From positions 1 through 55,918 of the forward strand of contig JABJQG010000021.1 of the NCBI GenBank assembly GCA_018663505.1: a DNA stretch of 55,918 bases. The letters run 5' to 3'. Both the position numbers and the translations under genes were made by a program. This DNA is from Pseudobdellovibrionaceae bacterium. Its GTDB lineage: Bacteria > Bdellovibrionota > Bdellovibrionia > Bdellovibrionales > UBA1609. Positions within the stretch are counted from its first letter, which is position 1, and every line of letters starts with the position of its first letter. Below, one piece after another: positions 1-55,918 of this stretch. Below the pieces are notes generated by a model. It was not told the origin of the DNA and ran no database searches. It was given only the letters and a program-made list of their open reading frames with translations.

Positions 1-95
1 TATAGACGATTATGACGTACGTTAATTTTTTAAGCTGTAGAGTCCAATTAAGGGGGGCTTTCATAGTCATAAATAAAATGACGCTTAGCTAAACC

Positions 96-115
96 AAAAG
101 GTACGGCGTACTTTT
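96..115 (-). terminator. possible dsbD terminator hairpin
   Basis: This is a short imperfect inverted repeat just past the dsbD stop codon. The arms AAAAG and CTTTT flank TAC/GTA, with one bulged G. The stem is short and the T-run is weak. It is placed where a dsbD terminator should be, but this is only a candidate. Confidence 0.3.
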
Positions 116-123
116 ACTTTCTT

Positions 124-1752
124 TTACTTCAACATATTTATTCTTTGTATAAAATCTTCTTCGGACTCAAAGCCTGTGAGCGTGAGGTCTCTGCGAATTT
201 TACCGTTGCTGTCGTAAAAGATCAGGTTAGGTAGCCCAATGATACCGTATTTTTCTTTTAGGTTTTGAAAATCACCATCTTGTAGAGTGGCATCAAACTT
301 AAAGAGAACAACATCTTTGTCTTTGAGTAATTGAATTACTTTTGGGTTGGTAAATGTTTTTTCTTCTAGCTCTATGCAAGCTGCGCACCAATCGGCCCAG
401 AAATCGATGATAATATTTTTTCCATCTGCCTTGGCTTTTTCGTAAAGTTTTTCACTATAGTTTTGCCAATCAGAATGGTTCTTGCTCTGAACTTGTTGCG
501 TGGTGTTTGATGGAATATATCTTTTGATAAGTGGGTAGGCATAATAGAAGGCCATAAAAAACATAACCGTTCCAAAAATATATTTTACAATATTCATCCA
601 TGCACCTGATTTTGGTAACTTGCTAGCTAAATGCGAGAAAGTTCCTAAAACTAAAAATAGAAGTCCGAAGCCAAGAGCAAAAGTAAACAGTAAGAAAAAA
701 CCTAGGGTCATATTTTGTGTTTTAGCCACATAGGTGAGTATACCCACTAGAACTGGACCCACACATGGGCTTGCCAAAATACCGGCGGCCATTCCTGCAA
801 GATAAGCATTTTTATAGCCTTTTGATTTAGAATCTGGGTTTAATTTCTTTTGAATAAAAGCAGGGGGTTGAAGCTCGAAGAGGCCAAACATACTCAAGCC
901 CATGGTAATAAAAATAATACAGATTACAGCAACGGCTGCAGGGTGTCCTAAAAATCCTCCAAATAAAGCTCCGGTTTTTGCGGCCACTAAGCCTAAAACA
1001 GCATAGGTTGTTGCTATTCCCAATACATAAACAGAGCTGAGTAAGAAGTTTTTAGTTTTATTTCTTTCGTGAGCTTTGTTACCAAGAATAGCCATAGTGA
1101 TGGGAATCATAGGGTAAATACATGGGGTGAAGCTGGTTAAGAGGCCCGCCATAAATACAAATAAAAAGACAGCTAATAATCCCATTTTATGTATACGTTG
1201 TTCCAGAGTGAGTTTAGTTTCAGGGAGAGGAATGGCGTTGCTAACAATGGTTCCAGTTGTTCCATTGGCGTCAAAAGGGGCTTTGAGTTCTGCCTCGGGC
1301 AAAATATTTAAGTTCACTTCTACAGGGACTTTAATTGGAAGTAGACAATAATCTTTTGTACAAGCTTGGTATTGAATTTTAAAAATGAATTTTTGAGTTC
1401 CTGTTTTCATATCCACAGGGAATTCAAAACGAGTGGTGAGAGTAGCTTTACCCTCTATGCCTTTTTTTATTTTTTTTGAGAATACATCCATGAATTCAAT
1501 AATGGGATCAATTTCTGGGTCCCCCAGGGCAATGTTTGGATGTGTGGGTGAACTTATTTTAAACTTTTCGGCATAGGCTTGATGTTTTGGGGCGAGGTCT
1601 AATTGAAAAACAAGGCTGGTGTTTTCTCCCACGTGGAAGCTGTCTTTTTCACCTATAAAACTTGCCGAAAGCGGGTTTTCATTAATAACAGCATTTGCCA
1701 TAATCTGGGAAAAACAGAAGAAGCTAAGACAAAGGTTGAGGATCAATTTCAT
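124..1752 (-). CDS. dsbD: thiol:disulfide interchange protein DsbD
   Basis: DsbD moves electrons from cytoplasmic thioredoxin across the inner membrane to periplasmic thiol proteins. All three classical parts are visible in 542 residues. An N-terminal signal peptide is followed by a periplasmic alpha domain with Cys131/Cys136 (ACTKDYC). A multi-pass membrane domain carries C211 (TSFTPCIYP) and C330 (ASPCVGPV). The C-terminal thioredoxin domain has the CAAC active site at 456-459 (FWADWCAAC). The length is normal for the family and all six redox cysteines are present. The ATG start has an AAGGA Shine-Dalgarno upstream on the minus strand. It is transcribed divergently from motA and appears monocistronic. 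Confidence 0.95.
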   Translation of the reverse strand: MKLILNLCLSFFCFSQIMANAVINENPLSASFIGEKDSFHVGENTSLVFQLDLAPKHQAYAEKFKISSPTHPNIALGDPEIDPIIEFMDVFSKKIKKGIEGKATLTTRFEFPVDMKTGTQKFIFKIQYQACTKDYCLLPIKVPVEVNLNILPEAELKAPFDANGTTGTIVSNAIPLPETKLTLEQRIHKMGLLAVFLFVFMAGLLTSFTPCIYPMIPITMAILGNKAHERNKTKNFLLSSVYVLGIATTYAVLGLVAAKTGALFGGFLGHPAAVAVICIIFITMGLSMFGLFELQPPAFIQKKLNPDSKSKGYKNAYLAGMAAGILASPCVGPVLVGILTYVAKTQNMTLGFFLLFTFALGFGLLFLVLGTFSHLASKLPKSGAWMNIVKYIFGTVMFFMAFYYAYPLIKRYIPSNTTQQVQSKNHSDWQNYSEKLYEKAKADGKNIIIDFWADWCAACIELEEKTFTNPKVIQLLKDKDVVLFKFDATLQDGDFQNLKEKYGIIGLPNLIFYDSNGKIRRDLTLTGFESEEDFIQRINMLK

Positions 1753-1889
1753 AAGCAGGTTCCTTAATTTAAATCTAATAAAAAAATTATAGCTAATTCT
1801 ATGACTATGGTCGAGAAATCTATAATTTAATCAGTATTTTTAACATTTGGCCATTTGAGCTCCGATATAAAGTATTAAGAGGAGTATTT

Positions 1890-2750
1890 ATGGGAATAGT
1901 AGGAGCCTTAATAGTTATAGTTTGTGTGTTCGGTGGTTTTTTAGCCGCTGGTGGACATATCCATGTAATATGGCAACCATTTGAGGTACTCATTATCGGT
2001 GGTGCGGCCCTAGGTGGGTTTATTATTGCAAATCCAATTCCTGCTATGAAGATGACTATAAAATTAGCTATAGCAGCGGTTTTTGCAAAGCCACCTTCAA
2101 AAACGGAATACGTTGAACTTTTGCAAATGATGTTTACCTTGTTTCAGATTTTTAGAAAAGATGGCCCGCAAGCTGTGGAGAAGCATATTGAGGAGCCTTC
2201 TAGTAGTGAAATATTTAAGGCATATCCTACAATTTTAAAAAACCACCATGCCATGGATTATTTAACAGATACCATGAAGATTACATTATCAGCGGATCTG
2301 ACCCAATATGATGTGGATGATTTATTAGATCAAGATTTAAAAGTAATGCATGAAGAAGAACATGCGGCACAGCATGCTGTTGCTTCTGTGAGTGATGCCA
2401 TGCCGGGTCTTGGGATTGTTGCGGCGGTACTAGGGATTGTACATACAATGGATTACTTAGATCAGGGTGTACAAGTCATTGGTGCCTTGGTTGCGGCCGC
2501 TCTTGTTGGTACGTTTTTGGGGATTTTAATGTCATACGGTTTTCTAGGCCCTTTGGCTGCAAAAATGGGAAATGATGCTGCTGCCAGTGGACGTTATTTA
2601 TTTGTGATTAAATCGGCCTTAGTGGCCTTACAAAGAGGGGCCCCGCCTTTAGTCTGTGTGGAATTTGGACGTCGTTCTATATACCCTTCAGAAAGACCGA
2701 CCTTTGACGAAATGGACAAAGCTACTAAAGAAGGCAAGAAAGCAGCTTAG
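1890..2750 (+). CDS. motA: flagellar motor stator protein MotA
   Basis: MotA is the membrane subunit of the proton-conducting flagellar stator, which works with MotB to turn the rotor. The 286-residue protein begins with a hydrophobic segment (MGIVGALIVIVCVFGGFLAA). It has a second early membrane segment, a charged cytoplasmic region around 95-165, and the conserved MotA block PGLGIVAAVLGIV followed by another membrane segment near 195-220 (VQVIGALVAAALVGTFLGI). The start is supported by GGAG upstream of the ATG. motB follows 55 bases downstream, and the pair is probably one operon. The family assignment is secure. Which of possibly several stator pairs of this organism it represents cannot be told here. 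Confidence 0.95.
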   Translation: MGIVGALIVIVCVFGGFLAAGGHIHVIWQPFEVLIIGGAALGGFIIANPIPAMKMTIKLAIAAVFAKPPSKTEYVELLQMMFTLFQIFRKDGPQAVEKHIEEPSSSEIFKAYPTILKNHHAMDYLTDTMKITLSADLTQYDVDDLLDQDLKVMHEEEHAAQHAVASVSDAMPGLGIVAAVLGIVHTMDYLDQGVQVIGALVAAALVGTFLGILMSYGFLGPLAAKMGNDAAASGRYLFVIKSALVALQRGAPPLVCVEFGRRSIYPSERPTFDEMDKATKEGKKAA

Positions 2751-2805
2751 CGCATGTAAATAAATGGAATTGTTTGATATAATATTAACTTTAAAGGATT
2801 AAAAG

Positions 2806-3702
2806 TTGGCAGATAAAGAACCCATGGTAGTTATTAAAAAGATCACCGTCGTTGCGGCAGGTGGTCACGGGGGAGCCTGGAAGGTGGCTTTTGCGGATTT
2901 TATGACAGCCCTAATGGCTTTCTTTCTGGTGATGTGGCTTGTTGCTCAATCTGAAGAAGTGAAAAAAAATGTATCCGATTATTTTTCTACTCCAAGTGTT
3001 ATTGAATATAACTTCTCAAACTATGGTGCAGAGCTCACTCTAGAAAAACTTTTTTTAGATTTAATTAATGAGCCCCTTAACTTCTTTCAGGCTTTTATGA
3101 AACCTGCGGATTTAACTCCAAATATAATGTCATCAGGATCACGGAAAATGGTTTTACATCAGATTGCGGATCAGCTAGGTGATGTTGCTGGAGATGTTCA
3201 GGTTTATGGTGATAACATTAAGTTTTCAATCCCTGCAGATCAAATGTTTTTAGACGGTACTGGTAAACCCAATTCGCAATTTGTAGCAGTGATGGAGAAG
3301 ATAAAAGGTCTTACCCAAGGTTTAGAGGACTCAAATGTATATATTAATTCAGTGATGTATACCAAAGGAACCCCTGACAACAAGTCCACTACGGCAAAAA
3401 AAATATCTGAAAAAAGGTTAGATTTAATTTCAAGAAAAATTGAGGTTGGCTTAGAGCACGAAACCGTAGATGTGTTTGGTAAATTTAGCATCGACCCAAA
3501 GTCTAATAAGCCGGTAAAGCCAGACCATATTAATGGTGTATTGCAGTTTAAAATCAACCAAAAGAAACTCCTTTCCGATGGCAGAAAGCCCAGGGAAATG
3601 AAACAAATGTTTGATGAAAAACGTGATGAAGATATGGATGTTTATAATGATTTTGTAAATCGCCTGGTAAATGAAAAAAAGAAAAAGAAAGTAAAGAAGT
3701 AA
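2806..3702 (+). CDS. motB: flagellar motor stator protein MotB
   Basis: MotB anchors the stator to peptidoglycan and carries the proton-binding aspartate. The single N-terminal membrane helix contains that residue, Asp31, in VAFADFMTALMAFFLVMWL. The C-terminal half (about 125-265) looks like a divergent OmpA-type peptidoglycan-binding domain: KISEKRLDL resembles the SxxRA helix. The usual arginine-rich NRRVEI ending is replaced by NGVLQFKI. The tail is very lysine-rich. The start is TTG, preceded by AGGA at a spacing of seven bases. It lies directly after motA, and the two are expected to assemble as one stator. Confidence 0.92.
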   Translation: MADKEPMVVIKKITVVAAGGHGGAWKVAFADFMTALMAFFLVMWLVAQSEEVKKNVSDYFSTPSVIEYNFSNYGAELTLEKLFLDLINEPLNFFQAFMKPADLTPNIMSSGSRKMVLHQIADQLGDVAGDVQVYGDNIKFSIPADQMFLDGTGKPNSQFVAVMEKIKGLTQGLEDSNVYINSVMYTKGTPDNKSTTAKKISEKRLDLISRKIEVGLEHETVDVFGKFSIDPKSNKPVKPDHINGVLQFKINQKKLLSDGRKPREMKQMFDEKRDEDMDVYNDFVNRLVNEKKKKKVKK

Positions 3703-3794
3703 AATAAAGTAAAGTAAAAACGTAAAAATAAATAAATAACACAAAACAAATGCAGTTTTTTGAGTGCTCTTTTAGGTTAGGTTGTTGATAGATA

Positions 3795-4466
3795 ATGAAG
3801 GATTGCAAATTAGTTTTTTATTCCGGTGGCCAACTCAGTAAAAATCAACACATTCATAAAGAGCTGGTTCGCTTAGTAGGAAACAAGAAAAAGATTACAA
3901 TGACCTACGTCCCTTTTTGCCATGATAACCACAAAATATTCTTTGCTCGGGCAATAAAAAGATATGCAAAGTTTGGTGTTACTGATTTTCATTGCTTACC
4001 TGTAGATATACATGTGGGTCCCGCAAAAATTAAAAAGCTAGTAAAATCTGATATTATTTATCTTGCTGGTGGGAACACTTATTATTTTTTAAAGTATTTA
4101 AGAAAGTCTAAGGTGTTTCACAGTTTGCGTGATTATGTGAAAAATGGTGGTGTTCTGGGCGGCTTAAGTGCTGGAGGGATTATTATGTCCCCGCATATTG
4201 AATTAGCCGGTTACCCCAGCTTTGATCACCATGCCGATGAGAATGAAGTGGGTCTTAAGCGTAAAGGTGGGTTAAATTTAGTAAACTTTGAGTTCTATCC
4301 ACATTACACGAGTTCTCCACGCCTGGATAAGGCCCTTAAGGACTACTCCTTACAGTCTAAGTACCCAATAATAGCTTGTCATGATGGCAGTGGAGTCGTA
4401 GTTGAGGGTAAAAATCGTCAAATTTTAGGTGAGTTTAAGATCTTCCATAGAGGGCAAAAGATCTAA
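3795..4466 (+). CDS. peptidase E-like protein (peptidase family S51)
   Basis: This 223-residue cytoplasmic protein resembles dipeptidase E, a serine peptidase that cleaves Asp-X dipeptides, and related cyanophycinases. Visible signatures are the glycine-rich GGNTYYFLKYL loop and the nucleophile elbow GGLSAGGI, with serine at the expected position. A later CHDGSGVVVEG segment matches the conserved C-terminal part of PepE. The length fits PepE (about 230 residues). There is no signal peptide. It stands alone between motB and the tRNA genes. The substrate is not predictable from sequence alone, because S51 members also include cyanophycinase. Confidence 0.8.
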   Translation: MKDCKLVFYSGGQLSKNQHIHKELVRLVGNKKKITMTYVPFCHDNHKIFFARAIKRYAKFGVTDFHCLPVDIHVGPAKIKKLVKSDIIYLAGGNTYYFLKYLRKSKVFHSLRDYVKNGGVLGGLSAGGIIMSPHIELAGYPSFDHHADENEVGLKRKGGLNLVNFEFYPHYTSSPRLDKALKDYSLQSKYPIIACHDGSGVVVEGKNRQILGEFKIFHRGQKI

Positions 4467-4550
4467 AATCCTTAATTTTTCAGCATAAGTACCATTGGCG
4501 CCTTTATTTATGGCAAAAATCAAAAAAAATCATGTTATTTTAAAACACAG

Positions 4551-4580
4551 TTGACAAAAAGCTGAATATTTTAGAGATTG
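4551..4580 (+). promoter_or_regulatory. possible promoter of tRNA-Lys/tRNA-Glu
   Basis: A perfect TTGACA -35 box lies at 4551-4556, about 45 bases before the tRNA-Lys gene. The best -10 candidates at a spacing of 15-17 (for example GAGATT at 4574) match only three of six consensus positions, so only the -35 element is convincing. Confidence 0.4.
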
Positions 4581-4600
4581 TGTTTTCTGATTTTTCAGAT

Positions 4601-4676
4601 GATTCGTTAGCTCAGTTGGTAGAGCATCTCCCTTTTAAGGAGAGGGTCCATGGTTCGAGCCCATGACGAGTCACCA
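4601..4676 (+). tRNA. tRNA-Lys (TTT)
   Basis: A full cloverleaf can be folded. The acceptor stem GATTCGT pairs with ACGAGTC. The D arm is GCTCAGTTGGTAGAGC and the anticodon stem is TCTCC/GGAGA. The loop CTTTTAA carries anticodon TTT at 4634-4636, and the T arm contains GGTTCGAGCC. The discriminator A and CCA (4674-4676) are encoded. Confidence 0.97.
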
Positions 4677-4688
4677 TTTTTGTCTTGA

Positions 4689-4764
4689 GTTCCTGTCGTC
4701 TAGAGGCCTAGGACATCGCCCTTTCACGGCGAAGACACGGGTTCGACTCCCGTCGGGAATGCCA
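4689..4764 (+). tRNA. tRNA-Glu (TTC)
   Basis: A full cloverleaf can be folded. The acceptor stem GTTCCTG pairs with CGGGAAT (with G-T wobbles). The anticodon stem is TCGCC/GGCGA and the loop CTTTCAC carries TTC at 4723-4725. The T arm is ACGGG-TTCGACT-CCCGT, and CCA is encoded at 4762-4764. It lies 12 bases after tRNA-Lys, so the two are probably co-transcribed. Confidence 0.97.
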
Positions 4765-4786
4765 ATTTAAATTAAAATGATATAAA

Positions 4787-4817
4787 AACCACTTGTGAAT
4801 TTAGGAGTGGTTGGTGT
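4787..4817. terminator. bidirectional terminator between tRNA-Glu and the DUF4143 gene
   Basis: The inverted repeat AACCACT / AGTGGTT (7 bp, 12-base loop) lies at 4787-4812 between the tRNA operon and the converging minus-strand gene. On the minus strand the stem is followed by a run of five T. On the plus strand the tail is weaker (TGGTGTTTT). It probably ends transcription from both sides. Confidence 0.5.
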
Positions 4818-4846
4818 TTTAAGCTACTTAAGACTCTAAGTATACA

Positions 4847-6007
4847 TTATGTATCAGGACGAACAGAGTCTATATAATCTAAAATATTATATGCCATTAT
4901 ATCTTTATGCAGAGGGTATGGTTCATCAACACGCGCAATAACCACGGTTTTGGTTGGTTGAACATCTTCTATTGCTTTCCAGAATCCATCTTCAACTTTT
5001 GGTGTGGTAGATGCTTTTATTTCAAAAGCCAGTTTTTCTTTACCTTTTAAGAGTATTAAATCTAACTCGTGGCCTTTGGCAGTTCTATAAAAGTAGGGCG
5101 TATGTCTTGGATAAAGACGAATAAGGTTTTCAATGACTAAACTCTCAAAACTAAAGCCATAGACTGGGTGGCCTAGAAGGTCATTGAAATTTTCAATACC
5201 TAAAAGTGTATGCACAATACCAGTGTCTCTAATGTAGATTTTAGGAGATTTTACTAAGCGCTTTTTTAAATTTTCATGATAGGGTTGCAATAGCCGAATC
5301 ATGAATGTTTCTTCTAATATATGTAAGTAATTTTTAATGGTATTGGAGCTTACACCCAGTGATGTTCCTAGTTTTGTTGAGTTTAATAACTGCCCCTGAA
5401 TATGTGCACACATTTTCCAAAAATTATTTAGAACCATTGAGGGCACTCTGAAACCAAGCTGAGGAAGGTCACGTTCTAAAAAGGTTTTAATATAATTTTC
5501 TCTCCATATAGAGCTTTCCTCAATACTTGCTTTAAGGCAACTTCTTGGAAAGCCTCCATAGAGCCATAGTTTATCCACGCTCATTATTTGTTTCACTTCT
5601 GGAAGCATAAACGGAGTAATTTCTATGTATGAAATTCGGCCAGCTAAAGTCTCAGAACTTTGTTTAATTAAATCCCTAGAGGCCGATCCTAATACCAAAA
5701 ATTGCTGATTTTCGCCAACCTCATCCACATAAGAGCGCATTTGGCGAAACAGTTCTGGCTTTAACTGAATCTCATCTAGACAAATGAGGCGTCCTTTATT
5801 TGCATTAAAGAAGGACCATACATCATTAAGTTTATTTAAATCACTAGCCTTTTCTAAGTCTAAAAAAACAGTATTTGGAATATTCTTTAGAAGCTCCCTT
5901 GCAAGGGTAGATTTTCCACATTGCCGCGGCCCTAATAAGGCAACAACGGGGTTACTCTTAAGTTGATTTTTGATGAATGGAAAAAGAGATCTATGGACAT
6001 AGTGCAT
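4847..6007 (-). CDS. AAA ATPase with C-terminal DUF4143 domain
   Basis: This 386-residue protein belongs to the widespread AAA_14/DUF4143 ATPase group, whose role is unclear. The Walker A motif is GPRQCGKST at residues 26-34. Walker B is in RLICLDEIQ near 75. A sensor-like VLGSASRDLI follows, and the linker has the family-typical GRISYIEITPF. The C-terminal domain carries a nuclease-fold-like pattern (ELDLILL...FEIKAS, a D...ExK arrangement), but activity is not established. The gene is alone on its strand and ends at a bidirectional terminator. Its first eight codons lie inside a long palindrome, and no good Shine-Dalgarno is visible before the ATG. These genes often sit in accessory DNA. 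Confidence 0.85.
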   Translation of the reverse strand: MHYVHRSLFPFIKNQLKSNPVVALLGPRQCGKSTLARELLKNIPNTVFLDLEKASDLNKLNDVWSFFNANKGRLICLDEIQLKPELFRQMRSYVDEVGENQQFLVLGSASRDLIKQSSETLAGRISYIEITPFMLPEVKQIMSVDKLWLYGGFPRSCLKASIEESSIWRENYIKTFLERDLPQLGFRVPSMVLNNFWKMCAHIQGQLLNSTKLGTSLGVSSNTIKNYLHILEETFMIRLLQPYHENLKKRLVKSPKIYIRDTGIVHTLLGIENFNDLLGHPVYGFSFESLVIENLIRLYPRHTPYFYRTAKGHELDLILLKGKEKLAFEIKASTTPKVEDGFWKAIEDVQPTKTVVIARVDEPYPLHKDIMAYNILDYIDSVRPDT

Positions 6008-6052
6008 ATCTGAAGTCTATCTTCAAATATGCACTATGTCCATAGATCTCTT
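5984..6052. repeat. 69-bp near-perfect palindrome over the start codon of the DUF4143 gene
   Basis: The arms 5984-6009 and 6027-6052 are perfect reverse complements over 26 bp. After one mismatch (6010/6026) the spacer itself is a TGAAG/CTTCA stem with the 5-base loop TCTAT. The left arm holds the first codons of the minus-strand ATPase gene (MHYVHRSL). The right arm therefore repeats the same codons in the opposite direction on the plus strand, ending soon after in a stop. Confidence 0.95.
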
Positions 6053-6200
6053 ATAATATAAGTGTGTTAACGGGTGCAATTAGGTCTTAATTCTAGCTAG
6101 AACATCTTTCACGTGGAATATTGAGGGAACCCAAGCTTCATGTAACACTGAATGAGCTCTCAAAATAGCAGCGTATACCCATCCATAAATTGGAGTTCAG

Positions 6201-6323
6201 GTGCAGCCTAATAAACTAAAAAAATACAATGAGGTAATGTCTGCAATTGTCCCCACGATTGCAGTTTTTGGAACGGCTGTTGCTTTAATTGTGGCTCTAG
6301 TGAGTAGGGTGATTATGAAATAA
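6201..6323 (+). CDS. possible 40-residue membrane peptide
   Basis: A short open frame starts at GTG 6201, with GGAG five bases upstream, and ends at TAA 6321-6323. The product begins with a basic, polar stretch (VQPNKLKKYNEV). This is followed by about 22 hydrophobic residues (IVPTIAVFGTAVALIVALV) and a short basic tail (SRVIMK), which is the layout of a single-pass small membrane protein. No family is recognised. It lies in a 600-base region with no other gene, between the palindrome and the MscS gene. An in-frame stop just upstream limits the start choice. It could be chance. Confidence 0.4.
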   Translation: MQPNKLKKYNEVMSAIVPTIAVFGTAVALIVALVSRVIMK

Positions 6324-6487
6324 AAGAAAACAAGGCGTACCTGCAAAAAATGACACTGAGGAAATTACACTAAAAGTGACAATGCCTTTAATTACTAAAT
6401 TTTCAGACTATATAATGGTGCAGGAGTTTGGGCACTAAGACCTCTTAAGGCGAAGATGCAAGTTGATCCTCTGTAAGAAACACAATG

Positions 6488-6566
6488 AATAGTGAAAACC
6501 CAAAAGTAGAGAGCAAGCCTTAAGAAAATATTATTAGAGGAGTGACAAGGTGTGGTTTTCACTATT
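6488..6566. repeat. 13-bp inverted repeat upstream of the mscS-like gene
   Basis: Positions 6488-6500 and 6554-6566 are perfect reverse complements (AATAGTGAAAACC / GGTTTTCACTATT), separated by 53 bases. The right arm ends about 44 bases before the mscS start codon. It may fold in the leader RNA or bind a regulator. The rest of 6053-6609 holds only the small frame at 6201 and no other supportable gene. Confidence 0.5.
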
Positions 6567-6609
6567 ATATATGTCATTTAAAATTGAAATATTCTACGGG
6601 AGAAATATA

Positions 6610-7455
6610 ATGGAAAATGAGCTCATTAGCAGTGCGAGTAAATTTAGTAAACACTACGATACAGCAATAGAAATGATCATTGTATATACTCCAAAGCTGT
6701 TATTGGCTTTGATCGTCCTTTTTGTAGGTCTTTGGGTTATAAAAGTTTTCTCTCGTGGACTTGAAAAAGTTTTAGAGGCAAGACGCGTAGATGTTTCGCT
6801 TCGAGGTTTTTTGGTTAGCTTTGCAAGTATTGCTTTTAAGTTAGTTCTAGTCATCGCTGTAATTGATATGGTGGGTATAAAAACCACATCATTTGTGGCC
6901 ATTTTAGGAGCTGCTGGTTTGGCCATTGGCTTAGCGCTTCAGGGGAGTCTCTCCAACTTAGCTGGTGGTGTTATGATCTTATCTTTTCGACCATTTAAAA
7001 CGGGTGATTACATTATTGCACAAGGTGAAGAAGGTACTGTTCAAAGAATTGATGTATTTACTACTTGGCTCAATAAACTTGATAATCGACGAGTGATACT
7101 ACCCAATGGCCCATTGGCCTCAGGGGCAATCATTAACGTTACAGCTGAGGAAACGCGACGTGTGGATATTGCTGTGGGAGTGAGCTATAATTCTGATATT
7201 GATCAAACACGCAAAGTTTTATTAGAGCTTGCTGAAAAAGATGCTCGTATTTTAAAAACACCAGAACCATTTGTTGGCCTAGCAGAAATGGGTGATAGCT
7301 CAGTGAATTTTACCTTTCGTGTATGGTGTAAATGTGAAGACTACTGGGGTGTTTATTTTGATACCAACGAAGCTGTTAAAAAGGCATTAGACGCAAATAA
7401 ACTAGAAATTCCATTTCCACAACGAGATATACATCTTTACAATCATAATCAATAA
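6610..7455 (+). CDS. small-conductance mechanosensitive channel, MscS family
   Basis: MscS channels open under membrane tension to release solutes during osmotic downshock. The protein has three N-terminal membrane helices: about 15-50 (LLLALIVLFVGLWVI), 75-100, and the pore helix with its glycine/alanine-rich pattern (GAAGLAIGLALQGSLSNLAGG). The beta domain follows (FKTGDYIIAQGEEGTVQRI), then the C-terminal domain ending in the typical IPFPQRDIHLY. I chose ATG 6610, which has GGGAG seven bases upstream, over the longer GTG frame from 6550. This gives 281 residues, close to E. coli MscS (286). It is monocistronic. Confidence 0.92.
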   Translation: MENELISSASKFSKHYDTAIEMIIVYTPKLLLALIVLFVGLWVIKVFSRGLEKVLEARRVDVSLRGFLVSFASIAFKLVLVIAVIDMVGIKTTSFVAILGAAGLAIGLALQGSLSNLAGGVMILSFRPFKTGDYIIAQGEEGTVQRIDVFTTWLNKLDNRRVILPNGPLASGAIINVTAEETRRVDIAVGVSYNSDIDQTRKVLLELAEKDARILKTPEPFVGLAEMGDSSVNFTFRVWCKCEDYWGVYFDTNEAVKKALDANKLEIPFPQRDIHLYNHNQ

Positions 7456-7651
7456 AAAGTTCAGGTTTAATTAGAAAGCCAAATGTCTAATAAATCCATA
7501 TTGTGAATAAAATTTCTGATTCAAAACATTTTATTATAAAACAGTATCTGTGTAGTGTTGTAAGCAGTATATATATTTCAAACACTGATTATATGAGACT
7601 ATAACATATTCTGTCATGCTATATGGGTGTTTTCTAACACAAAAGGAACTT

Positions 7652-7984
7652 ATGAAAATACTATTTGGAATTCTGTTAACCCTTAGCTTTGCACAAGCTG
7701 CTCAATCTGAAACTTTTAAAACACAATATACTGGTGCTGAAGCAGATAAGCTGATTTCAAACATTATCGAATTAGAGAGCCAGGGCCTTGTTGAGTATAT
7801 GAGTTACGATAGTTTTTCCACGAATGAATCCGCTGTAAGTGACGAGTATTTACGAGACTCATGGATGATATTTGAATTGAATTTAAATGGTAAAACAATT
7901 TCTTGCGAGTCTCATACATATATGACAATGGGAGAAATTAGCCAGGAATTGCCTCAAAATTCAAAAGAATGTAGTGTAAATTAA
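7652..7984 (+). CDS. small secreted protein of unknown function
   Basis: I do not recognise this 110-residue protein. It starts with a clear signal peptide (MKILFGILLTLSFAQA, cleavage probably after AQA) and continues with an acidic, soluble domain containing two cysteines (ISCES and KECSV) that could pair in the periplasm. ATG 7652 is preceded by AAGGA and is preferred over a longer frame from 7616, because the signal peptide then begins at residue 1. It sits alone between mscS and the convergent secreted protein. Confidence 0.65.
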   Translation: MKILFGILLTLSFAQAAQSETFKTQYTGAEADKLISNIIELESQGLVEYMSYDSFSTNESAVSDEYLRDSWMIFELNLNGKTISCESHTYMTMGEISQELPQNSKECSVN

Positions 7985-8023
7985 TTTGTAGTAATTCTTG
8001 ACCTAAGTTCGGAGAGCAGTGAA

Positions 8024-8893
8024 TTAGTTGGAGCTATCTATTTGAAGGCTGTCATTCGCGTAAAGACGAAATGGGTTTTCGGAGTTGAGGTCTTGGTTAA
8101 CAGCGTTTAGATATACTTCATCGCCCTCAGTTTTGATTTTTAAAAAATCTTGATTGGAATTGTGTTCGCTAACTATTTCACCCTGGATCGCTCTTAGAGC
8201 TGTTAGCATATCAGGAAAATGTTCGATGAACTCGCCCCAATATGAATCTTCGATAGTTCCTTTTCGGTAATGATCATTTTTAGCAATGACAGCAAATATA
8301 TCAGCGATGTGATTATATACGAGAAAAGCAAGGTCTTTAGAGATAGGTACATTATCTGTAGAACGTAAACTCAGTCTCCACATTAATTTCCCATTATTAT
8401 TTTTTACTTGTAAAACTTCTGCATTTCTCAATATTAGATAAACTTCGGGACTCAGGTTCTCGTATCTTAGAACTGACTTTTGGCCTTCTTTAAGTATCCA
8501 GCTTCCTAAATCTTGGCTATCTTCTTTATTTACATAAGATGAACCACGAGTGATTACGTGTTCGGCTGTTAGTACTATATTATTAGTTTGTAGTTTGGAG
8601 TCACTTACAGAGCCTCTTTTAATAATAAATTTACCAAACCCAGTTTCAAACCCAGCTGGTGTATAAATCGCTAAAGTCGGATTTAAAGATATTTCTGCTT
8701 TAGTGAGTCTAATTGTTTTTAAATTGGGAAGTTGTGTTGTGTTACTAGTTTGAGAGAGGTTCGCGGCGAAGAAGATACTTACACAGGATTTTTTGTTAGC
8801 TTTTTCAGGGTGTGTTCTAAATCCGCTAGTATCAACAGATGCTAGGGATGGGAGAGATAATAACAGAATTGAAAAAAAGAGTATAAATTTCAC
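8024..8893 (-). CDS. secreted protein with degenerate trypsin-like signature
   Basis: This 289-residue protein has an N-terminal signal peptide (MKFILFFSILLLSLPSLAS). Its middle contains NIVLTAEHVI with His112, reminiscent of the trypsin/S1 histidine motif (LTAAHC). Downstream, KDLAFLVYN around Asp187 resembles the S1 aspartate motif (DIALL). I could not find the GDSGG serine motif, so it may be an inactive S1-like fold or the resemblance may be accidental. The family is otherwise unrecognised. It ends convergently against the small secreted protein upstream in coordinates. Structure prediction would settle the fold. Confidence 0.6.
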   Translation of the reverse strand: MKFILFFSILLLSLPSLASVDTSGFRTHPEKANKKSCVSIFFAANLSQTSNTTQLPNLKTIRLTKAEISLNPTLAIYTPAGFETGFGKFIIKRGSVSDSKLQTNNIVLTAEHVITRGSSYVNKEDSQDLGSWILKEGQKSVLRYENLSPEVYLILRNAEVLQVKNNNGKLMWRLSLRSTDNVPISKDLAFLVYNHIADIFAVIAKNDHYRKGTIEDSYWGEFIEHFPDMLTALRAIQGEIVSEHNSNQDFLKIKTEGDEVYLNAVNQDLNSENPFRLYANDSLQIDSSN

Positions 8894-9218
8894 AACAAGT
8901 CCTTAAAACGTTAAACGTAGATATGTATTTTTTGACTTTACGCAGAGTACCACGGACATGCCTTATATTAAGCTTTTATCTAAAACCCTGTAAATATGAC
9001 AGGAACTCAGTGGGTTTCCTTGGATTGAAATATGCAAAAAAGCAATGAAAGGGGACTGTGGCAGTGTTATGGTGGCGTTAATTATAAATGCTAGAGAGTA
9101 ATTGGGAGTTTGTGTAAAGTTCATTTTGAATCTTATATCTTGTGATCCCGATCTCTTTAGTTGACTCATGTCAGAAGAAAAATCATCTGCCGATAAATAG
9201 AATATAGTGAGGGGATCA
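8894..9218. other. intergenic region without a supportable gene
   Basis: This is a divergent intergenic stretch between the minus-strand secreted protein and the PPC-domain gene. A 68-codon minus-strand frame exists at 8963-9169, but it has no convincing Shine-Dalgarno or domain. I see no clear hairpin or promoter beyond AT-rich sequence; promoters for both flanking genes are expected here. Confidence 0.4.
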
Positions 9219-9647
9219 ATGTTAGTTAAAGAAAAAAATAATAACTATGTGGTTGTATTAGAAGTGGGAGATAAAATTATTGAATCTCTTACCAATTTTG
9301 CCATTGAACATAAACTTAAGGGTGCTGTTTTTTCTGGAATTGGTGCGGCTAAGGATGTAGAGCTAGGTGCATATGACTTAGGAAATAAGGATTACATTCG
9401 CAAAGTATTTACGGAAACTGATTATGAGCTAATTTCTCTGGATGGTAATTTGTCTTTAAAAGATGGAACTCCATTTGTGCATATTCATGCTTCCTTTGGT
9501 GGTCATGATTTTAAGGTATTTGGTGGGCACCTATTTGAGGCCACAGTTGCGGTTACTGCTGAGATCTACGTAACGCCCATTGATGTCACACCTGTTCGAG
9601 AACATAATGAAAAGCTGGGTCTTGGGCTGATTTGTAAATTTATTTAA
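9219..9647 (+). CDS. PPC/DUF296 domain protein
   Basis: This 142-residue protein matches the PPC (plant and prokaryote conserved, PD1-like/DUF296) fold, a small trimeric domain found alone in bacteria. Visible hallmarks are GAVFSGIGAAKDVELGAYD near the start. Two histidine motifs, HIHASFG and FGGHLFEATVAVTAEIY, carry the conserved histidines thought to form a metal site. ATG 9219 has GAGGGG upstream and is preferred to GTG 9207. Bacterial members lack AT-hooks and their function is mostly unknown; DNA binding should not be assumed. It converges with the large caspase-like gene. Confidence 0.85.
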   Translation: MLVKEKNNNYVVVLEVGDKIIESLTNFAIEHKLKGAVFSGIGAAKDVELGAYDLGNKDYIRKVFTETDYELISLDGNLSLKDGTPFVHIHASFGGHDFKVFGGHLFEATVAVTAEIYVTPIDVTPVREHNEKLGLGLICKFI

Positions 9648-9675
9648 TACTGTGAACTGCGAGGTAATAGATGAG

Positions 9676-11877
9676 CTAGTTCTTTTTTTTGTTAAGGAAC
9701 TCAGCTATGCCCTGCTGCTCACATTTTAAAACTTGGTTTAAACGACTCTTTAGTGAAGATGGTGGTTTTTTTGCGATGATTTTTTTAAAAAGTAGTCTTT
9801 TTGCAAGAGAGAGCAGTTTTATATTTACTGTTTCATCAGGAACAAAATTAAACTCATTTTCTGGTGGGTTAATTTTAGAAAAAGAAGCATAATCTTCGGA
9901 TTCTCTTTGGCTCTTGTATAATAATTGTATTTTGTCTGAATAGGCAAAAGAGTTGATCTCTTTTACTTCAACGTCATTATGAAGTTTGTGTTTATCTAAA
10001 AATAGTTGAAACTCCTCATGGTCATGGACGCTAATATTACTGACTTGAAGGCCATAGATGGTGGAGTATGCAAGCACGGTACCTGAAAAAGGTCCAATTT
10101 TTACGGTACCACCATTATGGGTATGGAGAAGATCTGGAAAAATATTTTGCTCAAATAAAATGTTTTCCAAATCTTTCTTACTGGGCCATTTTAAATCCAC
10201 GGGCCATAATGGATCGGTGTTTTCGTACACAAGAGAAACTTTACTGTGACCACTTGAGTGCTCATAAGATATAGCAAGGTGATCTACGTAGTTAGGTAGA
10301 CCCCACCTTTGAAGCTTCTTTAAATCTAAAAGTTTAACATTTGAAAAGTTATGAGAGTCTTTATTGGGATCAAAAGTGTAGGTAGCAGTTAGAGGACCCA
10401 TATTTACACTTCTTCGAATTTTTTTAAGAGTAATGTTGGTTTTAGAATCAAGAGACTGAGTGAGTTGTTCCACAAGGGCTTTCTCCGCCACAGATCCATG
10501 ATTTTTGACTAAATCATTTCTCAGATATTTTATATTTATAGAACTGCTAAGTTCACTTGGATTACTGGCAAAATACTCATCAGCTAAAGCATCTACTGTG
10601 GTGTAAGGTTGCTCTAGATGATGGCTATTAAGGGCTGCATAAGTATGAGCTTCTGAAAAACTTACTTTTCCATCTAAATTTAGATCTGCATTTTTTATGT
10701 CATTTAAACTTTTAAAAAACAAACTCAGAAAGTCTGGTAGATCTTTCCCAACCTCCGTATCTTCCCAGCAGCCTAAGGATGTGGAGCTTGGTCTTGCAGC
10801 TGTAAAACCGCAGGTAACATGTTTTGCCATAATTCCGCCATAACAATTTCCACTAACGAGAATATTCTGATTGGTAGTATTTTTTAAAGCACTTTTTAAA
10901 TCATCTGGGGTAAACTTATTAGTAGGATTTAGCCAGGTGGAAAAGCCTGTTGGAGAACCGTGACCAGCTAAAACAATTAAGTTACTATCAGTTTTAGTTT
11001 TTTTACTGTGTTCAAAGAAGCTTTTGATATTTTGTTTTGAAGGAGTGTATTTAGCCTTTAGGTTGAACTTTGTAAAACTTTTTTTATGATTTGCCGACTC
11101 AGTGACAGAGTTTTTCTCTGGGTCTATTGCAGCTATGGGTTTATAAAAGTCAGGGGTTGTAAATGTAGTATCCTTCGTAGGATTTTTTCCAGTACCATAG
11201 AGTGTTATTGGTTCAACTTTTGTAATACCCCCAAGATATTTTTTAATTTTTTGTAATGTGATGCCAGTGAATATGGGGTTGCTTGTGGGAAAATTAGCAG
11301 TACCAATAAGCAAGATATTAATGTTCTTAATATCATTGTTTAACTGTAGATTGGGAGTCTGGTTTGGTGATTTCACATTTATACTATTGAGAATTAAATT
11401 AGAAAAATCCAGTTGAGTTCTTGGGCTGTTAAGAAATGTACGTACTCTTGTTTTATAGTTATGGTGGGACTCTTGATCCATAGGGAGGAGGTCCTTTTCT
11501 TTAAAGTAGGGTATTGAATCTACTCTTTTAATTTCTTTTTTAGCTAAAATTTGACCATCAATAACTAGAGAAAATTGAGGTAAAATTGAGTCTGAAAATC
11601 CAAGGGATTTACTGTATTGTGCATTATTAGCCCATGGGTCAATGGTGGTTAAAGGCATATTGTACAGATGGCCATTATAAGTCACCCTGATGTGTTTTAG
11701 TTGATTGGAGTCAGTCATATGTTTATTGAGCTGATTACATACTTTGCACTGAGGACTTGTAAATAAATACACAGTGGCTTGCTCTAGTATTTGCTCCGGT
11801 GATCTGCTTTTTGCATTTAGGGAGGTAGAAACAACTATGCTTAAAATGGGTAGAATAATATTGAACTTCAAAGGCAC
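9676..11877 (-). CDS. secreted thioredoxin-like / caspase-like (clan CD) / EF-hand multidomain protein
   Basis: This 733-residue exported protein has a signal peptide ending near SLNAKS. Residues 30-120 look thioredoxin-like: YLFTSPQCKVCNQL holds a CxxC at 44-47, and ILPQFSLVIDG has a cis-Pro-like position. Residues 185-440 resemble a clan CD cysteine peptidase (caspase/legumain). His306 is in IVLAGHGSPTGF and Cys345 in ILVSGNCYGGI, each after a hydrophobic strand. Inserted after it is a textbook EF-hand loop at 398-409 (DLNLDGKVSFSE). The C-terminal 290 residues are unrecognised. The arrangement suggests a calcium- or redox-controlled periplasmic or extracellular protease, but activity is inferred. 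It is convergent with the PPC gene and monocistronic. Confidence 0.8.
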   Translation of the reverse strand: MPLKFNIILPILSIVVSTSLNAKSRSPEQILEQATVYLFTSPQCKVCNQLNKHMTDSNQLKHIRVTYNGHLYNMPLTTIDPWANNAQYSKSLGFSDSILPQFSLVIDGQILAKKEIKRVDSIPYFKEKDLLPMDQESHHNYKTRVRTFLNSPRTQLDFSNLILNSINVKSPNQTPNLQLNNDIKNINILLIGTANFPTSNPIFTGITLQKIKKYLGGITKVEPITLYGTGKNPTKDTTFTTPDFYKPIAAIDPEKNSVTESANHKKSFTKFNLKAKYTPSKQNIKSFFEHSKKTKTDSNLIVLAGHGSPTGFSTWLNPTNKFTPDDLKSALKNTTNQNILVSGNCYGGIMAKHVTCGFTAARPSSTSLGCWEDTEVGKDLPDFLSLFFKSLNDIKNADLNLDGKVSFSEAHTYAALNSHHLEQPYTTVDALADEYFASNPSELSSSINIKYLRNDLVKNHGSVAEKALVEQLTQSLDSKTNITLKKIRRSVNMGPLTATYTFDPNKDSHNFSNVKLLDLKKLQRWGLPNYVDHLAISYEHSSGHSKVSLVYENTDPLWPVDLKWPSKKDLENILFEQNIFPDLLHTHNGGTVKIGPFSGTVLAYSTIYGLQVSNISVHDHEEFQLFLDKHKLHNDVEVKEINSFAYSDKIQLLYKSQRESEDYASFSKINPPENEFNFVPDETVNIKLLSLAKRLLFKKIIAKKPPSSLKSRLNQVLKCEQQGIAEFLNKKKN

Positions 11878-12090
11878 AATCCCTGTATGTTAGTAGACGT
11901 CGTGTATAACCTATCAACATATGTGCCAGTTATAATTGAAGAATATGAGGTTTCACCACCGAGTCTCTGTCTAAATGCCAATTTTAGTCACATAAAGCAC
12001 AAGGGGGCTAGTTGGATTTCAGGAAAATGAGTGGGATTCTATTTGAACTCTGATCAGACTTTACCAAGGAATAATTCAATCAGAGAGGTG

Positions 12091-12831
12091 TTAAAATAAA
12101 ACAGACAGCCCAAAAGATAAATTGGAGCTAATATAGTTTTTAATCTCAAAATCATCATAATCTTTCATTGCTGTACCTGTTCTTAAAGGAATACTGGCTG
12201 GATCGGGAGCATTGAAAGAGTAGAGGTTTAGATCCATTCTTAGAGCTACGTGTTTAGAAAAATAGAATTTTTGACCTAATCCAACATTTAGAACAAAAGA
12301 ACTTTTTTCTCCAACTTTTATTGTTCCACCACCAAGAAGTCCATATATAGCTAAATTCATAACGCCTTGTTTAGTGAGGCTGATTTTCCCGTAATAGGCA
12401 CTATATTGGTAGTTGAAAAGAGTCAATTGTTCGGCATGAGGTGCGAGGCTTGGATCAAAATCTTCGCCATTACTTAGGCCCTCTCCAGTTCTTAATTGTT
12501 CAGAATATTTGGTAAGCCCATCAGCCCATTTGTTAAAGCTAAAGTTTATTCCATGAATTTCATTTAAATAGTAAGTAGCACCACCACCAAAAGATACTGG
12601 GTTATAGTAAGCTTCATTGAGAGCATAACCACCAGCAATATTTAATTCAAAGCGTCCACTTAATGGTACATTTTTATTCATCACACTTTTGGAGTGTTTG
12701 AACTTTGGAAGCACAGACTCTCTGGCCAGCTCTTCGGTGGCAAACTCAATAACTTCAGAAAAAGAGTAAAGAGGATTGAATATAATTAATAGTAAAATGA
12801 TTTTCGAATAGATTTTCGCTTTTATTTTCAT
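12091..12831 (-). CDS. outer-membrane beta-barrel protein, Glt-associated type
   Basis: This 246-residue exported protein has a hydrophobic signal segment followed by alternating, aromatic-rich strands of an outer-membrane barrel, and it ends in phenylalanine (SFGLSVLF). Its core, GRFELNIAGGYALNEAYYN, aligns by eye with ERFEFSISGMSGLNNAFFN in the divergent gene at 13019, so the two are paralogues. They resemble the outer-membrane beta-barrel family found in myxobacterial and Bdellovibrio gliding clusters (GltA/GltB type). The 187-base gap to the divergent operon probably holds promoters for both. The function is inferred from context. Confidence 0.72.
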   Translation of the reverse strand: MKIKAKIYSKIILLLIIFNPLYSFSEVIEFATEELARESVLPKFKHSKSVMNKNVPLSGRFELNIAGGYALNEAYYNPVSFGGGATYYLNEIHGINFSFNKWADGLTKYSEQLRTGEGLSNGEDFDPSLAPHAEQLTLFNYQYSAYYGKISLTKQGVMNLAIYGLLGGGTIKVGEKSSFVLNVGLGQKFYFSKHVALRMDLNLYSFNAPDPASIPLRTGTAMKDYDDFEIKNYISSNLSFGLSVLF

Positions 12832-13018
12832 AAGTTCATTTTATTATTTACTAGGTAGATTTGGCTAGGGAAGTTTAGAGTAGCTGGATTTAAGTAGTAA
12901 AGATTGTCCTTTACCGTATAAAGGTCTTAGTTGCCTAAAGACTAGATCCTTCCATGGGGACTACTGCATGTGTAATTACTTTTATATCTTAGTAGTTATA
13001 GGTTTTTAGAGGATGTAC

Positions 13019-13822
13019 ATGGGAGAACTTAAAATTAAAGCGACAATTATATTAATATTATCTTTGATGATCGTAACTACTGACGCGCAAGCGCAGGAGG
13101 GTGGAGGCGGTGACGTTGAATCCTTATATGATCAATTCGATTCTAAGCAAAGTAAAAAAAGACAGAAAAAAGAGAGAAAACGAAAGCAAAAATTCGAAGA
13201 AATAGATGGCAATAACCTATCTTCAATTTATAAGTTAGAACCTTTTTCAGATATTGCTGTTATTCAGAAAAGGTACCTACCAAAAACAGAGAGATTTGAG
13301 TTTTCAATATCTGGTATGTCAGGTTTAAACAACGCCTTTTTTAATAATCTAGGAGCCGGTTTAAGATTAGGCTATCATTTTATTGAAAAGGTTGGAGTGG
13401 AATTACAATACTTTGCTTTTTCCTCATCAAAAAGGGATGTGACAGAGAGTCTCGAGAGCCGCTCTGTAAGAACGAGCTCTATAGTCACAGCAAAAAGTTA
13501 TGTTGGCGCTTCAATTAAATGGTCTCCAATATACGGAAAAGTGTCATTTTTAAATGAATCCATTGTTCCTTTCGATATGCATTTTCTCTTAGGTGCTGGT
13601 CAGGCGTCTACTGAAGATCAAGATGTTCCGGCATTTCATGTTGGAGGTGGTCAGTCATTTGCATTAAGTAAAGGTATGTCAGTAAGATGGGATATTTTAT
13701 TGAATTTTTATCAACCAGAAATTGTTTCCACGCTGACTAGTGAAGTTATAAAGCAAAATCAAAGCGATTTGTTTTTTAGCTTAGGTTGGAGCTTTTATTT
13801 CCCAGAGGCAAAGTATAGATGA
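13019..13822 (+). CDS. outer-membrane beta-barrel protein, first gene of the Glt-like operon
   Basis: This 267-residue exported protein has a signal peptide (about 1-25, ending TTDAQAQ). A short glycine and Lys/Arg-rich segment (KKRQKKERKRKQK) follows, then a barrel-like domain from about 75 onward ending in SFYFPEAKYR. It is paralogous to the divergent 12091 gene. ATG 13019 is chosen over ATG 13013 because AGAGG then sits six bases upstream. It overlaps the next gene by 4 bp (ATGA). In Myxococcus, two such barrels (GltA, GltB) form the outer-membrane part of the gliding machine. The basic stretch is unusual and might contact peptidoglycan or LPS (speculative). Confidence 0.75.
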   Translation: MGELKIKATIILILSLMIVTTDAQAQEGGGGDVESLYDQFDSKQSKKRQKKERKRKQKFEEIDGNNLSSIYKLEPFSDIAVIQKRYLPKTERFEFSISGMSGLNNAFFNNLGAGLRLGYHFIEKVGVELQYFAFSSSKRDVTESLESRSVRTSSIVTAKSYVGASIKWSPIYGKVSFLNESIVPFDMHFLLGAGQASTEDQDVPAFHVGGGQSFALSKGMSVRWDILLNFYQPEIVSTLTSEVIKQNQSDLFFSLGWSFYFPEAKYR

Positions 13823-15453
13823 AAAAGCTATTTATATATATGTTGATGATATCCATTTTTTCTACACCTTTGTATGTATTAGGGTCACAGGTAAATGTTA
13901 TTAATGAATTGAATTTAACACAGGGACCAACTGTAGCGAAGTCTAAGAAAAGAAAAAAAAGACGCTCGGTTAAGAGGCGAGCAAAAAAAGCTAAGGCAAG
14001 ATCTGGACTTATTAAGGCATTAAATTTAGCAAAACAGGGTAAGTACCAACAAGCATCAATGAAGCTTTTTCAGCTTTCTCATAGCCCCAGGTTTGCAGAC
14101 AAAAAAGATCAAATCAAATATATATTAGGTTTAATGTTATACCAAATGAAGTTGAATCAAATATCAGCATATCAATTTATAAGTGTGATAAAAAATGGGA
14201 AGAAGAAATACCTTAAACAAAGCTTAGAGAAATTATCTCTAGCTGCAGATTATTTGGGTGATGACACTTTATTGAACTATGCTCTTACAAAGGTTAAAGT
14301 GAGTTCCTTCCCCAAAAAACATAGGAATATGCTGTTTTATAGACTTGGTGAATTTCAAATGAGAAATGAACAGGTTAAAAGTGCCATTAACAGTTTTAAA
14401 CGTGTAAATAGTTCTAGCCCTTATTATTCAAAAGCCAAGTATATGGAAGCTTTATCTTATGCAGAATTAAAAAAATTCAATAAGTCTATTTCCACATTTG
14501 ACAAAATAATAATGAATAGATCTGATCAAGCAGTCACAGACCAGGCAACTGTTGGGGCTATTATTGGCAAAGCTAGAGTTCAGTATCATGCTAAAAAATG
14601 GGAAGATTCATTAGAAACATATAGGGATGTGCCGAGAGATACAAAATATTGGCATAACTCTCTCTTTGAATCAAGTTGGACAATGCTACGATCAGGGCGA
14701 TTTAGGTCGGCATTAAGTAATATGCATAGTTTGCACTCGGAATACTATGAAGAAAACTACTTGCCAGAATCTCTATTATTAAGAAGTATTGTGTATTTAT
14801 ATATCTGTAAATACGAAGAGATGGACAAGGTCCTGAATTTATTTAAACGTGTTTATAAACCTGTGTATAAAGATGTTAAGCGCTTTATTAAAGAGGTGAA
14901 GTCAGATGAAGATAATTTTAATCTCATTGCACAGTATGACTTAAAGAATCATCCTTATATTCTAACAAGAAAATTAACATCTCATAGAGTGTCCAAAATA
15001 GTTCAACGACATATTTTTGAAGATGGCTCGTTTCAAAATAATTACAAATATATTTTAAAGCTTCATAAGGAAGCCAAATTGATGAATGAGTTGCCTGCAT
15101 CTTGGAAGAAATCAGCTTTGGGAAGATACTCTAAAAAAGTTCTTTCAACACGTATTAAGAAGGCTAAGCAAAAAACAGGTAGAATTGTAAGAAACAAACT
15201 TATTAGTGTTAAAGAAGAAATCTTCGACTTATTTGAACAGCAAGGCTTTATTAGATTTGAAATGCTTAAGGGTAAAAAAGAATCTGTTAAGCAAGATATA
15301 AGTGGAAGTACAATTGCTGACGTGCAGATCGATGATGATAATCAACGTGATTATTATATTCAAAATGGGTATGAGTACTGGCCTTTTAAAGGTGAATATT
15401 GGTTGGATGAACTAGGTAACTATCACTATTTAGGAACACAAAGTTGTCAATAA
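13819..15453 (+). CDS. secreted TPR-repeat protein of the Glt-like cluster
   Basis: This 544-residue protein has a signal peptide (MKKLFIYMLMISIFSTPLYVLG) and then a strongly basic patch (KSKKRKKRRSVKRRAKKAK near 35-55). Helical repeats with TPR character run through about 60-340 (for example YRLGEFQMRNEQVKSAINSF and AKYMEALSYAELKKFNKSI). The C-terminal 200 residues are helical and charged, without a recognised domain. It overlaps the upstream barrel gene by 4 bp and is followed one base later by the giant TPR gene. By context it would be a periplasmic scaffold comparable to Glt TPR components, but I cannot assign a one-to-one orthologue. Confidence 0.75.
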   Translation: MKKLFIYMLMISIFSTPLYVLGSQVNVINELNLTQGPTVAKSKKRKKRRSVKRRAKKAKARSGLIKALNLAKQGKYQQASMKLFQLSHSPRFADKKDQIKYILGLMLYQMKLNQISAYQFISVIKNGKKKYLKQSLEKLSLAADYLGDDTLLNYALTKVKVSSFPKKHRNMLFYRLGEFQMRNEQVKSAINSFKRVNSSSPYYSKAKYMEALSYAELKKFNKSISTFDKIIMNRSDQAVTDQATVGAIIGKARVQYHAKKWEDSLETYRDVPRDTKYWHNSLFESSWTMLRSGRFRSALSNMHSLHSEYYEENYLPESLLLRSIVYLYICKYEEMDKVLNLFKRVYKPVYKDVKRFIKEVKSDEDNFNLIAQYDLKNHPYILTRKLTSHRVSKIVQRHIFEDGSFQNNYKYILKLHKEAKLMNELPASWKKSALGRYSKKVLSTRIKKAKQKTGRIVRNKLISVKEEIFDLFEQQGFIRFEMLKGKKESVKQDISGSTIADVQIDDDNQRDYYIQNGYEYWPFKGEYWLDELGNYHYLGTQSCQ

Positions 15454-15454
15454 T

Positions 15455-18400
15455 ATGAAATATATATATATTCTTCTATTCTTATTTATTTCCGTCTTAC
15501 ACGTTAATGTTGAAGCTAAAAAACGGGTATATAAAACTCAAACTATTGGAGATATTTTTCAAAAAATTGAAAAAAAATCTCAAAAAGTTAAATTAAAAAA
15601 AGCTCAAACAGCATTGCCACAAATTAAAAAATCAAGAAAAACAAAAATAAAAAAAACCGAGTTACGTTCCATTAAGCCACCAAGCTCATCAAAATTTATA
15701 AAAGGGAATTCACAAGAGGCTGAGCTTGAAAAATACACCGATCGAGAAATTAAACAGTTGTATGTGTTGACTAGACAGTATAGACGGAGCAAGAGGCGAG
15801 GTGAGATTTGGTTAAGGCTTGCTGAAGCATATGTAGATAAATCAAAAATTGTAGAGTACAGGTTGCAAAATGAATATGATAAAAACATTATTAAATATAA
15901 AAAAGGTAAATTAAAGCGTAGACCAAAACTGAGTCTAAAAGAAGCGTCATCATATAACCTCAAGGCCATTAAATTGTATGAATGGTTTCTTAGGGATTTT
16001 CCAAAGGATTCTAAGGTTGATCAGGCTTATTTCTTTCTAGGTTACAATTATTTTGAACTGTATAAAATTGATAAAGCACTTGGATATTACAGACGTTTAA
16101 CAAAAGAATTTCCAAAAAGTAAATATGTTTCTGAAGCCTACTTTGCCATAGCCGAATATTATTTTGATAATGAAAAGTGGCAGGATGCTTTGAAAAGCTA
16201 TTATGCTGTGTCTAAAATCAAAGTCTCACGACTATATACCTTTGCGTTATATAAACTAGCGTGGTGTCACTATAAAAGTGGGAATGTTAAAAAAGCTATG
16301 GCTTATCTTGAAAGAGTTATTCGTGAAGGTAGAAATCAAACTAGTGATTCTGCACGGAAGATTCGTTTAGCTGATGAAGCAAAAAAAGACCTTATTCCAT
16401 TTTTTGCAGAGTTAGGCGCATATAAAAATGCCGAATCCTACTTTTCAAAAGTGGTAAGAAGTGGCGAAATTGATAGAATGATAGAGCGACTGGCTTACTA
16501 CTATGCCGACACTGGAAATAAAAAAGGTGCGAGATTCTACTTTAAGAAGATGATAAGAAAAAATCCTAATGCTCCTAAGTCATTTGAATATCAGAATCAA
16601 ATTGTTAACTTATATTTAACTGCAACAAAATCAAAAATATTCAAACAGGAACTGTATCATTGGGTAGAATATTATGGACCTAAAGGCCGATGGGCTTTGA
16701 AAAATGCAAAAGCTAAGGCCCTTGTTAATAAATCAAAAGAGCTTGTTGAGGCAAGTTTACGTGCATATACTTTACAAAACCACCAAACAGCTCAAAATTC
16801 ACATGGAGCTCAATCCACTAGTGCAGCAAAAAATGGTTATGAGTTATATTTTAAAACATTTGTGTCCACTCCATACTTAGGGGATATGCATTTCTTTTTT
16901 GGTGAAATGATGTTTGATTTAAAAAAATATAAAATCGCAGCGAAACATTATATTTGGGTTGTAGAAAACGACAAAAAGAAAAAGGGAAAATATTATAAAA
17001 AATCATTACTAAACTCTATATTAGCCTTAGAAAAACATTTACCAACGGATAAAGAAATATCTAAGATTGTAGGTAAATCCAAAGCAAAAATACCTTTAGA
17101 TAAGGTTACTAAAAGCTTTGTGATCGCAGCATCAAAATTTGTGAAGGAGCAACCAAAAGCAAGTAATGTGGATGATATAAAGTATAAATTAGCAAGTTTG
17201 TACTATGCATACAATCATCTAGACGAAGCCATTGAAGGCTATAAAAATATTGTGAAAGAACATCCAAAAAGCAAATATGCATCGAGCTCAGGCCATCTAA
17301 TTTTAGACTTATACAATAAGAAGAAAGACTATATTGCTTTAGAAAATGCAGCTCAAGCTATGTTGAAAATCCCAAGTATTGCAAAAGCTAAATTTGGTTT
17401 AGAGGTTAAAAGTATTTTACAACGTAGTTCCTTTAAACAAGCTCAAGATTTAGAATCGGATAAAGAGTTTGTAAAGAGTGCTAAAGCTTATGAGCGATTT
17501 GCACTAAAATATAAAAAGTCAAAGTTGTTAAATAGCGCAAGATTCAATGCTGCTGTAAACTATGAAAGATCTGGTGATATTGGCCAAGCCATAGTGATGT
17601 ATGAGCTAGTTGTTAATAAAGCAGGAAATTCTAATAAACCATTAGTTTCACAATCTAGGAAAATTTTAGCATATTTGTATGAAGCCTCTGGCCAGTTCAA
17701 AAAAGCAGCAAGTTTTTATGAGAAGTCAGCTGCAGAAAATAGAAAAAACTCATACGGTGCTGATTTTTACTATAATGCAGCTGTGTTAAGAGAGGGGATG
17801 CGGTTTTATTCCGCTGCCATTAATAATTATAAGAGTTACTACAAATTAACAAAAAATAAAAACAAAGAAGAAGCATATTACTATATAGCTGAAATATGGA
17901 ATAAGCGGGGTAAAACAGCTAAGGCTATCGAGAATTACAAAAAATATATGAATCTTAACCCCAAAGATCCAAATTACGTAGTTGCGGCCACTTTTAAAAT
18001 TGCTAAGTTGTATGAAAAAAATAAAAATAAAAAGAAATACTTAAAATGGTATGGTAAAACTATTGCAGTTTATAAAAGCCTGAGAAATAGGGTTGAGTAT
18101 GAAGCGAAAGAGTATGCAGCAGAATCTCAGTTTAAATTAACTTATGAAATATACTTAAAATTTAAAGCTATAAAGATACCAAAAAATCCCGCAGCACAAC
18201 AAAAAGCTGTTGCTAAAAAACTAAGCTTAATAGAGTACCTTACGAAACAGCTTAAAAAAACTATTAAGTATGAAGCCGGAAACCAAACCATAGCGTCTAT
18301 GTCCTTAATTGCGCAATCTTATCAACATATGATGGCATCTGTAATAAAAGCACCTTTACCAAAAGGTTTGAATAAAGAAGAAGTGAAAATTTATAAGTTA

Positions 18401-19321
18401 GAAATAAAGAAAGTCGCTGATAAGTTTAAAGAACAAGCTATTAAGAATTATGAAATGACTATTGCAAAAGCCTATGAGTTTGAAGTTTATGGAAAATGGG
18501 TGTCGGCTACGCTTAATAATTTGAAGAATCTTCACCCAGAAAAAGTTAGAGGACTTGATTTTAAAGCGTATATTACTCGCCTTCCTGATGATTTGGAAAA
18601 TAAAAAAGGACTATCAAAAGCTCCAGTTCAAGACATTGAGGCGTTATATAAAGCTAAGGGGGGTGCAGATGAGAAACAGTTGGTTGCAGCCTCTGCAAAA
18701 ATTTTATTAAAACACCCTGGTGACTTATACACTTTAACTACTTTGAGTTTGCATTACTATAATAAGAAGTACTTTGGTCTGTCAAAAATTATACTGAACA
18801 GAATCGTTGAAGCGTTTCCGAAAGAGCCTTCAGTTTATAATAATTTGGCGGTAGTTAACTTAGCTGAAGGTAATTTTAAAAAAGCTCTTTTTAATTTCCG
18901 ACAGTCTTTAAAGCATAACCCTGATTATCAAGTAGCTTCTGCTAATTTAGGATCAATTTATATTGAGTACTTGGACTATAAGAGAGCTTATGCTCCATTA
19001 GAAAATGGATTTAGAGTTGTAGAGGGGAAACTTAAAAATAAAGATTTAAGTGCTTTCAAAGTTGCTAATAACTACGCCATTGCTCTTTATGGCAAAGGAG
19101 AGCTTGAAAAATCTAAAAGGCTACTAAAAAAACTTATGGATTATGGAGCTCGTGAAGAATCCATTTATATCAATTATATTACTTTAGTTGTTAATTACAT
19201 GGATGATAGTGATGATGCTTTAAAAGTAATAAGTAAGCTTAAATTCATTTCTGAGAACCAACAAATTTTAAATAAGGCCAAAAAACTTGAAGAGAAGATC
19301 TATGAAAAAGATAATAAATAG
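15455..19321 (+). CDS. giant periplasmic TPR protein, GltD-like by size and context
   Basis: This is a 1288-residue exported protein with a signal peptide (MKYIYILLFLFISVLHVNVEA) and a lysine-rich linker to about residue 85. The remainder is built almost wholly of TPR-type helical hairpins. Clear examples are DQAYFFLGYNYFELYKIDKA, AYFAIAEYYFDNEKWQDALK, KYKLASLYYAYNHLDEAIEG and the C-terminal VYNNLAVVNLAEGNFKKAL and ASANLGSIYIEYLDYKRAY. There are a dozen or more repeats by eye. Very long periplasmic TPR proteins occur in the Myxococcus gliding complex (GltD/AgnA). Here it lies between a smaller TPR protein and the FHA/TonB-like protein, consistent with a protein-protein scaffold across the periplasm. 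Lysine content is very high. Confidence 0.8.
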   Translation: MKYIYILLFLFISVLHVNVEAKKRVYKTQTIGDIFQKIEKKSQKVKLKKAQTALPQIKKSRKTKIKKTELRSIKPPSSSKFIKGNSQEAELEKYTDREIKQLYVLTRQYRRSKRRGEIWLRLAEAYVDKSKIVEYRLQNEYDKNIIKYKKGKLKRRPKLSLKEASSYNLKAIKLYEWFLRDFPKDSKVDQAYFFLGYNYFELYKIDKALGYYRRLTKEFPKSKYVSEAYFAIAEYYFDNEKWQDALKSYYAVSKIKVSRLYTFALYKLAWCHYKSGNVKKAMAYLERVIREGRNQTSDSARKIRLADEAKKDLIPFFAELGAYKNAESYFSKVVRSGEIDRMIERLAYYYADTGNKKGARFYFKKMIRKNPNAPKSFEYQNQIVNLYLTATKSKIFKQELYHWVEYYGPKGRWALKNAKAKALVNKSKELVEASLRAYTLQNHQTAQNSHGAQSTSAAKNGYELYFKTFVSTPYLGDMHFFFGEMMFDLKKYKIAAKHYIWVVENDKKKKGKYYKKSLLNSILALEKHLPTDKEISKIVGKSKAKIPLDKVTKSFVIAASKFVKEQPKASNVDDIKYKLASLYYAYNHLDEAIEGYKNIVKEHPKSKYASSSGHLILDLYNKKKDYIALENAAQAMLKIPSIAKAKFGLEVKSILQRSSFKQAQDLESDKEFVKSAKAYERFALKYKKSKLLNSARFNAAVNYERSGDIGQAIVMYELVVNKAGNSNKPLVSQSRKILAYLYEASGQFKKAASFYEKSAAENRKNSYGADFYYNAAVLREGMRFYSAAINNYKSYYKLTKNKNKEEAYYYIAEIWNKRGKTAKAIENYKKYMNLNPKDPNYVVAATFKIAKLYEKNKNKKKYLKWYGKTIAVYKSLRNRVEYEAKEYAAESQFKLTYEIYLKFKAIKIPKNPAAQQKAVAKKLSLIEYLTKQLKKTIKYEAGNQTIASMSLIAQSYQHMMASVIKAPLPKGLNKEEVKIYKLEIKKVADKFKEQAIKNYEMTIAKAYEFEVYGKWVSATLNNLKNLHPEKVRGLDFKAYITRLPDDLENKKGLSKAPVQDIEALYKAKGGADEKQLVAASAKILLKHPGDLYTLTTLSLHYYNKKYFGLSKIILNRIVEAFPKEPSVYNNLAVVNLAEGNFKKALFNFRQSLKHNPDYQVASANLGSIYIEYLDYKRAYAPLENGFRVVEGKLKNKDLSAFKVANNYAIALYGKGELEKSKRLLKKLMDYGAREESIYINYITLVVNYMDDSDDALKVISKLKFISENQQILNKAKKLEEKIYEKDNK

Positions 19322-19598
19322 TAAGCTTTTAATTATTGTTTTAATTGTATTGTTTTTACCCCTTAGCCTTTGGTCTAAGCCGAAAGGTAAAGCTACAGGT
19401 AAAAAGTCTAGTAAAAAGAACACAGTTATCAATTTTGACGATGAATTGATCGTTGGTGAGAACCAAAAGCCAGAATTGTTTTACCTTCTGCAAAAAAAAC
19501 AATATAATTATAAAAAGTTAATAAAGTTAAGAGAACATTTTTTACCCGAACTTAGAAACACCAGTGAAGACTACAGCCGAGATGGGAGAAGTGATTGA
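19302..19598 (+). CDS. small exported protein of the Glt-like cluster
   Basis: This 98-residue protein starts with a hydrophobic signal or anchor segment (LLIIVLIVLFLPLSLWS). A Lys/Gly/Ser-rich stretch follows, then a conserved-looking block INFDDELIVGENQKPELFYLLQ and a charged helix ending in EDYSRDGRSD. I do not recognise a named family. Similar short proteins with a DELI...KPELFYLLQ block may accompany Glt-type clusters; that is recollection, not a search. It overlaps the end of the giant TPR gene by 20 bases and the next gene by 4. ATG 19302 is chosen over an upstream TTG. Confidence 0.7.
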   Translation: MKKIINSKLLIIVLIVLFLPLSLWSKPKGKATGKKSSKKNTVINFDDELIVGENQKPELFYLLQKKQYNYKKLIKLREHFLPELRNTSEDYSRDGRSD

Positions 19599-21697
19599 AG
19601 CAGCCTGTTTTTATAAGAATCTATTCTAATCAACAATTGCAGGAAATAAAACAATTTCCTGATGCTCAGATTATTATTGGAAGTGGCGATGATGCTCAAC
19701 TTCAACTTGAAGGAGAGGGACTATCTTCACTTCATGCTATGATTGAGGAGCGCACTGATGGATATTATCTTACTGATTTAGGTTCTGAATCGGGAACTTT
19801 TGTTGAAGAACAAAAAATTGTTGAACATAAACTTGAAACGGGTAGTTCATTTAGTCTTGGTTCATATACAATTGAGTTTTTCATAGGGGTACCTAAGCCC
19901 TCAAAGTTACAATCAAAACCACCTCTATTAAAACACTTAGACAAGGCGAAGCCAGCAACGCCATCTTTACCTACGAATAAAGAAATTAAGGTAGCTAGCC
20001 CGATTAAAGAAAAATCTTCAGAAAAAAAAACAACTGGTGTTGAGACCCCTGTTCTTCCTAAAACTACTACTGGGAGTGCACCAAAAAAGAATACAATTGA
20101 GAACAAAGACTCGGGCACTACTAAAAAAGTGAATACTAAGGTACCACCCGCTGTTCAGGAAAAAAACACACCCATCAAGGGGTCTAAAAATGAAAAATTT
20201 GATCCCAATAAATTCTCTAAAAGAACATTTGCTCCAGCTAGTGAAATTAAAGACTTATCTAATGTCATTAGCCCAGCTACTGGATCTCGGGTACAGGTCG
20301 TTGTTGCCTGGAAAGAAAGAGTATTAAGTACTTATTACTACAATCATGGCCAATCCGTGAGCATTGGCTCTTCACCAGCCAACGATATAGTTGTACCATT
20401 GGTTGGCTTTTCAAAAACCTCATTTAAACTTTTTAGTTTTGAACAGTCATTGAAGGTATACCTAAGCCCTGAGATGAAGGGGGAATATACACAGCATGGT
20501 CATAATCTTAGTTTATCTGAGCTGATGATGAGTAATGCATTTCCCAAAAAAGGAGAGCTTTTTGAGGTTGAGTTAGCTCAGAACGAAATGTTAAAAATTG
20601 GTTTTGCTAGTGATGAAATGCATATTTATATAAAGTATGCCGAAGAGTCTACAAAGCCTATTGTTGGACCATTTCTTGATTTAAGCTTTTCAGAATTTAC
20701 GAGTATTATTTTTGCAATTCTGACTGTTGCTATATTTGGGCTCTATATGCTGATTTACTCGCCTGATATAGAGGAAGAGCTGAAGCAAGATCAACCTATT
20801 CGTCGGGCCGTAGTTACATTCAGGCCGCCTAAGGTTAAGCCCCCTACTCCACCAAAAAAAGAAGCTGTAGTTGGTCGAGTAGCTGTAAGGAAGCCCAAAC
20901 CTAAGAAGACTAAGTTACGGGCGACCTCCGTAAAAAATATTAAAAAGAAATCTGGAAAATCAGCTAAGGTTGCCAGTTCAAAGCCAAAGAAACGTAGACG
21001 CAGAAGGGGATCAGCCCGTAAGGGTGGAGCTGTTAAGACAGGTAAAAGTGGATCAACAGCAAAAACTAAAACGCGTAATTTAAAAAAGTTTGGAATGTTT
21101 GGAGCTTTTGGTGGCAAAGGCGCAAATACGAAGTTAGATAAAGTTTTTGATGGTGCTGGTGGTATTAGTGGATTAAGTGGTACGAACACTGGTTTTAGTG
21201 GGCAGAAAAGCCAGAGAAAAGGTTCAAATTTAGGTTCACGACTCAAAGCTACAGGAGTATCTGGGAAAACATCATCAACGGTAGCTATTGGCGACGTTGG
21301 CACTAAAGGGAAGGGAACAGGGATTTCTGGAACTGGTACAGGGGGTTTTGGTAGTCATCAAAAAGTAAATGTAAAATTAGCGGGTAATGAAGCTGAGTTT
21401 ATAGGGACTATTGACCGTGAAGCTATTCGTCGTGTTTTAAATGCCGAAAAAAGAGCTTTTGCTCATTGTTATAATGTGGAATTAAAGAAAAATTCTAATG
21501 TATATGGAAAGCTCAAACTTCAATGGACTATTATTGAAGGGGGAGAGGTTGAAAAAGTAAAAGTAGTATCTAACACAACTGGTAGTAAAAAAATTGCTAG
21601 ATGTATGATGAATAAATTGGAAAATTTAAGGTTTCCGGAGCCACCGCCTGATCAGCAGGCAACAGTGGTTTACCCTTGGGTATTTTCGACACAATAA
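19595..21697 (+). CDS. FHA-domain / AgmX-PglI (TonB-like) C-terminal protein, GltG-like
   Basis: This 700-residue protein likely links cytoplasmic signalling to the periplasm. An N-terminal FHA domain lies at about 20-95 (IIIGSGDDAQLQLE, SSLHAMI, DLGSESGTFV). A second, degenerate FHA-like region lies near 235-350 (VSIGSSPANDIVV). One membrane helix at about 370-390 (IIFAILTVAIFGLYMLI) is followed by a long Pro/Lys/Arg- then Gly/Ser-rich tether. The C-terminal AgmX/PglI-type domain (about 605-698) has the paired cysteines AFAHCYN and IARCMMNKL and ends in LRFPEPP. This matches the design of Myxococcus GltG/GltJ. The TTG start has GGGAG seven bases upstream. TolQ/TolR-like genes follow. Confidence 0.85.
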   Translation: MKQPVFIRIYSNQQLQEIKQFPDAQIIIGSGDDAQLQLEGEGLSSLHAMIEERTDGYYLTDLGSESGTFVEEQKIVEHKLETGSSFSLGSYTIEFFIGVPKPSKLQSKPPLLKHLDKAKPATPSLPTNKEIKVASPIKEKSSEKKTTGVETPVLPKTTTGSAPKKNTIENKDSGTTKKVNTKVPPAVQEKNTPIKGSKNEKFDPNKFSKRTFAPASEIKDLSNVISPATGSRVQVVVAWKERVLSTYYYNHGQSVSIGSSPANDIVVPLVGFSKTSFKLFSFEQSLKVYLSPEMKGEYTQHGHNLSLSELMMSNAFPKKGELFEVELAQNEMLKIGFASDEMHIYIKYAEESTKPIVGPFLDLSFSEFTSIIFAILTVAIFGLYMLIYSPDIEEELKQDQPIRRAVVTFRPPKVKPPTPPKKEAVVGRVAVRKPKPKKTKLRATSVKNIKKKSGKSAKVASSKPKKRRRRRGSARKGGAVKTGKSGSTAKTKTRNLKKFGMFGAFGGKGANTKLDKVFDGAGGISGLSGTNTGFSGQKSQRKGSNLGSRLKATGVSGKTSSTVAIGDVGTKGKGTGISGTGTGGFGSHQKVNVKLAGNEAEFIGTIDREAIRRVLNAEKRAFAHCYNVELKKNSNVYGKLKLQWTIIEGGEVEKVKVVSNTTGSKKIARCMMNKLENLRFPEPPPDQQATVVYPWVFSTQ

Positions 21698-21712
21698 TAA
21701 GGAGGAGTGGTT

Positions 21713-22399
21713 GTGGAAGAGGTAATAGCAGGACAGGTTGTAGAGCATTGCAAGCAGTATGATAATTTTATTGGAAGATCCTTTTGTGAAGGTGGACCAA
21801 TAATGTATGTGATTGCTGTTGTGGGTGTATTAACCACATTTTTAATTATTGAAAGGCTGTGGACATTACATCGTCTCTCCATAGATAAGTCACATTTGAA
21901 TGAAAATTTATTTTCCATGCTATTGCGTGGTGATGTAAAGCAAAGCATAGCATTTTGTGAATCCAAATCCACGCCGTTAACAAATACACTTAAGGCGGGA
22001 CTTATTCAGGTGTTAAATAAAAGACCTGATGAAGAGGTTCAGGTTGCTATGGATGCTTCTGTACTCAGAGAAACGCCAAGGTTAGAGGGCTGGACACAGT
22101 TTTTAGCGGTATTTGGAAACGTAGCCGTTTTAATTGGGTTACTTGGAACAATTAGTGGAATGATTGGATCCTTTGGTGGGGTTGCTGATGCAGATGCAGC
22201 CACAAAAGCTGCAAAGCTCGCAAGTGGTATTTCAGAAGCCTTAAACTGTACAGCTTTTGGCCTATTTGTAGCGATTATTGCAATTGTTGCATATGGATTT
22301 TTTCAAGTAAGGATTGGTCGAATTATTAATGACATGCTTGAAAGCAGTATGAACTTAATGAATTTAGTTACGGCTAATAGAGATAAAATGAAGATTTAG
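21713..22399 (+). CDS. TolQ/ExbB/MotA-type proton-channel subunit (AglR-like)
   Basis: This 228-residue inner-membrane protein has three helices. One is at about 28-48 (MYVIAVVGVLTTFLIIERLW). The second and third flank the typical loop at 130-200 (LAVFGNVAVLIGLLGTISGM, then GLFVAIIAIVAYGFFQVRI), with the family motif LIGLLGTISGMIGSF and the conserved region SEALNCTAFGL. It would form the pentameric stator part of a proton-driven motor with the two downstream ExbD/TolR-like proteins, as AglR does with AglQ and AglS. GTG 21713 is chosen because GGAGGA lies five to six bases upstream; GTG 21707 overlaps that sequence. Confidence 0.9.
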   Translation: MEEVIAGQVVEHCKQYDNFIGRSFCEGGPIMYVIAVVGVLTTFLIIERLWTLHRLSIDKSHLNENLFSMLLRGDVKQSIAFCESKSTPLTNTLKAGLIQVLNKRPDEEVQVAMDASVLRETPRLEGWTQFLAVFGNVAVLIGLLGTISGMIGSFGGVADADAATKAAKLASGISEALNCTAFGLFVAIIAIVAYGFFQVRIGRIINDMLESSMNLMNLVTANRDKMKI

Positions 22400-22418
22400 T
22401 AACGATAAAGAGAGAGTT

Positions 22419-22886
22419 ATGCAGGTATCAGATAGTCATAGTAGAGAAGTTGCGGTAGAGCCAAATATTGTTCCATTCATTGATTTAATGAGTGTGTTAA
22501 TTATATTTCTACTGATCACTGCGGTTTGGTCACAGGTTTCCATGATTCAAATTGGTAGCTCTATCTATGGTAAAAAATCAGATGATAAGGTAGTTCAGGC
22601 TCCTCCTAGAGCTGAGGTCCCTTTTCGCTTAGATGTGCAACCTAGTGGCTTTCAGATTGTTTTTTCTAAACAAGTAATTAAGGTTCCTAAAGTGAGTGGT
22701 GAGTATAACGTAGCAGCGCTTCTTGTAGAGTTAAAAAGTGTAAAACAAAAATATCCTGACAAGCAAGATGCAGTGATTACGGTTGTAGATTCGTTACCTT
22801 ATGGCTCTTTGATAAAGGGAATGGATGGTTTGCTTCAGGCAGGTTTTCCACAAATATCCGTAGCAACTTCGGGGGTCAATGAATAA
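22419..22886 (+). CDS. TolR/ExbD-type proton-channel subunit 1 (AglQ/AglS-like)
   Basis: This 155-residue protein has one N-terminal membrane helix with the proton-carrying aspartate in VPFIDLMSVLIIFLLITAVW (Asp22). A periplasmic domain with the ExbD/TolR fold follows (FRLDVQPSGFQIVFSKQ, DAVITVVDSLPYGSLIKGMD). It starts 20 bases after the TolQ-like gene and overlaps the following ExbD-like gene by one base (TAATG). Two non-identical TolR-like subunits beside one TolQ-like protein is the composition seen in Myxococcus AglRQS, which supports the Glt interpretation over a plain Tol-Pal system. Confidence 0.88.
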   Translation: MQVSDSHSREVAVEPNIVPFIDLMSVLIIFLLITAVWSQVSMIQIGSSIYGKKSDDKVVQAPPRAEVPFRLDVQPSGFQIVFSKQVIKVPKVSGEYNVAALLVELKSVKQKYPDKQDAVITVVDSLPYGSLIKGMDGLLQAGFPQISVATSGVNE

Positions 22887-23458
22887 TGGCAATTTACGTA
22901 CCTGGGAAAAGAAATAGACATAATAAAGCACTGAATAAAAAACGTTCTGTTGTTGCAACGCTATCGTTGACGGCCATGGTGGATATGTTTACGGTGCTAG
23001 TGGTTTTTTTATTACAAAACTATGCGGTCACTGGAGAGGTTTTAGAGATTCCAAATGGAGTAGTTTTGCCTCAAGCCTCTGCTGTAAAAGAAATTAAACC
23101 ATCGAATGTAATTGTAGTTTCAAGAGATCGAATTACTTTAAACAATGCTGATATAGATTCTTATTTAAATATTCGAGAACAAAAAGATTGGATGATCTAT
23201 AAGTTAAGATCTCAGGTAGAAAAGCTAATTGCTAAAGGAAAGAGAGAGAAAAACACTCTTGTTGGTAAAATAAAAACCAAAGTTGAAGAGAAAAATAAAA
23301 AGAAAGATTCTGTAGAAAAGTTTCTAAAAATTACCATTCAGGCAGATGAAGAGGTGGACTTTCTAACAGTTAAAAAAATCATGTATACTATCACCGAGGC
23401 CGGCATTGTGGAAATAAACTTTGCTGTTGTGAAGCGACCAAAGCCAGATGAAGTTTAA
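22886..23458 (+). CDS. TolR/ExbD-type proton-channel subunit 2 (AglQ/AglS-like)
   Basis: This 190-residue protein has a basic N-terminus (GKRNRHNKALNKKRSV). Its single membrane helix contains the essential aspartate (LTAMVDMFTVLVVFLLQNYA). The periplasmic domain carries a highly charged insertion of about 40 residues (KREKNTLVGKIKTKVEEKN) that is longer than in the neighbouring subunit. It ends with a TolR-like strand-helix unit (IMYTITEAGIVEINFAVV). It is the last gene of the operon that starts at 13019. The insertion may help it pair with a different periplasmic partner (inference). Confidence 0.87.
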   Translation: MAIYVPGKRNRHNKALNKKRSVVATLSLTAMVDMFTVLVVFLLQNYAVTGEVLEIPNGVVLPQASAVKEIKPSNVIVVSRDRITLNNADIDSYLNIREQKDWMIYKLRSQVEKLIAKGKREKNTLVGKIKTKVEEKNKKKDSVEKFLKITIQADEEVDFLTVKKIMYTITEAGIVEINFAVVKRPKPDEV

Positions 23459-23493
23459 TTTTTAAACTAAGAAATGATTTGTATAAGTTGCGA

Positions 23494-24192
23494 CTAAGCT
23501 GCCATTTTTGATTCTTTTACTGAGTTTTTAATATATTCAATAATACTAGATTTTGCTTCAGCGCTGATGCCGTCGTATTGCAAACCCGCATAATGATTAT
23601 CACCAATATATTTTACTTTGGCTTTGATTCTAAATTTTTTGTTTAACTGTGAACTATCAATATCAAGTAATATTTCTTGTCCCGTTGTTAGGCTTTTAAT
23701 ACCACGAATGCCCATTCCGCCTTCGCTTATTGAGCAAAGGTCTCCAACTATTTTATTGTCGTTGACACTTAATGTGGCTGTTCCAGAAATTGGAATACGT
23801 GGGTGCTTTCGTACATCAATACTTAAATCCATTACGATGTCATGGAAATCAAATAAGGAAGCCCACTCATCCATTCCTTTTGTCCAAATTAAAATATTTA
23901 GATTCTGTGTATTCATAAGTGAGAGTTTTTTAATCAATTCGGCTCGTGTAAATGGTCCAAAACTTTCATCATTAAACGCATAATGCCATGTGTTTTGATT
24001 GATAGAAGCCTGTTCTGAACCAATGTTGCTGAGAGCTGATGTCCAATCTACAATATTGAACCACTCTTGTTGTGGACGTCCCCATATGAGAGCATCTGAG
24101 GGAATGAACCCTTCATCTATTTGTGCCAGCACTTGCTCTGAACTTAGAGGGCCAGAAACTAAATTATTGTCTAAAACAAACCACTTAATCAT
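23494..24192 (-). CDS. GYF-GYF-PilZ domain protein
   Basis: This 232-residue cytoplasmic protein holds two GYF_2-like domains. One is at about 3-50 (WFVLDNNLVSGPLSSEQVL...LIWGRPQQEW) and one at about 68-115 (WHYAFNDESFGPFTRAELI...LIWTKGMDEW). A C-terminal PilZ domain follows (about 125-225), with the c-di-GMP-binding RxxxR in RKHPR and a near-canonical ISxGG in SISEGGMGIRG (serine replaces the usual Asp/Asn before it). It converges with the Glt-like operon, 35 bases from its end. GYF domains also occur in Myxococcus GltJ. A c-di-GMP-responsive adaptor for the neighbouring machine is plausible but inferred. Confidence 0.85.
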   Translation of the reverse strand: MIKWFVLDNNLVSGPLSSEQVLAQIDEGFIPSDALIWGRPQQEWFNIVDWTSALSNIGSEQASINQNTWHYAFNDESFGPFTRAELIKKLSLMNTQNLNILIWTKGMDEWASLFDFHDIVMDLSIDVRKHPRIPISGTATLSVNDNKIVGDLCSISEGGMGIRGIKSLTTGQEILLDIDSSQLNKKFRIKAKVKYIGDNHYAGLQYDGISAEAKSSIIEYIKNSVKESKMAA

Positions 24193-24401
24193 ATTTAGGC
24201 TATCGGCTCTTATTAAGGAAAACTATAACTATATGCTGCTTTTTACTTGGCTTTAGTCGCTAGACTTTAGTTCTGTTAAGCTGACTGTGTAGAGGGTTGT
24301 TTAATCTTGTTTGGGTTTTGGGCAATTTCTGGAGCTTCACTCTTAAATGCGAGATGCTATAAAATTTTCTAGACACTCTGGATAGAGGTGGTAAAGATGA
24401 A

Positions 24402-25376
24402 GTGCGTATGAAAAAAATTATTCCCATATTTTTAGGCCTTTTATTTGTGTTTTTAATTGTAGAGATACTATTATTATCTCCTAGTGATTTAGACCTGGTT
24501 GTGGATAAGAAAGATGGACAAGGGCTTATGAGCAATAACGCTAGCGCGGACCAGATCATGCGTGGTGTACACCTTATGGAAGCTAGTGAGGGCCATCGAG
24601 AGTGGGAGTTGTGGTCTGATACAGCAATTAGCTTTAAATCTGCAAATCGCTGGGAGTTAGAAAAAGTGAAGGTTATCTTTTTTTCTGATAAAGGTGACTT
24701 TACTGTAACTGGAAAAAAGGGGTTCATAAATACTGATACAAAAGATTTGGAAGTTCATGGGGATGTAGAGGTTCATTCGAAGAATGGTTACGTATTTTAT
24801 ACTCAAAAAACAAATTACATCTCTAAACAGAAGAAGCTTATCAGTCCAACATCTGTTAAAATGTTTGGGCCAAAGGATGAGCGTGGATTTAGAATGAACC
24901 TTGTTGGGGATGGCCTTGAGTCCTTGGTGAAAACATCATTTATTGAAATTTTAGGTAATGTTAAGGCTGTTAAGACAGTGAATAAAGACAAAACTATTAA
25001 TATTAAGTCAAAAAGAGCTCAGCTGAGTGGAGCATCTGACTTTGTCCAATTTATTGAAGATGTGATTATGGATATGAATGATTTAAGAATTTCTGGGAAT
25101 AACGCAAAATTTAACTACTCTGATGATAAAAAACTTGTTGAATCCATCTTTATGAAAGGCAACATTCGCGCTAGTGATAAAGACAAATGGGCCACTGCAG
25201 AAACTGCAACTGCATACTTGGAGGAAGATCGTTTCACCTTTAAAGGTGACCCACGACTAGTACAGGGAGCTGATGAACTTCGTGGTGAGGAAATTATTTA
25301 CCTAAAAGGTGGCGAAGAGGTCCAGGTTAAGGGCGCAAATATGAAGCTCAACAACGAAAAGTCTTCTGAAGAATAA
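24402..25376 (+). CDS. lptC: LPS export protein, LptC-type anchor fused to LptA/OstA-like domain
   Basis: This 324-residue protein has one N-terminal membrane anchor (KIIPIFLGLLFVFLIVEILLL). An LptC-like jellyroll follows (GVHLMEASEGHREWELWSD; FTVTGKKGFINTDTKDLEVH). A further stretch to about 300 has repeated OstA/LptA-type strands (INIKSKRAQLSGASDFVQF, ISGNNAKFNYSDDKKLVES, ATAETATAYLEEDRFTFKG). E. coli LptC is about 190 residues, so the extra length looks like a built-in LptA unit. lptB follows 41 bases later, as expected for the LPS export bridge. GTG 24402 or ATG 24408 could be the start; GAGGTGG lies ten bases before the GTG. Confidence 0.85.
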   Translation: MRMKKIIPIFLGLLFVFLIVEILLLSPSDLDLVVDKKDGQGLMSNNASADQIMRGVHLMEASEGHREWELWSDTAISFKSANRWELEKVKVIFFSDKGDFTVTGKKGFINTDTKDLEVHGDVEVHSKNGYVFYTQKTNYISKQKKLISPTSVKMFGPKDERGFRMNLVGDGLESLVKTSFIEILGNVKAVKTVNKDKTINIKSKRAQLSGASDFVQFIEDVIMDMNDLRISGNNAKFNYSDDKKLVESIFMKGNIRASDKDKWATAETATAYLEEDRFTFKGDPRLVQGADELRGEEIIYLKGGEEVQVKGANMKLNNEKSSEE

Positions 25377-25417
25377 TTTAATAGGAAAAAAATCAAAAAT
25401 TCGCTAGAATAGGCTAT

Positions 25418-26140
25418 ATGAGCCAGTTAGAAATTAAAGGAATATCCAAAACATACAAGCAGCGCCAAGTTGTTCGCAGTATTTCCTTCTCTGTTTCCTC
25501 CGGTCAGGTGGTTGGGCTTTTGGGTCCTAATGGGGCGGGGAAAACCACAAGTTTTTATATGGTCGTGGGACTGGTTACGCCAGATCAAGGCCAAGTTTCT
25601 GTGGATGAACAAGAAATAGGCCAGATGCCTATGTATGAAAGATCGAGATACGGCTTAAGTTACTTACCTCAGGAAGCCAGTATTTTTAGAAAGCTGACCG
25701 TGGAGGAGAACATACTTGTTGCTCTGGAGGCAGCTGGACTCACAGGAAACGAAAAAACATCTAGGCTAAATAAGCTACTATCCGATTTTTCCATAGAACA
25801 TATTAAAGAAAATTACGGTTACTCCTTGTCTGGGGGGGAAAGACGTAGGGTGGAAATTGCTCGTTCCCTAGGAAGGGAGCCTCGGTTTTTACTTTTAGAT
25901 GAGCCTTTTGCTGGTATTGACCCCATTGCTGTTGGTGAGATCCAAGGAATTATTACTAAACTACGAGAAAAAAATATTGGGATACTCATAACTGACCATA
26001 ATGTGAGGGAAACCTTAGGGATTTGTGACTATGCTTATATTTTAAAAGAAGGTAAGATTGAGGTGGAGGGCACGTCGGATGAAATTGCGGCTTCACCAAC
26101 GGCCAGAAAGTTTTACCTTGGCGAGAATTTTACTTTATAG
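25418..26140 (+). CDS. lptB: LPS export ABC transporter ATP-binding protein LptB
   Basis: LptB is the cytoplasmic ATPase that powers extraction of LPS from the inner membrane by LptFG. All motifs are intact in 240 residues: Walker A GPNGAGKTTS, the Q-loop LPQEASIFRKLTVEENI, signature LSGGERRRVEIARSL, Walker B FLLLDEPFAGIDP and the switch histidine in LITDHNV. The SIFRKLTVEEN stretch and the C-terminal YLGENFTL are typical of LptB. It lies between the lptC-type gene and rpoN, the same lptB-rpoN-hpf order seen in many Proteobacteria. Confidence 0.96.
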   Translation: MSQLEIKGISKTYKQRQVVRSISFSVSSGQVVGLLGPNGAGKTTSFYMVVGLVTPDQGQVSVDEQEIGQMPMYERSRYGLSYLPQEASIFRKLTVEENILVALEAAGLTGNEKTSRLNKLLSDFSIEHIKENYGYSLSGGERRRVEIARSLGREPRFLLLDEPFAGIDPIAVGEIQGIITKLREKNIGILITDHNVRETLGICDYAYILKEGKIEVEGTSDEIAASPTARKFYLGENFTL

Positions 26141-26229
26141 AATTTTGCAACAAACTCCGATAGGTAGTTACTGTGCATGAATATGAGACACGGCTTAGTC
26201 ATTAGGTTTGTGTCACGAAGGGAAGTTGA

Positions 26230-27714
26230 ATGGCAATTCATTTAAAAACATCTATGAAGTTATCTCAGTCATTGAGAATAACTCCCCAGTTACAGCAAGC
26301 CATTAAGTTATTACAGCTTTCAAGAATGGAATTAGAAACCGAAGTGCGAAAGGAGTTAGTTGAAAACCCTGTATTAGAAGAAGTTCAAGATTCTATTGAG
26401 GCTTCTGAATCTAAAAGTGAGAGTGCTGAAAATGCTAGTGAAACACAAGGAGTGGATACTCCAGAAGCTGTACCCGAACAAAATATGCAGGACCCAACTA
26501 AACAAGATGAGTTTGAGTGGGAAAGTTATTTAGACAATAAGTACAAGCCACCATCTGGGGCATTAGGTGGCGGCGATGATGAGATTATAAACTATGAAAA
26601 TATGATATCTGTGGAGAAAAACTTATTTGATCACTTAATGTGGCAAATGGGTTTGTCTGGGTTTAATGATGAGGAGCAGTTAGCTGCTTCAATAATCATT
26701 AGTTATATTGAAGATGATGGGTACATAAAAGCACCACTAGAGGAAATTGCAAAAACGGAAGACATTGACGTGAAGGAATTAGAGGAAATTTTACCATTCA
26801 TTCACGAAATGGACCCTCCAGGGGTAGGCTGCAGAAATCTGCAGGAGTGTTTGTTAATTCAAGCCAAGCATCTTGAAGAAGATACTCATGATATGGTTCA
26901 TATAATTGCTAACCATATTAAAGAATTGGAAAGAAAAAATTATAGAGCAATAGCCAAGGCCATGGACATTGATCTGGAAGATGTGATTGATATTTGTAAA
27001 ATAATTTACTCTATGGACCCTAAGCCGGGAAGAGTTTTTGCCTCTTCAGACACACAGTTTGTTACTCCGGATGTACATGTATATAAAGTGAATGATGAGT
27101 ATATGATTTCTCTTAATGAAGAAGGCTTACCTCGCTTAAGAGTATCGAACCTTTATAGAAATATTTTAACGACAAAAGGCAGTGATAAATCAGCGGGTAA
27201 TGTCTCAGAGGGAGATAAACAAACTCGTGACTATATTCAGGACAAATTAAAGTCTGCCGTTTGGTTAATAAAATCTATTCACCAAAGACAAAGAACCATT
27301 TATAAAGTGGCAGAAAGTATCGTTAAGCACCAACATGATTTTTTTGAAAAGGGTTCTGCCTTTATTAAACCTATGATTTTAAGAGATGTGGCCAACGATA
27401 TTGGCATGCATGAATCCACGGTATCTCGTGTGACAACCAGTAAGTATATGCACACCCCACAGGGCATCTATGAGTTGAAGTACTTTTTTAACTCAGGGAT
27501 CAGTCGCACAGATGGAGATAGTTTAGCCTCAGAGTCGGTTAAATTAAAAATTAAAGCCTTGGTTTCAGATGAGGATCCAAAGAAGCCTTTGTCCGATCAA
27601 AAAATCGTGGACCATTTAAAAAAAGAGGGAATCAATATAGCTCGCAGGACTGTAGCTAAATATCGTGATGTTTTAAAGATATTACCCTCTTCAAAACGTA
27701 AGAAGATGTTCTAG
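26230..27714 (+). CDS. rpoN: RNA polymerase sigma-54 factor RpoN
   Basis: This 494-residue sigma-54 binds -24/-12 promoters and needs enhancer-binding ATPases to open them. Region I is glutamine- and leucine-rich (LRITPQLQQAIKLLQLSRME, ENPVLE). An acidic region II follows (about 45-100). The core-binding domain has DPPGVGCRNLQECLLIQA. The C-terminal DNA-binding part has the helix-turn-helix MHESTVSRVT and the RpoN box (ARRTVAKYR). The length is normal. It is followed by hpf, the usual neighbour. Confidence 0.97.
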   Translation: MAIHLKTSMKLSQSLRITPQLQQAIKLLQLSRMELETEVRKELVENPVLEEVQDSIEASESKSESAENASETQGVDTPEAVPEQNMQDPTKQDEFEWESYLDNKYKPPSGALGGGDDEIINYENMISVEKNLFDHLMWQMGLSGFNDEEQLAASIIISYIEDDGYIKAPLEEIAKTEDIDVKELEEILPFIHEMDPPGVGCRNLQECLLIQAKHLEEDTHDMVHIIANHIKELERKNYRAIAKAMDIDLEDVIDICKIIYSMDPKPGRVFASSDTQFVTPDVHVYKVNDEYMISLNEEGLPRLRVSNLYRNILTTKGSDKSAGNVSEGDKQTRDYIQDKLKSAVWLIKSIHQRQRTIYKVAESIVKHQHDFFEKGSAFIKPMILRDVANDIGMHESTVSRVTTSKYMHTPQGIYELKYFFNSGISRTDGDSLASESVKLKIKALVSDEDPKKPLSDQKIVDHLKKEGINIARRTVAKYRDVLKILPSSKRKKMF

Positions 27715-27977
27715 TTCTTATATTGTTGAAAATTCAGAGATTAGTTTGTCGGACAAAAATTCCCACCCTGGTGTGAAGTGGTCGAACACGGGTGTTTTAT
27801 TTTGAGATAGCATAGTATTTTTCTGGACAGCTTTATTAAATAGTCTAAAATTAAGAAATACGTAAGAAAAGCTCCACAAAGGCCTAGGTTCTGCCGAAAG
27901 GTTTATATGGTTTATTTATCTAGAAAATCATATAGAGCCATCAGGCTCAATAAAAACACTAAAATTAAGGAGAACTT

Positions 27978-28355
27978 ATGAAGTTGGATTGCCAATTCAA
28001 GAGTTTGGATCATTCACAGGCTCTGGTTGAATACGCGGAAGACCGAATGGCTAAGCTGTCAAAATATGAGCTGAAGGCTATGAGTATGCAGATTATATTT
28101 AGCGCGCAGCGCCACAAAAAGTTTGTGGAGGTGACCATTACAGGTGGAACTAAAAAGTTTCAAGCAAAGGCATTTACAGAAGATTTTTATGATTCTGTAG
28201 ATAAAGTTTTGCATAAATTGACCATTCAAATGGCAAAAAGTAAATCTCGAGTACAAAAACACAAAAAGTTTCATCGTTCCAAAGAGGGGAAGCTTCTCCA
28301 GTTACGGCCAGATATGGAGTTTGATGAGGGTTTTTATGTAAGAAAAGCAGGGTAG
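27978..28355 (+). CDS. hpf: ribosome hibernation promoting factor, short HPF/YfiA type
   Basis: This 125-residue cytoplasmic protein binds the 30S decoding region to inactivate idle ribosomes. It has the beta-alpha-beta fold pattern of the family: FKSLDHSQALVEYAEDRMAKL, VEVTITGGTKKFQAKAFTED, FYDSVDKVLHKLTIQMAKSK. It lacks the long C-terminal dimerisation domain, so it is the short type, with about 25 extra C-terminal residues. AAGGAG precedes the ATG. The position after rpoN is conserved across Proteobacteria. It is followed by a hairpin that may act as its terminator. Confidence 0.92.
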   Translation: MKLDCQFKSLDHSQALVEYAEDRMAKLSKYELKAMSMQIIFSAQRHKKFVEVTITGGTKKFQAKAFTEDFYDSVDKVLHKLTIQMAKSKSRVQKHKKFHRSKEGKLLQLRPDMEFDEGFYVRKAG

Positions 28356-28396
28356 TAATTCCTCGTTGTGTTTAATATCTATTTTTGATAGAAATG

Positions 28397-28427
28397 ACCC
28401 CTAATCTACAACTATTAGGGGTTTTTT
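28397..28427 (+). terminator. terminator-like hairpin that also contains the metK Shine-Dalgarno
   Basis: ACCCCTAAT (28397-28405) pairs with ATTAGGGGT (28414-28422) around an 8-base loop, and six T residues (28422-28427) follow directly. This is a standard intrinsic terminator shape for hpf. However, metK starts at 28428, immediately after the T-run, and the only Shine-Dalgarno candidate, AGGGG, lies in the 3' arm of the stem. Confidence 0.8.
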
Positions 28428-29588
28428 ATGAAAGATTATTTCTTTACCAGTGAGTCTGTGTCCGAAGGTCATCCAGATAAAATGGCAGATCAAATTAGTG
28501 ATTCTGTTTTAGATGCGCTTTTGAAAGAAGATCCAAAGAGTCGTGTGGCTTGTGAAACAATGATTTCCACAGGGTTTGTGACTCTTGCCGGTGAAATTAC
28601 CACAAATGCAAAAGTGGATATGCCTGAAATTGTGAGAAAGACCATAAAAGATATTGGTTATGACGATTCTAATAAAGGTTTTGACTATAAAACTTGTGCT
28701 GTATTTTCCTCATTAGACAGACAAAGTCCTGATATTGCAATGGGTGTAAATGATGACCAACACGAGCAAGGCGCTGGTGATCAAGGTTTAATGTTTGGCT
28801 ATGCTTGCGATGAAACTGACGTTCAGATGCCTTTATCTATTCATTTATCTCATCAGTTAGTTAAAGAATTGGCAGTGCTAAGAAAAACCGGAACAGGAAC
28901 ATTCTTAAGACCTGATAGCAAATCTCAAGTAACTATTGAATACAAAGATGGCAAAGCCAGTCGTATAGATTCTGTAGTTATATCTACTCAACATTCTGAC
29001 GATGTGAGTTTAGATCAAGTTCAAGAATATGTAAGAGAAGAGCTTATCAAGAAAGTTGTGCCTAATCAGTGGTTGGACGATAAGACTAAATATTATATTA
29101 ACCCAACTGGCCGTTTTGTTATTGGTGGTCCAATGGGTGATTGTGGTTTAACTGGGCGAAAAATAATTGTTGATACTTATGGTGGTCACGGAGCTCACGG
29201 TGGGGGCGCCTTCTCAGGTAAAGACCCTTCAAAAGTAGATAGATCAGCGGCTTATGCATCAAGACATGTGGCTAAAAATATTGTTGCCGCAGGTTTAGCT
29301 GAAAAATGTTTAGTTCAGGTGGCTTATGCAATTGGTGTTGCTGATCCAATGAGTTTAATGATTCAAGATTATGGAACAGCAAAGGTTTCTCCGGAAACAT
29401 TGGTAAAGGCTGTGAAAGAAATATGGAGCTTAAAGCCTGCTGATATTGTTACTCAGTTTGATTTGTTAAAACCAAGATATCGTCAAACAGCTGCATATGG
29501 ACATTTTGGAAGAACAGAACCCGATTTCACTTGGGAGAAAACTGATAAAGTTGAAGCTCTAAGAGATATGGTTAAAACTTTAGGTTAG
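28428..29588 (+). CDS. metK: S-adenosylmethionine synthetase MetK
   Basis: MetK makes S-adenosylmethionine from methionine and ATP. The 386-residue protein starts with [20 protein letters not shown], the conserved N-terminal substrate site. It has the [16 protein letters not shown] loop, the phosphate-binding glycine motif [16 protein letters not shown], and the C-terminal [11 protein letters not shown]. The length is typical (about 385). Twenty bases separate it from lepA. Its ribosome-binding site is in the hairpin upstream, so its translation or read-through may be controlled there. Confidence 0.97.
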
Positions 29589-29608
29589 TTAGGCATTATT
29601 ACTAATAT

Positions 29609-31408
29609 ATGAATCCAAAAAACATCCGTAATTTTTCTATTATCGCCCATATTGATCATGGGAAGTCTACTATTGCGGATAGTTTGCTAAAATATACAAA
29701 TACACTTTCGGACAGAGAGTCTAAGGAGCAATTTTTAGACAACATGGATATTGAACGTGAACGCGGTATTACAATTAAAGCGCAAACTGTTCGCCTAACT
29801 TATAAAGCCGATGATGGTGAAACATACCAAATTAATTTAATTGATACTCCTGGGCATGTGGATTTTAACTACGAGGTATCAAGGTCTTTGGCGGCCTGTG
29901 AAGGAGCAATTCTGGTGGTGGATGCCGCCCAGGGTGTTGAGGCGCAGACGCTTGCAAATGTTTATTTAGCTTTAGATCATAATTTAGAAATTATTTGTGT
30001 ACTCAATAAAATTGATTTACCTGCAGCTGATGTTGAAGGGGTTAAGCAGCAAATTGAAGATGGTATTGGGCTAGATACATCTAATGCCATCGAAGCTTCA
30101 GCTAAAGAAAACATTGGTATTAAAGAAATTTTAGAATCTATTGTTAAAAATTTCCCTCCTCCTCAAGTGGTGGAAAACCTTCCTCTCCGAGGCTTGATTT
30201 TTGATTCCTGGTTTGACCCTTATCAAGGTGTTGTGATTTTAATTCGCCTAGTTGATGGTGAGGTTAAAAGAGGGGACAAAATCAAATTTATGGACTCTGG
30301 GCAGGGGCATGATGTGCTAAAGTTGGGCGCCTTTACTCCATTTGCTGAAGAACAAGAGTGTTTGCACGTAGGTGAGGTGGGTTACTTAGTTTGTGGGCTT
30401 AAAGATATTCGAGATGTTCGAGTTGGAGACACGGTGACCTCTTGGCAAAAATCTGCTACAGAGCCTTTGGCGGGCTTTAAAAAAGTGAAGCCCATGGTCT
30501 TCTCAGGAATATTTCCTATTGATGCTGGAGATTATGAAGCACTGAAAGAAGCCTTAGGTAAACTTTCATTAAATGATTCTAGCTTAACTTGGGAAGTAGA
30601 GAGTTCGGCTGCGCTTGGTTTTGGTGTTCGTTGCGGATTTTTAGGCCTGCTACATATGGAAATTATTCAAGAACGCTTAGAAAGAGAGTTTCGTTTAAAC
30701 TTAATAACAACAGCACCTTCAGTAGTGTACAGGGTCATTACCAATAAAGGAGAAGAGTTGGAAATTGATAATCCATCAGCCCTCCCTGACCCCACATTGA
30801 TTGAGTCATTTAAAGAGCCATATGTAAGACTAATGCTACATACCCCTTCTGAGTTTATCGGAGGTTTATTAAAACTTTGTGAAGACCGTCGTGGTGTACA
30901 AATAAAAATGGAATATGTTTCTGATAAAAAAGTGATTATTGAATATAAATTACCATTAAATGAAATGGTAATGGATTTTTATGATAAATTAAAATCTATT
31001 TCAAAAGGCTATGCCTCTATGGAATACGAAATGATGGACTACGAAGATGCTGACCTTGTTAAATTAGACATGTTAATCAACAGTGAACCTGTTGACGCCC
31101 TGTCCATAGTGGTTCACAGGTCTAAGGCACAACATCGAGGCCGACAATTGACTAAAAAATTAAAAGAAGTCATTCACCGCCAGCAGTTTAAAATTGCTAT
31201 TCAAGCAAGCATTGGCTCAAATGTTTTAGCTAGAGAGACTTTAGGCGCCTTAAGAAAAGACGTGACGGCTAAATGTTATGGTGGTGACATTACAAGGAAG
31301 AGAAAGCTACTTGAAAAGCAAAAAGAGGGTAAAAAGCGCATGAAGCAGATTGGCTCTGTGGAAGTTCCTCAAGAGGCTTTTTTAGCTATTCTAAAAGTAG
31401 ATGACTAA
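29609..31408 (+). CDS. lepA: elongation factor 4 (LepA)
   Basis: LepA/EF4 is a translational GTPase related to EF-G that affects ribosome assembly and back-translocation. The 599 residues are full length. G1 is AHIDHGKST, the switch region contains [11 protein letters not shown]3 is [12 protein letters not shown] and G4 is LNKIDLP. The LepA-specific C-terminal domain is present ([20 protein letters not shown]). lepB-type genes follow at once, as in E. coli (lepA-lepB), so they are probably one transcript. Confidence 0.97.
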
Positions 31409-31422
31409 GCATTGGAGAAATT

Positions 31423-32181
31423 ATGAAGTTGTTTGATAAGCATTTTTGGAAAGAAGGGCCAGGGTCCTTTGCCATTGCTATTTTAATTGCTTTAACTATT
31501 CGTTGGGCTGTGCTGGAGGCATATGTCATTCCTTCTGGGAGTATGCTGCCATCACTGTTAATTAATGATCATATTTTTGTAAATAAATTTGTATATGGCT
31601 TAAGATACCCCTTTACTGAAGAGTGGATTTTTAGGGCAAACAACCCAGTAAAAGGAGAAGTGATTGTTTTTAAGTATCCAGAAAACATTGATATTTTCTA
31701 TATTAAACGGGTTGTAGGAACGGCTGGTGACAGAATTTTTTATGAAAATGGCAATTTATACGTTAACGGTGAGATTATAGAAAAGAAAGTTCCAAACGAG
31801 CTAAAATCTGAATTTGACTGGCTTACGGATGATGTGCTTCGTGGTGAAGGCCCCAATGCTAGAGACAATTACACTCATTGGGAGGAGAAGCTGGGGAGTC
31901 GGAATTACTCGACTCTGCTTAGAAAAGGTGAGCGATTAAATAACTCCTTCGGACCTATTGTTGTTCCAAAAGATAGTTATTTTGTTATGGGTGATAACAG
32001 GGATAATTCAAAAGACTCTAGGTTTTGGGATCCTGACAAAATGTTTGTTCCCCATTCGTATTTAGTAGGAAGAGCTGCGTTTATTTGGTTAAGTTGTGAT
32101 AAAAAAATTCCATCTGTAAACTTCCTTTGTAATCCATTGACCATACGCTGGAAGCGGTTTTTTCATTCTGTACATGATTAA
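31423..32181 (+). CDS. lepB: signal peptidase I, first of three tandem copies
   Basis: This signal peptidase I cleaves signal peptides of exported proteins at the outer face of the inner membrane. One N-terminal membrane helix (FAIAILIALTIRWAVLEAYV) is followed by box B with the nucleophile Ser40 (VIPSGSMLPSL). The general base is Lys95 (FYIKRVVGTAGD), and box E is MGDNRDNSKDSR. The Ser-Lys spacing (55) equals that of E. coli LepB (S91-K146). It has one membrane helix rather than two. It overlaps the next copy by one base. Confidence 0.95.
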   Translation: MKLFDKHFWKEGPGSFAIAILIALTIRWAVLEAYVIPSGSMLPSLLINDHIFVNKFVYGLRYPFTEEWIFRANNPVKGEVIVFKYPENIDIFYIKRVVGTAGDRIFYENGNLYVNGEIIEKKVPNELKSEFDWLTDDVLRGEGPNARDNYTHWEEKLGSRNYSTLLRKGERLNNSFGPIVVPKDSYFVMGDNRDNSKDSRFWDPDKMFVPHSYLVGRAAFIWLSCDKKIPSVNFLCNPLTIRWKRFFHSVHD

Positions 32182-32900
32182 TGAAAGAACTTCTTAAATC
32201 ATTACTGTCTTTATTTTTTGTTATAACACTTTTCTTAAGTGTGCGATGGCTTTTGGTGGAGCCCTATGTCATTCCCTCTGGGAGTATGATCCCTACGCTG
32301 CTGATTAATGATTATATTACTGTAAATAAATTAGCTTTTGGAGTGCGTTGGCCATTTACCCAAAATTGGATTGTTAAATTTGGTCCGCCTCAGAGAGGGG
32401 AAGTGGTTGTTTTTAAACCTGTGGATATGGATATTAGTTACATTAAAAGGGTTGTGGCTATTGAGGGGGATACGGTTGTCATAGAACCCAATGGACAAGT
32501 TACTATCAATGGAAAAGCATTACCTTTAACTGAGGTTTCTGAAGAAAGAGCCAGGAACTATTATAGGCTAAGCGGAGATGACCTTGGTATTTCCTTGAAC
32601 GAAATTGATATTTCTGAAGAGAGAAATTTTGATAAAACAACTGAGCGTAGAATAATTTTAAGAAAAAACAGAGAGCGGGAGGATTTTTCTACGAAGGTTC
32701 CAAAGGGGCATATTTTTCTGATGGGTGATAACCGAGATAATTCTCATGATAGTAGGTATTGGGGTTCCTTACCTGTAGAGCAACTTATTGGCCGCGCAGG
32801 GAATGTTTGGTTAAGTTGTGTTAAACTATCACCTGAGTCTTCAGGATTTTGTGATCCCTTCACAATTCGATGGTCACGGTCTTTTCTAGAAATTCGTTAG
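32181..32900 (+). CDS. signal peptidase I, second tandem copy
   Basis: This 239-residue paralogue of the upstream signal peptidase also has a complete catalytic set: Ser35 in VIPSGSMIPTL, Lys89 in ISYIKRVVAIEGD, and box E MGDNRDNSHDSR. The N-terminal membrane helix is LLSLFFVITLFLSVRWLLV. The middle (about 115-165) differs most from copy one, which may change substrate choice. The start overlaps the stop of copy one (TAATGA), so the two are co-translated. Both copies are expected to be active. Confidence 0.94.
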   Translation: MKELLKSLLSLFFVITLFLSVRWLLVEPYVIPSGSMIPTLLINDYITVNKLAFGVRWPFTQNWIVKFGPPQRGEVVVFKPVDMDISYIKRVVAIEGDTVVIEPNGQVTINGKALPLTEVSEERARNYYRLSGDDLGISLNEIDISEERNFDKTTERRIILRKNREREDFSTKVPKGHIFLMGDNRDNSHDSRYWGSLPVEQLIGRAGNVWLSCVKLSPESSGFCDPFTIRWSRSFLEIR

Positions 32901-33028
32901 TTGTGATGCATGCATTAATTCTAAGGAACAATGTCTTTTATGGATATTAAGTCATGTCTTGCAATGAGGGCTATAAGTTTACTATTTCCTATTAATTCCT
33001 TGCTCGAGTTTTGAAAAAGGCTCAAAAT

Positions 33029-33757
33029 ATGAGTATGTTATTTGGGAAAATTAAAAAACAAACTCGAGACATTTCTGATAATTTTACAAAAATACTGCGT
33101 GAATACTCAGAAAGTCTTTTATTAGCCATAGTGCTGGCTTTCGTCATAAGAAGCTTTATGCTTACGGCCTATAGGGTACCTACGGACGCCATGTTTCCAA
33201 GTATTTACTCCGGGGACTTTATTTTCTCTAATCGCCTGGCTTATGGGCTCAAGCTGCCATTTCTTGATGGTGTTTTTTTTTCTAAGATGCCAAAAGTTGG
33301 TGATGTGGTTGTGTTTCGATGCCCAAAGGATAAGGACGTGAGTTGCATTAAGCGGGTGGTGGCAGTTTCAGGTGATCAACTCTCTATTGATGGTGGCATA
33401 TTGAAGGTTAATGGTGTGGAATCTAATTACTTTAGAGTAGAATCTGAGGAATTACAGCCCAGCTCCTTTTTTCAAGGTCAGCTTTATTCAGAAAAACATC
33501 AGTCGAGGGTTACTCAGGTGGCTTATGAGGCCGGGAAAGAGAAAAAGAGCCTAGCTACAATGGTTATTCCCAGAGAGAGCTTTTTTGTCATTGGTGACAA
33601 TCGAACCTTGAGTGAAGACTCTAGAGACTGGGGGGCTATTCATCAAGATGACCTCCAGGGCAGAGCTTTTCTCGTTTGGTTGTCATTAGCCAATATCTTT
33701 GATGACAGTGTGTCATCAAACGTTCGTTGGTCTCGTGTTTTTAAGTCTATTTTTTAG
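33029..33757 (+). CDS. signal peptidase I-like protein lacking the catalytic serine
   Basis: This third paralogue (242 residues from ATG 33029; a TTG at 33011 would add six) has the fold signatures but not the nucleophile. The box-B sequence is RVPTDAMFPS where active enzymes have PSGSMxP, and the serine position is alanine (codon GCC at 33188-33190). The general-base lysine is kept (VSCIKRVVAVSGD), as are box E (IGDNRTLSEDSR) and the membrane helix (LLLAIVLAFVIRSFML). The frame is intact and clearly maintained, so this looks like a pseudoenzyme rather than a decayed gene. ATG 33029 has AAGG eight bases upstream. A 110-base gap separates it from copy two. Confidence 0.88.
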   Translation: MSMLFGKIKKQTRDISDNFTKILREYSESLLLAIVLAFVIRSFMLTAYRVPTDAMFPSIYSGDFIFSNRLAYGLKLPFLDGVFFSKMPKVGDVVVFRCPKDKDVSCIKRVVAVSGDQLSIDGGILKVNGVESNYFRVESEELQPSSFFQGQLYSEKHQSRVTQVAYEAGKEKKSLATMVIPRESFFVIGDNRTLSEDSRDWGAIHQDDLQGRAFLVWLSLANIFDDSVSSNVRWSRVFKSIF

Positions 33758-33796
33758 TATCTCAAATCAAACTTTTGGAACAACTAGGTGGAGCTT

Positions 33797-33858
33797 CTTA
33801 AACTTTGCACTCTTGAGTTTAGGACCCACTCTTAAGCCCATGGGTTAATGAGTTTAAG
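33797..33858 (+). promoter_or_regulatory. structured leader candidate upstream of pyrB
   Basis: CTTAAACT (33797-33804) and AGTTTAAG (33851-33858) are reverse complements. They enclose ACCCA (33824-33828)/TGGGT (33841-33845) and the palindrome CCCATGGG (33837-33844). The region lies 100-160 bases before pyrB and could fold in a leader RNA. There is no obvious leader peptide or U-run, so control of the pyr operon here is only a possibility. Confidence 0.3.
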
Positions 33859-33955
33859 GTGCGTAAAAGTAAACTTTACAATAACATAATGTTTCAGCTT
33901 TGATACTGTATAGAAATATTGAATTTTACGCTACTTTTTGCTAGAGTTCCCCTTA

Positions 33956-34870
33956 ATGTCAAAAGCCTTAAGTCAGTTTTTTTGTACCTCACAGTACTCT
34001 ACCGAAGAGATTGAAAATTTATTTCAAAGGACAGAAAAATTCAAACAGCAATTCAATCAATCTGGATTGATAGAAGCGACAAATACTCGTGGAAAAATAG
34101 TGGTTTTAGCTTTCTTTGAGCCCAGTACTCGTACTCGTTTAAGTTTTGAAACAGCTGCTCATCGTTTAGGAATGAAGCCAATACAATTTTCAGATGCTGG
34201 ATCTTCTAGTATTTCCAAAGGTGAGGACTTTTTCACATCATTAAAAAATATTGCTCAGCTTAAGCCCGATTTAATTATACAACGCTGGAAAACCCCAAGT
34301 GACTTATGGGAGCGGACTGTTGAATTATCTATTCCTATGATTAATGCTGGTTACTCTTGCGAATCACATCCCACACAGGCCCTATTAGACATATTTACAA
34401 TGCAGGAAAACTTAGGTCCACTAAAGGGGAGGAAGTTTTTTATTTATGGTGATATTCAGCACTCTAGAGTGGCTCAATCCAACATTGAACTTCTGCTAAG
34501 AATGGGTGTAGAAGTTGGTTTTAGTTGTCCAGATGAGTTTTTGCCAAAACAAGACTTGTGGCAAAGAGCTGAAAGATTTGAAAAATTATCAGAGGGTATT
34601 GGCTGGTGTGATATAGTCATGGGGTTGAGAGTTCAACTGGAACGTCATAAAAATGAATTTCAAAAAGATGAATATCTAGCAAAGTATCAGTTTAATAAAA
34701 ACCATCTAAGTGTATTGAGTAGTAATGCAATAATAATGCACCCAGGGCCTTTTAACCTTGGGGTAGAATTAACTTCAGAAGTTTTAAACGACTCAAGAGT
34801 AAAAATTTATGACCAAGTGGAAAATGGTGTGTATTTACGAGCTGCACTAATGGAGGCGGTAATATCATGA
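33956..34870 (+). CDS. pyrB: aspartate carbamoyltransferase catalytic subunit
   Basis: PyrB joins carbamoyl phosphate and aspartate in the first committed step of pyrimidine synthesis. The carbamoyl-phosphate loop is FFEPSTRTRLSFE, the second loop contains SSISKGED, and HPTQALLDIFTM and MHPGPFNLG follow. The length from ATG 33956 is 304 residues, as for the family (about 310). An upstream TTG at 33938 would add six residues. There is no pyrI regulatory subunit nearby. It overlaps carA by 4 bp (ATGA) and leads the pyrB-carA-x-carB operon. Confidence 0.95.
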   Translation: MSKALSQFFCTSQYSTEEIENLFQRTEKFKQQFNQSGLIEATNTRGKIVVLAFFEPSTRTRLSFETAAHRLGMKPIQFSDAGSSSISKGEDFFTSLKNIAQLKPDLIIQRWKTPSDLWERTVELSIPMINAGYSCESHPTQALLDIFTMQENLGPLKGRKFFIYGDIQHSRVAQSNIELLLRMGVEVGFSCPDEFLPKQDLWQRAERFEKLSEGIGWCDIVMGLRVQLERHKNEFQKDEYLAKYQFNKNHLSVLSSNAIIMHPGPFNLGVELTSEVLNDSRVKIYDQVENGVYLRAALMEAVIS

Positions 34871-35931
34871 ACGGATATATTGTTTTAGAAACAGGAGAAT
34901 GTTTCCCTGGAAAATGGCAGGGAGGAGAACCCGCCGCCGGTGAAGTTGTTTTTAACACTTCTCACAGTGGTTATGAGGAAATTGCAACTGACCCTTCTTA
35001 TTTTTCACAGATTATGGTGTTTACCTCTGCCATGCAGGGTAATTACGGAGCTGATAGTGCTGTTTGGGAATCTGATAGTATTCATCTTCAAGGTGTTGTT
35101 TGTTTAGAAATGCAAAAATCCATAAGAGATAGATCTTGGCTGGATAAGTTAGAGGAGTTTTCTGTCCCTGTAATTTCAGAAGTAGATACTCGTAAACTTG
35201 TGTTACATTTAAGGGACCACGGTACAGTGTGGGGAGCTATGGTACAGGCTGATTCTGAAGAAAAAGCAATGGTTTTGGCAAATGCACTCATTGAAACAAA
35301 AAAAAATAAAGATGCCGATTGGGTTTACCAAGTAAGTACTAAAGAAGCTTTTGAGGTTGAGGGTGAGAAACCTTTGGGACCTAAAGTTGCGATTTTGGAT
35401 TTTGGTTCCAAGCAAAATATAATTAGAGAATTGAAAACAAGATGTTCAAAAATCAAAGTATTTAACTCTAGAACTTCTGCGGAGGAAATTCGAGCATGGT
35501 CACCAGATGGCATTATGCTAACTAATGGTCCAGGTGACCCCAGCGAAGTAAAAGTAACTGTGAGCACAGTGTCAGAACTATTAGGACAAAAGTTTATTTT
35601 TGGAATATGTATGGGTCACCAGATTTTGTGTCGAGCGCTCGGAGGATCCACTTATAGGCTAAAATTTGGCCACAGAGGGAGTAACCACCCAGTGAAAGAT
35701 GAAATTTTAAATAAAATCTACATGACTAGCCAAAATCATGGTTATGCTGTGAAGCATGATTCATTGCCATCAGCAGTAAAGGTTTCACATACTAATCTAA
35801 ACGATAATACAGTATCTGGTATTTCGTGCCCCTCAAAAAATTGTTTGAGTGTGCAATTTCACCCAGAAAGTCATCCGGGACCAAGAGAATCGGATGTTAT
35901 TTTTGATTATTTTATAGAGCAACTATCATGA
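34867..35931 (+). CDS. carA: carbamoyl-phosphate synthase small subunit
   Basis: CarA supplies ammonia from glutamine to CarB. The N-terminal domain is typical (LETGECFPGKWQGGEPAAGE, FNTSHSGYEEIATDPSYF). The class I glutamine amidotransferase domain has the nucleophile cysteine in FGICMGHQIL and the His/Glu pair in VQFHPESHPGP. At 354 residues it is slightly shorter than E. coli CarA (382). It overlaps pyrB and the unknown gene after it by 4 bp each, indicating translational coupling. Confidence 0.96.
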   Translation: MNGYIVLETGECFPGKWQGGEPAAGEVVFNTSHSGYEEIATDPSYFSQIMVFTSAMQGNYGADSAVWESDSIHLQGVVCLEMQKSIRDRSWLDKLEEFSVPVISEVDTRKLVLHLRDHGTVWGAMVQADSEEKAMVLANALIETKKNKDADWVYQVSTKEAFEVEGEKPLGPKVAILDFGSKQNIIRELKTRCSKIKVFNSRTSAEEIRAWSPDGIMLTNGPGDPSEVKVTVSTVSELLGQKFIFGICMGHQILCRALGGSTYRLKFGHRGSNHPVKDEILNKIYMTSQNHGYAVKHDSLPSAVKVSHTNLNDNTVSGISCPSKNCLSVQFHPESHPGPRESDVIFDYFIEQLS

Positions 35932-36572
35932 AATATAATGAGATTACAGATCAGGTGATGAGTTACTTTTCCAAGGAAGAGTTTCAGTCGGATATTGCTA
36001 CAGCTAAGAAAAGTTTTTTTGAAGTGGCGGGGATTATGGATGAATCTCAACCTGATTTTGAAATTAAGATGAATCAGTTTGTGGATTGGTTCCTGTATAC
36101 AAGACCACTTATTGATCATGCAATTCGTCCAATTGAGTATGTCGTTAATAACTCGGACTATACATTTGATAGTAATGAGAAAATTTTTTATCAAAATCTT
36201 TTAGCTATTCGACATAGTCTCTTTGAGTTCAGAAAGTTGTCTAAAAGTGACTTGTATATTAAAGATGTGTTTTCGGGATACAAATTAATTATTAAAGATT
36301 CCCCAGTTACAGAGGGTTTTAATAAGGGAGAGGTCTTTGAAGCTCGCTTAATACCTCACGAAGACAGTTTTATTTTTTCTTCAGCCTTCTGCTTTCACCC
36401 ACCAGATGCAACTAAGTATATTTTAAATGAGGTTAAGCTAATTAACAAAATGAAAAATGATAGCGATGAGGAACGTCGAAGGAAGCAAGATGAACTTATG
36501 CTTAAGCTATTTCAAATGAAAAATAAATATGATCATTATCGCCATGTAGCTTTAGAAAGAATCTATTGCTAA
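35928..36572 (+). CDS. protein of unknown function between carA and carB
   Basis: I do not recognise this 214-residue cytoplasmic protein. It has no signal peptide or membrane segment. It looks mainly helical in the first half (EEFQSDIATAKKSFFEVAGI, FVDWFLYTRPLIDHAIRPIE). A likely beta portion follows (YIKDVFSGYKLIIKD, GEVFEARLIPHEDSFIFSS), and it ends in a charged coiled-coil-like tail (SDEERRRKQDELMLKLFQMK). It overlaps carA by 4 bp and lies 61 bases before carB, so it is almost certainly co-expressed with the carbamoyl-phosphate synthase subunits. A regulatory or assembly role is possible, or the position may be coincidental. Confidence 0.8.
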   Translation: MKYNEITDQVMSYFSKEEFQSDIATAKKSFFEVAGIMDESQPDFEIKMNQFVDWFLYTRPLIDHAIRPIEYVVNNSDYTFDSNEKIFYQNLLAIRHSLFEFRKLSKSDLYIKDVFSGYKLIIKDSPVTEGFNKGEVFEARLIPHEDSFIFSSAFCFHPPDATKYILNEVKLINKMKNDSDEERRRKQDELMLKLFQMKNKYDHYRHVALERIYC

Positions 36573-36633
36573 TAGAGTATGTTTATCAAGGAAGATCACT
36601 TTTAATCTGTGAGAATAAGGTAAAGGTAGATTC

Positions 36634-39600
36634 ATGAGAGACAAAAGTATAAAAAAAGTTGTGATCCTCGGTAGTGGCCCAATTGTCATTGGCCAAGCCT
36701 GTGAATTTGATTACTCGGGAACACAGGCTTGCAAAGCTTTAATGGCTGAAGGTTTAGAAGTCATACTAATAAATTCAAATCCAGCTACTATTATGACCGA
36801 CCCTGATAATGCAACTCGAGTTTATATTGAGCCATTAAAGGTTCCATTTGTTGAAAAAGTTTTAGAAAAAGAAAAACCAGATGCTATTATCCCTACCCTT
36901 GGGGGACAGACAGCTTTAAATTTAGCATTAGATCTTGAAGAAAAGCAGATTTTGAAAAAACTTGGAATTCGTTTATTGGGTGCAGATAGTCAGGTGATTA
37001 AAGCTGCTGAAGATAGAGATTTATTTAGGAAAATTCTTGACAGTATTGGGGCAAAGTACCCAACAAGCGAAATGATTACTACTTTTAAAGATGGAATGGA
37101 ATATTCCGAGGTACTTGGTTTTCCTATTATATTAAGACCAAACTATACTCTTGGTGGTGGAGGAGGTGGGATAGCCTACTCTCAAGAGGAGTATAAGGTG
37201 ATGCTTGCGCATGCGTTACATGAAAGTCCTACCTCAGAGGTTTTGGTTGAGGAAAGTATTCTGGGCTGGAAAGAGTTCGAGCTGGAGGTTATGCGAGATA
37301 AAGATGGAACTTTTGTTGTCATTTGCTCTATAGAAAATCTTGACCCATGTGGGGTGCACACTGGTGACAGTATTACTGTAGCTCCACAGCAAACTTTAAC
37401 TGACCGACAATATCAGGAAATGCGTATTGAGGCTAAAAAAATTATTGAATGTGTAGGAGTTGAGACGGGCGGAGCTAACGTGCAATTTGCTGTGCACCCA
37501 GAAACTGGGGAACGCATTGTTATTGAAATGAACCCAAGGGTGAGCCGTTCATCAGCCCTTGCCAGTAAGGCCACAGGATTTCCCATCGCAAAGATAGCGG
37601 CTTTGTTAGCTGTTGGTTATACTCTTGATGAGATAAAAAATGATATTACAGGGGAAACCCCATCTTGTTTTGAGCCTGCTTTAGATTATGTAGTGACTAA
37701 AATTCCAAGATTTGCTTTTGAAAAATTTCCAGGAACCAAGGATGAGTTAAGTACTCAAATGAAAAGTGTTGGTGAAGTGATGTCCATGGGACGAACGTTT
37801 AAAGAATCCTTACAGAAGGCGATTTTGTCCTTAGAAAAAAATGATCAAGGCATTTTTGACATTAAACTTTTAGAAGAGAAACTTTCTTTCCCAAATTCAG
37901 AAAGAATATATCATTTGTTTCAAGCGTTTCGAGAGGGAATGAGTGTTGAGGATGTATTTTTTAAAACACAAATAACACCGTGGTTCTTAGAGCAAATCGA
38001 GCAAATAGTATTGTTTGAAAAAGTATTAACGGATGCTAAATCTTTGAATCCTGACCTTCTTCTATCGGCAAAGCGCTATGGTTTCTCGGATGCACGAATA
38101 GCCATGTTGTTGAATAAACCTACTAATGCAGTGAGTGAAGACAGGGCTAAGCATAATCTACATCCTTGTTATTTTAAAGTTGATACTTGTGCAGGGGAGT
38201 TTGCATCAAATACTCCCTATTTTTACTCTTCATATTGGAGTGAAGCGACCCCCTTTGTTATGAACGAAAAGCGTGTGGTAGTTTTAGGTAGTGGTCCCAA
38301 CAGAATTGGACAGGGTATAGAGTTTGATTATAGTTGTGTAAGAGGCGTTAGGCAGTACAAGGCACTGGGTCACGAAGTTGTCATGATTAATTCGAACCCA
38401 GAAACTGTTTCTACAGATTACGATACTGCTGATATTTTATTTTTTGAGCCTCTTCACCCAGAACATGTTACTGAGGTGCTGCGAGTGACTCAGCCAAAAG
38501 GGGTAGTTGTTCAGTTAGGTGGACAAACTCCAATTATGCTGGCTCCTGAAATTGTAAAAAAGGGCTTTAATATTCTTGGATCTTCGGTAGAAGTAATGGA
38601 TAAGGCTGAGGACAGAGGCCTATTTATTAAGATATGCGAAAGCCTTGATTTTTTAATTCCAAAATCAGCAATAGTTCCTTGTGTTGAAGACGCTCTTAAA
38701 GCTTCAACGGAAATTGGTTACCCCATTATGTGTCGCCCCAGCTATGTTTTGGGCGGTAGCAGAATGGAGATTGCAGAAAACCAACAAGAACTTGAAAATT
38801 ATTTTAGTAAACATGCTGATTACATTTCAGAAAATGCACCTTGCCTGATGGATCAGTTTTTAGAAAGAGCCATTGAGGTTGATGTAGATTTAATTCGAGG
38901 AGAAGACTGGTCAGTGATTGGTGGAGTCATTGAGCACATTGAGGCAGCGGGTGTTCACAGTGGTGATAGTATGGGCGTATTGCCTCCACAGAGACTAAAA
39001 TCAGAGACGTTAAATAAAATTGAAGTCCTGGCTAAACAGCTTGGTGACAAACTTAAAGTCATTGGTTTTTTAAATCTACAACTGGCCATTAAAAATGATG
39101 AAATTTATATGATTGAGGCCAACCCTAGAAGCTCACGTTCTGTCCCCTTTATTGCAAAAGCTGGAGGTGTACCTATTGTAGATTTAGGTATTCAAGCTAT
39201 TGCTGGATTGAAGGCTGTTGATGTGAACCCAGAAAGCTATCGTTGGAAAGATATTAATTGTGTTTGTGTAAAAGGCGTTGTGTTTCCTTTTAAGAAGTTT
39301 AAAAAAGCAGATTCCATCTTGGGTCCAGAAATGAAATCCACTGGGGAGTCTATGGGGCGTGGCGAGGATTATTCTGAAGCTTTGCTTAAAGCTCTTTATT
39401 CCTCCAACTTTAATTTACCCACAGAAGGTGAAGTGTTTTTCTCATTAAGAGATAAGGATAAAAAAGAACTTTTGCCAGTGGCTCAGGAGTTATCTAAAAT
39501 GGGCTATTCTTTGTCTGCAACAGGAGGCACAGCAGATTTTTTATATAATAATGGCTTAGATGTGGTGAAGGTAAAAAAAGTTACTGAAGGTCGACCACAT

Positions 39601-39804
39601 TGTGTGGATAGAATTCGCTCTGGGAAGGTCAACTTTGTTGTAAATACAACCTCTGGCCGAGAGTCCATTGAAGCTAGTCTTGGAATTCGAAGAAGCTGCG
39701 TGGATTATTCAGTCCCTTGTATTACTGAGTCTGATGCAGCTATTCAGGTTATTGTAGCCTTAAAAAAACAACGTATTGGTGAAATTTCAGTTTCTGCTTT
39801 ATAA
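36634..39804 (+). CDS. carB: carbamoyl-phosphate synthase large subunit
   Basis: CarB makes carbamoyl phosphate for pyrimidines and arginine. The 1056 residues hold two ATP-grasp halves: the first with [19 protein letters not shown] and [13 protein letters not shown], the second with [19 protein letters not shown] and [14 protein letters not shown]. The C-terminal MGS-like allosteric domain follows ([20 protein letters not shown]). It is slightly shorter than E. coli CarB (1073) but complete. It is the last gene of the pyr operon; the ABC importer starts 20 bases later and may be read through. Confidence 0.97.
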
Positions 39805-39824
39805 ATGAACCTTAGGAATTCACT

Positions 39825-40559
39825 TTGATTGAAGTAAATAAATTATGTAAGCGTTATGGCAACAATGGAAAATTAGTTGTGAACAATATTAGCTTTTCCT
39901 TAGGAGAAAGTGAAATTGTTAGTATAGTTGGACCCAGTGGCTGTGGAAAAACGACTACCTTAAAAATGATTAATCGATTGATTGAACCAACTTCGGGTTC
40001 AATCAATATCAATGCTCAGCATTTTACTGACACTAACCCCGTACTTTGGCGGCGTAAAATTGGCTACGTTATTCAGAAATCAGGATTGTTACCTCACTTA
40101 ACTGTAGAAGATAATATAACCCTTATTTCAAAAGTAGATGGCGGTAATGGGAAAATGGTTAAAGAACGTGCTCGGGAGCTCATGGATATTGTAAATTTAC
40201 CTTATGCTACTTTCGCTCGTCGTTACCCCATAGAGCTAAGTGGTGGTCAGCAACAAAGAGTGGGTATAGCTAGGTCATTAATGGCTAACCCTCCTTTAAT
40301 AATAATGGATGAACCTTTTGGAGCCCTTGATCCAATAACTAAATCACATTTGCATGATGAATTCTTACACCTTAATGAATCCTTGGGAAAGACTATTTTG
40401 ATTGTTACCCATGATCTTAGGGAAGCATTTAAATTATCTGACAGGGTAATTTTAATGAATAATGGGACTATTGAGCAAATAGGAAAGAAAAATGATTTTA
40501 TTGAGAACCCTGCAAATTTATTTGTCACTGAATTTATGAAGGGACAATTAAGTGAGTAA
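39825..40559 (+). CDS. osmoprotectant-type ABC transporter ATP-binding protein (OpuCA/ProV-like)
   Basis: This 244-residue ATPase energises import by the adjacent fusion protein. Walker A is GPSGCGKTTT, the Q-loop is YVIQKSGLLPHLTVEDNI, the signature is LSGGQQQRVGIARSL, Walker B is LIIMDEPFGALDP, and the H-loop is IVTHDL. The sequence type is that of glycine betaine/choline/carnitine importers. It lacks the C-terminal CBS pair of OpuCA/OpuAA, so it is the short form. The TTG start has AGGA seven bases upstream. It overlaps the next gene by 8 bases. Confidence 0.9.
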   Translation: MIEVNKLCKRYGNNGKLVVNNISFSLGESEIVSIVGPSGCGKTTTLKMINRLIEPTSGSININAQHFTDTNPVLWRRKIGYVIQKSGLLPHLTVEDNITLISKVDGGNGKMVKERARELMDIVNLPYATFARRYPIELSGGQQQRVGIARSLMANPPLIIMDEPFGALDPITKSHLHDEFLHLNESLGKTILIVTHDLREAFKLSDRVILMNNGTIEQIGKKNDFIENPANLFVTEFMKGQLSE

Positions 40560-42108
40560 GTATTTTTTAACTTTGTTATTTATTTTTTCTTTTTCTGATT
40601 ATATTTATGCATCTAGGGGGCCACTAGTCATTGGTTCTAAAAAATTTACTGAGTCAGTGATTCTCGGAGAGTTGAGTGCTCTTGTGTTGGAGAAAAAATT
40701 TAACATTAAGGTAATTAGAAAATTTAATTTGGGCGGGACTCAGATTACTTTGGAGGCTCTTAAATCAGGCAGTATTCATTTATACCCAGAATATACAGGG
40801 ACGGGTTATGTTATGGTGCTTAAGCAGGGTGGGCTCACTGATGCGGATGCAGTTTATGAAATAGTAAATAAAGAATTCCAAGAACGTTGGCAAATTGAAT
40901 GGTCTAAGCCCATTGGTTTTAATAACACATATGCATTGGCAGTGAGAAAAAATGATTCAAGATTTATTGGAGTCGATACAATATCACAACTTCCTAATAA
41001 CGGGAAAAATTTGTATGTAGCTAGTGGTCATGAATTTATGGAGCGTAATGATGGTTTTGATAATTTGGTAGATGCTTATTCATTAAAATTTTCTTCTTCA
41101 AAGACTTTAGCTATGGAAGCTGGTTTGATGTATCAAGCAGTTAGAGACAGCAAGGTAGATATTATTATTGCTTATTCTACTGATGGTAGGATCAAATCCT
41201 TTGACCTTAAGTTACTTAGTGATAATTTAAATTTTTTTCCTCCATACCATGCATCCTATTTGGCCAAACAAGTCACTTTAGAGAAATACCCAGAGTTAAG
41301 AAAGCTTTACAAGTTATTTTCAGGTTTGATCACTGAATCTGAAATGGTTGATTTGAATAATAAAGTGGATCATTTACAGCTTGACCCAAAAACTGTGGCA
41401 TGGAATTTTTTAATTAACAAAGGGGTTATTAAGGCCGAATTGCTCAATCAGAGTAAGGACGAAAATTTCTTTGCTTTTTTAATACGCAAAAGACAGTATT
41501 TGATTAAAATCTGTAGAGAGCATTTAGTTTTATCCTTGCTAGCTCTTATGCTAAGCTTACTACTTTCTGTGCCGCTGGGAATTTTACTAACCAGATATGT
41601 GACTTTGGCTAAAATAATATTTCCCATAATAAATAGTTTGCAGACAATACCCAGTTTAGCTTTACTTGGTATTTTAGTTCCAATAATGGGAATTGGTTTT
41701 TGGCCGGCTTTATTGGCTCTGTTTATTTATTCGTTACTACCCTTGGTTAGAAATACCTATGTGGGGATTAGCTCCATAGATAGAGACCTTATTGAGGCCT
41801 CACAAGGAGTAGGATTGACTGATTTTCAAGTGTTGTACTTAGTAGAGATACCCATTGCTTTGCCTATGATATTGGCAGGGATTAGGACAGCAGCTGTGAT
41901 AGTTATCGGGTCGGCAACTCTTGCTGCTATGATTGGAGCAGGAGGTTTGGGAGACCCAATTTTTCGTGGAGTTGCCACTGTGAATAATAACCTGATACTT
42001 CTTGGTGCGATTCCAGCAGCTGCTATGGCTATTTTAGTAGATAAAATGTTGGGGTTGCTGGAGAAGTTACTGGTTTCAAAAGGTTTACGGTTAGCATCCA
42101 AGAGGTAG
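40552..42108 (+). CDS. osmoprotectant ABC transporter, substrate-binding domain fused to permease
   Basis: This 518-residue protein combines two importer parts. A signal peptide (SKYFLTLLFIFSFSDYIYA) is followed by an OpuBC/ProX-like binding domain (about 22-285: VIGSKKFTESVILGELSAL, IHLYPEYTGTGY). Then comes a permease domain with about five membrane helices (320-510) and the ABC-permease EAA loop (DLIEASQGVGLTDFQVLYLVEIP). Typical substrates are glycine betaine, choline or related compounds. The GTG start overlaps the ATPase gene. Order SBP then permease is the reverse of the better-known permease-SBP fusions. Confidence 0.88.
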   Translation: MSKYFLTLLFIFSFSDYIYASRGPLVIGSKKFTESVILGELSALVLEKKFNIKVIRKFNLGGTQITLEALKSGSIHLYPEYTGTGYVMVLKQGGLTDADAVYEIVNKEFQERWQIEWSKPIGFNNTYALAVRKNDSRFIGVDTISQLPNNGKNLYVASGHEFMERNDGFDNLVDAYSLKFSSSKTLAMEAGLMYQAVRDSKVDIIIAYSTDGRIKSFDLKLLSDNLNFFPPYHASYLAKQVTLEKYPELRKLYKLFSGLITESEMVDLNNKVDHLQLDPKTVAWNFLINKGVIKAELLNQSKDENFFAFLIRKRQYLIKICREHLVLSLLALMLSLLLSVPLGILLTRYVTLAKIIFPIINSLQTIPSLALLGILVPIMGIGFWPALLALFIYSLLPLVRNTYVGISSIDRDLIEASQGVGLTDFQVLYLVEIPIALPMILAGIRTAAVIVIGSATLAAMIGAGGLGDPIFRGVATVNNNLILLGAIPAAAMAILVDKMLGLLEKLLVSKGLRLASKR

Positions 42109-42260
42109 TTTAATAGGATTTATTTAATGAATTTGGCGTGACATCTTAAAATTATAATATGATAACGCTATAAGTCCCGAATTTGAGCCTTAAGCTTTTA
42201 TGTTACTGAATTCATGGTTATAATTTATTCTTCAAGTTTAAACTCTTCAAGGATGAGAGC

Positions 42261-43139
42261 ATGGAAATATTAAATGTAAAGAATCTCAGGAAAACCTATG
42301 TAAAAGGTTTTATTCCAAAAAAACAATTAGTTTTGAAGGGCGTTAGCTTTAGTTTACAGCCTGGAACAATCACTGGATTCCTGGGGGGAAATGGCGCTGG
42401 AAAAACAACGACCATGAAGTGTCTTCTGGGTTTGGCATTCCCTGATAGTGGTGAAGTTGAGTACTTTGGTCAGAAAGAGCTCACTTCTCAGATAAAAGCA
42501 AAAATTGGTTTTCTTCCGGAACGTCCGTACTTTTACGAGTACTTGACAGGGATGGAATTTTTAAAGTTTTATGGACAGATTTCTACAAAATTAAAAAAAC
42601 ATGATTTGAATCAGCGAATTTTGAGTTTACTAGAGAGGGTTGATTTAATTCATGCTAAAGATAAAGCATTACGAGATTATTCAAAGGGAATGTTGCAGAA
42701 AATTGGATTAGCTCAAGCTTTGGTGCATCGCCCTGAGTTTGTTATTTTGGATGAACCCATGGCAGGTTTGGATCCTGATGGGCGTTACTACCTAAGTGAA
42801 CTCATTAAAGAAACAGCCAGTGAAGGAACCGCTGTTTTTTTGAGTAGCCATTTGTTACATGATGTAGAACAACTTTGTGAGCATTTAGTGGTGCTCACTG
42901 GAGGGAACGTGGTTTATGAAGGGCTGACTCAGAAATTCTTAGAAAGTATGAATCCTTCTATTGATATCTCTTATGTTGATTCTGGAGTGGGAAAAACCTG
43001 TAGTGTGCCTAAAGGGGAAGCTTTGCAATTGAAAATTAGAGAGTTACTGAAGAGTAACTTTGATATTATGGAAATTAAAGAAAATAAAATTTCCTTGGAA
43101 GAGGCCTTTGTAAATACGGCTTTAAGAAAGGACAGCTAA
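42261..43139 (+). CDS. ABC transporter ATP-binding protein, PilH-like by position
   Basis: This 292-residue ATPase has Walker A LGGNGAGKTTTM, the Q-loop region LPERPYFYEYLTGMEF, signature YSKGMLQKIGLAQAL, Walker B VILDEPMAGLDPDG and H-loop LSSHLLHD, plus a C-terminal extension of the export/ABC-2 type. It is one base from its permease. The ATPase-permease-pilD-pilMNOPQ order matches the pilH-pilI-pilD-pilM... order of Myxococcus xanthus, where this transporter is needed for pilus function. A third component (PilG) is not visible here. The substrate is unknown. Confidence 0.8.
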   Translation: MEILNVKNLRKTYVKGFIPKKQLVLKGVSFSLQPGTITGFLGGNGAGKTTTMKCLLGLAFPDSGEVEYFGQKELTSQIKAKIGFLPERPYFYEYLTGMEFLKFYGQISTKLKKHDLNQRILSLLERVDLIHAKDKALRDYSKGMLQKIGLAQALVHRPEFVILDEPMAGLDPDGRYYLSELIKETASEGTAVFLSSHLLHDVEQLCEHLVVLTGGNVVYEGLTQKFLESMNPSIDISYVDSGVGKTCSVPKGEALQLKIRELLKSNFDIMEIKENKISLEEAFVNTALRKDS

Positions 43140-43140
43140 G

Positions 43141-43908
43141 ATGAAGGTTATATCTATCATTGCTTATAATACTTTTCGAGAAATTATTAGAGACCGGGTT
43201 CTATACGGCTTAGTTGTTTTTGCTTTGTTGCTGATTGGAATGAGTCTAGCTTTGGGGCAGTTAAGTTTTCAAGAACAATCTCGGATATCGGCAAATTTTG
43301 GATTAACGGGGATTCATTTAAGTTCAATAGTTTTAGCTATTTTTGTTGGAAGCACTTTAGTTACGAAAGAAATTGATAAAAAAACGATCCTTACGCTGTT
43401 AGCGCGCCCAATCACTCGTGTTCAGTTTTTACTTGGTAAAGCTTTTGGTCTATCGGGAATTATTATTTGTGTGATAGTTTCTCTGTCCATAGTTATGTTA
43501 TTTATTTTTTTAAACCTAAATATGGCCATTGATTATCGTTTCTTTGTTGCGCTATTTGGAATTTTTTTGGAAGCACTTGTGTTGCTTGGAGTGAGTCTTG
43601 CTTTCAGTAGTTTTTCGCGACCAATTTTAGTTGTATCTTACTCTGTTGGACTATTTTTAATTGGACATTGGTTAGAAAGCTTAAAGTTTTTTGCTGAAAA
43701 AAGTGAGAATATTAGCTTTATTTATTTTTCAAAAATTATCAGTAATACTTTGCCAAATTTAGAGGTTTTTAACTGGCGATCACTGCCAATTTATGAAGAA
43801 AGCATTGCTTTTTCTGAAGTATTTAATGCCACCCTATATTCTTTTACGTGGTTTGCAATTTTTCTTACAATAACAACAATAGTGCTACGGAGAAAAGATT
43901 TTGGCTGA
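43141..43908 (+). CDS. ABC-2 type permease, PilI-like by position
   Basis: This 255-residue membrane protein has about six hydrophobic segments: RVLYGLVVFALLLIGMSLAL, LSSIVLAIFVGSTLV, SGIIICVIVSLSIVMLFIFL, ALFGIFLEALVLLGVSLAF and others. It also has the ABC-2 pattern EIDKKTILTLLARPITRVQFLLGKAFG after the second segment. It pairs with the ATPase gene upstream. It overlaps pilD by eight bases, so the transporter and prepilin peptidase are translationally coupled, which supports a pilus-related role. Confidence 0.8.
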   Translation: MKVISIIAYNTFREIIRDRVLYGLVVFALLLIGMSLALGQLSFQEQSRISANFGLTGIHLSSIVLAIFVGSTLVTKEIDKKTILTLLARPITRVQFLLGKAFGLSGIIICVIVSLSIVMLFIFLNLNMAIDYRFFVALFGIFLEALVLLGVSLAFSSFSRPILVVSYSVGLFLIGHWLESLKFFAEKSENISFIYFSKIISNTLPNLEVFNWRSLPIYEESIAFSEVFNATLYSFTWFAIFLTITTIVLRRKDFG

Positions 43909-44704
43909 AGTTTTTTATGCAGTTCCCCAACAGGTTATGGCAGTTTTTATATTTATTTTTGGTGTACTTTGGGGAAGCTTCTCTAATGTGGTGATTTATC
44001 GTTGTCCAAAAGGTGAATCCATTGTGCACCCTAGGTCAGCTTGCCCAAAATGTAACACTCAGTTGAAGTGGTATGATAATATTCCACTATTATCATGGCT
44101 TTTTTTATTAGGTAAGTGTCGGTATTGCTCAGTTAGTATTTCAATACGATATTTTATTGTAGAGTTCCTTACTGGCTTACTATTTATGGGTGTTTTCTTG
44201 AAGGTAGGTGTAAGCTGGACACTGATTGAGTATTTAATATTTTCATGGGCATTGGTTGTAGCGAGTTTTATTGATTTGGACCATATGATACTGCCCGATA
44301 AAATTACTTTAACAGGTATAGTTTTAGGTTTGGCGGGGGGTGCATTGAATCCTGAAAGATCTTTTGTGCCATCAATACTTGGGGTCTTGGTGGGTGGTGG
44401 TTTCTTATGGGCTATTGCATATATTTACTATGTTATTCGTAAAGAGGATGGAATGGGCGGAGGTGACATAAAGTTACTTGCTTGGATTGGCGCGGTTTTG
44501 GGTTGGTCAGCTATCCCTTTCGTGATTCTAGTATCGAGCTTGCTCGGGACTTTGGTCGGGGTCTCGCTTCTGATTAAATCTAAAGAAGGGTTGAAAACCG
44601 TGATTCCGTTTGGACCTTATCTTGCCATGGCAGCTGTTATATATATTTTTTGGGGACAAGAATTAGCGCATTGGTACCTGAATATTTTTATTTCTGGAGT
44701 TTAG
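43901..44704 (+). CDS. pilD: type IV prepilin peptidase / N-methyltransferase PilD
   Basis: PilD cleaves prepilin leaders and methylates the new N-terminus. The N-terminal methylase part has the zinc-binding cysteine pairs CPKCN and CRYC at about 46-74. The aspartyl-protease motifs are DLDHMILPD (first Asp) and GMGGGDIKLLAWIG (GxGD). There are about seven membrane helices in 267 residues, typical of the family. The TTG start has GGAG eight bases upstream. pilM begins 164 bases later. Confidence 0.95.
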   Translation: MAEVFYAVPQQVMAVFIFIFGVLWGSFSNVVIYRCPKGESIVHPRSACPKCNTQLKWYDNIPLLSWLFLLGKCRYCSVSISIRYFIVEFLTGLLFMGVFLKVGVSWTLIEYLIFSWALVVASFIDLDHMILPDKITLTGIVLGLAGGALNPERSFVPSILGVLVGGGFLWAIAYIYYVIRKEDGMGGGDIKLLAWIGAVLGWSAIPFVILVSSLLGTLVGVSLLIKSKEGLKTVIPFGPYLAMAAVIYIFWGQELAHWYLNIFISGV

Positions 44705-44788
44705 GTTTACGAAGCATTTTCTAGAAAAGTTAATTATAATAATAACTTTAGAGCTTTTAAACTAGTCCTTTTGTCTGTAAACACCCCT

Positions 44789-44815
44789 TTTAAAGTCTAG
44801 TACATTGACTTTAAA
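44789..44815. promoter_or_regulatory. 9-bp inverted repeat upstream of pilM
   Basis: TTTAAAGTC (44789-44797) and GACTTTAAA (44807-44815) are perfect reverse complements around a 9-base loop, 54 bases before the pilM start. There is no T-run, so an operator or a leader hairpin is more likely than a terminator. Confidence 0.45.
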
Positions 44816-44868
44816 CTCGCCTTTAGATTTAATTTAATCTGGACTTGTTCTAGGTAGGGTGTGCAACA

Positions 44869-45930
44869 GTGATTTTTCCATCAAAAAATATTCTCGGGCT
44901 GGATATAGGTACGAGTACTATCAAAATTGCAGAGCTAAGCTCCTCTCGTAGTAAAGTAACTTTGAATCGCTTTTCAATAATGTCTACACCAATTGAATCA
45001 GTTGCTAGTGCTGAGTTTACGGAAGTATTTCCAATATCAGAAGTAATCATGGAGATGCTAAAGGAATTGAAATCTAAAAGGAAGCAAGTTTGCATAGGCT
45101 TATTTGGCCCTTCAATAGTGGTTAAAAAAATTAGTATCCCAGAGATGGATCACTCTTTGGTTGCTGAGCAAATACGTTGGGAAGCTGAGCAATATATTCC
45201 CTTTGAACTTTCTGAAGTAAATGTTGATTTTCATATTTTAAATAATAGTACTGTTGGGCCAGGAAGTATGGATGTACTGCTTATTGCATCAAGGCATCAT
45301 CAAATAGTTAAAATGGTGGAGATAGCCGAGAGCTCAAGTTTAACGTGCTCGCACTTAGATGTTTCGGGTTTTGCATTAGCAAATTGTTACTTTAATAATT
45401 ATACGCCAAATAATGCAACAGTGACTGCGCTTTTAAATATTGGAGCCAACTTTACAAACTTTGTTGTGGTAAAGGGTGAAGATGTTATTTTTTGTCGAGA
45501 TATTCCAATTGGTGGAATAATGTATACAGCTGAAATTCAGAAAGTTATGAATGTTGATTTTGACGAAGCGGAAGCTTTGAAATTAAATGTTGATGTTGGT
45601 GGTGGCGTGCCGAGTGAGCTTTCTCAGGCTCTTGAAGGGGCTCATGAGCTTGTTTGCGATGAAATTCAAGGTAGTTTTGAGTTCTTTTCTAATACAGCTA
45701 ATGGTTTGAGTATTCAGAGTTGTTATATTACAGGTGGAGCCAGTAGAACACCAGGGCTTTTGGAGTATTTATCACGATCTCTTGGCATTGGGACAGTCGA
45801 AACGATGGACCCGTTTAACAAGATTCATGTAAATTCAAAATTTATTGGCTCTGAATTTCAATCTCAAATTAGAGATTACGCGGCTGTGGCCATAGGCCTG
45901 GGGTTAAGAAAAATTGGTGATACGGTATGA
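44869..45930 (+). CDS. pilM: type IV pilus assembly protein PilM
   Basis: PilM is the actin-like cytoplasmic protein of the alignment complex and binds the N-terminus of PilN. The ATPase-fold motifs are visible: GLDIGTSTIKIAEL near the start, LLNIGANFTNFVVV near 195, and ITGGASRTPGL near 290. The length (353) is typical. The GTG start has AGGG upstream. It overlaps pilN by 4 bp and opens the pilMNOPQ operon that joins the pilus motor to the secretin. Confidence 0.95.
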   Translation: MIFPSKNILGLDIGTSTIKIAELSSSRSKVTLNRFSIMSTPIESVASAEFTEVFPISEVIMEMLKELKSKRKQVCIGLFGPSIVVKKISIPEMDHSLVAEQIRWEAEQYIPFELSEVNVDFHILNNSTVGPGSMDVLLIASRHHQIVKMVEIAESSSLTCSHLDVSGFALANCYFNNYTPNNATVTALLNIGANFTNFVVVKGEDVIFCRDIPIGGIMYTAEIQKVMNVDFDEAEALKLNVDVGGGVPSELSQALEGAHELVCDEIQGSFEFFSNTANGLSIQSCYITGGASRTPGLLEYLSRSLGIGTVETMDPFNKIHVNSKFIGSEFQSQIRDYAAVAIGLGLRKIGDTV

Positions 45931-46523
45931 TTAAAATTAACTTGCTCACTTCTAGGATTTCATCTTTTGGCGGAGCAGCTCAAGGAATTACCTTTGATAC
46001 TAGCGGAGGTGCGGAAGACCGTAAGGATGCTATAAAAAAAGTTGTATATATGTTGATGTTTTCTATCATGCTTATGGTTTATGAATCTTATAATCTGGAT
46101 GATTTACAAGATCAGTTAAGAAAGCTTCGAGCAGAAGATTCTAGTCAGAAAGCAAATATTGCTATATTAAAGAAAAAGGCTGGGCGAGCTCCAGAAATGG
46201 AAAAAGAAGTTAAAAAAATGGAAGAGAAATTAGAAATTGTCACAGGTTTGTCTAAAAAAAGATTAAGAGAACTGAAAGCTTTGGACTTTCTTCAAAACTT
46301 AATTCCAGAGAGTGTATGGTTAAAATCAATGAAGTACGATGGTGAAAATGTTTTTTTTGCAGCTGAGGCCTCTAACGACGAGGATATGAACTTTTTTGTT
46401 GAAGGGCTGGATAAGAGTGTTCAGTTTGAAGAAGTCATTTTAATAAAAGCAGTTGAGAAAAAATCTAAAACGGGGACCATCAAGGTGTTTGAAGTAGAGT
46501 CCAAATTGGGAGTTGTGGATTGA
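45927..46523 (+). CDS. pilN: type IV pilus assembly protein PilN
   Basis: PilN is a bitopic inner-membrane protein. The cytoplasmic N-terminus begins with the PilM-binding motif IKINLL (MIKINLLTSRI). One membrane segment follows at about 38-54 (VVYMLMFSIMLMVYESY), then a coiled-coil region (LRKLRAEDSSQKANIAILKK) and a small periplasmic domain (LQNLIPESVWLKSMKYDGEN). It is 198 residues, with a short extra N-terminal linker before the helix. It overlaps pilM and pilO by 4 bp each. Confidence 0.93.
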   Translation: MIKINLLTSRISSFGGAAQGITFDTSGGAEDRKDAIKKVVYMLMFSIMLMVYESYNLDDLQDQLRKLRAEDSSQKANIAILKKKAGRAPEMEKEVKKMEEKLEIVTGLSKKRLRELKALDFLQNLIPESVWLKSMKYDGENVFFAAEASNDEDMNFFVEGLDKSVQFEEVILIKAVEKKSKTGTIKVFEVESKLGVVD

Positions 46524-47113
46524 ACTTAATGGTTGAGTTAGAAAAGTTAACTATGAGTAGAGCTGTTCTGGTGGGCATCCTAATGGCTGCTATTTATTAT
46601 TTCACTATGTATGATGGTGGAGAAAGAGTGATGGGCCAGATAAATACTATAAAACAGACTATTGTTGCCAATAAAAAAGTTATTGCCGATGTGGAACGCG
46701 CTATTAAGACTGTGGAGGCTTTCGCAAGAAAGGTTGAGGCACTTGGCGATAAATTTGAAAAACTGGTAAAGTATATACCAGAGGATTTTACAGCTATTGA
46801 TCAAATGAAACTTGTTTCTAAGCAAGCTAAGGCTGCAGGTACTAACATACAGCAGATAGGTCGAGGAACTGAGGGGGAGAAACTTAATTTCTATCAAGAG
46901 CTTAATGTTAATGTTAATTTGGTAGGAACTTACACGCAAATAGTTTTATTTTTGTCATATTTAACTAAATTAGATAAAGTTTTAGTGATGAAAGAAATGA
47001 ACATGAGCACTTTAGGCAGTGTAAAGGGCGGAGAGCCTGTTAAAATTAGATTTTCTGGTCGTGTAACGGGTTACCGGTACATCAATGAAAAAGCAGATGA
47101 GGCTAAAAGGTAG
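46520..47113 (+). CDS. pilO: type IV pilus assembly protein PilO
   Basis: PilO pairs with PilN in the periplasm. The 197-residue protein has one membrane helix (RAVLVGILMAAIYYFTMY), a long coiled coil (INTIKQTIVANKKVIADVER), and a periplasmic ferredoxin-like domain including LVSKQAKAAGTNIQQIGRG and FLSYLTKLDKVLVMKEMN. The TTG start at 46520 has GGGAG seven bases upstream and overlaps the pilN stop; an ATG at 46529 is the alternative. Confidence 0.92.
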   Translation: MNLMVELEKLTMSRAVLVGILMAAIYYFTMYDGGERVMGQINTIKQTIVANKKVIADVERAIKTVEAFARKVEALGDKFEKLVKYIPEDFTAIDQMKLVSKQAKAAGTNIQQIGRGTEGEKLNFYQELNVNVNLVGTYTQIVLFLSYLTKLDKVLVMKEMNMSTLGSVKGGEPVKIRFSGRVTGYRYINEKADEAKR

Positions 47114-47116
47114 TTA

Positions 47117-47869
47117 ATGAATCTTGTTAGAACAGTAATTGTGTATTTAGGAGTAGGATTTGGAAGCGTGGCTTTGGCTTTTTTTCTATCTCAACAAATA
47201 TTAAGAACGGCAGACTCAGAAGAACTTTTACCTCAGACCCCAAAAAATGAGAAAACGGGATCAACTCAATCCATAAATAATGGAGCTTCAAAGGAAGGTG
47301 TGTTAGAATCAGCTAATGTTGCGGCTGAGGGTGTCAAGTTAGATGAAAATTCAAAACTTAATAAAACTCTAGAGCAGAAAGAGGCTCTCTCTCAGCAGTT
47401 AGTCAATGAAATTGATGCTGCAAAACCTGATGTGCATAACAGTGCTCCTGATGCTAAACAAAAGGAGAAGGCAAACGCTCAGGCTAATCCTTTAGAGAGT
47501 GCGAATTCGAATAATAATTTTGATTTATTTTTAGAGCCCTATAACTATGACCCAACAGGGCGTAGAAATCCGTTTCAAAGAATAGACAATATTGTTGCAG
47601 AAGCGGGGAATTCACAACGACCATTGTTGCCCTTAGAAAATTTTGAGCTTTCTCAGTTAAAGCTTCTTGGTATTATAAAGAGTAAAGGGTTTTCGAGAAT
47701 TATGATTAAAGACCCTACGGGCAAGGTGCATGTATTAACAAAAGACCAGCGAATTGGCAGAAATCAAGGTTATATTGCTGACATTAGAGAAAGTGAAATT
47801 GTAGTGGTAGAAACTCGTGAGGATAACGGGGATTTGCTGTATTCTACTCAGGTATTAAAAATTAAATAG
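47117..47869 (+). CDS. pilP: type IV pilus assembly protein PilP
   Basis: PilP connects the PilN/PilO pair to the PilQ secretin. This 250-residue version has an N-terminal hydrophobic segment (VIVYLGVGFGSVALAFFLSQ), with no lipobox cysteine visible. A long Ala/Asn/Glu-rich disordered linker follows (about 35-135), then the C-terminal beta domain (YDPTGRRNPFQRI, LSQLKLLGIIKSKGFSRIMI, GRNQGYIADIRESEIVVV). In many species PilP is a lipoprotein of about 180 residues; this one looks membrane-anchored and has a longer linker. Confidence 0.92.
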   Translation: MNLVRTVIVYLGVGFGSVALAFFLSQQILRTADSEELLPQTPKNEKTGSTQSINNGASKEGVLESANVAAEGVKLDENSKLNKTLEQKEALSQQLVNEIDAAKPDVHNSAPDAKQKEKANAQANPLESANSNNNFDLFLEPYNYDPTGRRNPFQRIDNIVAEAGNSQRPLLPLENFELSQLKLLGIIKSKGFSRIMIKDPTGKVHVLTKDQRIGRNQGYIADIRESEIVVVETREDNGDLLYSTQVLKIK

Positions 47870-47883
47870 AGAAGGGATCAAGG

Positions 47884-50040
47884 ATGATTCGACATTTATT
47901 AGCAGGATTATGTTTATTAGGTTTAGCTGGGGCGATAGTATCATGCTCGTCAGCACCTACAAAGGATGATAAAGAGATTAATCAAGCTCTCAACGAAGAA
48001 GTTGGCGAAGAGGCAAGCGCTGATGACAATGACTTTGATGAAGAGGAAGCTTCTGAAGACTTGTCAGAGGAAGAAGAGTTTGGTGGAGAAGAGGCTGAGA
48101 GTGTAGCGGAGGAAGACCTAGAAGAAGGAGAGGCTTCGGATGAGAGTCTCGCAGAAAACAGTGAATTTACAGAGGACGAACCGCAAGACGCTGTTGAGCC
48201 AGAAATAGCTAAACAACCTCAGGAAGAAGCCGTATCAAACCTAGGTGGAGAAGGTGAAGTTCAGGTCACAAAAATCAACTTTATTTCAGATCAGATGGGC
48301 GGAAGCATTTTAGTTGAAGGAAGCGGTGACTTAAAGTATCAAAAAAGATTTAATCCACAAACAAATCAATTTATTTTAGAACTAGAAAATACATATCTAG
48401 ATGATAAGCTAAAACGTCCACTTATTACAAAAGACTTTAATTCTCCTATAGCGGCAATTAATGCTTATCAATCTCAAAATTCATCAGTAACGCGAATTGT
48501 TGTGCAGATGTCCAAACCCATTGAGCCAACTGTGCAAAAGAATGGTAATAGAATATTGATTATTCCTCGAGAGCATGTACAACAGCTGGTTACGGCTAAT
48601 GTTGCAGCACAGTTACCTGTTCTTAATAGCCCTAAAGGACCAGGGGCCAATAACTTCAAAAAACAAAACGAAAAGCATGCACTTCAGGCGAAAACTATTG
48701 AAGAGTTTATTCTTGGAACCAGTGAGTATTATGGTCGTAGAATTGATATTCATACAGGTAAAGATGCTGATATTCGAGATATAATTGAATTTATCTCAGA
48801 GCAAAGTGGAGCAAATATTGTTTTATCTGATAAGGTAACGGGCACTGTTAATTTAAAATTACGTAATATACCCTGGGATCAAGCTTTAATTATAATTTTA
48901 AGGTCAAAGAGATTGGGCTATATACGACAAGATAATGTTTTAAGAATTTCAACATTGGATGATTTAGAGGCTGAAAACAAAGCTATTCAGAGGGTTATTC
49001 AGTCGAGAGTCCAATTGTCTAAACTTAAGGTTAAGGTTGTTCCAATCAGCTATGCAGAAGTTGAAGATTTGGAAAAGCAAGTGAGTAAGTTTTCTACTCC
49101 AGAGAGAGGGCATGTTATTGCTGACGAGCGCACAAGTTCTCTAATTATAAAAGACACTGAAGAAGTTATTGGAAATATGGTGAGCCTAATTACGAAATTA
49201 GATATTCCCCCGCCACAAGTGATGATCGAGGCTAAAATTGTAGAGGCCACACAAAGCTTTGTGGATACATTTGGTATTAGCTGGGGCTACTCTGGTGCTT
49301 CCAAAAAAATTGGAGCAAATTCTGGTACAGATGTCAATTTAACATCTAATTTTGGATTCGTATCTGGAACATCAGGAGTAGGTAATTTTAATTTGAATAT
49401 TGGCCAAATTGACATCCTGGGCAGTTTGAATGCTGCAATTGCATTAGAGGAAACGAAAAATACAGTTAAGGTTATTTCATCTCCACGAATTATGGCTTTA
49501 AACAATGAAGAAGCAGAGATTACACAGACTGGGCAAGTATTAACAAAGAGAATTGAAGTAACCACGGATGGCAGAGAGAGTGTTACAGTTACTCCTAGGA
49601 CTTTTGCAATGACTTTGAAAGTGACCCCTCAAGTGACGGCAAGTGGAAGCGTATTACTAGAACTTGATGTTGCTAGGCAGTTCCCTGGAGCATTGGATTC
49701 AGGGGAGCGTCCGATTAATGGACGGACTGCAAAAACAAAAGCTCTTGTTCAGAATGGTCAGACGGCGGTAATTGGTGGAATTTTTCAAAATGATTATTTA
49801 AAAGGTGAGAATGGAATTCAAGGGCTTAAGGACATTCCATTTTTTGGTTGGTTATTTAAAAATAAAAAACTAGATCGAACAAAGACTGAGCTCTTAATTT
49901 TTGTTACTCCAAGAGTTATGCCACTAGATAAATCTTATGCAAATGGCGTGATTACTGATAGTAGTGATTTAGAGTTTCAAGATGACATAGGTAAAAACTC
50001 AGCTGATGAAGTTGAGTCCATAGAAAGTGAGATTAAATAA
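47884..50040 (+). CDS. pilQ: type IV pilus secretin PilQ (lipoprotein-type signal, acidic N-terminal segment)
   Basis: PilQ forms the outer-membrane pore through which the pilus emerges. The 718 residues begin with a signal peptide ending in a lipobox-like AIVSC (Cys21). A strongly acidic low-complexity stretch follows (about 28-115). One AMIN domain lies at about 125-220. STN/N-domains lie at about 275-440 (DIRDIIEFISEQSGANIVLS, SSLIIKDTEEVIGNM). The secretin core runs from about 445 to 680 (VMIEAKIVEATQSFVDTFGI, TKALVQNGQTAVIGGIFQND, LLIFVTPRVMP). PilQ usually has a Sec signal and often several AMIN domains, so the possible acylation and the acidic segment are unusual. Confidence 0.93.
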   Translation: MIRHLLAGLCLLGLAGAIVSCSSAPTKDDKEINQALNEEVGEEASADDNDFDEEEASEDLSEEEEFGGEEAESVAEEDLEEGEASDESLAENSEFTEDEPQDAVEPEIAKQPQEEAVSNLGGEGEVQVTKINFISDQMGGSILVEGSGDLKYQKRFNPQTNQFILELENTYLDDKLKRPLITKDFNSPIAAINAYQSQNSSVTRIVVQMSKPIEPTVQKNGNRILIIPREHVQQLVTANVAAQLPVLNSPKGPGANNFKKQNEKHALQAKTIEEFILGTSEYYGRRIDIHTGKDADIRDIIEFISEQSGANIVLSDKVTGTVNLKLRNIPWDQALIIILRSKRLGYIRQDNVLRISTLDDLEAENKAIQRVIQSRVQLSKLKVKVVPISYAEVEDLEKQVSKFSTPERGHVIADERTSSLIIKDTEEVIGNMVSLITKLDIPPPQVMIEAKIVEATQSFVDTFGISWGYSGASKKIGANSGTDVNLTSNFGFVSGTSGVGNFNLNIGQIDILGSLNAAIALEETKNTVKVISSPRIMALNNEEAEITQTGQVLTKRIEVTTDGRESVTVTPRTFAMTLKVTPQVTASGSVLLELDVARQFPGALDSGERPINGRTAKTKALVQNGQTAVIGGIFQNDYLKGENGIQGLKDIPFFGWLFKNKKLDRTKTELLIFVTPRVMPLDKSYANGVITDSSDLEFQDDIGKNSADEVESIESEIK

Positions 50041-50133
50041 CTGTTCTAACCTGAGACAATTTTGGTGAAAAAACTTTATTAAGGTGGAGTTTAACCGATA
50101 AGAAGCAATGAGAAATAAAGCTAGGGGCTATTT

Positions 50134-50694
50134 GTGAAGCATAAATTTAAGTTAGGTATGATTCTAATATGGTCATTTTTTTTACTTCAGTGTAGCGGAG
50201 ATGAGGGTGTCTCGGGGCTGACAATGAGTATTTCGCCAAACCAGCCTCTGGTGATTGACAGTGTCGCGACCAACTCTCTTGGTGAAGAAATCCAAGGGCC
50301 ATGGTTTAAATTTAAGTACTCTTTAAGTAATACTAGCAGTAGTTGTCTGATAATTATGGTGATTAAAGGAGAGGTTTTTGGACCTGACGGTAAAAGTGCT
50401 AAAACATTTGTTGTGGAGCCCACTGAGTTTTTAGGGACAGAGTACGTGGCTTACCTGAACTATGTAGATGATAAAGATGTTGAGCAAGACTGTGATACCA
50501 ACAACACTGCAGACACACTCTCGCCCACTTTAAAATTTTCAGATTTAAAGAAATATTTCTTTGTTGATTCCATAACCAGGAATTCTGCGGAATCTTTTAA
50601 CTACTCAGTGACTATAGAGGCCGTGGGTTGGTATGGTACATTAGATAAGCAGGAGGCACGCTTGACCTCTGTTTTAAATTTCACAACTCAGTAG
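50134..50694 (+). CDS. putative lipoprotein of unknown function
   Basis: This 186-residue protein has a signal peptide with a lipobox (SFFLLQCSGDEG, Cys at about 20). The remainder is beta-rich and immunoglobulin- or Calx-like in feel (FKFKYSLSNTSSSCLIIMVI, FNYSVTIEAVGWYG), with an additional cysteine pair. No family is recognised. The GTG start is 93 bases after pilQ on the same strand. It could be a pilus-related outer-membrane lipoprotein, as pilotins are, but nothing in the sequence proves it. Confidence 0.65.
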   Translation: MKHKFKLGMILIWSFFLLQCSGDEGVSGLTMSISPNQPLVIDSVATNSLGEEIQGPWFKFKYSLSNTSSSCLIIMVIKGEVFGPDGKSAKTFVVEPTEFLGTEYVAYLNYVDDKDVEQDCDTNNTADTLSPTLKFSDLKKYFFVDSITRNSAESFNYSVTIEAVGWYGTLDKQEARLTSVLNFTTQ

Positions 50695-51002
50695 AACATG
50701 GAACAACCTGGGATATGGGATACACTTTATTTTGGGGGCATAGGTTTCACTAACCATAGAAGCTAGGTTCCAGTGGGGTCAACAAAAGGCTCACAATAGG
50801 AGCAAATTTATAAATATCTGTGTTGAGGGTCCCATAATCTCTTATACATGAGGTTTACTTTCCAAATGTTTTTTATTCACCCAACTAAAACCGAATTTTT
50901 AGTGTCAAAAGGCTTTGCGATTTTACCAACGGATTTAGCACCTGACCTAACTATAGTGCTAAAGGTTTGGACAAAGTGTCCATGTTTGTATATATAGCAG
51001 GA
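50695..51002. other. intergenic region before rarA
   Basis: About 300 bases without a supportable gene. The only structure I see is a short GGACA/TGTCC inverted repeat at 50969-50981, just before alternative rarA starts. A promoter for rarA is expected here, but no strong -35/-10 pair is evident. Confidence 0.35.
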
Positions 51003-52325
51003 ATGGATTTATTTGAAGCAGCTTCGGATAGAAAAAGTGATATGGGGGCAAGTGCTGTGCACAGACCTCTTGCGGATCTTTTGAGACCAGCAAATGCCAG
51101 TGATTTTTATGGGCAATATGCAGCCTTTGGAGATCTTAAAAAATTTATAGAGCAGTATAACACAAGCCCTGTGAACTTAATTTTGTGGGGACCCCCTGGG
51201 TCAGGAAAAACTAGCTTTGCGCATCTACTAGAGTCACATTTAAAAGAGGTTCATTTTATCTCGTCAAATGCAATAGATCTTGGCTCTAAAAAAATTAGAG
51301 AAATAGGTGAGAAGGCTCATCGAGAAAAGCTTGAGTTTCAGAGAATGACAGTTCTGTTTATTGATGAAATTCACAGACTTAACAAATCTCAGCAGGATAT
51401 GCTGTTGCCCTTTACTGAAAGTGGGGATTTCAGTTTAATTGGTGCGACAACAGAAAGTCCATCCTATGAAATTAATTCGGCTTTATTAAGTCGTTGCCGT
51501 GTTTTAGTTTTTGACCCTCTTGATGAGGGAAGCTTGGGAAGAATTCTTGAAAAAGCATTTCGTTTAAGAGGGATTGAGGTATCTAAGGTGTTGTCACAGG
51601 AGGCGACTAAGCACCTTTGTGAAGTAGCTTCCGGTGATGCTAGGAGAGTATTGAACTTTTTAGAAATAATATTTGAAGAATACCATGCTGGTAAGGTTCA
51701 GCTTGGATTAAATGATTTAACTAATATATTTAAAGCCTCTCCGGTTTATTATGATAAAAAAAGCCAAAATCATTATGATTGTATTTCCGCATTTATTAAG
51801 TCAGTGAGAGGTAGTGATCCTGATGCGGCACTTTATTATTTAGCTAGAATGATAGAGGGCGGCGAAGACCCAGCATTTATTTGTCGACGTTTGATTATTT
51901 TAGCTTCAGAAGATGTGGGGAACGCAGACCCAAAGGCACTGACTTTAGCCGTTTCTGGTCTTGAGGGTGTAAAAGCCATTGGATTTCCAGAAGCACGTAT
52001 TTTGCTATCTCAAGTGACGTCTTACTTGGCTTGCGCTCCAAAATCAAATGCAGCTTATGTAGCTATAAACAAAGCGCAAAAATATGTTAAAAACACAGGG
52101 GCTATCCCTATCCCAATAAAGCTAAGTTCATCGCAGGGGCACATTAGACAAACGAACGAAGTATATAAATACTCCCATGATTATAATAAATCATACGTAA
52201 AACAGTCTTATCTCCCTGAGCGTGTAGAGAAGGACCTGCAGACAGATGAATTTTACTCTCCAAAAAAAATTGGGTATGAAAAACACATGTTAGAGTACAT
52301 GAAATGGTTAGGAAAAAAAGAGTAG
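51003..52325 (+). CDS. rarA: replication-associated recombination ATPase RarA (MgsA)
   Basis: RarA is an AAA+ ATPase related to clamp loaders that acts at stalled replication forks. Walker A is GPPGSGKTSFA, Walker B is VLFIDEIHRLNKSQQD, and sensor 1 is GATTESPSYEINSALLSRCR. The C-terminal tetramerisation part has ARMIEGGEDPAFICRRLIIL and ASEDVGNADPKAL. ATG 51003 gives the common N-terminus MDLFE and 440 residues, typical of the family; TTG/ATG codons at 50967 and 50982 are less likely. It is convergent with the response-regulator gene. Confidence 0.94.
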   Translation: MDLFEAASDRKSDMGASAVHRPLADLLRPANASDFYGQYAAFGDLKKFIEQYNTSPVNLILWGPPGSGKTSFAHLLESHLKEVHFISSNAIDLGSKKIREIGEKAHREKLEFQRMTVLFIDEIHRLNKSQQDMLLPFTESGDFSLIGATTESPSYEINSALLSRCRVLVFDPLDEGSLGRILEKAFRLRGIEVSKVLSQEATKHLCEVASGDARRVLNFLEIIFEEYHAGKVQLGLNDLTNIFKASPVYYDKKSQNHYDCISAFIKSVRGSDPDAALYYLARMIEGGEDPAFICRRLIILASEDVGNADPKALTLAVSGLEGVKAIGFPEARILLSQVTSYLACAPKSNAAYVAINKAQKYVKNTGAIPIPIKLSSSQGHIRQTNEVYKYSHDYNKSYVKQSYLPERVEKDLQTDEFYSPKKIGYEKHMLEYMKWLGKKE

Positions 52326-52367
52326 AGAGGTATATGCGACCTGTGGTAGCAGCTAGGGAATAAAATT

Positions 52368-52772
52368 TTACTCGTTCAGCCTCTCCCAAACGCTTTTAAG
52401 TTTTTTTAGTATTATTACCTCATCAAAAGGCTTAACAATAAAGTCATCTACACCCAAAGTAACAGCTTTGAGCACATACGATCTTTCACTTTCAATGGTA
52501 ACCATAATAAAGGGGGTGTCCTTGATTGAAGGGATGGAGTTTTTTGCATTCAGAAGGTCAATACCTGTGTACTCAGGCATATTCCAATCACAAAATATAA
52601 GGCCGTAAGGCGTTCCTTCTTCATAAGCTTCTTGAATCTTTTTAAGGGCTTCTTTTCCATTCTCAGCCTCATCTATGGTGGTAAAGCCAATTTTCCATAG
52701 AATTTCAGTTAGAATGCTTCGAATGGTTTTTAGGTCATCTACAATAAGTATTTTAGTATCTTTATTAAACAT
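52368..52772 (-). CDS. single-domain response regulator (CheY-like)
   Basis: This 134-residue protein is a receiver domain alone. The acidic pocket is VDD near the start, the phospho-acceptor aspartate is in FCDWNMPEYTG, the conserved Thr is in IMVTIESE and the Lys is in VKPFDE. There is no output domain, so it would act by protein contact, as CheY does, or in a phosphorelay. The start is placed at the methionine before FNKDTKILIVDD; the longer frame is not needed. A cupin gene ends eight bases upstream on the same strand, and the two probably form an operon. No sensor kinase lies nearby. Confidence 0.9.
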   Translation of the reverse strand: MFNKDTKILIVDDLKTIRSILTEILWKIGFTTIDEAENGKEALKKIQEAYEEGTPYGLIFCDWNMPEYTGIDLLNAKNSIPSIKDTPFIMVTIESERSYVLKAVTLGVDDFIVKPFDEVIILKKLKSVWERLNE

Positions 52773-52780
52773 ACACTCTA

Positions 52781-53086
52781 TTAGAATGTGCGATTGGCAC
52801 AAATGCAAATACAATTTTCATCAGTATTTACTTCTTTTGAATGTTTCGTATTTGAGGGAATAATAATTTTATCTCCAGCCCTTAGTAGTAGCTTGTTTCC
52901 GGCAACATTGAGCAAGAGCTCGCCCTCAACAACCATTCTTACTTCATCAAAAGCATGTCGATGGTCGGGGATTTTTATGTGGGCATTTAGAGTTTCTGTA
53001 AATGGAGTGAGCCCCTCTGCTTCAAACATGAGTTTTATTTGAGTTTTGTTGGGTATAATTTGAGCTTGCCATCTAGATACAATCAT
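52781..53086 (-). CDS. small cupin-domain protein
   Basis: This 101-residue single-domain cupin has the metal-binding histidine motif IPDHRHAFDEVRMVVEGEL and a second motif GDKIIIPSNTKHSKEV with the last histidine. The start at 53086 has AAGG seven bases upstream on the minus strand and is preferred over the longer frame. Such small cupins are often metal-dependent enzymes or ligand sensors. Pairing with the response-regulator gene directly downstream suggests a shared signalling or stress role, which is inference only. Confidence 0.82.
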   Translation of the reverse strand: MIVSRWQAQIIPNKTQIKLMFEAEGLTPFTETLNAHIKIPDHRHAFDEVRMVVEGELLLNVAGNKLLLRAGDKIIIPSNTKHSKEVNTDENCICICANRTF

Positions 53087-53390
53087 TAGTGCGCCTTGGA
53101 AAAATAAATTGAGCTTCAGCTTATCAGGTTTTTTATAGTTTTCAATGTGTTTGTACAATGTGTGAAATAGATGTTTGACATCACTGGCATTAAAAATTCG
53201 TTTTTATTAAGTCTGATAGTATATGGGATAGTAAAAGACATTGAGCGGGTTCGCTTGGGAGGCCGGCTGTTCTTTTTCCTGTATTTGTTAAGACTTTGTG
53301 GGTAATTAAGGGCACGCGGTATGTTTTGAAACTGATAAAATTGTAAAACTGCGCAGTCAACTAAGTCCATGTTCATAAAATTAAAACAAC
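53087..53390. other. intergenic region between the cupin and the IS remnant
   Basis: About 300 bases without a supportable gene. A 93-codon minus-strand frame (53116-53397) runs into the IS-end hairpin and has no recognisable domain or Shine-Dalgarno. The promoter of the cupin-response regulator pair should lie close to 53090-53150. Confidence 0.35.
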
Positions 53391-53975
53391 CACCCACTAA
53401 AGTGGGAGGAATTGTTTGCCGCCTAAAGGCAGTTTGATTTTAAGGCTCAAGCCTTTTTTGGCTAAAGCCAATTACTCTATTACACAATCATCATTCACTG
53501 ATTTTTCATTATGTTTGTTCAAATATTCCTCTACTATTTCGTCTGTTATATTTCCAGAGGATGCACAAAAAAAACCTCTAGCCCATATGTGCTGTCCCCA
53601 ATATCTCTTTTTTAGTTCTGGAAATTCCTGTTGGATTTAAAAGACGACTTCCCTTTTAATAGCTGCGCCAACTTACTAGGCGCTATCTTTGGTGGTGTCG
53701 ACAAAAGCAAGTGTATATGATTTCCACTCACCACACCTTTCAATAATTTAATGACATAAGACATACGAGCTTCACGAATTATTGTTCGTATACACATAGC
53801 TATGTCCCCTTGAAGCACATTATAACGATATTTCGTTACCCAAACTATATGATACTTTATGTCATGCACTGCGTGAGCACCTTTTCTGTAATTCTCTATT
53901 GGAATCTCCTTTGTTTCCAATAAAATTACAATATTCGGGGCCGCATTCAAGTTTTCCGCCTAAAGGCGAAGGTTT
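53389..53975 (-). mobile_element. decayed IS200/IS605-family insertion sequence
   Basis: A Y1-transposase remnant is flanked by subterminal stem-loops instead of inverted terminal repeats, as in IS200/IS605. On the left in window coordinates are CCCACT-AA-AGTGGG (53393-53406), GCCTAAAGGC (53421-53430) and GGCT-AA-AGCC (53460-53469). On the right is CGCCT-AA-AGGCG (53957-53968). The hairpins share a CTAAAG core. Exact cleavage sites cannot be placed without related copies. No tnpB or omega-RNA partner is evident. The ends given are approximate. Confidence 0.75.
53472..53950 (-). pseudogene. tnpA: IS200/IS605 TnpA transposase (Y1), frameshifted
   Basis: Read on the minus strand, the first frame gives YRKGAHAVHDIKYHIVWVTK and the HUH motif in GNHIHLLLSTPPK, then stops early at 53612. 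The expected C-terminal part continues in the neighbouring frame (IQQEFPELKKRYWGQHIWAR, then FFCASSGNITDEIVEEYL) to a TAA at 53472-53474. The break falls at TTTTAAATCC near 53636-53642; one extra A there would restore TTT AAA ATC CAA. A one-base loss in an A-run is the simplest cause. The catalytic tyrosine region would lie in the second frame (EEYLNKH), so the first-frame product alone should be inactive. Confidence 0.85.
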
Positions 53976-54250
53976 ACAACCGGTTACTTAAAAAATAAAA
54001 TGTGTATGAATGCAAGAAAATAATATCTGTTACAATAGATATTGTGAAGATTATTATTTAGCTCTTATTTTTAACATTTTTAGAGTCTTATTGAGAGCTT
54101 ATTTCAAGTGATCAATGCAACGGTATATTTTCTCAGATGCAAAGTTCCCATGAAAAAATGTCAATCTAAGATAGATTTATGTCTCTAAGCCCTTTTTTTT
54201 TGTACAAAGAATATTGAGTATCCTTGGTAGAATGTCCCTTATGTTTGGAG

Positions 54251-54769
54251 CTACGCGGCTCCTCTATAATAAGTAAGATTTAAACGGGAGAGCCATGTTC
54301 TCTCCTCCGATAATGTAAAACCAGCTTTTTCAGCTCCAGATAACACGCTATTATAAAGAGTTTTCAGCGAGCGAATTTCATTTTCATTAAATTCATCATT
54401 AAACATTGAGTTTTCTATAGCTTCAATGACACTGATAATGTCTGGTGTAGTGACAACGTTTGGCAGCTGAACGCCATGTCCCTCAGAGTCCTCGGCGTCA
54501 TCTGGTTTAAAGCCAATTAGCCTATCTGTAACTAATATCTTGCATCCATCTAAATAGTTAACTTGTAGAAAGCGATCGCCCTTTTCATCAAATCGAGTAA
54601 GTATAGTTTCAATTTTGTGGGTAGGGAGTAGCAAAACTTTGTTATCGGCCTTTTGCTCTATTTGAATCTCAATCTCGCTTTGCACCACTAAATCTAGCCC
54701 AGTGCTGTTAAATATATATTCGGTAAGTAAGTTGTAGTTTATCTCTGTTGGTTCGTTACTTGAGTTCAC
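54251..54769 (-). CDS. hypothetical cytoplasmic protein
   Basis: I do not recognise this 172-residue protein. It is acidic, without a signal peptide or membrane segment. Its N-terminal half looks beta-rich (DLVVQSEIEIQIEQ, ADNKVLLLPTHKIETILTRF, FLQVNYLDGCKILVTDRLI). The C-terminal half is helical (VTTPDIISVIEAIENSMFN, FNENEIRSLKTLYNSVLSGA). The frame is long and coding-like. A GGAGC/GCTCC hairpin overlaps its stop codon but lacks a T-run. It is isolated between the IS remnant and the rRNA operon. Confidence 0.6.
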   Translation of the reverse strand: MNSSNEPTEINYNLLTEYIFNSTGLDLVVQSEIEIQIEQKADNKVLLLPTHKIETILTRFDEKGDRFLQVNYLDGCKILVTDRLIGFKPDDAEDSEGHGVQLPNVVTTPDIISVIEAIENSMFNDEFNENEIRSLKTLYNSVLSGAEKAGFTLSEERTWLSRLNLTYYRGAA

Positions 54770-54861
54770 TGTATTCTCGCTTTTTATTTAGTTTGCGGCA
54801 GTGACTGAGTCCATCTAGGCACAAGCATATTAATAAAATAAAACAATCCGTAGCTCTTTAA

Positions 54862-54912
54862 ATGGTGATCAATGTGAAGGTAGCAGCACATGCTAACTCA
54901 GTTAATCACCAT
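54862..54912. repeat. nested inverted repeats in the region upstream of tRNA-Ala
   Basis: ATGGTGAT (54862-54869) pairs with ATCACCAT (54905-54912), and inside it TAGCA (54881-54885) pairs with TGCTA (54891-54895). This is the only structure I see in the 356-base gene-free stretch 54770-55125; no small gene there is supportable. Confidence 0.4.
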
Positions 54913-55057
54913 ATGTATCTCTATCGAGCCTAGGCATTGGAAACTTTAAAGGCCTCCTTGGTTTTAGTATATCGTCCTGCATTATATTGAGAATACTCAG
55001 AGTTATTGAATGAATTGTCCATAAAGTATTCAATTATGGATACATTTAAAATTAAAG

Positions 55058-55087
55058 TTGACCCGTGAGTTTCGTTGGTGCAGTATC
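55058..55087 (+). promoter_or_regulatory. possible promoter of tRNA-Ala / rRNA operon
   Basis: TTGACC (55058-55063) is followed at a spacing of about 17 by CAGTAT, which matches three of six -10 positions, and then by a GC-rich stretch (GCTCGCG) that resembles a stable-RNA discriminator. It lies 40-70 bases before tRNA-Ala. Confidence 0.35.
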
Positions 55088-55125
55088 GGTAGCTCGCGTT
55101 TTGAAAATATAAGGTTACCTTTTTT

Positions 55126-55201
<76 letters not shown>

Positions 55202-55266
55202 AAAAATGTAATTATTTCAGGCTTTTACGCAGCAAGTAAAAAAATGAGATAAATAAAAAAACCTTA

Positions 55267-55295
55267 TTGACAGCCGCAGCGAAATTGAGTTAAAA
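55267..55295 (+). promoter_or_regulatory. possible second rRNA promoter between tRNA-Ala and 16S
   Basis: A perfect TTGACA at 55267-55272 is followed after 17 bases by TTAAAA (55290-55295), which matches three of six -10 positions. It could give the 16S gene its own start independent of tRNA-Ala. Confidence 0.4.
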
Positions 55296-55311
55296 CCCAG
55301 CTTCGCATTAT

Positions 55312-55320
55312 TGCTCTTTG
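55312..55320 (+). promoter_or_regulatory. boxA-like antitermination site in the rRNA leader
   Basis: TGCTCTTTG, followed by AAAACTGAAT, closely matches the boxA element (TGCTCTTTA) used by NusB/NusE antitermination complexes in bacterial rRNA leaders. It lies 165 bases before the 16S start, a usual place. Confidence 0.7.
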
Positions 55321-55357
55321 AAAACTGAATAGCTAATAAAAAACTTGTTTTTTGAGT

Positions 55358-55381
55358 CCCAAATAAATTTATTTATTTGGG
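55358..55381 (+). other. 11-bp hairpin in the 16S leader
   Basis: CCCAAATAAAT (55358-55368) and ATTTATTTGGG (55371-55381) are perfect reverse complements. An outer ACTTG/CAAGT pair extends the stem. It lies between boxA and the 16S start and may take part in leader folding or RNase processing. Confidence 0.55.
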
Positions 55382-55476
55382 TTAATTCAAGTACAAACTA
55401 GTCTTGCAAAAGATAGTTTTACGCAATTTATATAAGTTTACTTATATAGGTTATTTTTAAATTTAGAGTTCGTTTT

Positions 55477-55918
<442 letters not shown>

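Follow-up and report, generated by a model that had tools for sequence, protein, structure and literature searches.

A thioredoxin-like module fused to a predicted exported legumain-fold cysteine peptidase in a small bacterial family

Results

Architecture of the Exported Protein

The window, a stretch of 55,918 nucleotides from a Pseudobdellovibrionaceae bacterium, was found to encode a protein that combines a thioredoxin-like module with a predicted legumain-fold peptidase and an EF-hand loop in one chain. This architecture, in which the loop is usual among the members, is genuine and previously undescribed, and it defines a small conserved family. No paper on this thioredoxin fusion was found in the literature searched, which included few subscription papers.

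The protein is encoded on the minus strand by a genuine open reading frame of 733 codons (positions 9676..11877) that starts with GTG and has an alternative TTG start at codon 3. The plus strand is interrupted by stops throughout the same stretch. The sequence-only reading had placed the open reading frame, C44/C47, H306, C345, and the loop at residues 398–409 exactly, and its claim of three modules in one exported chain is supported by the sequence, the homologues, and the model of the homologue L051. The N-terminus, (M)PLKFNIILPILSIVVSTSLNA followed by KS, is hydrophobic. Residues 1–22 (11812..11877, minus strand) were judged by eye to resemble a signal peptide and, on this sequence basis, the protein is predicted to be exported.

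Sequence searches with the window protein alone gave no significant match in Pfam, NCBIfam, or PDB; the PDB matches to 3n72 and Cry1Fa were judged to be due to chance. The alignment revealed an insertion of about 200 amino acids at residues 490–690 (9808..10410, minus strand), which has a partial counterpart in the Bacteriovoracales members and none in the Pseudomonadota members. As the GC content of the gene (0.350) is close to that of the window (0.367), there is no compositional signal of horizontal transfer in spite of the patchy distribution described below.

Homologues and Co-Conservation of the Motifs

A phylum-wide search using the middle of the protein yielded true relatives with E-values down to 5e-33, and the best two of them (L026 and L027) also carry an upstream CxxC. 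In the first broad alignment, consisting of 11 sequences, H306, G307, C345, G348, D398, G403, E409, and P424 were invariant. Since the catalytic and EF-hand columns do not vary among homologues sharing 16–27% identity, the motifs are not a product of chance.

The alignment of thioredoxin-bearing forms retrieved ten loci from GTDB genomes: three from Bacteriovoracales (Bdellovibrionota), one from an unclassified bacterium (L055, apparently on the same contig as L026), and six from Pseudomonadota metagenome-assembled genomes (MAGs), including a Nevskiaceae. Two further members were found by an HMM search. L049, L050, and L047 are apparently identical to the genes L027, L041, and L042, and each such pair entered the count a single time. 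Among the resulting 13 distinct thioredoxin-bearing members, the CxxC and C345 are present in all, and H306 in 12. It should be noted that the scan of the ten loci used the patterns [LMI][VIL]SG[TN]CYGG and [ST]CGF[FT][GA]A[HR]P, so the conservation of C345 and C356 among them is partly imposed, whereas that of the CxxC, the histidine, C370, the tail cysteine, and the EF-hand loop is not. Homologues routinely lacking the proposed residues, which would have refuted the sequence-only reading, were thus not seen as far as the redox and catalytic residues are concerned; for the loop, the same holds in part (10/13).

The remaining member, L093 (940-2574, plus strand), has threonine in place of His306 and a deleted EF-hand loop and retains all six cysteines described below. 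By its sequence, it is probably a pseudo-peptidase. The loss of His306 together with the retention of the six cysteines indicates that the cysteines of at least one member serve something besides peptidase activity.

In the tree of the peptidase core, built without the thioredoxin part, all 13 thioredoxin-bearing forms fell on one side of a branch supported at 99/99. The tree is unrooted and is consistent with the thioredoxin fusion having been gained once and retained.

The family is bacterial, rare, and patchily distributed, and appears under no name in any library searched. A full member was present in 1 of 144 genomes of the window's own class, in 3/129 and 1/58 genomes of the classes of G320 and G186, respectively, and in 5 of the 246 genomes of the order around the Nevskiaceae genome. 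Single-protein scans of the genome contigs, viral contigs, and plasmids gave no match; a search of 59 relatives was equally negative, as was the scan of viral contigs with alignment A4. Order-level matches at E-values of 0.005–0.09 were treated as noise, most of them containing internal stops. L033 (an M16-like peptidase by eye), L038, and L039, which were weak BLAST matches, were judged to be non-relatives.

Peptidase Core and Catalytic Residues

The window protein is predicted, from sequence profiles and the model of its homologue, to be a legumain-fold (clan CD, C13-like) cysteine peptidase. The family profile and the L051 model place the core at residues ~183–440 (10558..11331, minus strand). 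The putative catalytic His306 (LAGHGS; 10960..10962, minus strand) aligns with the histidine of the legumain DHG motif, and the putative nucleophile Cys345 (VSGNCYGG; 10843..10845, minus strand) with the cysteine of the EAC motif. The proposed clan CD His306/Cys345 pair was borne out, being in register with legumain and conserved in the homologues. As for its "caspase/legumain-like" contexts, the fold is legumain-like, with legumain as the best match of the L051 model, and is not that of a caspase proper.

The evidence from sequence profiles is stepwise. The profile of the wider family (A1) matched legumain 4aw9 with an E-value of 5.4e-7 and with both catalytic residues in register. The narrow profile of the thioredoxin-bearing family alone found no peptidase by sequence. 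This family (A6) matched its sister branch lacking thioredoxin (A8) at a profile E-value of 3.8e-19 and the C13-like group (A7) at 2.3e-6. Two A7 members match Peptidase_C13 (PF01650), and L036/L046 pass its Pfam cutoff. The link of the narrow family to peptidases by sequence runs through the thioredoxin-less sisters. The curated cutoff of PF01650 was passed only by thioredoxin-less relatives; the window protein had no match to this family up to E 10, and no A6 member had one up to E 1. Peptidase_C14 (PF00656) gave no match with the window protein. A second C13-like open reading frame is present in the window's genome (G000:C49:68738-69034, 319 aa); it matches PF01650 at E 1.2e-4, just below the cutoff.

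AlphaFold2 was run on L051 (522 aa), using an alignment of 11 rows that included the window protein. L051, being free of the 200-residue insertion, was modelled in place of the window protein; the structural statements on the window protein are therefore made by homology, through an alignment at 24% identity. A single-sequence model of the window protein itself (pLDDT 31.6) was left out of the structural comparison. The L051 model had a pLDDT of 89.4 and a pTM of 0.88. In VIA-align, the top match was human legumain (Z 18.8, rmsd 3.5 Å over 219 residues, model residues 182–522); plant legumains and peptide ligases came next, and then GPI transamidase subunit K (16.5), metacaspases 4 and 9 (~16), and MALT1 (~14). 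The best Foldseek E-values belonged to asparaginyl endopeptidases. In the model, strand 279–286 leads to H287 and strand 319–322 stops just before C325. Thus, the alignment and the model place the putative catalytic histidine and then the cysteine each at the end of one of two adjacent core strands, as in clan CD.

The protein is not a true legumain, as it has no equivalents of legumain Asp147 and Glu190, the roles of which have been described (PMC9604545, PMC4506564); the corresponding residues are G305 and Y346. N200 lies near the position of the legumain triad Asn42 and is asparagine in 10 of the 11 A6 rows, with the register uncertain by one residue.

Thioredoxin-like Module

The thioredoxin-like module occupies residues ~33–130 (11488..11781, minus strand), with C44-x-x-C47 (CKVC) at 11737-11748 (minus strand). 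The best Pfam match of the window protein was Thioredoxin_2 (PF13098; E 0.01, residues 33–69), at a score of 16.6 bits, which is below the curated cutoff of 27. The L051 model matched E. coli thioredoxin with a Foldseek probability of 0.99. According to DSSP, its N-terminus consists of a strand, the CxxC, a helix, and two strands, with the CxxC (C19/C22) at the start of the first helix (20–31) after the first strand (9–15). The CxxC is invariant in the 11-row alignment and present in the two further members, and its internal dipeptide differs among members. The proposed C44/C47 thioredoxin-like domain was thus upheld by the 13/13 conservation of the CxxC and by the Foldseek match. P100 was found by eye at a position like that of the thioredoxin cis-proline; L055 also has a proline there, which is absent from the six Pseudomonadota rows of A6.

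Conserved Cysteines and the C-Terminal Tail

Three conserved cysteines, C356, C370, and C719, had been overlooked in the sequence-only reading. The segment from C356 to C370 (CGFTAARPSSTSLGC; 10768..10812, minus strand) has both cysteines invariant in A4, A5, and A6, and the profile alignment brings C370 and a cysteine of human legumain together in one short segment (AAxPxxxSxxC). C719 lies in the conserved C-terminal tail (CEQQGIAEFLN; 9679..9810, minus strand). A tail of the CExxxIxxFLN type is conserved across the thioredoxin-bearing family, and thioredoxin-less relatives, too, retain a CE close to their end. In the L051 model, the tail falls inside the region aligned with legumain, which extends to residue 522.

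Together with the CxxC and C345, these residues form a six-cysteine pattern. Counted from the CxxC to the C-terminus, the cysteines number exactly six in each of the 12 complete members; L052, the 13th, has five because its contig ends before the tail. C356 and C370 are present in 13/13 members, and the C-terminal cysteine in all 12 complete sequences. The four peptidase cysteines are also kept in the sister branch A8. Meanwhile, L036 and L046 lack C370, yet retain C356 and the C-terminal cysteine, which favours the pairing of C356 with C719. The pattern suggests a C356–C719 disulfide, with C345 and C370 left as a pair on which the thioredoxin module could act.

EF-Hand Loop

The loop DLNLDGKVSFSE (D398–E409; 10651..10686, minus strand) was confirmed as a perfect 12-residue EF-hand loop of the canonical form D-x-N-x-D-G-x-V-x-x-x-E, and helices 373–379 and 389–399 flank its counterpart in the L051 model in a helix-loop-helix arrangement. 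The loop is canonical in 10 of the 13 thioredoxin-bearing members, degenerate in L056, and deleted in L093 and L094. As a subclade has lost the loop, the calcium gating proposed initially cannot be general to these proteins, and the sequences suggest that calcium is an accessory input at most. Since the loop is present in several thioredoxin-less relatives and in only 5 of the 19 readable C13 open reading frames of the phylum, we conclude that it is a trait of this branch that is older than or independent of the thioredoxin fusion.

Genomic Context

A complete DsbD, with DsbD_N, DsbD_TM, and a C-terminal thioredoxin domain, is encoded at 124-1752 (minus strand) of the window. The gene that had been proposed as the source of reductant is thus real; it is weak evidence for such a role, as ~8 kb and several unrelated genes separate it from the peptidase-like gene. 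The nearby genes encode a PCC-domain protein, a MscS-type channel, outer-membrane beta-barrel-like proteins, and TPR proteins. No conserved neighbourhood was seen between the window and the homologues, the flanking genes of which differ (a glycosyltransferase, an aldehyde dehydrogenase, an MBL-fold protein), and hence none of them stands out as a partner in an operon. The suggested link to predation is weak, as over half of the family found lies outside Bdellovibrionota, mostly in Pseudomonadota MAGs.

Elsewhere in the window, at 13013-21697 (plus strand), the genes for an OMP-like barrel, a TPR protein, a TPR-repeat protein of 1288 aa, and an FHA-domain protein lie close together. This run adjoins a second OMP-like gene and looks like an envelope gene cluster.

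Discussion

Extracytoplasmic cysteine peptidases require a reduced nucleophile. To our knowledge, it is not settled by what means Gram-negative bacteria maintain the nucleophile of their exported clan CD peptidases in that state. The built-in thioredoxin and the fixed six-cysteine layout of the present family make this question testable via two residues.

The sequences and the homologue model make it plausible that the thioredoxin module exerts redox control. After export, the module would act in cis on the peptidase cysteines: it would maintain Cys345 as an extracytoplasmic thiol or restore it to that state, or else break a disulfide in which C345/C370 take part, and the peptidase would be active only with the CxxC reduced. 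C356–C719 may tie the C-terminal tail to the core. Calcium at the EF-hand loop, where present, would stiffen the region beside the substrate pocket without being an essential switch. We give an even chance to this reading of an exported legumain-fold peptidase with a cis-acting thioredoxin module regulating its cysteines and, in most members, one EF-hand loop within the peptidase domain. It is favoured by the exact count of six cysteines in all 12 complete members, by a tree compatible with a single fusion, and by the precedents of thioredoxin acting on caspase-3 in trans (PMC9598160) and of a metacaspase under calcium and redox control (PMC8455989). Against it, the thioredoxin-less sister branch has the same four peptidase cysteines, which hence have no need of a fused thioredoxin, the Pseudomonadota members lack a proline at the cis-proline position, the thioredoxin match is weak by sequence, and L093 keeps all six cysteines without His306. 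That the protein is a self-contained redox-gated extracytoplasmic clan CD protease, in which the attached thioredoxin switches the catalytic cysteine on and off and calcium is an optional second input, we propose only tentatively and with some doubt.

Secreted substrates are often disulfide-bonded, and the thioredoxin module might instead reduce the disulfides of exported or prey substrates, which the attached peptidase would then cleave, with no self-regulation involved. The N-terminal, separate position of the module, the varying CxxC dipeptide, and the complete DsbD in the same genome would suit such a role, but the strict count of six cysteines, persisting in the His-less L093, suits an internal role at least equally, and we consider this explanation unlikely. 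The same member, together with the absence of the EF-hand loop from L093 and L094, speaks for a thiol-disulfide exchange protein or chaperone, the legumain-like domain of which would mainly bind substrates, with peptidase activity secondary or lost. However, 12 of the 13 members, spanning two phyla, keep the histidine and the cysteine in exact clan CD contexts, and more drift would be expected of pseudo-enzymes, which makes this option quite improbable. The best structural matches also include peptide asparaginyl ligases and GPI transamidase, raising the prospect that the protein is not a hydrolase but a peptide ligase or transpeptidase, in the manner of GPI transamidase or of legumain at neutral pH. 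We regard it as very unlikely, since the residue preceding the catalytic histidine is Gly305 and not the equivalent of Asp147; in human legumain D147S and D147G, ligase activity was totally absent (PMC4506564).

With this family, the architectures known in the legumain/caspase superfamily come to include a fusion with thioredoxin. Thioredoxin is known to act in trans on S-nitrosylated caspase-3 (PMC9598160). The diatom type III metacaspase PtMCA-IIIc, which depends on Ca2+ and a reductant and contains a regulatory cysteine pair, resembles the proposed system as a clan CD protease under calcium and cysteine-redox control; it differs in being a eukaryotic metacaspase with an aspartate calcium site in p20 instead of an EF-hand loop and with no thioredoxin domain reported (PMC8455989). 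An EF-hand beside a caspase-like domain is known in seven prokaryotic caspase homologues (PMC6426788), but these belong to the C14/p20 family. The word thioredoxin is absent from PMC6426788, PMC3501461, and PMC8283722.

The C13-like proteins of Bdellovibrionota (L036/L046 and L028–L031) share the core, the C-terminal CE tail, and mostly the EF-hand loop at the same place. However, they lack the thioredoxin module; some are lipoprotein-like, and in others the core comes straight after the signal peptide. Legumain (asparaginyl endopeptidase; MEROPS C13, clan CD) shares with the window protein the fold, the order and contexts of the histidine and the cysteine, export, and the post-nucleophile AAxPxxxSxxC segment. 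Unlike legumain, the window protein has no Pfam C13 match and no recognisable legumain pro-domain, and it has glycine for Asp147 and tyrosine for Glu190. Relative to legumain, the thioredoxin module and the EF-hand loop are its additions.
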